A stretch of 37,038 bases of DNA from Gemmatimonadaceae bacterium (GTDB lineage Bacteria > Gemmatimonadota > Gemmatimonadetes > Gemmatimonadales > Gemmatimonadaceae): positions 1-37,038 of the forward strand of contig DATLTC010000071.1 in NCBI GenBank assembly GCA_035533755.1, written 5' to 3'. Positions 1 through 37,038 of the stretch are shown one piece after another (the first letter of the stretch is position 1; the number at the start of each line of letters is the position of its first letter). Both the position numbers and the translations under genes were made by a program. Under the pieces are notes generated by a model. The model was not told the origin of the DNA. It saw nothing but the letters and a program-made list of their open reading frames with translations, and did not search any database.

Positions 1-183
1 ATTCGGATTCATCGGACTGAGCGAAACCTGCCGGAGAAGGCTCTGGGGAACGCGGCAGCGGAGATCGGGGCGGAGAGGCCGGCCCGATCTCACGGTCCGG
101 ACTCGATGCTTCACGGGCGCAGCCCCCACGCATTCCTCCGGTCGCTTCCGACCCATTCGTCGCATCCGTTCCTCGATTCTGAG
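1..183. repeat. Left copy of large palindromic repeat (5' end outside window)
   Basis: Two blocks here match the copy at 688-832. Positions 2-60 align with 701-759 and 124-183 align with 773-832, each with about 6 mismatches in 60 by eye. The unit ends in GATTCTGAG at 175-183, the same terminus as the right copy. Its other end should lie about 12 bases left of the window. Between the two blocks this copy has about 50 extra bases (61-123) that the right copy lacks, including a perfect 9-bp inverted repeat, GAGATCGGG at 61-69 with CCCGATCTC at 83-91. I see no credible gene in this stretch. Confidence 0.8.
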
Positions 184-257
184 AGACCCGCGCGATCGAG
201 ATGCGCGTTTCGATAGAATGATGACGCAGATATCTGGTGCCGAACCGATCCTGCGGT

Positions 258-719
258 ATGGCCACACGTCCCGGCGGGCTCATCGAAGAAGCGCTCACGC
301 ATTCGATCATCGGGGCGTTCTTCGAGGTCTATCACATACTCGGCTACGGCTTTCTCGAACACGTGTATATGCTGGCGCTCGAGCGCGAGCTGCTGGCCCG
401 CGGACATGCGGTCACGCGGGAACTGGGCGTCTCCATCAGCTACAAGGGCGAAGCGCTGACCTCGCAGCGGCTCGACTTCGTGGTGGATGGACGCGTGGTG
501 GTCGAGATCAAGTCCACGCACGATCTCAGCAAGGCCGCGCCGCGGCAATTGCACAACTATCTTCGCGCGACCGAATTGGAGGTTGGCTTGCTGCTGCACT
601 TCGGGCCGGAGCCAAAGTTCCATCGGCTCGTCTCGCTGAATGCCGAGCACCTGTCGCGGGGGAAGGCGCGTCGCGCCGAGCCGGCCGCTCAGAATCAGGA
701 TTCGGAGTCATCGAACTGA
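258..719 (+). CDS. GxxExxY protein, PD-(D/E)XK nuclease-like
   Basis: This is a 153-aa protein of the GxxExxY family (PDDEXK_3-type), whose biological role is not established. The signature GFLEHVY is at residues 31-37. A PD-(D/E)XK-like core follows: Asp73 in RLDFVV, then Glu83 and Lys85 in VVEIK, then a helix with QLHNYL near 97-102. All residues expected of the nuclease fold appear present. I chose the ATG at 258; an in-frame GTG at 237 would add seven residues. The last ten residues (from about 144) and the stop codon lie inside the right palindromic repeat, so the C-terminus is repeat-derived. The gene sits alone between two repeat copies, which suggests a cassette. Catalysis and mobility are inference. 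Confidence 0.85.
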   Translation: MATRPGGLIEEALTHSIIGAFFEVYHILGYGFLEHVYMLALERELLARGHAVTRELGVSISYKGEALTSQRLDFVVDGRVVVEIKSTHDLSKAAPRQLHNYLRATELEVGLLLHFGPEPKFHRLVSLNAEHLSRGKARRAEPAAQNQDSESSN

Positions 720-832
720 GCGAAAGCTGCCGGAACAGGCTCGGGGGAACGCGGCAGCGACGATCGGGCAGGCCCCACGCATTCCTCCGGCCGTTTCCGG
801 TCCGTTCGTCGCATCCGTTCCCCGATTCTGAG
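688..832. repeat. Right copy of large palindromic repeat with 9-bp terminal inverted repeats
   Basis: This 145-bp unit begins with CTCAGAATC (688-696) and ends with the exact reverse complement GATTCTGAG (824-832). The whole unit is an imperfect palindrome: its first ~55 bases match the reverse complement of its last ~55 at roughly 70 % by eye, so one strand could fold into a long bulged hairpin. It is in direct orientation with the copy at 1-183 and overlaps the 3' end of the GxxExxY gene. No transposase is visible beside it. Confidence 0.8.
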
Positions 833-891
833 CGGCTCACCTGGCGCGACGATCTCGAACGGCCGCCGATGCTCCGGCCGCCGCCGACAAA

Positions 892-927
892 AAACCGGTG
901 GCCGCACCGCCGTGCGACCACCGGTTT
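892..927 (-). terminator. Rho-independent terminator of the S9 peptidase gene
   Basis: The 10-bp perfect stem AAACCGGTGG (892-901) pairs with CCACCGGTTT (918-927). Read on the minus strand it is followed by a run of T residues. It lies 20 bp past the peptidase stop codon. Confidence 0.85.
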
Positions 928-947
928 CTCGTATGCCACCAACGCGA

Positions 948-3464
948 TCAGTGCGCGTTCATCGACGCGCTGCCCCCGTAGTTGTCGCCCAGGAAGTGCG
1001 TGGCGAAGAACTCCATCATCATCTCCTGCGCGTACGGGGCCATGTCGCCGTAGCCGTGTGGCTTCGGAGGATAGACCATCACCGAGAAGCGCTTGTGGGC
1101 CTTGATGAGCGCGTTCACCAACCGCATGGTGTTGGCCGGGTGCACGTTGTTGTCCATGAGACCCGTCTCGAGCAGCAGCGCGCCCTTGAGATTCGGCGCC
1201 AGCTCGACCGTGGTCGGCACGTGGATCTCGTACTTGGCGGTCGTGTCCGCCGGATCGCTGGCGGCCTGCGGGGTGCTTCCCCCCATGCGCCCGCGCCCGC
1301 CGCGGCCGCCACGTCCGGCGCCGGTGGCATTGGGCGATTCGATCTTCAGCCCGTGGTACTGCTCGCTCCAGTTCTGATTGTAGACGTTGTTGTCGTGGTT
1401 GCCCGACTCGCTCACGCCCACCTTGAAGAACTCGTTGTACGGCGGGAGGAGCATCGCCGCGGCGGTCTGGAACCCCCCGCCCGAGTGGCCGTAGATCCCC
1501 ACCCGGTCGAGGTCGATGTACTTGTGCTCGGCGCCCAGCTCCTGGATCACGTATTTCTTGTCGGCCAGCCCGTAGTCGCGCAGGTTGAGATAGCCGAACG
1601 TATCGTAGGCGCGCGACCGCTCGGGGCTGCCGCCGCGGTTGCCGAACGTGACGACCACGAAGCCCAACTGCGCCAGCCGCTGCTGCTGCGCGGCGGGCGA
1701 GAAGTTGAACACCACCGATTCGGTCTGCGGCCCCGGATACGTGTAGGTGATGATCGGGTACGATCTGGTGGAGTCGAAGTCGAACGGCTTCCACATCTCG
1801 CCCCAGATGTCGGTCACGCCGTCGGCGGCCTTCACGTGGAACGGTTCGGGCGGCTTCCAGCCCAACGTCTTGAGCCCCGAGATGTCCATCGTCTCGAGAT
1901 CCATCACCACCTTGCCGGTCTCGTCGCGGATCACGGCGCGCGGCGCCATGTCGATGCGCGAGTAGTTGTCCACGTCGTACTTGAAGTTGGGCGAGAGATC
2001 CGCCGTGTGCGTGGCGTCGCCGGCGTCCACGAGCGCGAGTCCGGTGCCGTCCAGATTGACGCGATAGAGATGGTGGTAGTACAGATCCTCATCCGGCTCG
2101 CGTCCCACGCCGTCGATCCAGGCCACGCCGCGCACCGAGTCCACCTTCACCAGGTCCTGGGCGCGCCAGGGTCCCGCGGTGAGGGCGTTCTTGAGCTTGC
2201 CGTCGTGCGAGTACAGGTAGTACTCGCCCCAGCCGGTGGAGTCGGACCACCAGATGAAGTCGCCGCCCGCCTTCACGTAGTGCGGCTCCTGCGTCTGCAG
2301 CCCGCCCCAGTCGCTCTTCTCCGTGAGGAGCGTCTTGATAGCGTGCGTTTTGAGGTCGACGTCGATCATCTCGAGTTCGCGCTGCGTGCGGTCGCGCCGC
2401 ACGAGACTCAGGACGTCGTGGCCCGCGTCCGGCCAGACGAGGTTCATGATCCGCTGGTCCTTGTACTTGCTCACGTCCAGCGGCGTCACCGACTTGTCGC
2501 CGAGGGTGTACGTGTAGAGTTCCACCTGCGCCACGTTCTCCTCGCCGGGCATCGCGTACGGGTACTCCATGAGCGTGGGACGCGGATTGGCCAGGTAGTT
2601 CACCAGGTAGAGGTCCTTCACCTTGCGTTCGTCCTGGCGCATGACCGCGAACGCCTTGGAATCGCGCGACCAGACCACGTTGGCCCGTACGCGCGCGTCG
2701 AGCGGCGGCGCGCCGCGGCCGCCCTCCGCGGTGCCCTCGCGGGCCAACAGCACCGCGGCCGTGTCGAGATAGCCGAACGTCCGCTTGATCTCGCCGTCGG
2801 TGGACACCTGCACGGTGTCCTTGGTGATCGTGTCGACGACGAACAGGTTGTTGTCGCGGGCGAACGCGAAGTGCGTGCTGTCGGGCGAGTAGTTGTGGAA
2901 ATCGCCGCCGCCGCGCCCGAAGAATCCGCCGCCGCCGCGCCCGCCGCGTCCCTCGGTCTCCCGCGTGGCCGGGCCGACGCGCCGGATGGCCTCGGTGGCC
3001 AGCGTCCACTCCCAGCGCGAGCTGTCGGCGTTGAACTCGAAGCTCTTGTGGTCCTTGCTCAGCGTGATCGTGGCGAACGGGAGATTGTACCCATCGTATG
3101 CGTGCCCCGACGCCGCGGTGAGCGCGGCCGCGAGCTTGGTGTGGTCGAACAGCGGCCGCTTGACCTTGAGCGCCGGCACCACGAGGAAGAAGGTGGAGCC
3201 GGTATGGTCCTTCCAGTTGTACCACATCGAATCGCTCTTGCCGATCCAGTGCGGATCGACCGCCGAGCTGTAGAGCACGGGGCGGAGCGCTTCGGGGGTG
3301 AACTTGTCGGCCAGGGCCCAGTTGGCCTGGTTGGCATGTGCGTGCTGGGCCGATGCCGGGGGCGCGACGGCGGCGAGCAGGGCGAACGCCGCCGCGGTGC
3401 AGAACCACCGCGACCACGGCCCACGGCCGAGGTGTGTGGGACAGGGGGGAACGGGGGCGGGCAT
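948..3464 (-). CDS. Exported S9 family prolyl oligopeptidase/DPP IV-like serine peptidase
   Basis: This 838-aa exported serine peptidase should cleave short peptides, with a DPP IV-type propeller before a C-terminal alpha/beta-hydrolase domain. A signal peptide covers about residues 1-41, ending in the cleavage-like PPASAQ. The catalytic triad reads Ser661 in GHSGGG, Asp771 in GLMDNN and His803 in KPHGYG, with spacing normal for S9. Two Gly/Arg-rich low-complexity loops lie near residues 168-190 and 713-729; these are unusual insertions for the family. The ATG at 3464 has GGGAG upstream. A longer open frame merges this with unrelated sequence and was rejected. The gene follows kup on the same strand after about 107 bp and ends in a good terminator. 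Substrate is unknown. Confidence 0.9.
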   Translation of the reverse strand: MPAPVPPCPTHLGRGPWSRWFCTAAAFALLAAVAPPASAQHAHANQANWALADKFTPEALRPVLYSSAVDPHWIGKSDSMWYNWKDHTGSTFFLVVPALKVKRPLFDHTKLAAALTAASGHAYDGYNLPFATITLSKDHKSFEFNADSSRWEWTLATEAIRRVGPATRETEGRGGRGGGGFFGRGGGDFHNYSPDSTHFAFARDNNLFVVDTITKDTVQVSTDGEIKRTFGYLDTAAVLLAREGTAEGGRGAPPLDARVRANVVWSRDSKAFAVMRQDERKVKDLYLVNYLANPRPTLMEYPYAMPGEENVAQVELYTYTLGDKSVTPLDVSKYKDQRIMNLVWPDAGHDVLSLVRRDRTQRELEMIDVDLKTHAIKTLLTEKSDWGGLQTQEPHYVKAGGDFIWWSDSTGWGEYYLYSHDGKLKNALTAGPWRAQDLVKVDSVRGVAWIDGVGREPDEDLYYHHLYRVNLDGTGLALVDAGDATHTADLSPNFKYDVDNYSRIDMAPRAVIRDETGKVVMDLETMDISGLKTLGWKPPEPFHVKAADGVTDIWGEMWKPFDFDSTRSYPIITYTYPGPQTESVVFNFSPAAQQQRLAQLGFVVVTFGNRGGSPERSRAYDTFGYLNLRDYGLADKKYVIQELGAEHKYIDLDRVGIYGHSGGGFQTAAAMLLPPYNEFFKVGVSESGNHDNNVYNQNWSEQYHGLKIESPNATGAGRGGRGGRGRMGGSTPQAASDPADTTAKYEIHVPTTVELAPNLKGALLLETGLMDNNVHPANTMRLVNALIKAHKRFSVMVYPPKPHGYGDMAPYAQEMMMEFFATHFLGDNYGGSASMNAH

Positions 3465-3571
3465 GGGACGGTCTCCCGGAGGCGAGGTGCGCCGGTGTGG
3501 GGGGGGACGGGGTGGGGATGCTGCGCCCACTGATTTGCGGGCGGGACCGGCGATTGGGAAGGGGGAGGACC

Positions 3572-5623
3572 CTAGAACTCCACCTGGGCGCCCAGCTCCA
3601 CCACCCGGTTGGGCGGGATGTTGAAGAACTCCGTTGCCGAGCGCGCGTTGCGCGACATCACCACAAACAGCTTCTTGCGCCAGCGCGCCATGTTGAGCGG
3701 CGCTCCGTCTCCGGTGCCCGGCGTGGTCACGGCGCCGGCGCGCGCGGCCCTGGGCGCGTCGTGCTTGCCGAGCACCATCACCCGCTCGCGGCCCAGGTAG
3801 AACGTGGTGTCGAGCGGTTTGGCCCGCAGGCCCAGTGCCCGCGCGCGATTGAGCACGTCGGGCACGTCGGGCGTCTCCATGAAGCCGTAGCGCGCCGTGA
3901 CGCGCCAGAACCCCTCCTCGAACTTCTCGATCGTGACCCGCTCGGCGGACGGCACCGAGGGGACTTCGAGGGTGAGGATGGACATCAGGATCACCTGGTC
4001 GTGCAGCACCTTGTTGTGCTTCAGGTGGTGCAACAGCACCACCGGCACGCCGTGCGGCGACGAGGTCATGAACACCGCCGTGCCGGGGACGCGGGTGGGC
4101 TTGCGGCGCGCCACGTCGCCGAGGAACAGGTCCAGCGGCAGCGCGCCCGCGTGCAGGACGTGGTTGAGCATCATCCGGCCGCGCTTCCAGGTGCTCATGA
4201 GCGTGAAGATGACGGTGCCGATGGCGATCGGCACCCAGCCGCCGTACTCGAGCTTCACGAGGTTGGCGCCGAGGAGCGACAGGTCGATGACGAGAAAGAC
4301 CCCGGTGAGCGCAGCCACGCGCCAGAGCGGCCACCCCCACTTCTCGCGGGCCACCACGAAGAACAGCAGCGAGGTGATGACCATCGTGCCGGTGACGGCG
4401 ATGCCGTACGCCGCGCTGAGCGCCGCCGACGACTGGAACATCAACACGAGCACGATCGTGCCGATGCGGAGCAGCTGGTTGACCTCGGGGATGTAGATCT
4501 GGCCGGCCTCGCGTTCGGACGTGTGCACGATCGTCACGCGGGGGGAGTAGCCGAGCTGCACGCTCTGCTGCATGAGCGAGAACGCGCCCGAGATCAGGGC
4601 CTGCGAGGCGACGATCGTGGCCAGCGTGGCCACGACGACCACCGGGTAGAGCAACACGCGCGGCGCCAGCAGGTAGAACGGGTTGGTGACGGCCGACGGA
4701 TCGCGCAGCAGCAGGGCGCCCTGGCCGAAGTAGTTGAGCAGCAGCGCCGGGAACACCACCGCGAACCAGGCCAGCCGGATGGGGCGGGGGCCGAAGTGCC
4801 CCATGTCGGCGTACAGCGCTTCGGCGCCGGTGACCACGAGCACGACGGCGCCGAGCACGAGGAATCCGGCCCCGCCGTGGGCGACGAAGAAGCGCACGGC
4901 CCACTGGGGATCGAGCGCCTCGAGCGTGCGCGGCTCGCGCAGGATCTCCGCTCCGCCGAGCACCGCGATCATCGCGAACCACACCGCCATGATCGGCCCG
5001 AAGAATCCGCCCACGCGCGACGTGCCGCGGCTCTGGAAGGAGAACAGCAGGAGCAGGATGAGGACCGTGGAGGCGACGACGACGAACGTGGACAGGTGCG
5101 GCGCGGCCACCTGGATGCCCTCGACGGCGCTGAGCACCGAGATGGCCGGCGTGATCATGCCGTCGCCGTACAGCAGGGCGGCGCCGAACAACCCCAGCAC
5201 CACCAGCGCGTAGCGCCGCCGCCGCGGGCTTGTGTCTCGGCCGTCGTGCAGCAGCAGCGCCAACAGGGCCAGAATGCCGCCCTCGCCGCGGTTGTCGGCG
5301 CGCATGATGAAGACGATGTACTTGATGCTGACGATCAGGATGAGCGCCCAGACGATGAGCGACAGCACGCCCAGCACGTTGGGGCGCGTCACGGCGATGC
5401 CGTACTCCGACCGGAAGCACTCGCGGAGCGCGTACAGCGGGCTGGTGCCGATGTCGCCGTACACCACGCCCAGCGCCGCCAGGGAGAGGAAGGCCAGGCG
5501 CCTGCCGGCGGGACGGAGCTCGACGTGCGATCGCGCGGCGGGAACGGCGCTGTGGAATCCGCTGGTCTCGGTGGCCGCTGCGGGCGCGGTCATCGATTCC
5601 GGACGCGATGGGTCAGCGGGCAT
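3572..5623 (-). CDS. kup: Low-affinity potassium transporter Kup (KUP/HAK/KT family)
   Basis: This 683-aa inner-membrane protein is a proton-coupled K+ uptake carrier. The N-terminal family signature GDIGTSPLYA is at about residues 56-65. About twelve hydrophobic segments follow through residue ~470, including the conserved DNRGEGG and YGDGMITPAIS stretches. A soluble C-terminal domain follows, as in E. coli Kup, and the length is slightly above the usual ~620-660. The ATG at 5623 is the longest start; an ATG 30 bp downstream (MTAPAA) is also possible, since the first ~40 residues are not conserved. It lies between padR and the S9 peptidase on the same strand; a hairpin separates it from padR. 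No c-di-AMP riboswitch-like element was recognised upstream. Confidence 0.95.
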   Translation of the reverse strand: MPADPSRPESMTAPAAATETSGFHSAVPAARSHVELRPAGRRLAFLSLAALGVVYGDIGTSPLYALRECFRSEYGIAVTRPNVLGVLSLIVWALILIVSIKYIVFIMRADNRGEGGILALLALLLHDGRDTSPRRRRYALVVLGLFGAALLYGDGMITPAISVLSAVEGIQVAAPHLSTFVVVASTVLILLLLFSFQSRGTSRVGGFFGPIMAVWFAMIAVLGGAEILREPRTLEALDPQWAVRFFVAHGGAGFLVLGAVVLVVTGAEALYADMGHFGPRPIRLAWFAVVFPALLLNYFGQGALLLRDPSAVTNPFYLLAPRVLLYPVVVVATLATIVASQALISGAFSLMQQSVQLGYSPRVTIVHTSEREAGQIYIPEVNQLLRIGTIVLVLMFQSSAALSAAYGIAVTGTMVITSLLFFVVAREKWGWPLWRVAALTGVFLVIDLSLLGANLVKLEYGGWVPIAIGTVIFTLMSTWKRGRMMLNHVLHAGALPLDLFLGDVARRKPTRVPGTAVFMTSSPHGVPVVLLHHLKHNKVLHDQVILMSILTLEVPSVPSAERVTIEKFEEGFWRVTARYGFMETPDVPDVLNRARALGLRAKPLDTTFYLGRERVMVLGKHDAPRAARAGAVTTPGTGDGAPLNMARWRKKLFVVMSRNARSATEFFNIPPNRVVELGAQVEF

Positions 5624-5692
5624 GGACAGAGGGTGGATACCCCGGGCCGGTCAGGCCTGGCGGAGCGCCGACCGGACCTCACCAAACGACAA

Positions 5693-5717
5693 CGGGCCGC
5701 GAAGGGTTCGCGGCCCG
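5693..5717 (-). terminator. Hairpin terminator after padR
   Basis: An 11-bp perfect stem with a GGG loop (5693-5703 with 5707-5717) lies 40 bp past the padR stop. The T-run on the minus strand is weak (TTGTCGTTT), so termination may be partial and allow read-through into kup. Confidence 0.6.
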
Positions 5718-5756
5718 AAGCGGAATCTAGTGCCCACCGGGAATGCGTCCAGCCAA

Positions 5757-6350
5757 TCAGCCGGTGATGGCATCAATCTCGCGCGCCGCGCGATCGAGCA
5801 CCTCGGCGATCTTGCCGAGGATCTCCTTGCTGTCGGCGTGCTTGACGGCCGTGCCCAGGCTGCTTCTCGCCACGTGGCGCATGGCGGTGCGGACATCCGC
5901 CATCGTGGGGCTGAAGAACGGCTCCACTGCCTGGGTGATGCGCTCGAAGATGGACTCGACGGTGCCGATGTTGGCCGCGAGGTATTGCGTGCCTTCAGGG
6001 GTGATCTGATAGACGCGCTTGCCGCCCTCTTCGGCTGTGGCGTTCACGTAGCCCATCTCCTCGAGCATGGTGAGCGTGGGGTAGACGGTGCCCGGGCTCG
6101 GCGAGTAAGTCCCGTTGGACCGCTCCTCTAGTGCCTTGATGATGTCGTAACCATGGCGCGGCTTTTCGGCGATCAGTTGGAGAATGACGTATTTCAGGTC
6201 ACCCTGCTCGAACATCCGGCCAGCTCGACCACGAAAATGCCGCCCCTTGGGTCCGCCACCCTGGCCCCAGAAGCCTCCGGCGAACGCATCCCAATCCCAC
6301 CGCCCTCGGCGGTGCCCACAGTGCTCATCATGCATGTTTGTGTCCTCCAT
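5757..6350 (-). CDS. PadR family transcriptional regulator
   Basis: This 197-aa protein has a winged-helix DNA-binding domain at about residues 48-120. Typical PadR motifs are visible: LKYVILQLIAEKPRHGYDI, then SPGTVYPTL, then GYV with the wing ending in RVYQITPEG. The C-terminal helical part (~125-195) should mediate dimerisation. The N-terminus is rich in His, Cys, Trp and Gly (MHDEHCGH near residues 6-13), which could bind metal, though that is speculative. The gene lies just downstream of the exporter genes on the same strand but is separated from them by a strong terminator and has its own promoter with an overlapping palindrome. PadR proteins commonly repress adjacent exporters and themselves. 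Confidence 0.92.
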   Translation of the reverse strand: MEDTNMHDEHCGHRRGRWDWDAFAGGFWGQGGGPKGRHFRGRAGRMFEQGDLKYVILQLIAEKPRHGYDIIKALEERSNGTYSPSPGTVYPTLTMLEEMGYVNATAEEGGKRVYQITPEGTQYLAANIGTVESIFERITQAVEPFFSPTMADVRTAMRHVARSSLGTAVKHADSKEILGKIAEVLDRAAREIDAITG

Positions 6351-6383
6351 GCGACATAGCAGAGATGTATCTTCGACACATTG

Positions 6384-6412
6384 ACGATATATCGTGAATT
6401 ATGGCGTGTCAA
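6384..6412 (-). promoter_or_regulatory. padR promoter with overlapping palindromic operator
   Basis: On the minus strand a perfect -35 TTGACA (6407-6412) is followed after 17 bp by TATCGT (6384-6389). That -10 lies inside a perfect 12-bp palindrome, ACGATATATCGT (6384-6395). A repressor bound there would block polymerase. The AT-rich dyad is conspicuous in this GC-rich DNA and lies about 35 bp before the padR start, which suggests autoregulation by PadR. Confidence 0.6.
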
Positions 6413-6443
6413 CTGGCGTCGTCGGTCGCCTGCCGCCCAACAA

Positions 6444-6470
6444 AAAGCCCCCGACAACGCCGGGGGCTTT
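6444..6470 (-). terminator. Terminator after the MacB-type permease gene
   Basis: The 10-bp stem AAAGCCCCCG (6444-6453) pairs with CGGGGGCTTT (6461-6470). On the minus strand a T-run follows. It lies 20 bp beyond the permease stop and separates the exporter genes from padR. Confidence 0.85.
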
Positions 6471-6490
6471 CTGTTGGGCCATTGAGCGGT

Positions 6491-7717
6491 CTACTCGTAT
6501 CTGAGCGCCATGATCGGGTCCATCACCGACGCGCGACGGGCTGGCCAGACGCCGAAGATCACGCCCACCGCCGCCGAGAACGCGAACGCGATGCCTACGG
6601 CGGTCATCGATACCTGCGTGTTCCAGCCCGCGGTCTTGCTCATGAGCGTTGCCCCGCCGGCCCCGAGCGCGATGCCGACGATGCCGCCCAGGCAGCACAG
6701 CACCACGGCCTCGATGAGGAACTGGAGCAGGATGTTCCACCGCGTGGCCCCCAGCGCCTTGCGAATACCGATCTCTCGCGTGCGTTCCGTCACGGACACG
6801 AGCATGATGTTCATGATCCCGATCCCGCCAACGAGCAGACTCACCGCCGCGATGCCCGACAGCAGATACGTGAACACCTGCGTGGTCTCTGCGGTGGTCG
6901 TGAGGAAGTCGGTCTGGCTGCGGATCTGGAAGTCGTCGAGATCGGTGGTGCGCAGCTTGTGCTGCCGGCGCAGCGCCTTCTGGATCTCGGCCATCGCCAG
7001 CGGAATGTTGTCCTCGCTCGACGCGAGCACGTTGATCGAGCGCACCCAGTTGGAGCCGAACACGCGGTACCGGCCGGTGGTGATCGGGATCAGGATCTGG
7101 TCGTCCGGATCGCCGAACGTGCTGCCCTGTCCTTTGGGTTCGGTGGTGCCGATGACGGTGAACAGCACGCCGCCGATCCGAATCTCCTCACCCACGATCG
7201 CGTCGGGGGTGCTCAGCCCGAAGTTCTGGGTCACCGTGGGGCCCACCACGGCCACGCGCCGCTGCCCCTGGTCTTCGGCCTCGGTGAACATGCGGCCGCC
7301 GGAAAGCTTGTAATTGCGCACGGTCAGATAGTTGGCCGTGGTGCCGATGATCGACGTATTGGTGTTCTGGTTGGTCCACGTGACCTGGGAGCTCTTCTGC
7401 ATTTCCGGCTCCACGGCGATGACGTCGGGGAGGCGCTCCGGATCGTCCAGCGACTTGGCGTCCTCGATGGTCATGCGTTTGCGTTGCCCCCCGATGGCGG
7501 CGCCGAAGCCGCGGGCCTGGCCCGGGCTCACGCTGAGCAGCGTGGTGCCGAGCGATGCGATGCGATCCTTCACGGCCTGCTGCGCGCCGCTGCCGAGTGC
7601 CACCATCGCGATCACGGCGGCCACGCCGATCACGATGCCGAGCATCGTGAGCAGCGAGCGGAGCTTGTTGGCCCGCAGGGCGCCGATCGCGACGCTGATG
7701 ATTTCGCCGATGAGCAT
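6491..7717 (-). CDS. MacB-type ABC transporter permease (FtsX family), no ATPase domain
   Basis: This 408-aa permease has the MacB architecture: a first transmembrane helix near residues 18-42 (LLTMLGIVIGVAAVIAMVAL), a periplasmic MacB core domain at about 45-280, and three C-terminal helices of the FtsX domain (about 285-400) with the conserved TERTREIGIRKALGAT loop. It lacks the N-terminal ATPase found in E. coli MacB, so it needs a separate ATPase. It starts 10 bp after the MacA-type adaptor stop, indicating one transcript. The usual MacA/ATPase/permease order is broken because no ABC ATPase gene lies here or anywhere in the window. Function is probably export of a drug, lipid or peptide across the envelope with TolC. 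Confidence 0.9.
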   Translation of the reverse strand: MLIGEIISVAIGALRANKLRSLLTMLGIVIGVAAVIAMVALGSGAQQAVKDRIASLGTTLLSVSPGQARGFGAAIGGQRKRMTIEDAKSLDDPERLPDVIAVEPEMQKSSQVTWTNQNTNTSIIGTTANYLTVRNYKLSGGRMFTEAEDQGQRRVAVVGPTVTQNFGLSTPDAIVGEEIRIGGVLFTVIGTTEPKGQGSTFGDPDDQILIPITTGRYRVFGSNWVRSINVLASSEDNIPLAMAEIQKALRRQHKLRTTDLDDFQIRSQTDFLTTTAETTQVFTYLLSGIAAVSLLVGGIGIMNIMLVSVTERTREIGIRKALGATRWNILLQFLIEAVVLCCLGGIVGIALGAGGATLMSKTAGWNTQVSMTAVGIAFAFSAAVGVIFGVWPARRASVMDPIMALRYE

Positions 7718-7727
7718 ATGGCCTCGC

Positions 7728-9428
7728 CTAGAATCCGCGGCCGCGGCCGCCAGTGGCGCCGCCGAGGGGCGATGACTGGTTCTGGCGGAAGCGATCCTGC
7801 ATCTGTTGCCGCTGCGCCTGCAGGGCGAGCACGTTGAGCAGCACGACCTTCTCGCCTTCCTTGAGCCCGCTGAGCACCTCGGTGTAGTCGAAGTTGCTCT
7901 GGCCGAGCATGACGACGCGCGGCTTGTAGCCCGCGCTGTCGGCCACGAACACGAGGCCGGCGCGTGGGCGCACGCGCATCACCTGCTCGGGTGCCCCCAC
8001 GTTGAGCGCGGCGCCGGCCGGCGCTCCGGCGGCGCTGCGTCCGCCGCCCGGTCCGCCCTGGCTGCCCATGCCACCGGCCGCCTGCATCTCGCGGCGGCGG
8101 CAGGCGCCGACCTTGGCGCGGTCGATCCCCATCGCGGTGTACAGCGGCTGCGCCTGGGCCATGATCGCCTGACGGTCGGCGTCCGGTTCGCGCATCTTGG
8201 CCATCAGGTCGTCGAGTTGCTTCTTCTGCTTCGGGAATTTCTTGTACGCGGCGGTGATCGTCGCGCAGTCCTTGTCCGTGACCTGGACCTGCTGGAATCC
8301 GCCGCGGCGACCGGCCTGCGGGTCCTGCTGTTGCGGATCGAGTTCCACGTCGCCGCGAGCGACGGTGGTTGTGGCCCCGCTGGCCGGAGCGCTGGCGCTC
8401 CCGTTCCCGCCGCGGCCGTTGCGGCCGCCACCGCGCCGTCCCCCGCCGCCGAAGCCGCCGCTCATCTGGGCGCGGATCTGGGCCTGGACGGTGTCGGAGT
8501 TGAGGCCGAGCATCGGGGCGACGGTGGCGCCCTCACGCGTGGTCTTGAGCGCGTCGTTGGACACGGCGATGACGTTGGTGCGCTGATCGACGATGGCCGA
8601 GACCTCGCCGTTCATGCCGGGCCGGAGCGCGCCGTCGAAGTTCTCGAGGTTCACGAGCACCGGGAACATCGTCACGCCCTGCTGGACCACCGCCTGCGGC
8701 TCGATCTTCTCGACCTTGCCTTCGAAGCGGCGGTCGGGGAACGCGTCCACGGTCACCGTGGCCGGCTCGCCGGCGCGGATGTTGCCGATGTCGGTTTCGT
8801 TGAAGTACGAGCGCATGCGCACGTGCGTGAGGTCGGCCATCTTGAGCAGCGTGGTGCCCCCGCCCACCGAGTTGGTGGACGACTGGATGATCTGTCCCAC
8901 CTGCACGTCCTTCTCGATGATCGTGCCGGAGCTGACGGCCTTCACGGTCGCGTCGAGCAGCGCCTGCTGGGCGATGTCGAGGTTGGCCTGCTGCCGCACG
9001 ACGGTGGCCTGGGCGCTCTCGTACGTGAGGCGGGCCTGCTCGTTCTCCTGCGGCGTGATGACCTTGGCGCCGAGCATGTCGTCGCTGCGCTTCTTCTGCG
9101 CGGTGGCGACCTCGTACTGCGCCTTGGCGGAGTTGAGGTCTGCCGCGGCCTGCTCGAACTGCTTCTGGACGGTCTGCGTATCGACCTGGACGAGGAGATC
9201 GCCCGGTTTGACGAAGGTGCCGGTCTCGACGGGCATGTTCATGACCATGCCGGAGGCCTTGGAACGCACCTCGACGATCACGATCGGCTCGATGGCGCCG
9301 TTGGCGTCGGCCGACACGGTGACATCGCGGCGCGCGACGGTTTCCGTTTGCACCGCGAGCGGCTTGTTCTTTCCCGCGCCACAGGCGGCCAACAGCACAA
9401 CGACAATCAGGGGGGGGAGTCGTTTCAC
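7728..9428 (-). CDS. MacA/HlyD-type periplasmic adaptor lipoprotein with large insertion
   Basis: This 566-aa periplasmic adaptor should link the MacB-type permease to TolC. The lipobox LAAC puts the lipidated Cys at residue 16. The barrel-sandwich lipoyl halves (about 50-85 and 165-200) flank a coiled-coil hairpin (about 85-160), and a beta-barrel follows (to ~290). Typical adaptors are about 350-450 aa; here residues ~301-488 are an insertion. It has a Gly/Arg-rich stretch (324-344), a charged helical segment with two cysteines (Cys388, Cys443) and a second Gly-rich stretch (451-475). The membrane-proximal domain resumes near 482. The start is GTG at 9428 with AGGAA upstream. A strong terminator separates it from tolC. 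Confidence 0.88.
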   Translation of the reverse strand: MKRLPPLIVVVLLAACGAGKNKPLAVQTETVARRDVTVSADANGAIEPIVIVEVRSKASGMVMNMPVETGTFVKPGDLLVQVDTQTVQKQFEQAAADLNSAKAQYEVATAQKKRSDDMLGAKVITPQENEQARLTYESAQATVVRQQANLDIAQQALLDATVKAVSSGTIIEKDVQVGQIIQSSTNSVGGGTTLLKMADLTHVRMRSYFNETDIGNIRAGEPATVTVDAFPDRRFEGKVEKIEPQAVVQQGVTMFPVLVNLENFDGALRPGMNGEVSAIVDQRTNVIAVSNDALKTTREGATVAPMLGLNSDTVQAQIRAQMSGGFGGGGRRGGGRNGRGGNGSASAPASGATTTVARGDVELDPQQQDPQAGRRGGFQQVQVTDKDCATITAAYKKFPKQKKQLDDLMAKMREPDADRQAIMAQAQPLYTAMGIDRAKVGACRRREMQAAGGMGSQGGPGGGRSAAGAPAGAALNVGAPEQVMRVRPRAGLVFVADSAGYKPRVVMLGQSNFDYTEVLSGLKEGEKVVLLNVLALQAQRQQMQDRFRQNQSSPLGGATGGRGRGF

Positions 9429-9490
9429 GAACCTGTTCCTCGAGTCAGAATGCGATACCAGCCACCTCTAGTACGGAGGGCATTAAGAAA

Positions 9491-9526
9491 ACGCTGGCCC
9501 GGACGCGTGGGCGTCCGGGCCAGCGT
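9491..9526 (-). terminator. Perfect 16-bp hairpin terminator between tolC and the MacA-type gene
   Basis: Positions 9491-9506 and 9511-9526 are perfect complements with a 4-base loop. The minus-strand transcript continues with TTTTCTT. It lies 18 bp past the tolC stop, so the adaptor and permease genes either have their own promoter in 9429-9490 or depend on read-through. Confidence 0.85.
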
Positions 9527-9544
9527 ATTGGGACGGCGGGATGG

Positions 9545-10849
9545 TTACTGCAGATCGCGGCCGATGAGCTGCTCGATCTGGGCCTTGGTGGTGCGGTAGT
9601 TCAGCCGGTACTGGATGAGCTGCAGCCGGGCCTGGTTGAGCGCGGTCTGCGACGTGAGCACATCCAGCAGGGTGGACGCGCCCACGGCATAGCGCTGGTC
9701 CTGGACGCGGAGGTCTTCCTGGGCGGCGGCGATCGTCTGCTGCTGGATGACGATCTCCTGCTCCAGGGTCTGCAGATTGGCCACGTACTGGACGACGCTC
9801 TGCTGCGCGGCCAGCTGCGCGTCGCGGAGATTGGCCTCGGCGTTGGCCATCGAGACGCCGGCCTGCACCGAGTTGTTTTCCCGCGTCCAGTTGTCGAACA
9901 GGCTGTAGTTGAGCGAGATCGACAGGGTCTTGGCGTACGCCATGGAGCCGGAGCCGATGCCGTAGTACTTGTCGAACCCGCTGCCGCCGCGGTTGTAGGA
10001 GAGCGTGATGCTGGGCAGGTACGAGGCCTTGCTGGCGCTCACGCTGGCTCTGGCGGTGGCCACGTTCGCCTCGGCGGCCCGTACGATGGGCCCCTGGTCG
10101 GCCAGGTTGGCGATGAGGGCGCTGTCGATGGGCGCGATGCTCTGGTCGAGCGTGTCGGAGGCCGTGGCGGTCACCAGGTACTTGGTGGCCACGAGCCGGG
10201 TGAGCGAAGCGGCCGCCACGCGCTCGTTGTTCTGCGCGGTGAGCAGGGCCAGCCGGCCGTTGGCGACCTGGATCGCCGAGCGGAGCGAGTCGGAGCGGGT
10301 GGCGGCGCCGGCGGCGACCTTGGCCACCGACACCTTGAGCTGCTCGACGGCCTGCTGGAGTTGGGCTTCCGCGGCCGCTTCGGATTCCTTGGCGGCGAGG
10401 ATGCTGTAGTACTGCGTCTTGACGTTCAGCGCGATGGCGAACTTCTGCGCCACCTCGTTGACCTCGGCGCTGGTGACCGAGGCCCGGGCGGTTCGCAGGT
10501 TGGCGAATCGCTGGCCGCCGTCGAACACGGTGAGGCCGAACCGGAGGCCGTCGGAGTAGGACCAGGGCGCGGCGGCATAGGGCACGATGGTGCCCGATTG
10601 GCCGAACCGGTCGCCGCTCTGCTGGCTCTGGCCCATGGACCAGGACAGGCTGGGGATGAACGCGGCATACGCGGAGGTGACCCCGGAATTCGCGGCGGTG
10701 ATCTGCCCTTCGGCGGCGACGGCGGCGGGCGCGTTCTGCTGCGCGAGCGCGATGGCTTCCTTGAGCGTGACCGGATGGAGCGAATCGGCAGCGGGCTGCT
10801 GCGCCGCCAGCGCGGCGGGCAACGCCGCCAACAGCAAGAACTTCTTCAT
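9545..10849 (-). CDS. tolC: TolC family outer-membrane efflux protein
   Basis: This 434-aa outer-membrane channel protein has a signal peptide at residues 1-16 (cleavage near ALAAQ). It carries the two internally repeated outer-membrane efflux domains (about 25-220 and 235-430), each with long amphipathic helices and short beta segments. The VTLKEAIALAQQNAP start of the mature protein and YAVGASTLLDVLTSQ near the C-terminus are typical. The start codon overlaps the stop of the preceding Spy/CpxP-like gene by 4 nt, so the two are translationally coupled. It is expected to pair with the MacA-type adaptor downstream. The presence of sigma and stress-sensor-like genes upstream suggests induction by envelope stress. 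Confidence 0.92.
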   Translation of the reverse strand: MKKFLLLAALPAALAAQQPAADSLHPVTLKEAIALAQQNAPAAVAAEGQITAANSGVTSAYAAFIPSLSWSMGQSQQSGDRFGQSGTIVPYAAAPWSYSDGLRFGLTVFDGGQRFANLRTARASVTSAEVNEVAQKFAIALNVKTQYYSILAAKESEAAAEAQLQQAVEQLKVSVAKVAAGAATRSDSLRSAIQVANGRLALLTAQNNERVAAASLTRLVATKYLVTATASDTLDQSIAPIDSALIANLADQGPIVRAAEANVATARASVSASKASYLPSITLSYNRGGSGFDKYYGIGSGSMAYAKTLSISLNYSLFDNWTRENNSVQAGVSMANAEANLRDAQLAAQQSVVQYVANLQTLEQEIVIQQQTIAAAQEDLRVQDQRYAVGASTLLDVLTSQTALNQARLQLIQYRLNYRTTKAQIEQLIGRDLQ

Positions 10850-11256
10850 CGTCTGCAGGAGTCCTGTCTCGAATTGGATGGTCTGCCGCGGGCGCGGCGC
10901 GTGGAATCGGCACGCGCGCGGCGCGTGGAATCGTCCCGGATCCGGGCGTCGAGCTTGGCGACCTGATCCGAGGTGAGGAGCGCCCGGAACTTGTGGCGCG
11001 CGTCGAGGCGAATGGAATCGATGGTGGGCCGCAGGGGACGCTGCGCCACCGAGATCGCGCAGTTGGCCGCATCGAACGTGGAGTCGGCCAGCGCGCGCTG
11101 CGCGGGCGTGAGGCCGATGTCGTCGTACATGGTGGTCCGTTCCGCCCAGCTATGCGGATGGCGCTGCATCACGCGGTCGGCGGAGAATCCCAGCACGCCG
11201 CCCACGAGCACCGCGCCGAGGAGGAAGAGGAACGCCTGCTGCTTGGGCCGCTCCAT
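10846..11256 (-). CDS. Membrane-anchored Spy/CpxP-like periplasmic protein
   Basis: This 136-aa protein has one N-terminal membrane segment (about residues 8-25) and a periplasmic helical part. The region LTPAQRALADSTF, and later a segment containing RALLTSDQVAKLDARI, resembles the LTxxQ helices of Spy/CpxP and heavy-metal-resistance (CnrR/ZraP-like) proteins, which sense or chaperone misfolded envelope proteins. The family assignment rests on pattern only. The C-terminus is very Arg-rich and contains an in-frame tandem duplication (DSTRRARA repeated) from a 24-bp DNA repeat near 10892-10933. The gene is 12 bp after the candidate anti-sigma gene and overlaps tolC by 4 nt. Confidence 0.65.
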   Translation of the reverse strand: MERPKQQAFLFLLGAVLVGGVLGFSADRVMQRHPHSWAERTTMYDDIGLTPAQRALADSTFDAANCAISVAQRPLRPTIDSIRLDARHKFRALLTSDQVAKLDARIRDDSTRRARADSTRRARGRPSNSRQDSCRR

Positions 11257-11268
11257 GATCGTCTCCGA

Positions 11269-11637
11269 TTACTGCCGCGAGAGGATGTAGCGCACCGTGC
11301 CGTCGCGCGTGTCCTGCAACATGGGACGGACGGCGGTCTCGATGGGGCCGGGAAGCGGCGCCAGCAGCGCTTCGTACGCCGTGGTCTGTTCGGATTCGTG
11401 GGCGCGGAAGAGCGCGGCGCTGCAGGCGAGCAGCAGCGCGGCGGCGGCGAGCAGGGCGGGACGCGTCCAGTGATCGAGTTCGGTCCACCACCCGAGCTCC
11501 ATGCCGACCACGCGATGCATGATCCGCGCTTCGAGTTCACTCCAGTACGCCTCGTCGCCCGGTGCGGCGTAGATCGCACGGAGCCCGCGCGTCACGTCGT
11601 CCTCGTCGTGACCGTGTACCAGTCGCAGATCGCTCAT
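11269..11637 (-). CDS. Single-pass membrane protein, candidate anti-sigma factor
   Basis: This 122-aa protein has a cytoplasmic N-terminal part (about 1-58, acidic and helical), one membrane helix (about 59-78) and a short outer C-terminal part. It overlaps the ECF sigma gene by 4 nt, and that position and topology fit an anti-sigma factor. I see no zinc-finger HxxxCxxC motif, so it is not a ZAS-type anti-sigma and no sequence family is recognised. The proposed role rests on gene order and topology alone. Confidence 0.6.
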   Translation of the reverse strand: MSDLRLVHGHDEDDVTRGLRAIYAAPGDEAYWSELEARIMHRVVGMELGWWTELDHWTRPALLAAAALLLACSAALFRAHESEQTTAYEALLAPLPGPIETAVRPMLQDTRDGTVRYILSRQ

Positions 11638-12248
11638 AGATCGCTCCGTACGTCTCTCAGAATTCCGCGCAACGTAGCGCGGGCGTGGTGCAGGTCGGAC
11701 CGGGCGGTGCCTTCGGGAATCCCGAGCATGCCTCCGATCTCGCCGTGCGTGAACCCTTCGACATCGTGCAACACGATCACCGACCGCTGCCGTTCCGTGA
11801 GGTGCGTGAGCGCCTCGCCCAGCCGCGTCCGCAACTCGTCCGCTTCGCCCGGATCCCGGAATGGGAGGGCCACTGCTTCCGTCAATTCATCCGCATCGCG
11901 CACCTTCCGACGCCGCACCAGATCGAGCGCCGAATTGGCCATGATGCGGTACAACCATGCCCCGAAGGGCTGATCGGGCAGAAAGCGATCCAGCGCCCGG
12001 TAGGCGTGGAGGAACCCTTCCTGCACCGCGTCTTCCGCGTCCTCGTGCGTGGCCACGATCGCTCGGGTCACCGCGTAGGCCCGGCGCTGATGCAGGTGCA
12101 CCAGTGCCGCAAACGCATCATGGTCGCCGCGCTGAGCCGCGAGAACGAACTCCCGTTCCGGCCGCTGAGCGTCAGCCACCTGTATGCGCGCCTGAGAAAT
12201 CGATGGAGCGACCGCAGCAGCCGTCATCAGCGTCCTGGCTGTATTCAT
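11634..12248 (-). CDS. ECF (RpoE-like) RNA polymerase sigma factor
   Basis: This 204-aa ECF sigma factor has region 2 at about residues 45-110 (VHLHQRRAYAVTRAIV, then HEDAEDAVQEGFLHAYRAL and the -10-binding helix FGAWLYRIMANSALD) and region 4 at about 140-200 (LTERQRSVIVLHDVEG, then helix-turn-helix EIGGMLGIPEGTARSDLHHAR). About 35 residues precede region 2, so a start further downstream is possible. The gene is 40 bp after the HD-domain gene and overlaps the next gene by 4 nt. It probably directs transcription of this efflux operon and other envelope genes; no target promoter could be defined. Confidence 0.93.
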   Translation of the reverse strand: MNTARTLMTAAAVAPSISQARIQVADAQRPEREFVLAAQRGDHDAFAALVHLHQRRAYAVTRAIVATHEDAEDAVQEGFLHAYRALDRFLPDQPFGAWLYRIMANSALDLVRRRKVRDADELTEAVALPFRDPGEADELRTRLGEALTHLTERQRSVIVLHDVEGFTHGEIGGMLGIPEGTARSDLHHARATLRGILRDVRSDL

Positions 12249-12288
12249 CTGGAACTACGCAAACCGCCGGACGGGCGTTGAACATCGG

Positions 12289-12888
12289 TCAGGGCGCGGC
12301 CGGAGCCCCGGCAAGCCCCAGGTCGACGGCCGCGCCGCGCATGGCGTCGATCACGAACTGGATGTGATCGTCGAGCTCCACGCCCATCTCCTGCGCGCCC
12401 AGCACCACGTCGTCGCGGCTGACGCCGCGCGCGAACGCCTTGTCTTTCATCTTCTTTCGCACGGATCGAGCATCCACGTCGAACACGCTCTTCGTGGGCT
12501 TGACGAGAGCGGTCGCGGTGACGAGGCCGGTGAGTTCATCCACGGCGAACAGCGCCCTGGCCATGGGCGTCGCGCGCGGCACGTTGCAGTAGGTGGCGTG
12601 TCCGAGGATGGCCTGCAGGATGTCGTCGGGCCAGCCGCGCTCGCGCAGGATGCGGACGCCCTGCGCGGGATGCTCCTCGGTGGCCGAGTGCGCGGCGTTG
12701 GGAAATCGCTCGTAATCGAAGTCGTGGATCAGGCCCGCCAACCCCCAGCGCTCGGGGTCCTCGCCCAACCTTCCGGCGTAGGCGCGCATCGCGGCCTCGA
12801 CGGCAAGCATGTGTTTACGAAGCGATTCGCTCGCCGTGTACTCATGCATCAGGGCGAGCGCGGATTCACGGGTGGGAAGATCGGACAT
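12289..12888 (-). CDS. HD-domain phosphohydrolase-like protein
   Basis: This 199-aa cytoplasmic protein carries an HD domain. His26 (RKHMLAVEAAM), His55-Asp56 (GLIHDFDYE) and Asp117 (FAVDELTGL) match the metal-binding HxHDxD pattern, with His97 in GHATYC between them. Family members hydrolyse phosphate esters, including nucleotides, but the substrate cannot be told here. The length is typical of the stand-alone HDIG-like group. It lies 40 bp before the ECF sigma gene on the same strand; whether the two share a transcript is uncertain. Confidence 0.88.
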   Translation of the reverse strand: MSDLPTRESALALMHEYTASESLRKHMLAVEAAMRAYAGRLGEDPERWGLAGLIHDFDYERFPNAAHSATEEHPAQGVRILRERGWPDDILQAILGHATYCNVPRATPMARALFAVDELTGLVTATALVKPTKSVFDVDARSVRKKMKDKAFARGVSRDDVVLGAQEMGVELDDHIQFVIDAMRGAAVDLGLAGAPAAP

Positions 12889-13075
12889 GTCGGCTGGTCA
12901 ATTCGGGGTTGGTAACCTCCCGTAATATTGACGGTTGGGACCCCGAAGGGATAGCCGAATGCAAAACCCGCAGCCCGGGTGCTACGCGCGCCGGGCCGGA
13001 ATCCGCCGGATGCCGGCCCGGCGGATGCAGCCGATGCGGGGCTCCCCAACGCCGGAGCGGCCCCGCAGAGGCGGC

Positions 13076-13243
13076 CTACTGGGTGGCTGCCGCGGCCGGC
13101 TTCTCGTTGGCAAAGTGGCGGTTGGTGAGCCGCACGATGCCGTAGAGGATGGCGAAGATGCAGACGGCGCCGATGATGAGGCCCATGAAGCCGGCCTTCA
13201 TGTCGCCCGTGTGCGACTGGGGTGCGTTGTGCGAGTCGGTCAT
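13076..13243 (-). CDS. Small single-helix membrane protein (55 aa)
   Basis: A 55-aa frame starts at ATG 13243 with AGGAG five bases upstream. It begins MTDSHNAPQSHTG and has one strong membrane helix at about residues 19-38 (FMGLIIGAVCIFAILYG). A basic segment (RLTNRHF) follows, then an Ala-rich tail. The codons are GC-rich at third positions, as in its neighbours. It starts 27 bp after the cyclophilin stop on the same strand and is probably co-transcribed with it. No family recognised; the layout (soluble N-terminus, one helix, short basic tail) fits a small membrane-complex subunit or regulator. Confidence 0.75.
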   Translation of the reverse strand: MTDSHNAPQSHTGDMKAGFMGLIIGAVCIFAILYGIVRLTNRHFANEKPAAAATQ

Positions 13244-13270
13244 GAATGCTCCTAGGCGGGCGGGGCGGCG

Positions 13271-13732
13271 CTACGCGACGCGGACCGTGTTCATCACGTC
13301 ATTCTTGCGGATCTTCTGCATCGCGTCCAGGCCCTTGGTGATGCGGCCGAAGACGGTGTGGACGCCGTTCAGGTGGCGCGTGTTGGATTCGCTGAGCACC
13401 ATGAAGAACTGGCTGCCGCCGGTATCCTTGCCGGCGTGGGCCATCGAGAGAGCGCCCACGACGTGCTTGTTGGGGTTGCCGGCGGTCTCGCACTTGATCT
13501 TGTACCCCGGTCCACCGGTTCCGATGCGCGGATCGCCGTCGGGAAGATCGCGCGACAACGGGTCGCCGCCCTGGACCACGAAGTCGGGGATCACGCGGTG
13601 GAACTTCACGCCGTCGTAGAACCCCGCGTTGGCCAGCTTCTCGAAGTTCTCCACGGTCTTGGGCGCGTCCTTCTCGAACAGCTCGGCGACGATGGTGCCG
13701 ACGTTGGTTTCGAACGTTGCAGTCTTGCTCAC
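13271..13732 (-). CDS. ppiB: Cyclophilin-type peptidyl-prolyl cis-trans isomerase
   Basis: This 153-aa cytoplasmic cyclophilin catalyses proline isomerisation during folding. Core motifs are [16 protein letters not shown] (about 43-58), including the catalytic Arg, then GALSMAHAG (about 93-101), GGSQFFMVL (about 105-113), and [12 protein letters not shown] near 119-130. No signal peptide is present. The start is GTG at 13732, and the DNA just upstream is C-rich with no Shine-Dalgarno sequence, so translation may be leaderless or start differently. The N-terminus ([12 protein letters not shown]) aligns well with the family, supporting this start. The small membrane protein gene follows after 27 bp. 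Confidence 0.93.
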
Positions 13733-13827
13733 GGGAGGAGAGGCAGAGGGAAAGGGGGAGTCGCGACAGGAAACCTAGGCGTTTCGGCCGGACTCGACAG
13801 GGGCGGCGCGCCCTTTTTTGCGGCGGT

Positions 13828-14505
13828 TCACGGCGCGGCGCTCGGACAGAGGTCGGCGAGCACGCACTCGGCGCAGCGGGGCTTGCGCGCATCGCACACG
13901 CGACGGCCATGCTCGATGAGGAGGTGGGAGAGGATGGTCCACCGCTCGCGAGGGAACAGCGGGAGCAGGCTCTGCTCGATCCGTTCCGGCGTCTTGGCCC
14001 CCGTGAGCCCCAGCCGGTGGCTGAGCCTGGTGACATGCGTGTCCACCACGATGCCTTCGTTCCTGGAGAACGCGTTTCCCAGAACGACGTTGGCCGTCTT
14101 GCGTCCCACGCCGGGCAGGTGGGTGAGCGCGTCCATCGAGTCGGGCACCGATCCGCCGTGCTGCTCGGTGACGGCCACCGCCATGCCGATGAGGCTCTTG
14201 GCCTTGTTCCGGAAGAAGCCGGTGCTCCTGATGAGCGCCTCGACGTCGTCCTGCCGCGCCTTGGCCAGGGCGCGCGGCGTGGGATATTTCTTGAACAGTG
14301 CCGGCGTGACCATGTTGACGCGCTTGTCGGTGCACTGCGCGCTGAGGATGGTGGCCACGAGCAACTGGTAGGCGTTGCGGAAGTCGAGCGCGCAGTGCGC
14401 GTCGGGATACGCGGCCAGCAGCCGGTCGAGAATTTGCGCGGCGTGCCGGCGGAGGGCGGGACCCTTCAGTGCGGCGCGACGGGTTCGGGGCTTAGGACTC
14501 GACAC
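13828..14505 (-). CDS. nth: Endonuclease III (HhH-GPD DNA glycosylase/AP lyase)
   Basis: This 225-aa base-excision repair enzyme removes oxidised pyrimidines and nicks abasic sites. The helix-hairpin-helix LPGVGRKTANV (about 130-140) carries catalytic Lys136. Asp155 lies in VDTHVTR. The C-terminal [4Fe-4S] ligands are Cys204, Cys211, Cys214 and Cys220 with the classic C-x6-C-x2-C-x5-C spacing. The first ~15 residues are an Arg-rich extension. The ATG start overlaps the preceding gene by 14 nt, which suggests coupled translation. Confidence 0.96.
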   Translation of the reverse strand: MSSPKPRTRRAALKGPALRRHAAQILDRLLAAYPDAHCALDFRNAYQLLVATILSAQCTDKRVNMVTPALFKKYPTPRALAKARQDDVEALIRSTGFFRNKAKSLIGMAVAVTEQHGGSVPDSMDALTHLPGVGRKTANVVLGNAFSRNEGIVVDTHVTRLSHRLGLTGAKTPERIEQSLLPLFPRERWTILSHLLIEHGRRVCDARKPRCAECVLADLCPSAAP

Positions 14506-14947
14506 CGGCGTGCTGCTTCAGCCGGTCCACGCACTCGTGGAGCTGCTTCTGCGTGAGCTCGATTTCCTGATTGGCGCCCTCCTCGTCGAGGAGACCGGCG
14601 CGCATGGAGATGGCCACCTGATTCAGGTACCGGATCTTGGTGAGGATCTCGTCGGTGGCCTTGCGCAGCTGCATGAAGCGTCGCTTCTCGGCGAGCGCGC
14701 GGCGGTAGCGCAGCGTGAGTTCGGTGTGACTCAGGCGCTTGGCGAGCGTGATGACCTCGTCGTGCGAGCGGCCGGGGAGCGCGGCGCGGTCGGGGATGCC
14801 CGAGTCCTCCCATCCGTCGTCGGCGAACCAGAGGCGACCGACGTACTCGATGCCATCGAACGCGATGCGACAGGACACGTGCAGCTTGTGCCCGTCGGGT
14901 TCGATGGTGGCGATGTACGGCTGAATGACGCTGTCGGTCAGGGACAT
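14492..14947 (-). CDS. Conserved-looking hypothetical protein with C-terminal coiled coil
   Basis: This 151-aa soluble protein was not recognised. The start is placed at ATG 14947 (MSLTDSVIQ), because the longer frame to 15037 would run into the S33 hydrolase gene. Residues 1-55 look like a beta-rich domain (IATIEPDGHKLHV, then GIEYVGRLWFADDGWED). Residues ~70-145 are highly charged and helical, with heptad-like spacing (RRALAEKRRFMQLRKATDEI), consistent with a coiled coil. It overlaps nth by 14 nt and has no Shine-Dalgarno sequence that I can see. The operon position beside nth does not by itself assign a DNA-repair role. Confidence 0.75.
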   Translation of the reverse strand: MSLTDSVIQPYIATIEPDGHKLHVSCRIAFDGIEYVGRLWFADDGWEDSGIPDRAALPGRSHDEVITLAKRLSHTELTLRYRRALAEKRRFMQLRKATDEILTKIRYLNQVAISMRAGLLDEEGANQEIELTQKQLHECVDRLKQHAGVES

Positions 14948-14984
14948 GGGTCGGGCGCCGGTAGCAATCGGGGGAGGGCCGCGA

Positions 14985-15869
14985 TCATTCAAGAAATCTA
15001 TCGATAGCCGCAAACAGAGCCGCGGGTTGTTCCACATACGGCACGTGGCCGCACGCGTCCAACGTTACCAGTTCGGCCCCCAGGGCGCGCGCGCAGGCCT
15101 CGGAGGAGGCTAGCGGGATCGGGTCCTGCAGACCATGGATCACCAGCGCCGGGCAGCGGATCGAGGCCAGCCGCCCATCGCCCACCAAGTCGTAATCTCC
15201 AAGACTTTCCCATACCGCCTGCTGAACACGTCCCACCACCCGGAACATCGTGAGGTCGTGCGCCGCCCGCGGATCGGCGAAATAGCCGGCTACGCTGAGT
15301 TCGAACGCCCGCTGGCGGTATCGGTCGGGACTCCGCTCCCGCAGCCCCGAGGCGGCCAGTTCGTCGCGCATGGCCTGCACCGCCGGTGCCGCCTGCCGCC
15401 GAGCAAATTCCGCCTCGAACACCTCCCGAAATTGCCGCGACATCGGGGCCGGGTCAATGAGGACAATCCGGGCCGGAGCGCGGAGCAGGGGATTGGCCGC
15501 TGCCTCCGCCGCATACAGGAGCGCCAGCAGGCCGCCCCACGAATAGCCGACGAGGGTGAGCGGCGCCACGGCGAGCTCGTCCACGACGAGACCCAGATCG
15601 GCCACGTGGTCGCGCCAGGTGACCGGAGCGCGGCCGTCGCCCCGCGACCGTCCGCCGCCGCGCTGATCGTAGAACACCAGCTCCCGCGTACGGGCCAGCT
15701 CCAGCATCTGCGGCAGCAGGTAGCCGTGATCCGCGCCCGGTCCCCCATGCAATACCAGCAGCCGGTGGCCGAGGGGCGGGCCGTACGCCGCCCAGTAGAG
15801 CGGAACGAGCGTGGAGGTGGTGAATCCCGTTGCGCGCGGAGCGAAGGGGCGCGGGGGCGTGTCCGTCAT
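14985..15869 (-). CDS. S33 proline iminopeptidase-like alpha/beta hydrolase
   Basis: This 294-aa alpha/beta hydrolase of the S33 type would release N-terminal residues, often proline, from peptides, or act on related small substrates. Motifs: the oxyanion HGGPG at residues 41-45, DQRGGGRS at 68-75, the nucleophile Ser110 in GYSWGG, an acid in HGLQDP and the catalytic His in CGHVPYVEQP near the C-terminus. No signal peptide. The start is ATG 15869 (MTDTPP); the longer frame to 15944 would include the upstream terminator and was rejected. The DQRGxGRS and HGGPG pair distinguishes iminopeptidases from general esterases, but specificity is inferred. Confidence 0.88.
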   Translation of the reverse strand: MTDTPPRPFAPRATGFTTSTLVPLYWAAYGPPLGHRLLVLHGGPGADHGYLLPQMLELARTRELVFYDQRGGGRSRGDGRAPVTWRDHVADLGLVVDELAVAPLTLVGYSWGGLLALLYAAEAAANPLLRAPARIVLIDPAPMSRQFREVFEAEFARRQAAPAVQAMRDELAASGLRERSPDRYRQRAFELSVAGYFADPRAAHDLTMFRVVGRVQQAVWESLGDYDLVGDGRLASIRCPALVIHGLQDPIPLASSEACARALGAELVTLDACGHVPYVEQPAALFAAIDRFLE

Positions 15870-15907
15870 GTGGTGCGACTGTTGGAGGTGCTGGCCAGAA
15901 GGGAAGC

Positions 15908-15941
15908 AAAGGGGCCGGACGCACGCGCGTCCGGCCCCTTT
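15908..15941 (-). terminator. Terminator after the first major pilin gene
   Basis: A perfect 15-bp stem (15908-15922 with 15927-15941) with loop ACGC begins 22 bp past the pilin stop. The A/T-rich stem ends make it usable on both strands; on the minus strand TTTGCTTCCCTT follows. Confidence 0.8.
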
Positions 15942-15962
15942 CAAACGTATCGCTCCGCGGAC

Positions 15963-16346
15963 TCAGTTACAGACCGGCTCGCCTTCGCCCGCCGTGGTCA
16001 CGAGCGGGTTGGCCGTATTCACCGCGATCGCGCAGGTGTGGCCGGCCAGCTGGCTGTGCGTGACCGTGGCCGACCAGTAGCCGGCGCCCACCACGACGGC
16101 CGGCGTGTTCACGCCCGTGGACTGCTTGAAGTTGATGGCGCTCAGGTCGGTGGAGTACTTGGACGAATCCGAGAAGAAGGCCTCTTCCGCGGTCACCATG
16201 TTGCGGAGGTCCGACTTCATGGCCGTGACGTACGCCTTGGACTTGGTGTTGGCGAACTTGGGGATCGCGATCGCGGCCAGAATGCCGATGATCACGACGA
16301 CGATCAGGAGCTCGATGAGCGTGAAGCCCTTGCGATTCTGCAACAT
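15963..16346 (-). CDS. pilA: Type IV major pilin (PilA-like), copy 1
   Basis: This 127-aa prepilin has leader MLQNRKG cleaved before FTLIELLIVV by a prepilin peptidase; Glu+5 and the conserved Pro22 region (AIAIPKF) are present. The hydrophobic helix spans residues 8-30. The soluble domain is short, and Cys in GHTCAIAV and the C-terminal PVCN could form the usual pilin disulfide. The start is ATG 16346 because upstream extension (to 16457) has no pilin-like leader. A GGAG precedes it. A sigma-54-like promoter lies about 70 bp upstream. A second pilin of identical length and about 70 % identity follows at 16557. Confidence 0.94.
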   Translation of the reverse strand: MLQNRKGFTLIELLIVVVIIGILAAIAIPKFANTKSKAYVTAMKSDLRNMVTAEEAFFSDSSKYSTDLSAINFKQSTGVNTPAVVVGAGYWSATVTHSQLAGHTCAIAVNTANPLVTTAGEGEPVCN

Positions 16347-16416
16347 GTGGGGGGTCTCCGAAAAAGGGGGGATACGTGCCGAGGGGAGCGGCCCGTCGTT
16401 GTGCGGTTGACTATGT

Positions 16417-16432
16417 GGCAATAGTGATGCCA
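16417..16432 (-). promoter_or_regulatory. Sigma-54-type promoter of the first pilin gene
   Basis: On the minus strand the site reads TGGCATCACTATTGCC. It has GG and GC with exactly 10 bases between, as in the -24/-12 consensus TGGCAC-N5-TTGC. Type IV pilin genes are commonly transcribed by RpoN with PilR. It is about 70 bp before the pilin start. Confidence 0.7.
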
Positions 16433-16453
16433 TGCCGGCAATGTGGCATAACT

Positions 16454-16476
16454 CCATGTAACATAATGTGTTATGG
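16454..16476. promoter_or_regulatory. AT-rich dyad upstream of the pilin sigma-54 promoter
   Basis: The 23-bp sequence is an imperfect inverted repeat with half-sites CCATGTAACAT and ATGTGTTATGG (about 9 of 11 pairs match). It lies about 22 bp upstream of the -24 element, close for a bound activator, but is a plausible enhancer-binding-protein site. AT-rich in GC-rich DNA. Confidence 0.4.
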
Positions 16477-16556
16477 GAGTGTGCGCCGGATCACACGGGC
16501 CCCGCAGGACCGCGATACGCGATGAAAGCGGTACGTTGCCAGAGCGGGCGACGCGG

Positions 16557-16940
16557 TCAGTTACACACCGGCTCGCCCTCGCCCGCCGTGGTCTGGATCG
16601 GGTTGGCGGTGTTGACCGCCACGCCGCACGTGTGGCCCGTCAGCTTGCTGTGGGTGACGGTGGCCGACCAATAGCCGGCGCCGGTGACGACGCTGGGTGC
16701 GTTGACGCCGCTGGATTGCCGAAAGGCGATGACCGAGAGATCGGTGGAGTATCTCGAAGAGTCGGCAAACCAACCCGCCTCGGCGGTGACCAGATTGCGA
16801 AGGTCCGACTTCATTGCCGTCAGATACGCTTTGGACTTGCTGGTGCCGAATCGCTGGATCGCAATTGCTGCGAGGACCCCGACGATCATGATGACGACGA
16901 GGATCTCGACGAGGGTGAATGCCTTACGCCCGATGTGCAT
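16557..16940 (-). CDS. Type IV major pilin (PilA-like), copy 2 with altered leader
   Basis: This 127-aa pilin aligns without gaps to copy 1 at about 70 % identity by eye. The leader is MHIGRKA before FTLVEILVVI. Residue -1 is Ala rather than the usual Gly, which can slow or alter prepilin peptidase cleavage, although Ala is tolerated in some systems. Glu+5 is present. The conserved Pro near +22 is replaced by Gln (AIQRF). The soluble domain keeps the same two cysteines and the SGV, GAGYWSATVTHS and TTAGEGEPVCN blocks. Start ATG 16940 with GGAAGG upstream. No sigma-54 site was found ahead of it, so it may depend on another promoter. Confidence 0.9.
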   Translation of the reverse strand: MHIGRKAFTLVEILVVIMIVGVLAAIAIQRFGTSKSKAYLTAMKSDLRNLVTAEAGWFADSSRYSTDLSVIAFRQSSGVNAPSVVTGAGYWSATVTHSKLTGHTCGVAVNTANPIQTTAGEGEPVCN

Positions 16941-17009
16941 GGGTGCGCCTTCCGGAACGGAATGAGAGTGCCCGAGATCCGTGAACACAGCTACAGACCC
17001 GCGCGGCCG

Positions 17010-18287
17010 TCAGCCTCCGCGCTTGCCGAGCGTCACGGAGAGTGTCAGACGCGCCCCGTCGCGGATCACGACCACCGGCACCACGTCGCCCGGTTTGTGC
17101 GCGAAGAGGGCGTTGGAGTAGCTCTCCAGATCGGTGACCGCCATGCCCCCGAATTCGACGACGACGTCGCCGGCCTTGAGGCCGGCGCGGTCGGCGGGGC
17201 TGCCGGCCGTGATCCCGGTGAGGCGCTCGCCCTTGATGTCGCCCGCCGCCATGTCCGGAATGGAACCGAAGTAGACGTCGGATCCGGTGCTCGACGCGGT
17301 GACCGGCTTGGCGGGGACACGGAAGAAGGTGACGCGCGCCGGCCGATTGGCGACCTCGCGTATCACGCGCTCCGCCACGGCCACGACCTTCGCTTCGCCG
17401 GCGGCATTGATCTTGTCCACGTCATCGGTGGCGCGGTGATAGTCCTCGTGCAGGTCGGTGAAGAAGTGCAGCACCGGCACGTTCTTGGCGTAGAACGAGG
17501 ATTGGTCGGACGGGCCGAATCCGTCGCCCTGCCCGAAGATCTTCACGAGTCCGCCGTTGGCGCTGTCGAGCAGGGCGGGGAATTCGGTGGCGGTGGCCAC
17601 GCCGTACACGATGAGCCGGTCGTTCCTGAGGCGGCCCACCATGTCGAAGTTGATCATCGCGTCCATGCTGTCGATGGCCACGGGGCTGTGGTCCACGAAG
17701 TACGCCGAGCCGAGCAACCCTTCTTCCTCGGCGCTGAAGTTGACGAACATCAGCGAGCGTCTGGTGGGCGAGGCGCGGAAGATGCGGGCCAACTCCATCA
17801 CGGCGGCGGTGCCGGACGCGTTGTCGTCGGCGCCGTTGCGGATGGCGTCCCTGGCCTCGGGGTCGAGCGCGCCTTCGGTGGAGCGCCCCAGGTGGTCGAA
17901 GTGGCCGCCGATCACGACGTATTGATTGCGCAGCGCCGGGTCGGTCCCGGCGAGCATGGCGACGACGTTCTGCGTGGGCAGCACCTCGGGCGGTCCGGAG
18001 TGGGCGCCCGTGGCGGGGCGTGCGACGAACGGCTGCAGATACGAGGTGGGCGTCATCGCGGTGAGGCCCAGGCTCTGGTAACGGCGGGCGATGTAGGCCG
18101 CGGCGCTATCGTTGCCCGGCGTGCCGGCGCGGCGCCCTTCCAGGCGGTCGCTGGCGAGATACGCGATGTCGGCGCGGATGCGAGTGGAGTCGGGGCTGGG
18201 AACGGCGGCGGGCGCCGGGGCGAGTTGCGCCCGCTGACACGCGGCGAGGGCGCACGCGGCGGCGAAAGTCCAGATTCGAAGCGTCAT
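17010..18287 (-). CDS. M28 family zinc aminopeptidase lipoprotein with C-terminal PDZ domain
   Basis: This 425-aa exported zinc peptidase trims N-terminal residues of peptides. The lipobox LAAC places the lipid Cys at residue 17. M28 metal and catalytic residues are visible: His129 (GGHFDHLG), Asp in NGADDNASG (about 151-159), Glu in SAEEEGLLGS (about 185-194), Asp215 (NFDMVGR) and His284 (DYHRATDD). A PDZ domain covers about residues 350-420 (SPADRAGLKAGDVVVEFGG) and may recognise protein termini. Family length is about 300-500. It lies 69 bp upstream of pilin copy 2 on the same strand; a functional link is not evident. Substrate unknown. Confidence 0.93.
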   Translation of the reverse strand: MTLRIWTFAAACALAACQRAQLAPAPAAVPSPDSTRIRADIAYLASDRLEGRRAGTPGNDSAAAYIARRYQSLGLTAMTPTSYLQPFVARPATGAHSGPPEVLPTQNVVAMLAGTDPALRNQYVVIGGHFDHLGRSTEGALDPEARDAIRNGADDNASGTAAVMELARIFRASPTRRSLMFVNFSAEEEGLLGSAYFVDHSPVAIDSMDAMINFDMVGRLRNDRLIVYGVATATEFPALLDSANGGLVKIFGQGDGFGPSDQSSFYAKNVPVLHFFTDLHEDYHRATDDVDKINAAGEAKVVAVAERVIREVANRPARVTFFRVPAKPVTASSTGSDVYFGSIPDMAAGDIKGERLTGITAGSPADRAGLKAGDVVVEFGGMAVTDLESYSNALFAHKPGDVVPVVVIRDGARLTLSVTLGKRGG

Positions 18288-18435
18288 GGCGGTGTTGGTA
18301 GGGGGATGCGGCGAAGTCTAGCCGTGGGGCAAACCGTGAGCCAGCGCACACCGCGCGGGATGCTGGCGTGGCGGAGCCGGTGCGGCCTAATTTCAGTGGT
18401 CCCAACCAGCCCGACGCCGGGCGGACCACCGCTCC

Positions 18436-19986
18436 ATGGAATACTCGGCCACATTCGCGCGTCTCTTCTCACGTCTCGTCTCGCTGCTCGTGTACGACGC
18501 GGAGAACGTGGACGAGCAGAAGATGGCGTTGCGCGCCGTGGTAGCCGTGGCCAAGCAGGGGCCGATGCGGATGGCCGTCCGCGACGGGATGCTCTACGCC
18601 GACGATGAGCTGATGCCCGGGGTGCTGCCCGGGGTGCGCGAGGTGGCCGATCGGATGACGACCGGCGGTCTGCGCGAGATCCTGTTCGACAACGAATGCG
18701 CGGCAGCCGATGTGCTGGGAGTGGCGCGCTTGCTTGGCGGGCCGCCGCGCGACCGTGCGGACCTGGTCTCGGCGTTCGACGCGCTGGCCACGAAGACGAT
18801 CCGCGCCATGCCGGCGCCGCCCGTCGCGGGAGCCCGGGAAGCGCCGGCCGCCTCGGTGGTGGCGGAGGCGCCGCGGCCGGAGCCGGAGCCGCCGCCGGTC
18901 ATCGAGGCCGCGCCCGAGGAGGCGCCCGGTGTGCCGGGCCTGGTGGCTCAGGACAGCAGCGCGATGTTCTACCAGTTCTCGTCGATCGGCACCGTGAAGG
19001 ATTCGCCGGAGGCATTGCTGGCGCGGTTGCAGGCGACGACGAATTCGGCGGAGACGGTGCGCTTGCTGGACGACGTGGTCACGCTCGCCGAGACGGCGGC
19101 CCGCGAGGGGAAGGCGGAGGCGGTGGGAACGTTGCTGTACGGGGTGGTCACGCGGGAGAGCGAGGTCGCCGACGGCGAGGTGAAGCGCACCTACGTGATG
19201 GCGCTGCGCCGGATGTCCAAGCCGTTGCTGCTGCGGGTGGTGGCGACGCTGCTGCCGCGCGTGCCGGATCGCACCGAGGACTTTGTGGCGGTGCTGGTGC
19301 GGATGGGGCAGGATGGGGCGGAGGCCTTGATCGACCAGCTCACCCAGGCACAGACGGCAGACGATCGGCAGGTGATGTTCGACGTCCTGCAGCGGCTGGA
19401 CGCGGCGGTGCCCGTGCTGGTGCACATGCTGGGAGATGCGCGGTGGTTCGTGGCGCGCAACGCGGCCGATCTGCTGGCCGAGATGAAGGCCGTGGGCGCG
19501 GAGAGTGCGCTGGTGGCGCAGCTCCACCATGCGGACGACCGGGTGCGCCGGTCGGCGACCAACGCCCTGATGCAGCTGGGCACGGAGAGCGCGCGGCAGG
19601 CGGTGCGGTTGGCGGTGCGGGACGCGGCGCCGCAGGTGCGGATGCAGGCGGCGTTCGCGATCGCGGCGCATCGCGATCCGCAGACGGCGACGACGCTGAT
19701 CACGGCGATCGACGCCGAACAGGACAGCGACGTGCAGTTGGCGATGTTGTTGGCGCTGGGGCGCGTGGGAACGGCGGAAGCGGTGGAGCGGCTGGTCCGG
19801 GCTGCCGAGCCGGAGCGTGGGTTCTTCAAGAAGAAGTCCACGGCGTTCCGCGTGGCGGCGGTTCAGGCGTTGGCCGAGGCGAAGTCGCCGGGGGCGCAGG
19901 CGGCGCTCAAAGCGCTGGCGTCCGACAAGGAGAAGGAAGTCCGCGACACCGTGGCGCGCCTGTCGCAGTCGGGCAGGCGCGCCTGA
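18436..19986 (+). CDS. HEAT-repeat protein with linker-separated N-terminal domain
   Basis: This 516-aa cytoplasmic protein begins with a mixed alpha/beta domain (about 1-128), followed by a Pro/Ala/Glu-rich linker (about 129-170). The remainder (about 190-510) is built of short helical repeats of the HEAT/PBS-lyase type (for example WFVARNAADLLAEM, then DDRVRRSATNALMQLG and APQVRMQAAFAIAAH). Such repeats bind other proteins; no enzyme motif is seen. The ATG at 18436 lies in a divergent intergenic space shared with the M28 gene. It converges with the M42 gene, with 9 bp between stop codons and no visible terminator, so transcripts probably overlap. Function unknown. Confidence 0.82.
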   Translation: MEYSATFARLFSRLVSLLVYDAENVDEQKMALRAVVAVAKQGPMRMAVRDGMLYADDELMPGVLPGVREVADRMTTGGLREILFDNECAAADVLGVARLLGGPPRDRADLVSAFDALATKTIRAMPAPPVAGAREAPAASVVAEAPRPEPEPPPVIEAAPEEAPGVPGLVAQDSSAMFYQFSSIGTVKDSPEALLARLQATTNSAETVRLLDDVVTLAETAAREGKAEAVGTLLYGVVTRESEVADGEVKRTYVMALRRMSKPLLLRVVATLLPRVPDRTEDFVAVLVRMGQDGAEALIDQLTQAQTADDRQVMFDVLQRLDAAVPVLVHMLGDARWFVARNAADLLAEMKAVGAESALVAQLHHADDRVRRSATNALMQLGTESARQAVRLAVRDAAPQVRMQAAFAIAAHRDPQTATTLITAIDAEQDSDVQLAMLLALGRVGTAEAVERLVRAAEPERGFFKKKSTAFRVAAVQALAEAKSPGAQAALKALASDKEKEVRDTVARLSQSGRRA

Positions 19987-19995
19987 GCGCGCGCG

Positions 19996-21066
19996 TCAGC
20001 GGGCCGTGAAGTCGGTACGGGCGTCCACGCCGCGGCAGGCTTCGGCGATCAACGCGGCCGTGTGGTCGACGTCGACGAGGCTCACCATCTCGTTGGGCGA
20101 GTGCATGTAGCGGTTGGGAATCGAGACGAGCGCGGTGGCCACGCCATCGCGGGCCAGGTGGATGGCGTCGGCGTTGGTGGAGGTGGTGCGCCCTTCGGCG
20201 TGGACGGTGTACGGAATGCCGGCCGACTTGGCGGCGTCGCGCAGGAGTTCGAACACCACCGGCGAGATGAGCGAGCCGCGCACGAGCACGGGGCCGCTGC
20301 CGAGTTTGTGGTCCCCGATCTCCTTCTTCTCGAGTCCCGGGTGGTCGGTGGCGAAGGTGACGTCGACCGCGATCGCCATCTGCGGCTTGACGGTATTGGC
20401 GCAGACGAGCGCGCCGCCGCCGTGCCAGGCGATCTCTTCCTGCGTCGTGGCGCAGGCCACGACGCGCGCCTTGCCGGGTCGCTCCTTGTAGCGGCGCAGG
20501 GCTTCGAGCACGGTGAAGGCGCCGATGCGGTCGTCGATCGAGCGCGACACGACGCGATCGTTGGGGAAGTCGAGGGTGTGCGAGTCGATGACGCCGGCGT
20601 CGCCGACGGCGATACGGGCTTCGGCTTCGGCCCGATTCCTGGCGCCGATGTCCACCCAGAAGTCGGTGAGCTTCGAGGCCTTGTCGCGATCGGCGGGCTT
20701 CATGAGGTGGATGGGCTTCTTGCCGATCACCCCGATCACGTCCCCGCCGGCGGCGAGGAATCGGATGCGCTGGCCGGCGAGCACTTCGGGATCCCATCCG
20801 CCGATCGGCGAGATGTACAGGTAGCCGTCGTCGTCGATGTACTGGACGATGAGGCCGATCTCGTCGATGTGGCCGTCGAGCATGATCGTGGGCGATCCGT
20901 CGGGGTTGACCTCGGCGATGCTGTTGCCGGCGACGTCGCTGCGCACGATATCGGCGAAGGTCTGCGCTTCGGCCCGCCAGGCGCGGGCCGCGGCGGTCTC
21001 GTAGCCCGACGGCCCGGGCGAGTCGAGCAGTCGCTTGAGAAAGGTGAGCGATGAGGAGGTGAGCAT
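19996..21066 (-). CDS. M42 family (FrvX/PepA-like) metal aminopeptidase
   Basis: This 356-aa cytoplasmic glutamyl/deblocking aminopeptidase-type enzyme forms large tetrahedral complexes in characterised members. Motifs: His66 in DGHIDEIG, Asp pair in SRSIDDRIGA (about 178-179), catalytic Glu pair in TTQEEI (about 210-211), Asp235 in AVDVTFATDHP and His322 in NRYMHSPNEM, giving the full binuclear metal site. The start is ATG 21066; the N-terminus (FLKRLLDSPGPSGYE) fits the family, so this start is credible. It converges on the HEAT-repeat gene 9 bp away. Confidence 0.95.
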   Translation of the reverse strand: MLTSSSLTFLKRLLDSPGPSGYETAAARAWRAEAQTFADIVRSDVAGNSIAEVNPDGSPTIMLDGHIDEIGLIVQYIDDDGYLYISPIGGWDPEVLAGQRIRFLAAGGDVIGVIGKKPIHLMKPADRDKASKLTDFWVDIGARNRAEAEARIAVGDAGVIDSHTLDFPNDRVVSRSIDDRIGAFTVLEALRRYKERPGKARVVACATTQEEIAWHGGGALVCANTVKPQMAIAVDVTFATDHPGLEKKEIGDHKLGSGPVLVRGSLISPVVFELLRDAAKSAGIPYTVHAEGRTTSTNADAIHLARDGVATALVSIPNRYMHSPNEMVSLVDVDHTAALIAEACRGVDARTDFTAR

Positions 21067-21237
21067 GACGGATCCGACCGGGGTAGACCAGAAGACTTAT
21101 CGGGTGCGCGAATTGTAGCCCCGGGGCAGGGAGGGCCGCCAGTCGCGGAATGGTGCGACCCGGGTGTAGGTTGGGGGCACCTCGCGCAGCCGCGGAGACG
21201 GCTCCCCCCGCATACGTTCACTCCCACCCGACGGGCC

Positions 21238-23679
21238 ATGCGTTCGAACTTCGCTGCAGTCATGCTCACGCTCGCGGTCACGGCGTCCTCCGCCGCGGCC
21301 CAGAACCCGCCGGCCGCGAAGGCGGCCGCCCCCGTGGCCACCAGCATCGCCGCCAGGACGGCGGGATTCCAGAAGCACGACGGCTTCATCCCGTTGTACC
21401 TGAACGAGGAGACCGGGAAGATCCTGCTCGAGATTCCGCAGGATTCCTTCCCGGCGCTGATGTACGTGGCCCAGACCACGGGTCTCGGCTCCAACCCGAT
21501 CGGCATCGACCGAGGCGCGGGGGGCGAGACCCAGATCGTCCACTTCAACCGCGTCGGCGACCACGTGTTCGTGGTGTTCGAGAACACGCGCTTTCGCGGC
21601 GCGGCCGACAATCCCGACCACGAGCGGACGGTGGCCGAGGCATTCCCGACGAGCACGATCGCGGCGCTCCCGCTGCTGGCGGCGGAGAACGGCCATCTCT
21701 TGGTGGACGCGACGGAGTTCTATATCCGGGACTGGACGGACGTGGCGGCCACGCTGCAGCGGAGCCACGAAGGCACGTACGTGCTGGCGCGCGACCGGTC
21801 GAGTGTGTTCCGGCCGTACACGAACGCGTTTCCCAAGAACACCGAAGTGGACGTGTCGCTCACCTTCGCGGCCAGCGGGGCGCCGGGCCGGATCGTGAGC
21901 CGCATGGCGCCGGACGGCCACGCGATCACGCTGCGCGAGCACGTGTCGTTGCTGGCGCTGCCCAACGACCACTACCGGCCGCGGGCGTGGGATCCGCGCA
22001 TCGGGTACTTCGGGATCACGTTCAACGATTACGCGCAGCCCATCCAGGATCCGCTGCAACAGCGGTGGATCGAGCGCCACCGGCTCGAACGCGTGAATCC
22101 CGACGATCCCCATTCGCCGATCAAGGATCCGATCATCTACTGCGTGGACCGCGGCATTCCCGAGCCCATCCGGACGGCGACGCTGCAGGGCGTGAAGTGG
22201 TGGGAGCAGGCATTCGACAGGGCGGGGCTCGCCGGCGGATTCAAGGCCGAACTCTGTCCCGAGGGGATCGACCCGATGGACGCGCGCTACAACATCGTGC
22301 AGTGGGAGAATCGCAACGAGCGCGGGTGGTCGGTGGGCGGAGCGATCTCCGATCCGCGCACCGGGGAGATCATCAAGGGCATGGCGCGGCTCGATTCGCA
22401 CCGCGCGCGCACCGATTACAACATCTTCGCGGCGCTCATGGGCGCGGCCAAGACGCCGGCCGACACGCACTTCGTGCTGGCCCGCGTGCGGCAGGTGAGC
22501 GCGCACGAGACCGGGCACACGCTGGGGCTGTCGCACAACTACATCGCGTCCACGTACGGCCGGGCGTCGGTGATGGACTATCCGGCGCCGCGGGTGACCC
22601 TCGACAAGAACGGGCGCATCGATCTCTCGGACGCCTACGGCGTGGGCCCCGGGGCGTACGACGTGTGGGCCATCCACTGGGGGTACGGCATCTTCCCGGC
22701 GGGCACGACGCAGGACTCGCTGAAGGCGATCGTGGCCGAGGGGTTGAAGAAGGGATACCTCTACCTCTCCGACGCGGACGCGCGTCCCGACTACGCGTCG
22801 GATCCGCGCGTGAACCTGTGGGACGACCAGTCGTCGGCGTCGCAGTTTCTGAAGAACCAGATGGACGTGCGGCGCGTGGCGATAGCCAGGTTCGGCCTGT
22901 GGAATCTGCGGCCCGGCGAGCCGCTGGCGGCGCTGCAGGAGCGGTTCGCGCCGCTGTACTTCTTCCATCGGTTCGCGCTGAGTTCGCTGTCGCGCACGAT
23001 CGGCGGGATGGAGTACGCCAGCGCCGTGGTGGGCGACGGCCAGCAGGCGACGACGCCGATTCCGGGGGCGCAGCAGCGCGCGGCGTTGAGCCAGCTGCTC
23101 TCGGCGATCACGCCGGCGGAGCTGGCGATTCCCGACACGGTGCTGACGCTGCTCACCCCCAACGCCACGGAGGTGTCGCCGCGGGTGGAACTGTTCGGAT
23201 CGCGCACCGAGCCGGCGTTCGACGAATTCGGCGCGGCGCGGACGCTGGCGCAGATGGTGGTGGGGCTGGTGCTGCAGCCGGAGCGCGCGGCGCGGGTGGT
23301 GGCGTTCGCCACGCGCGGACGTGGGATGCCGACGCTGGGCGAGGTGATCGACTCGCTGGTGAATGCCACCTGGAACGCCCCGGTGGCGGGCAGCGCCAAG
23401 TACCGGGCGCTGCAGCAGGTGACGCAGCGGGCGGTGGCCGACGGACTGCTGTTGCTGGCGGCAGACACGACGGCGGCGCCGGAGGTGCGGGCGATCGTGG
23501 ACCTGAAGATCCGCGATCTGCAGCCGCAGGCGGCGCGGCGGGCCGCGTCGGGGACGTTCGAGGCGCGGGCGCACTGGAGCGCCATCGCCGGCGATTTCAG
23601 CCGGTGGATGGAGCGGCGGGAACTGCCGCAGCCCACCCGCGCGCTGACGGCGCCGCCGGGGGATCCGTTCGGGGGTTGA
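21238..23679 (+). CDS. Large exported zinc metalloprotease (metzincin-like, DUF5117/DUF4953 type)
   Basis: This 813-aa exported protease starts with a signal peptide (about 1-21, cleavage after SSAAA). An N-terminal beta-rich region covers about 40-330. The zinc site HETGHTLGLSHN starts at His423 (H423, H427 and H433 with Glu424), and a Met-turn SVMDYPAP lies at about 444-451, giving the extended metzincin pattern HExxHxxGxxH. A C-terminal region of about 350 residues follows, largely helical, lacking motifs I recognise. Such proteins are abundant in Bacteroidota and soil bacteria and usually act on host or environmental proteins, but no substrate is known here. It is a lone gene on the plus strand, divergent from the M42 gene, and converges on the minor pilin operon. 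Confidence 0.9.
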   Translation: MRSNFAAVMLTLAVTASSAAAQNPPAAKAAAPVATSIAARTAGFQKHDGFIPLYLNEETGKILLEIPQDSFPALMYVAQTTGLGSNPIGIDRGAGGETQIVHFNRVGDHVFVVFENTRFRGAADNPDHERTVAEAFPTSTIAALPLLAAENGHLLVDATEFYIRDWTDVAATLQRSHEGTYVLARDRSSVFRPYTNAFPKNTEVDVSLTFAASGAPGRIVSRMAPDGHAITLREHVSLLALPNDHYRPRAWDPRIGYFGITFNDYAQPIQDPLQQRWIERHRLERVNPDDPHSPIKDPIIYCVDRGIPEPIRTATLQGVKWWEQAFDRAGLAGGFKAELCPEGIDPMDARYNIVQWENRNERGWSVGGAISDPRTGEIIKGMARLDSHRARTDYNIFAALMGAAKTPADTHFVLARVRQVSAHETGHTLGLSHNYIASTYGRASVMDYPAPRVTLDKNGRIDLSDAYGVGPGAYDVWAIHWGYGIFPAGTTQDSLKAIVAEGLKKGYLYLSDADARPDYASDPRVNLWDDQSSASQFLKNQMDVRRVAIARFGLWNLRPGEPLAALQERFAPLYFFHRFALSSLSRTIGGMEYASAVVGDGQQATTPIPGAQQRAALSQLLSAITPAELAIPDTVLTLLTPNATEVSPRVELFGSRTEPAFDEFGAARTLAQMVVGLVLQPERAARVVAFATRGRGMPTLGEVIDSLVNATWNAPVAGSAKYRALQQVTQRAVADGLLLLAADTTAAPEVRAIVDLKIRDLQPQAARRAASGTFEARAHWSAIAGDFSRWMERRELPQPTRALTAPPGDPFGG

Positions 23680-23715
23680 GCGGCCCTCGGTTCCCGAAAT
23701 CCGGCGCAGAACACG

Positions 23716-23756
23716 GCGGGCCGTGGGCGGTCAGGATGATGCCGCCCACGGCCCGC
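23716..23756. terminator. Bidirectional hairpin between the metalloprotease and minor pilin genes
   Basis: A perfect 15-bp stem (23716-23730 with 23742-23756) and 11-base loop lies between the two convergent stops. No T-run is seen on either side, so efficiency is uncertain. Confidence 0.6.
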
Positions 23757-23770
23757 TGCCGCTGATCGCC

Positions 23771-24889
23771 TCAGTAGATCGCGATGTTGTCGAGCCAGGC
23801 GTTGGGATACGCGATGTACGATTGGAGCTTCTTCGAGGCGCGCGAGACGTTACAGGAGTTGTAGACGTAGCTCTTCTGGCCGTTGGCCGTGGACGTGTCG
23901 ACGTTCACGACGCCGGCGCCCGTGGTGTCGCCGAGCAGGACGTTGAGGCCGCTCATCGTGGCGCCGGAAGTGGTGTTGTTGCCGTTGGACGTGAGCGATC
24001 CGCCCACGAGCAGGATGCCGTTCCACATGTTGCTGCCGCTGATGACGAAGTTGCTGTCGGCGATGATGATGCCGCGGCCCGCGTTGGGCAGCGAATAGTT
24101 GTTGGTGTGGATGCGGATGACCGGCCAGTAGCTCGTGTCGGCGGAGAACGTCGCCGCGCTGGGAAAGCTCTGCGGCGGGATGGTGATATCCGCCGGGATC
24201 GACCCGGCCAGGATGCCTGCCCAGTCGATCTTCACCTGCGACGCGAGTTGGGCCGTGGTCTGGTTGGAATCGATCGGGGGATTTCCCGTGGGCAGGTATC
24301 CGCCGGTCGAACTCCATCCGCCGCTGGGCACGGTGACGCCGGCGAGCGTGGTATCCACTCCGCACTGGTCGGTGCCGCTGATGGTTCCGGCGTTGCCGTT
24401 CTTCTGAATGCCGGACAGGCTCGTCCAGCCGGAGAGCACATTGACGACGGTCGTGTTCCACCGCGCATAGGTGCCCACGGCCCGCATGGCGTACACGTTG
24501 CGCCCGCCCGCGGAGAGCTTGGTGGTGGTGTCGACACCGGTGGACATGACGAAGTAGATGGCCGGATCGCTGCTCCCTGTGGTCGCGTGCACGAGGCGGG
24601 AGACCACCCAGGCGTAGCCACCGTTCGACGCGACCTTCGTCGACTCCGCCGTGACCGTGGGCGGCGAGCCGCAGTACTGGCACCACCCGGACGTTCCGCG
24701 GAGGACGAGAAACTGCTGGAGCCCGTTCTGCGCGATGGCGAACGCGCGCTCGGTGCCCTTCTCGGCCTGATTGGCGGAGATCTCGGCGTTCGTGGAGAGG
24801 AAAGCGGCGGCCAGCGCGGCGGTGATCACGGCGATCACCAGCACGGCCATCGGCAACGCGAATCCCTTGCGATTCTCGAGACGCAACAT
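23771..24889 (-). CDS. PilX-like minor pilin/pilus assembly protein
   Basis: This 372-aa protein begins with MLRLENRKG followed by FALPMAVLVIAVITAAL, a pilin-type leader with a hydrophobic helix but no Glu at +5. That fits PilX/PulK-like minor pilins. The rest is a long beta-rich Ser/Thr/Gly/Asn-rich domain (about 60-370) with Cys pairs (CQYC and near-terminal NSCNV) and no known enzymatic motif. It is the last gene of the minor pilin operon, 11 bp after the PilW-type gene. It probably helps prime pilus assembly; an adhesion role for the large C-domain is plausible but unproved. Confidence 0.75.
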   Translation of the reverse strand: MLRLENRKGFALPMAVLVIAVITAALAAAFLSTNAEISANQAEKGTERAFAIAQNGLQQFLVLRGTSGWCQYCGSPPTVTAESTKVASNGGYAWVVSRLVHATTGSSDPAIYFVMSTGVDTTTKLSAGGRNVYAMRAVGTYARWNTTVVNVLSGWTSLSGIQKNGNAGTISGTDQCGVDTTLAGVTVPSGGWSSTGGYLPTGNPPIDSNQTTAQLASQVKIDWAGILAGSIPADITIPPQSFPSAATFSADTSYWPVIRIHTNNYSLPNAGRGIIIADSNFVISGSNMWNGILLVGGSLTSNGNNTTSGATMSGLNVLLGDTTGAGVVNVDTSTANGQKSYVYNSCNVSRASKKLQSYIAYPNAWLDNIAIY

Positions 24890-24900
24890 GGCTCAACTCC

Positions 24901-25785
24901 TCAGAAGCTTCGCGTGTTCTTGAAGAACACCGCGGTGGTCATCTTGGTCATGCTTCGCAGACCGTTGGACTGCAGCTTGGGACTCACGCCGTAGAGCAGG
25001 ATGTCCAGTCCGCGAATGTTGGACAGCGCGGGCACGGTGGTCTGGGACGTGTCCTGATTGGGGACGTAGAACTTGAAGCGCGCCGTGGAATCGAAGGGCG
25101 CGAGCAGTTCTTGCCTGCTGCCGCCGGCGGGGGTGCGATACAGCCCGTAGAGTCCGGGAAATGCCGCCGAGGAATCGAACGAATACGTGATCTTCTGCCA
25201 GAGGAAGACGGGGGTGCGAACCGCGATCCCGGCCGCGGCCGGGGTCAGCTGGAGCACCTGGCCCGATCGGCCGTTGACCGTGAGCGTGGAGATGCCGGCC
25301 TGGCCAGCCCCGGTGCCGGTGCACATGGCGGGCGTGCCGTACACCGTGATGTTGTTCGCGCCCTGCGGCGATGGGGGCGTCACGATCGTGTAGCGCCCGG
25401 CGCTGTTGCGCCACGCGTAGCCGGCGTACTTCGCGATCGCCATCACGCTGGTATCGGACGGGAGCAGGCTGACGATCGTGGCCGAGGAGGTGTTGCCGCA
25501 GGCCAGCCCGAACGCATAGGGCACGATCACGCGCACCGTGCGGCCGTCGGCCGACACGGAGTCGACGCCGCCCGAATCCTGGACCATGCGCAGGTCCGTG
25601 AGCAGCAGGTTCATTGATTCGCGAGCCACCGCCCGCGCATTGCGGGCGCCGTACTCCCGGGTGAAGAACCTGGACTGCGCGATCACGAGACGGGTGAACG
25701 CGGCGCCGATGATCGCGACGATGAGCATCGAGACCAGTAGTTCGGCCAGCGTGAAGCCCCGGCGCGCCCTGGTGGGGGACGTCAT
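24901..25785 (-). CDS. PilW-like type IV minor pilin
   Basis: This 294-aa prepilin-like protein has leader MTSPTRARRG before FTLAELLVSMLIVAIIG, with Glu at +5. The N-terminal helix spans about 11-35, followed by a large beta-rich domain with two Cys (FGLACGN, PAMCTG). The size and operon position match PilW/GspJ-type minor pilins. It begins one base after the PilV-type stop codon and ends 11 bp before the PilX-like gene. It should help initiate and cap the pilus. Confidence 0.82.
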   Translation of the reverse strand: MTSPTRARRGFTLAELLVSMLIVAIIGAAFTRLVIAQSRFFTREYGARNARAVARESMNLLLTDLRMVQDSGGVDSVSADGRTVRVIVPYAFGLACGNTSSATIVSLLPSDTSVMAIAKYAGYAWRNSAGRYTIVTPPSPQGANNITVYGTPAMCTGTGAGQAGISTLTVNGRSGQVLQLTPAAAGIAVRTPVFLWQKITYSFDSSAAFPGLYGLYRTPAGGSRQELLAPFDSTARFKFYVPNQDTSQTTVPALSNIRGLDILLYGVSPKLQSNGLRSMTKMTTAVFFKNTRSF

Positions 25786-25786
25786 G

Positions 25787-26209
25787 TCAGCAGCCCGAGC
25801 ACAGAGGGGAACCGCCCGCCGCGTTGGCGCGCGTGAACAGCAGCGAGTCGGTGGCGGCGGTGTTCGAGGTGGGCGCGAGCACGATCTTGACGGCGATGCG
25901 ATTGGTGGCCGGCGTGAGCGTGATCGCCCGCGTGTAGGCGATGCTGCCGATGGTGATCGTGTCGGCCTTGCTGGACATCGTCGCGAGGGTGGTATACGGG
26001 ATGGCGCCGAGGCGCGCGGCCTGCTGCTCGAGGGCGGCGGAGCGATTGGCGACGAGGCTGTTGGACTGGCCGGCCGACGCCACGGACAGCGAGAGCTTCG
26101 CGATCGTCACGAGCACGATCCCGAGCATCGTCATGGCGATCATGATCTCGATCAACGAGAACCCCCGCCGCGTGGGCAGGGTCTGGTGAGGCGATTGAAG
26201 ACGGTTCAT
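25787..26209 (-). CDS. PilV-like type IV minor pilin
   Basis: This 140-aa minor pilin starts at ATG 26209 with leader MNRLQSPHQTLPTRRG, cleaved before FSLIEIMIAMTMLGIV; Glu at +5 is present. The C-terminus ends in PLCSGC, giving a possible terminal disulfide. The start overlaps the stop of the FimU/GspH-like gene by 4 nt, and a longer open frame to 27148 is rejected because it lacks a pilin leader and spans the upstream gene. Its size and place second in the operon match PilV/GspI proteins. Confidence 0.82.
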   Translation of the reverse strand: MNRLQSPHQTLPTRRGFSLIEIMIAMTMLGIVLVTIAKLSLSVASAGQSNSLVANRSAALEQQAARLGAIPYTTLATMSSKADTITIGSIAYTRAITLTPATNRIAVKIVLAPTSNTAATDSLLFTRANAAGGSPLCSGC

Positions 26210-26694
26210 TTGATCTGCACCAGTCCACCCTGCGTCATCCGGACACGTTGCGTGTAGGTGGCGCCGCCGATCGTGGCCGACAGGGTGGCGGAGAGGGAGT
26301 CGTTGGCGAGACCGGCCGGATAGACGGTGACCGAGCTTCGCGAGAGGGTGATGTTGGACGACGTCAGATTGAATCCGGCCAGGGAGGTCTTCCGGAATAC
26401 CGCGCCGGAGGCCACGTCCTTCACCGACAATTGCATCGTCGTGGTATCGAAGCTGATCAACACCGGCTTCCGGTCGCGCAACGCCAGACCGAAGGCGGCC
26501 TGCAGGTCGTTGCTCATCGCGATGGCGGCGCGGTTCACGCGCTGGCGCGAAATGATGGCGCTGATTCGGCCGACCGACACCCCCATGATGATCGCGAGCA
26601 TCGCGACGGCGATGACGAGCTCGATCAACGTGAATCCGGACCGCTGGCCGCGCGGTCTGGATTGCGGTGATGGAGACTGCCCGGATCGTGACAT
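26206..26694 (-). CDS. FimU/GspH-like type IV minor pilin
   Basis: This 162-aa minor pilin is the first gene of a four-gene operon. The leader (20 residues, Ser/Gln/Arg-rich) ends in Gly before FTLIELVIAVAMLAI, with Glu at +5. The soluble domain contains the GspH/FimT-type segment SNDLQAAFGLALRDRKPVLI near residues 62-81. The gene overlaps the PilV-like gene by 4 nt. The intergenic region to the divergent fadN-like gene is 276 bp and contains an AT-rich dyad. PilY1 and PilE homologues are not next to this operon. Confidence 0.82.
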   Translation of the reverse strand: MSRSGQSPSPQSRPRGQRSGFTLIELVIAVAMLAIIMGVSVGRISAIISRQRVNRAAIAMSNDLQAAFGLALRDRKPVLISFDTTTMQLSVKDVASGAVFRKTSLAGFNLTSSNITLSRSSVTVYPAGLANDSLSATLSATIGGATYTQRVRMTQGGLVQIK

Positions 26695-26764
26695 GAGGGT
26701 CCCTGAGGAGGGAATTGACCAACCTGGTCCTGACCATGACGAACTCTAAGTCAGAGCCAAAGCC

Positions 26765-26785
26765 GGTGATGTGATACACATTACC
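26765..26785. promoter_or_regulatory. AT-rich dyad between the minor pilin and beta-oxidation operons
   Basis: The 21-bp element has arms GGTGATGTG and CACATTACC (8 of 9 pairs match). It contains the word TAATGTGT (read on the minus strand), also found in the dyad at 16454-16476 upstream of the major pilin. It lies about 70 bp before the minor pilin start and 185 bp before fadN, so either operon could be its target. I saw no exact sigma-54 site for the minor pilins. Confidence 0.4.
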
Positions 26786-26970
26786 GAGGACGAAATGGCA
26801 AACAAGTGGCAACGTGCCCGATGGTGTCTCATTTCTACACGGCTGGGTAGTGAGGGTTGGCCCCACAGCAGCCAGGAACGCTTCCACTGCCACGCCGATG
26901 TGCGATGCGATATCTCTCGGGTCCGGCGCGGGCCGGGCCGGATACTCGGAAACACTCCGGAGGCTGCAGG

Positions 26971-29253
26971 ATGCGGATTCGAAGGCTTGGCGTGGTCGGC
27001 GCCGGAACGATGGGGCACAGCATCGCGGCCCTGGCCGCGTCGGCGGGGATTCCGGTGGACCTGCTGGACATCGCGGCCACCGAGGGCGATCGCAACGGCC
27101 CGGCGGCGCAGGGGCTGGAGCGGGCGAAGAAGGCGAGGCCGGCGGCATTCATGGATGTCCGGCGGGCTTCGCTCATCCGGATCGGCAATACCGCCGACGA
27201 TCTCGGGCGGCTGGCCGCCTGCGACCTGGTGATCGAAGCGATCATCGAACAGATCGAGCCCAAGCGCGCGCTCTACGCGCAACTCGAGCGGCTGCTGCCG
27301 GCGCATGCGATCATCGCCTCGAACACGTCGGGCATTCCGATGGCCCTGCTCACCGAGGGTCGAACGGAGGGGTTCAAGCGGCGGTTCGTGGGGATGCACT
27401 TCTTCAATCCGCCGCGCTATCTGCACCTACTGGAGATCATTCCCACGGCCCATACGGCTCCGGAAACGCTGCACGACGCGCGAGCGTTCAGCGAGCGCGT
27501 GCTGGGCAAGGGGATCGTGACGGCGCGCGACGTGCCGGGATTCGTGGCCAACCGGCTGGGCGTGTTCGGCATGGTGCTGGCGCTCCGGATGATGGAGGAG
27601 TTCGACCTCTCGATCGACGAGGTGGACGTACTCACGGGTCCGCTGCTCGGCCGGGCCAAGTCGGCCACGTTCCGCACCGCCGATCTCACCGGGCTCGACG
27701 TGCTGTCGCACGTGGCGGCGGGGCTGGCGCAGGCCACCGGCGAGGACTTCGCGCTCCCGGCGTGGGTCGCGGCGATGGTCAAGAACGGACAGCTGGGGGA
27801 GAAGAGCGGCGCCGGTTTCTACAAGCGCGTGGGCAAGGACATCCACACGCTCGACCGGAAGACCATGGCGTACGCACCGGCCCGGAAGGTGGAGTCGCCG
27901 GAGATCGCGAAGGCGCAGCGGCTGGCGCTGGGCGACCGGCTCAAGGCCGCCGTGGCGCTCGAGGGCGCCTACGGAAAATTCGCGCGCGAGTACCTCACGC
28001 GGCTCTCGCGCTACGTGATCGCGACGGCTCCGCAGGTGGCGTATCATCTGCCCGACGTGGACCACGCCATGGAATGGGGGTTCGCATGGGAGGCGGGGCC
28101 ATTCGCGCAGCTCGACCTGCTCGGGGACGCGCTGCCCGACGCGGCCAAGCTGCGTCCCTCCGCGGCGGGGGAAGGCTACTACAGCGCCGACGGCGCGCGC
28201 GTGGTGGCGCTGGACTGGAAGGGGTACGAGGCGATCCAGGAGCCGGAGGGACTGGTGCGCACGGCGTCGCTGCGGCGCGCCGGTCGCGCGCTGGCCGAGT
28301 CGGCCGACGCCACGCTCTGGCACGCCGGAGACGGCGTGGCCCTGCTCGAGTTCCACAGCAAGATGAATTCGCTGGGCGACGGCGTGCTGTCGATGGTGCA
28401 GAAGTCACTCGAGATCGTGGCGCGCGACAACCTGGCGGGGCTGGTGATCGGCAACGACGATCCGCGGACGTTCACCGCCGGCGCCGATCTGGCCATGGTG
28501 TCGTCGATGGCGCAGGCCGGCAACTGGAAGGGGCTGGAGGAGGCGGTGCGGCTGTTCCAGGGCTGCTCGATGTCCATTCGCTCGGCGCCGTTCCCGGTGG
28601 TCATGGCACCGTTCGGGCTGACGCTGGGGGGCGGGTGCGAGTGGTCGTTGCACGCCGACCAGATCCAGGCGCACGCCGAGCTCTACATGGGGCTGGTGGA
28701 GGTGGGCGTGGGGCTGCTGCCGGGCGGCGGAGGCACCAAGGAACTGCTGTTCCGGTTTGCCGAGGACCTGGCGCCGTACGATGATGCCGATCCGTTCGAG
28801 GCGCCCAAGCGCGCGTTCAAGATGATCGCCATGGCGTCGGTGAGCACGAGCGCGCTCGAGGCGCGCGCGCTCGGGTTCCTGCGCGGTCGCGATCGCATCT
28901 CGATGAATCGCGACCTGCTGCTCTCCGATGCCAAGCAGCGCGTGCTCGACCTGGCGCCGGGCTACGTGCCGCCCACGCCGCGGACGATCGAGGCGGTGGG
29001 GCGCGCCGGCGTGGGCAATCTGCACTACGCGGCGTGGGCGATGCGCGAGGCCGGGCAGGCCAGCGACCACGACGTGCGTCTGGCGCTGGAGATCGCGAAG
29101 GTGTTGTGCGGCGGCGACGGGCCGGCGCGCACGGTGACCGAGGACGACGTGCTCGATCTGGAGCGCGACGCGTTCCTGCGCCTGCTTGGCACGAAGGAGA
29201 CGCAGGAGCGCATCGCGCACATGCTCAAGACCGGCAAACCGCTCCGCAACTGA
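26971..29253 (+). CDS. fadN: Fused 3-hydroxyacyl-CoA dehydrogenase / enoyl-CoA hydratase (FadN/FadB-like)
   Basis: This 760-aa beta-oxidation protein hydrates enoyl-CoA and oxidises the 3-hydroxyacyl-CoA product with NAD+. The dehydrogenase is N-terminal: the Rossmann motif GVVGAGTMG is at residues 7-15, and catalytic-type His143 lies in MHFFNPPR. The enoyl-CoA hydratase is C-terminal (about 445-690), with GGGCEWSL and Glu577 in the GLVEVGVGLLPGGGG motif. This order is the reverse of E. coli FadB and matches Bacillus FadN. The start is ATG 26971 with GGAGG upstream; an earlier in-frame ATG has no such site. The thiolase gene follows after 12 bp. Confidence 0.92.
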   Translation: MRIRRLGVVGAGTMGHSIAALAASAGIPVDLLDIAATEGDRNGPAAQGLERAKKARPAAFMDVRRASLIRIGNTADDLGRLAACDLVIEAIIEQIEPKRALYAQLERLLPAHAIIASNTSGIPMALLTEGRTEGFKRRFVGMHFFNPPRYLHLLEIIPTAHTAPETLHDARAFSERVLGKGIVTARDVPGFVANRLGVFGMVLALRMMEEFDLSIDEVDVLTGPLLGRAKSATFRTADLTGLDVLSHVAAGLAQATGEDFALPAWVAAMVKNGQLGEKSGAGFYKRVGKDIHTLDRKTMAYAPARKVESPEIAKAQRLALGDRLKAAVALEGAYGKFAREYLTRLSRYVIATAPQVAYHLPDVDHAMEWGFAWEAGPFAQLDLLGDALPDAAKLRPSAAGEGYYSADGARVVALDWKGYEAIQEPEGLVRTASLRRAGRALAESADATLWHAGDGVALLEFHSKMNSLGDGVLSMVQKSLEIVARDNLAGLVIGNDDPRTFTAGADLAMVSSMAQAGNWKGLEEAVRLFQGCSMSIRSAPFPVVMAPFGLTLGGGCEWSLHADQIQAHAELYMGLVEVGVGLLPGGGGTKELLFRFAEDLAPYDDADPFEAPKRAFKMIAMASVSTSALEARALGFLRGRDRISMNRDLLLSDAKQRVLDLAPGYVPPTPRTIEAVGRAGVGNLHYAAWAMREAGQASDHDVRLALEIAKVLCGGDGPARTVTEDDVLDLERDAFLRLLGTKETQERIAHMLKTGKPLRN

Positions 29254-29265
29254 GAGGGATGACTC

Positions 29266-30438
<1,173 letters not shown>

Positions 30439-30546
30439 CCCTCCGTTCCGGCGAGCGACCGGGCGTCCACCGGTTCGATGCCGGGCTTCCCAAGGTGTCT
30501 ATCTTTGGGTAGCAGCGCGCCGATCGCGGCGCGCGGGAGGATGGCA

Positions 30547-31011
30547 ATGCACGACACGGACAACACGGCCGGGGCCGCGGCCGCCGATCTGACGGCCAAC
30601 ACGCTGAAGACGGCGCGGCGGGGGCTGCTGCGCGTTCATCGGCTCCTGCTGGAAGTGGAGCGCGTGGAGCTGGAGCGGGAGCGCGGGCGCCTGACGCCCA
30701 ACGAATATCTGCAGGCGGTGCTGCACGAGCCGTCGTTCGCGTGGCTGCGCCCCGCGTCGCAGCTCATCGTGCAGATCGACGAGGCGCTGGACGACGCCGA
30801 GCGGGAGCACACGGTGATCGCGAGCGGCGTGAGCGCCGCGCTGCTGGCGCAGGTGCGGGCGCTGTTCACGCCGGTGCCGCCCACGACGACGTTCGCGGCG
30901 CGGTATCTGGAGATGCTGCAGCGCCACCCGGACGTGGTGTTCGCGCACCGCGACCTGATGGCCGAGCTGCCGAAGGGATTTCTCGGACCGCCGGCCTCGA
31001 TGCTGGCGTGA
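30547..31011 (+). CDS. Hypothetical protein, helical, follows the beta-oxidation operon
   Basis: This 154-aa soluble protein was not recognised. It is acidic and mostly helical (LLRVHRLLLEVERVELERERGR near residues 25-46). Its conserved-looking core contains WLRPASQLIVQIDEALDD. No signal peptide or membrane segment is visible. The start is ATG 30547 because GGGAGG (30535-30540) has normal spacing to it; an ATG at 30541 directly abuts that site. A strong GC hairpin (30515-30534) lies just before the ribosome-binding site. The gene ends beside the octamer repeat and converges on the M20 gene. Confidence 0.75.
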   Translation: MHDTDNTAGAAAADLTANTLKTARRGLLRVHRLLLEVERVELERERGRLTPNEYLQAVLHEPSFAWLRPASQLIVQIDEALDDAEREHTVIASGVSAALLAQVRALFTPVPPTTTFAARYLEMLQRHPDVVFAHRDLMAELPKGFLGPPASMLA

Positions 31012-31014
31012 ATG

Positions 31015-31106
31015 CCGGTAGGACGGTAGGAGGGTAGGACGGTCGTGGGTAGACGGCGTTCCGCAGTTATCCGTCCTACCCCCCTACGCCCCTACCGTCC
31101 TACCGG
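31015..31106. repeat. Inverted arrays of a GTAGGAC octamer (3 and 4 units) forming a long hairpin
   Basis: The left arm (31015-31042) is three GGTAGGAS octamers (31017, 31025, 31033). The right arm (31071-31106) is the same unit inverted, four octamers. The outer units are identical (GGTAGGAC on one strand). The structure can form a long stem between two convergent genes. The last codons and stop of the M20 gene lie inside the right arm. It is probably a bidirectional terminator as well, and copy number differs by one octamer, consistent with slippage. Confidence 0.85.
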
Positions 31107-32423
31107 CTTCTCATGCAGCAAACGGTCCATGAGCACCGCGGCGCGCTCGGTCTGCATGATCAGTGAATTCAGATCGACCTCTTCGCGCGGCGTGTGGGCG
31201 CCGCGCCCGAGGGCGCCGAGCCCGTCCATGCCGTCGATGTACGGCGCCACGAACGAGACATCGCCGGCGCCGCGCGACCCGGGATCCTGGGCGCGCACGG
31301 GGCCGTACCCCAGCGACTGGCTGGTCGAGTCGTAGAGCGCGATCAGGTGCTCGCCGCCCGGGGTCATCGGCATGGCCGGATATCCGTCCTCGAACGTGAT
31401 CTCGGCGGACGTGCCGGGCAGGTGGCGGGCCACGATCTCGCGCATCAGCCGGCGTGTGCTGTCCTTCTGGCCCTCGGTGATGAACCGTAGGTCGCCAGGC
31501 ACGACGGCGCTCGGGGCGATGATGTTGGTCTTGCCGGCCACGGTGCCGGAAAGATGCGCGGTGTCGTAGGCGACCGTGGCGCCGCCAAGGATGACGCCGG
31601 GGTTGAACGTGAGGTACCGCGGTCCCACCAGCTCGCGGCGGAAGGCGTCGAGGATGCGCGCCGCTTCGTAGATCGCGCCGTAGCCGGCGCGCGAGCTGAA
31701 CACCCCGGCCGAGTGCGACTGGCGGGCGGATACGGTGAGTAGCCACGAACTGGCGCCGCGCCGCGACACCGAGGCTTCGGAGCGGCTGCCGCCCTCGAAG
31801 GCCAGCGCGACATCGCTCCGTTGGGCGGCCTCGCGCAGGTCGCGCCGCGACACGTCGAGCGGCAGGCCGGGGGCCTCCTCGTCGCCGTTGAACACGACGG
31901 TGATGTTGGCGTCCTTGAGCGCGCCGATGTCGCGGAGGGCCTTGAGGGCGTACACGGCGATCACGTCGCCGCCCTTCATGTCGCTGGAGCCGGCGCCCTT
32001 GGCCAGCGTGTCCTCGCGCACGAACTGCTGGCCCTCGCCCTCGAACACGGTGTCGAAGTGGCCGATGAGCAGGATGCGCGTGGTGCCGGGCTTGCCCCGG
32101 TGCACCGCGATGAGATGGCCGGCGCGCTTGACCGAGTCGGGCATGTTCGCCCAACGGGTCTCGAAGCCCAGCGAGTCGAGCGCCGCGGCGAACAGCGCCC
32201 CCACGCGGCGCACGCCGGGCAGATTCATCGTGCCGCTGTTGATGTCCACGGCGCGCTGGAGCATGCCGATGGCGTCCTCGTGGTGCTCGGCCACGTAGGC
32301 GCGGATCCGCTGCTCGGAGGGCGAGAGCTGGGCGGCGGCGGGCGCGGCGCGGAGCGCGAGTCCGAGCACGAGGGCCAGCGCGGAGGCGCGGCGCGCGCCG
32401 GGCGATGGGCGGGCGATCGACAT
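31092..32423 (-). CDS. Exported M20 family (carboxypeptidase G2-like) metallopeptidase
   Basis: This 443-aa exported metallopeptidase releases C-terminal or dipeptide residues and has a binuclear zinc site. It has a signal peptide (about 1-31, ending in APAAAQ). Visible metal/catalytic motifs: GHFDTVFE (His122), GSSDMKGG (Asp148), NGDEEAPG (Glu182-183), FEGGS (Glu210) and a C-terminal GAHTPREEV (His). The arrangement matches the glutamate carboxypeptidase branch of M20. The start is ATG 32423 with GGAG upstream; an extension to 32510 lacks a signal peptide and overlaps the AlkA-like gene. The final residues PVGR and the stop come from the octamer repeat. Confidence 0.92.
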   Translation of the reverse strand: MSIARPSPGARRASALALVLGLALRAAPAAAQLSPSEQRIRAYVAEHHEDAIGMLQRAVDINSGTMNLPGVRRVGALFAAALDSLGFETRWANMPDSVKRAGHLIAVHRGKPGTTRILLIGHFDTVFEGEGQQFVREDTLAKGAGSSDMKGGDVIAVYALKALRDIGALKDANITVVFNGDEEAPGLPLDVSRRDLREAAQRSDVALAFEGGSRSEASVSRRGASSWLLTVSARQSHSAGVFSSRAGYGAIYEAARILDAFRRELVGPRYLTFNPGVILGGATVAYDTAHLSGTVAGKTNIIAPSAVVPGDLRFITEGQKDSTRRLMREIVARHLPGTSAEITFEDGYPAMPMTPGGEHLIALYDSTSQSLGYGPVRAQDPGSRGAGDVSFVAPYIDGMDGLGALGRGAHTPREEVDLNSLIMQTERAAVLMDRLLHEKPVGR

Positions 32424-32491
32424 GACGAGGGGACTCCGGGAAGGGGCGTGGCGAGAAGCTATCGCCGCGCGCGGGGCGGGTCCAACCGGCG

Positions 32492-33109
32492 CTAGTCGAG
32501 CGAGCGCCACAGGTACCAGCTGGCGATGGTGCTGTACGGGCTCCAGGGGGCGCCGATCCGGCGGACGTCGTCGGGGGTGGCGCGGCGGCGCAGGCCGTAG
32601 GCCCGCTGGATCGCATTCTGGATGCCGAGGTCCAGCTCGGGGAGCACGTCGGGGCGTCCGAGGCGGAACATGAGGAACATCTGCGCGGTCCAGCGGCCGA
32701 TGCCCTTGACCTGCACGAGATGCTCGATGATCTCGTCGTCGTTCATGAAGCGCACGCGGTCGAGGGGCACGGCTCCGGTGTGCACCTTGAGCGCGAGATC
32801 GCGAAGGTAGCCGATCTTCTGGCGCGACAGGCCGGCGCCGCGGAGCGCGTCGTCGGACAGCGCCAACAGCCGCTCGGGATCCACGTGCTTGCGCGGGAAG
32901 AGCGCGCAGCAGCGCGCATGGATCGTCCCCGCGGCCTTGCCGGAGAGTTGCTGGTACACCACCGATCGCACCAGATCGTGAAAGTGCGAGCGGCCCAGCC
33001 GCATGCGTGGGCGGTATGGCCCCACTCGGCGCATGACGCGCGCCATCACGGGGTCGACGCGGCGCAGATGGGCGAGCGCGCGCCGGACGTGAGCGTCGGA
33101 AGTGGACAA
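32492..33109 (-). CDS. AlkA-like DNA-3-methyladenine glycosylase (HhH-GPD)
   Basis: This 205-aa DNA glycosylase removes alkylated bases. The helix-hairpin-helix is VKGIGRWTAQMFLMF (about 134-148) and catalytic Asp160 lies in PELDLGIQ. The N-terminal helical part contains VVYQQLSGKAA (about 50-60), typical of the AlkA family. It lacks the iron-sulfur ligands of endonuclease III. It is 19 bp after the aminotransferase stop on the same strand and ends 68 bp before the M20 start. An AlkA N-terminal (methyltransferase-fused) domain is absent, so it resembles the short AlkA/MPG-II type. Confidence 0.9.
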   Translation of the reverse strand: MSTSDAHVRRALAHLRRVDPVMARVMRRVGPYRPRMRLGRSHFHDLVRSVVYQQLSGKAAGTIHARCCALFPRKHVDPERLLALSDDALRGAGLSRQKIGYLRDLALKVHTGAVPLDRVRFMNDDEIIEHLVQVKGIGRWTAQMFLMFRLGRPDVLPELDLGIQNAIQRAYGLRRRATPDDVRRIGAPWSPYSTIASWYLWRSLD

Positions 33110-33128
33110 GCGTCGGGCCGGCGGCGGG

Positions 33129-34481
33129 TCAGGCCACGCGTTGCAGCGCGGCCGCGATCGCGGTCACGATCTCGTCGATCTGGGCGGTGCTCACGATGAG
33201 CGGCGGCGAGATCGCGATCGTGTCGCCCGCCATGCGCACGAGCACGCCGTGCTCGAGACAGTCGAGGAACACATCGAACGCGCGGGCGCCGGGGCGCGCG
33301 TCGCGCGGCGCGACCTCGACGGCGCCCACGAGGCCGATGTTGCGCACGTCCACCACGTGGGGCGCGCCGTCCAGCCGGTGCACGGCCTCCTCCCAGTACG
33401 GCGCCAGATCGGCGGCGCGGGCAAACAGTCCCTCGCGCTCGTAGACGTCGAGCGTGGCGAGGCCGGCCGCGCAGGCCAGCGGGTGGCCGGAGTACGTGTA
33501 GCCGTGGAACAGTTCGATGCCGGGCGGCGCCGTCTCCACGACGGCCTCGTGAATGCGCGTGTGCACCAGCACGGCGCCCATGGGCACGGCGGCGTTGGTG
33601 ATGCCTTTGGCGACCGTGATCATGTCGGGGAGGACGCCGAAGTACTGGGCGGCGAACGGCGCGCCCAGCCGGCCGAACCCGGTGATCACCTCGTCGAAGA
33701 TGAGCAGGATGTCGTGCCGGGTGCACAACTCGCGCAGCCGTTCCAGATAGCCCACCGGCGGAACGAGGACGCCGGTGGATCCCGCCATCGGCTCCACGAT
33801 CACGGCGGCGATGGTGTGCGCGCCGCGCGCGGCGATCACGGCGTCGAGCGTATCGGCGAGTTCGGCGCCCCAGGCCGGCTGGCCGCGACTGAAGGCGTTG
33901 TGTTCGAGGTCGTGGGTGTGCGGCAGGTGATCGACGTTGGGCAGGAGCTGCCCCTCGAACTGGCGGCGGTTGGCGTCGATGCCGCCCACCGACGTGCCGC
34001 CGAATCCCACGCCGTGGTAGCCGCGCTGGCGGCCCACGAAGCGCACGCGCCCGGGTTCGCCGCGCGCCTTCCAATATGCGAGGGCGATCTTGAGCGCCGT
34101 GTCCACGGCTTCCGATCCGGAGTTGGTGAAGAAGACGCGTTTGAGATCGCCGGGCGCGAGCCGGGCCACGCGATGCGCGAGCTCGAACGCCAGCGGATGC
34201 CCCATCTGGAACCCGGGCGCGTAGTCGAGCGTGGCGGCCTGCTCGGCCACGGCGCGCACGATGGGCTCGCGGGCGTGGCCGGCGTTCACGCACCACATGC
34301 CGGCGGTGCCGTCGAGCACGCGGCGTCCGTCGGCGGCCACATAGTGCATGTCCTTGGCCGAGACGAGCAGACGCGGCGCCTGTTTGAACGCGCGGTTGGC
34401 GGTGAACGGCATCCAGTGCTCGGCGAGCGACGGCGCCGGCGACTGCGGGGGCACGGGGGACGTGGTGGTGCGAGCGGTCAT
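33129..34481 (-). CDS. Class III omega-amino acid:pyruvate aminotransferase (beta-alanine:pyruvate type)
   Basis: This 450-aa PLP enzyme transfers an omega-amino group, most likely from beta-alanine, to pyruvate. It closely follows the Pseudomonas beta-alanine:pyruvate transaminase pattern: HWMPFTANR (about 22-30), LDYAPGFQMGHPLAFELA (85-102), SGSEA (121-125), GRQRGYHGV (150-158), PHTHD, and IFDEVITGFGR with Asp263. The PLP lysine is Lys292 in VAKGITNAAVPMG. The gene is upstream of the AlkA-like gene with 19 bp between, but no metabolic link is obvious. Specificity is inferred from resemblance. Confidence 0.93.
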   Translation of the reverse strand: MTARTTTSPVPPQSPAPSLAEHWMPFTANRAFKQAPRLLVSAKDMHYVAADGRRVLDGTAGMWCVNAGHAREPIVRAVAEQAATLDYAPGFQMGHPLAFELAHRVARLAPGDLKRVFFTNSGSEAVDTALKIALAYWKARGEPGRVRFVGRQRGYHGVGFGGTSVGGIDANRRQFEGQLLPNVDHLPHTHDLEHNAFSRGQPAWGAELADTLDAVIAARGAHTIAAVIVEPMAGSTGVLVPPVGYLERLRELCTRHDILLIFDEVITGFGRLGAPFAAQYFGVLPDMITVAKGITNAAVPMGAVLVHTRIHEAVVETAPPGIELFHGYTYSGHPLACAAGLATLDVYEREGLFARAADLAPYWEEAVHRLDGAPHVVDVRNIGLVGAVEVAPRDARPGARAFDVFLDCLEHGVLVRMAGDTIAISPPLIVSTAQIDEIVTAIAAALQRVA

Positions 34482-34572
34482 CGAAGCGTTCCAGGCGGGT
34501 CAGAATCGTACGCGTGACTGAACTTCGGTGTCACGGGGTTGTATCAGTGGTCGGGCTTTCTCACGAGCGAAT

Positions 34573-34785
34573 ATGGACCGGAAACCATCGGACGGCGAGC
34601 GCGGCGAGCCCGAGGTGCGGGCGCGGCTGGAGAAGATCCGCCGCGACCAGCGCGGCCGCGTGCGGTGGAAGCTCTCGCGGCACACGGCCGAGATGGCGCT
34701 CGTGGCGATCTCGGAGACCCCGCGGCGCGAGTACCGGCGCTCCGCCAAGAGCCGGCGCCGCAAGCGCCACAAGCGGCTGCTGTAA
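34573..34785 (+). CDS. Small very basic protein (70 aa), possible nucleic-acid binder
   Basis: This 70-aa protein (start ATG 34573; a GTG at 34528 gives 85 aa) was not recognised. It is strongly basic, with Arg/Lys clusters RRDQRGRVRWK and a C-terminal KSRRRKRHKRLL. No hydrophobic segment. Charge suggests binding to nucleic acid or ribosome. The ribosome-binding site is weak. It is divergent from the aminotransferase gene and converges on the Ig-like lipoprotein gene (8 bp between stop codons). Confidence 0.55.
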   Translation: MDRKPSDGERGEPEVRARLEKIRRDQRGRVRWKLSRHTAEMALVAISETPRREYRRSAKSRRRKRHKRLL

Positions 34786-34793
34786 GGGGCGGG

Positions 34794-35135
34794 TCAGTGG
34801 GTGGTGACGGCCACGTCGAGCGCGCCGGTGGCGCCGCTTATCGTGGCTGAAATCTTCGAATTGCCGCCGGCGATGCCCATCACGAGCCCGTGCTGGTCCA
34901 CGGTCGCCACCGCCGGATCGGATGAGCCCCAGGTGACGTGGAGTCCCGCGATGGCACCGCCGTGGGCGTCGAGCGCCGTGGCGGTGAGCTGGACGGTCTG
35001 GCCCACGGCCACCGTGGGGCTGGCCGGCGCCAGCACCACCGACGACACCGGCGGTGTGGCGGGCTGCGTGGGGGCGCTCCGGTAGCCGCAGGCAGCGGCG
35101 CCGAGGCACAGCGCGAGAATCCACGGACGCGTCAT
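34794..35135 (-). CDS. Ig-like (Big_2) domain lipoprotein
   Basis: This 113-aa exported protein has a signal peptide with a weak lipobox (AAAC at residues 13-16). The rest is one bacterial Ig-like domain with the usual Big_2 pattern: VVLAPASPTVAVGQTVQLTA, then WGSSDPAVATVDQHGLVMGIAGG, and a final strand AALDV-like repeat. Such single domains usually form part of larger adhesins, so this one may be an outer-surface or periplasmic module. Start ATG 35135. It shares strand with the ferric-reductase-like gene upstream (45 bp). Confidence 0.75.
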   Translation of the reverse strand: MTRPWILALCLGAAACGYRSAPTQPATPPVSSVVLAPASPTVAVGQTVQLTATALDAHGGAIAGLHVTWGSSDPAVATVDQHGLVMGIAGGNSKISATISGATGALDVAVTTH

Positions 35136-35180
35136 GCGGGGAATCTTTCCCCGGCGGCCGCCGCGCGGAAGTGCGCCGCG

Positions 35181-35771
35181 TCACGCGGCGCGCGACACCG
35201 CCGGAACCACGTCCTTGTGGCGGCGGTGGCGCAGCCCCCATCGCAACCGGTAGGCGGACACGGCGACCACGAGCAGCGCGGACACCTCGATCAGGACCTT
35301 CTCGCCGTCGAGATAGTCGATCGGGGCGTCCTTGAGCGTGGGGTCGGTGAGCACCCCGTGCATGAAGAACAGCGCCGCCGTGAGATACGTGAGGTAGTGG
35401 AACAGCTTCCACCGGCCGCGCCCGATCTCCACGCGGTAGTACGACGTGACCACGACCGCGCCCAGCACGTACAGCGACGCGGCGCCGATGGAGTTGATCC
35501 ACGGCTGCTTGGGCCCGTTCACGGGGTAGACGATGTCGATGAACCGGAACGCGGGCGTCTTCACGGCCAGCAGCAGGACGGCGTGCAGAACGGCCAGCGC
35601 CAGGGCCACGTACCCCGTCCAGTTGTGGAGCTTGAAGTAGTTGAAGCGGCGGTGGGGCCAGTGTTTCCACGGATTGTAGTGCATGGAGAGCAACAGCCCG
35701 AGCAGCAGGTTGCAGGTGAGCAGGCACACCGCCACGAGGGCGACGTCGCTCGAGAGGTCAAGTGGGGTCAC
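35181..35771 (-). CDS. Ferric-reductase-like transmembrane protein (di-heme)
   Basis: This 196-aa membrane protein has about five helices and the ferric-reductase/YedZ-like heme-binding pattern. Two His pairs are spaced 14 and 13 residues in neighbouring helices: His49/His63 (KLHNWTGY, VLHAVLLL) and His125/His138 (FHYLTYL, FMHGVL). That spacing fits two b-type hemes. No FAD or NAD domain is attached, so electrons would come from a partner. A periplasmic loop separates the two pairs (about 70-95). Start ATG 35771. The Ig-like lipoprotein gene follows. Confidence 0.8.
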   Translation of the reverse strand: MTPLDLSSDVALVAVCLLTCNLLLGLLLSMHYNPWKHWPHRRFNYFKLHNWTGYVALALAVLHAVLLLAVKTPAFRFIDIVYPVNGPKQPWINSIGAASLYVLGAVVVTSYYRVEIGRGRWKLFHYLTYLTAALFFMHGVLTDPTLKDAPIDYLDGEKVLIEVSALLVVAVSAYRLRWGLRHRRHKDVVPAVSRAA

Positions 35772-35803
35772 GGCGGGCGAAGGCGGGCACGGGCAAGACG
35801 AAG

Positions 35804-35824
35804 GGGCGCGCGGGTCGCGCCCCC
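35804..35824 (-). terminator. Hairpin terminator after the 53-aa membrane protein gene
   Basis: An 8-bp GC stem (35804-35811 with 35817-35824) and 5-base loop lies 38 bp past the stop codon at 35862. The minus strand continues with TTCGTCTT, a weak T-run. Confidence 0.55.
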
Positions 35825-35861
35825 GTGATTCAACGCATGAACGGGACCAACCGCTGATGCG

Positions 35862-36023
35862 CTATCCGATGATCCGGTCCGCCATCTTGGCGCCGTAGTA
35901 CGCGCCCACGCCCCCGACGATCGTGCTGAAGATGAACGCCGTCATCATCCCCAGCTTGGCGGTGATCGCCCAACCCACGGTGCTCCCGACGAAGGCCCCG
36001 ATGGTGCCGAACAGCTTTTTCAT
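35862..36023 (-). CDS. Small hydrophobic membrane protein (53 aa)
   Basis: A 53-aa frame begins at ATG 36023 with GGGAG five bases upstream. It starts MKKLFGTIGAF and is Gly-rich throughout (GSTVGWAI near 13-20, GGVGAYYG near 37-44). It contains two hydrophobic stretches and a basic/polar C-terminus (KMADRIIG). Two short helices with a glycine-zipper look suggest a membrane-embedded oligomer or small structural protein. No family recognised. It is flanked by a terminator downstream and an empty stretch upstream, so it is transcribed alone. Confidence 0.7.
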   Translation of the reverse strand: MKKLFGTIGAFVGSTVGWAITAKLGMMTAFIFSTIVGGVGAYYGAKMADRIIG

Positions 36024-36353
36024 GAGTCTCCCGCCTGTTGGTAGATGAGTCGAGCCGCGTGATCCCGCGTGCGCTCATGCACGCGTCGCCAGGAATCCCC
36101 TGTGAACGACTGCGCCACCGCGCGGTGCGTCACCTACGGCACTGTAACTTGCCCCGGCCGGGCGGCCGGGGCCAGGTTGCGCGGGGTTCGATAGCCTGGC
36201 CGGCGCGATCAGGGACGCCGCGGGCCGCCCCGAGCTTTCGATTCCATTCACGGCGCAGTAAGCTCCAGCAGCGCCAGGCGTTCACGAAGGGCTCCCGCTC
36301 TGGCGGGGGCCCTTCGCGCATTCGCGCCCCGTCCTCCTCAATCCGCGACCGCC
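36024..36353. other. Intergenic region with two GC hairpins
   Basis: This 330-bp stretch between divergent genes has no credible ORF or tRNA. A perfect 9-bp hairpin lies at 36151-36172 with loop GGGC. A 13-bp hairpin (one G-T pair) lies at 36286-36315, 39 bp before the DUF502 start, in the probable 5' leader. No T-run follows, so it is not an ordinary terminator; attenuation or mRNA stability are possible roles. Nothing else supported. Confidence 0.5.
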
Positions 36354-36905
36354 ATGACCCGTCTGCTGAACTATTTCTTCAAGGGCCTGATCGTCACCGC
36401 GCCGGCGTTCATCACGGTCTACGTCTGCTACGTGATCTTCCGGACGATCGACGGTTGGGTGCCGCTGCCGATCCCCGGCGCCGGGTTCGTGCTCACGGTG
36501 GTGCTGATCACGCTCGTGGGGTTCGCGGCCCAGACGTTCGCCAGCCGCACGCTGCTGGCGGCACTCGACGCCCTGTTCAAGCGGCTGCCGTTCGTGCGCC
36601 TGCTCTACTCGAGCACGCGCGACCTGCTCAACGCGTTCGTGGGCGAGCAGCGGCGGTTCGACAAGCCGGTGATCGTGACGCTCGCCGGCGGGTCCGGGGC
36701 GATGGTGTTCGGGTTCCTGACGCAGGAGTCGCTCGACATGTTCGGCGTGCCCGAATCGGTGACGGTGTACGTGCCGCAGTCGTACGGGTTCGCCGGCAAC
36801 CTGGTGGTGTTCCCGGCGTCGCAGGTGCGGCGGCTGGACGCCGAGAGCTCGAACGTGATGGCGTTCATCCTCTCGGGCGGAGTCACGACGGTCATCGAGC
36901 GCTGA
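36354..36905 (+). CDS. DUF502 family membrane protein
   Basis: This 183-aa protein has two N-terminal membrane helices (about 8-28 and 42-62, LIVTAPAFITVYVCYVI and FVLTVVLITLVGFAAQTF) and a soluble C-terminal domain typical of DUF502 (about 85-183), with LPFVRLLYSSTRDL near 78-91 and YVPQSYGFAGNLVVFP near 140-155. Characterised roles are lacking. The start at ATG 36354 agrees with the conserved N-terminus. It stands alone on the plus strand and converges on the next minus-strand gene. Confidence 0.88.
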   Translation: MTRLLNYFFKGLIVTAPAFITVYVCYVIFRTIDGWVPLPIPGAGFVLTVVLITLVGFAAQTFASRTLLAALDALFKRLPFVRLLYSSTRDLLNAFVGEQRRFDKPVIVTLAGGSGAMVFGFLTQESLDMFGVPESVTVYVPQSYGFAGNLVVFPASQVRRLDAESSNVMAFILSGGVTTVIER

Positions 36906-36911
36906 CCGGCC

Positions 36912-37038
36912 TCAGCGCCGGCCCGGGGCCCCGGTCCATCGCGCCAGCCGGCCGCGCGGCCCCGCGGCAAGTCCCACGCCGCCGCCGAATCGCACGACAT
37001 TGAGGGGCAGCGTGTCGGTGGAGATCCACGATTCGCCG
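36912..37038 (-). CDS. Partial CDS: C-terminal end of a gene entering from the right edge
   Basis: A minus-strand frame reads about 41 residues before a TGA at 36912-36914. It contains TDTLPLNVVRFGGGVGL and ends GAPGRR, with GC-rich third positions like real genes here. The 5' part is outside the window and no family could be named. Confidence 0.4.
   Translation of the reverse strand, partial: GESWISTDTLPLNVVRFGGGVGLAAGPRGRLARWTGAPGRR

Follow-up and report, generated by a model that had tools for sequence, protein, structure and literature searches.

Structure of the cassette

A single nuclease-like gene lies between two palindromic repeats at one end of a Gemmatimonadaceae contig. This raises the question of whether gene and repeats together form a mobile cassette and, if so, whether the nuclease moves it. 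The window analyzed here is the whole contig, 37,038 nt in length and one of 103 in a genome of 3.25 Mb, and it starts inside the upstream repeat. The two palindromic units, U (195 nt) and D (145 nt), frame a PD-(D/E)XK nuclease-like gene of the GxxExxY family (TIGR04256, PF13366), giving a total cassette length of 844 nt. D occupies positions 688–832 of the plus strand, with terminal repeats CTCAGAATC at 688–696 and GATTCTGAG at 824–832. U covers positions 1–183 of the plus strand, its right terminal repeat GATTCTGAG lying at 175–183; a further 12 nt are found on another contig, C75, and the full unit spans C75:5800 to window position 183. CTCAGAATC and GATTCTGAG are perfect 9-nt terminal inverted repeats of the kind found in MITEs, and they form the ends of both units. 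Alignment of U with D gives 130 identities in 145 positions, with U longer by 50 nt in its middle. Both are palindromic: the self-complement scores of 70 (U) and 82 (D) were reached by 0 of 500 shuffles for each unit. Folding of single-stranded DNA gives weaker evidence than palindromicity, with z of −2.80 for D and −1.66 for the cut U. These results uphold the sequence-only reading, which had described a 145-nt imperfect palindrome with perfect terminal repeats at 688–832 and a second palindromic copy at about 1–183, with about 90% identity in two conserved blocks, the full length of that copy being 195 nt.

The GxxExxY gene runs on the plus strand from an ATG at 258 to a stop codon at 717–719 and overlaps D at its 3′ end: the frame extends into D for 29 nt and takes its stop codon from that unit. 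It is the sole gene between the units, and the cassette contains no transposase, as had been claimed. The right flank (833–947) is intergenic DNA with a terminator-like hairpin at 887–932 and is followed by an S9 peptidase gene. Window positions 948–5420 hold one minus-strand frame of 1490 aa, which may comprise more than one gene; its best DPPIV_N and Peptidase_S9 stretches cover residues 914–1360 only and leave the remainder unassigned.

The window contig begins within the repeat, and U therefore misses its first 12 nt there. C75 (L012) ends in the same 141 nt with which the window begins. This looks like an assembler overlap, and the two contigs probably adjoin, the assembly having broken within the repeat; such a break would be expected from a further copy of the sequence or from a strain variant. 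The C75 stretch might be taken for a third copy in the genome; we rejected this, as it is U itself seen through the contig overlap. A search of the whole genome returned no copies of the exact unit beyond U and D. Restriction of the repeat to this one place had been named as evidence against a mobile cassette; it applies to the exact unit within the source genome, but not to the element class. Because the genome holds only these two copies, the case for the window unit's own movement is made by one absent orthologue, described below.

The source genome carries a second GxxExxY gene (C26:983–1354), which is framed by a different palindrome, about 220 nt long and present on both sides of the gene (fold z −4.71); further solo copies of this palindrome family are present in the same genome. 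Contig C2 (L014, 1010–1800) contains four clustered units of another palindrome family without a GxxExxY gene, with an 84-nt core that is 92–96% identical.

The GxxExxY protein

The cassette protein is a clear member of its family, scoring 108.5 bits against TIGR04256 (cut-off 35) and 111.3 bits against PF13366 (cut-off 22). A 49-row alignment reveals that the family-invariant residues are retained, including E34, D73, E83 and K85, in agreement with the core residues recognized earlier. The family is named only for its motif, and we found no stated role for GxxExxY genes. The AlphaFold model of the protein (pLDDT 88.6) has its nearest solved fold in Cas4 SSO0001 (Foldseek E 1.2e-4, VIA Z 9.8), and Hjc and other PD-(D/E)XK nucleases are also among the structural matches; a family-profile sequence search against solved structures gave no match. 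The modeled protein has the PD-(D/E)XK core fold, and its sequence has the D...ExK residues. The matches to Cas4 SSO0001 and Hjc are moderate and a fold alone is no proof of function, yet a Cas4/Hjc-like fold would fit a putative action on DNA ends or on structured DNA.

GxxExxY genes are present in 61 of 200 genomes sampled from Gemmatimonadota and also occur in many phyla. We make no claim of horizontal spread from the tree, in which labels group by phylum in part and for which the short alignment gives little resolution. A phage origin was rejected, since none of 50,697 phage records gave a match; matches were found in 8 plasmid records, and PHROG returned a single weak match of unknown function. 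PADLOC assigned three GxxExxY proteins to 0 families, that is, to no known anti-phage defence.

Occupied, empty and deleted sites in relatives

A cassette-free orthologous site, which the sequence-only reading had proposed to look for, is found in the congener G001. Both genes flanking the window site are present in G001 and the cassette is absent: the aligned blocks are separated by 178 nt, against 987 in the source genome, and the S9 peptidase gene directly follows the left-flank gene. At the lepA site, G000 and G001 share a palindrome-gene-palindrome arrangement and G035 has a lone palindrome, a state for which deletion between direct repeats is another possible origin. Similar variation is seen in genus g23: at the orthologous sites, G049 has neither the GxxExxY gene of G023 nor one of the G023 solo palindromes. 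The G023 insertion is missing from G110, whose own gene occupies a neighboring site that is nearly empty in G023; G023 and G159 share one occupied site. Target-site duplications are unreadable at the congener sites, since the intergenic flanks are too diverged, and boundaries are not base-exact. Insertion polymorphism is well supported, and GxxExxY is its putative driver.

Relatives also contain gene-free and internally deleted copies. G037 holds at least seven related stretches, 83–99% identical where aligned and dispersed in different surroundings, which contain palindromic arms together with a GxxExxY gene that has lost its middle part. Among L203–L209 from this genome, several copies of the deleted element end in an IS-like outer terminal repeat, TAGTGGGTCAGTTT, and another transposase may have moved the copies with such ends. 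Similar truncated genes between matching words are found in G104, a member of a different family. G023 displays 123 forward and 125 reverse word pairs. All nine of the G023 sites that we read are palindromic stretches, mostly of about 65–260 nt; two of the nine share the terminal repeat of the single gene-bearing copy, and the word type of the solo palindromes is the same as in that copy.

Palindromic arms frame GxxExxY genes across phyla

To establish the extent of the association, we examined a Gemmatimonad set of 45 loci and a broad set of 72 drawn from many phyla, comparing the 400 nt upstream of each gene with the 400 nt downstream. A gene was counted as framed at an inverted-arm score of at least 36, with neighboring ORFs of 90–300 aa as controls. 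Arms frame 45 of the 72 GxxExxY genes in the broad set, as opposed to 1 of 140 neighboring ORFs (p 7e-26); the Gemmatimonad set gives 22/45 against 10/205 (p 5e-12). Palindromic arms are thus much commoner around GxxExxY genes than around neighboring ORFs, in line with the suspected association. By the scores used, 17 of the 72 broad and 11 of the 45 Gemmatimonad loci have no repeat.

The arms are commonly arrays of 8–10 nt words. In the broad set they consist mostly of tandem words such as ACGCGGATN, with a spacing peak at 9–10 nt. Left arms of the 45 framed broad loci contain CGGAT 75 times in forward and 7 times in reverse orientation. Relative to the stop codon, the median start of the right arm at these loci is −2 nt, and in 24 of the 45 it starts before the stop codon ends. 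The strand bias of CGGAT is absent in the Gemmatimonad set (8 vs 6), in which words of the CGGAG and CGGAC types are common. Nuclease clades differ in their word type (9/10 vs 0/7, p 4e-4), the clade labels being set by motif and by eye for few loci, and the loci treated as independent though related. The words are also linked to the presence of the gene: among the 200 Gemmatimonadota genomes, treated as independent despite their kinship, at least four CGGAG-type word pairs occur in 15 of 61 gene-bearing and 2 of 139 gene-less genomes (p 4e-7). G197 and G089 have 49 and 52 word pairs, respectively, and no GxxExxY match; the gene may have been lost, missed or unneeded in these two genomes.

Mismatches between the arms display no RNA-wobble strand bias (96 vs 111), which fits a DNA-level constraint on the arms, and we rejected an RNA-level element on the same absence of G-U bias. 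Rfam searches of seven sources gave a sole match, a Flavo-1 RNA in L122 (7646–7725), about 3 kb away from the GxxExxY gene and probably a coincidence. An intervening sequence of 23S rRNA was likewise rejected, as protein genes lie on both sides of the site and window positions 1–2332 have no Rfam match.

Comparison with known systems

RAYTs are Y1 HUH tyrosine transposases, whereas the cassette enzyme is predicted to have a PD-(D/E)XK fold and no Y1 HUH transposase is present. The likeness to RAYT/REP systems lies in one nuclease-type gene flanked by palindromes, accompanied by matching gene-free palindromes in the same genome. Flanking by palindromes is present at the window locus; dispersed copies are found for the C26 family and in G023, but not for the window unit. 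Our comparison draws on publications on RAYT (TnpA-REP) and REP/REPIN elements (PMC2817692, PMC3116915, PMC8266576). REPs, according to PMC3733652, are 20–40 bp long and tagged GTAG or CGTC. By contrast, the palindromes described here measure about 65–260 nt and their arms are arrays of 8–10 nt words; the window units, 145 and 195 nt long, have CTCAGAATC and GATTCTGAG at their ends. The sequence-only reading had proposed a RAYT/REP-like layout with an unrelated enzyme, and the modeled fold and its structural matches agree with this description. Since enzyme and repeat type both differ, the cassette is not a member of the RAYT/REP family.

The elements also resemble MITEs and their parent insertion sequences: they are short, have terminal inverted repeats, are found present or absent at orthologous sites, and have gene-free and internally deleted derivatives. 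They differ from these in that the gene-bearing copy encodes no DDE or other known transposase and has no readable target-site duplication. Cas4 and Hjc provide the nearest solved folds, but the cassette is without CRISPR genes; one cas4 gene is labeled GxxExxY by a model search in PMC8934634. The association of GxxExxY genes with palindromes is absent from the open-access literature searched, where two papers name GxxExxY in passages that do not bring in palindromes and the repeat words themselves matched nothing, and subscription papers or an NCBIfam comment may contain an earlier description.

Possible mechanism and alternative explanations

We consider it fairly probable that the cassette is one of a class of mobile elements that are palindromic and widespread, with GxxExxY action as the proposed mechanism. 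The gene-bearing copies, putatively autonomous, would encode a small Cas4/Hjc-like PD-(D/E)XK nuclease, with the gene enclosed either by the arms of a single palindrome or by a pair of complete palindromes; palindromes that consist of the same words but lack the gene would be non-autonomous, MITE- or REPIN-like copies. GxxExxY may recognize the array of repeated 8–10 nt words together with the hairpin or cruciform formed by the arms, and nick or cut DNA at the arms, after which host repair or replication would copy or move the element. The observations that support the element class are the framing, the words common to gene-bearing and gene-free copies, the site polymorphism, the deletion derivatives and the association of word type with clade. 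By analogy with RAYT/REP systems, we infer that GxxExxY acts on DNA hairpins and is what mobilizes the palindromes. The stronger proposition, that GxxExxY is the mobilizing enzyme of a new autonomous element class, in which a PD-(D/E)XK nuclease alone acts with host repair and the word-array ends coevolve with clade, is a tentative one that we would put forward with some doubt.

Movement of the palindromes could instead be the work of an unrelated transposase or of hairpin replication errors, leaving GxxExxY as trapped cargo or a regulator. The IS-like outer terminal repeat on several G037 copies is consistent with such passive transport, as is the richness of G197 and G089 in word palindromes without the gene. 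We nevertheless find it unlikely, given that this kind of framing, with differing word sequences, recurs around one gene family in many phyla, that nuclease clade is associated with word type, and that GxxExxY is the sole cassette gene. PD-(D/E)XK homing enzymes exist, and the contrast at lepA between the lone palindrome of G035 and the palindrome-gene-palindrome arrangement of G000 and G001 would agree with a homing-type nuclease gene that invades existing palindromes, these spreading by other means. The lepA state is, however, explicable by deletion between direct repeats. At the window and G023 gene sites the congener lacks gene and palindrome together, so that no resident palindrome is seen there, and homing appears decidedly improbable. 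Only slight credence can be given to stable loci with a host role in regulation, repair or defence, at which local duplication makes the repeats and deletion makes the polymorphism. Such stability would account for the two copies of the window unit and for the site occupied in both G023 and G159, but it is at odds with the dispersed similar copies in G037, the many dispersed palindromes in G023, the occupation of different sites in congeners and, for a defence role, the lack of a PADLOC match.

The recurrence of this arrangement across phyla, with related palindromes lacking the gene dispersed in some of the gene-bearing genomes, suggests a poorly recognized kind of mobile DNA. GxxExxY genes are common, and a link to palindromic repeat families would provide a testable function for both. 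We know of no case in which the PD-(D/E)XK fold drives transposition alone; if GxxExxY drives movement of the palindromes, it would add an enzyme fold to transposition. These elements would then offer a second system for asking how bacterial palindromic repeats spread and persist.
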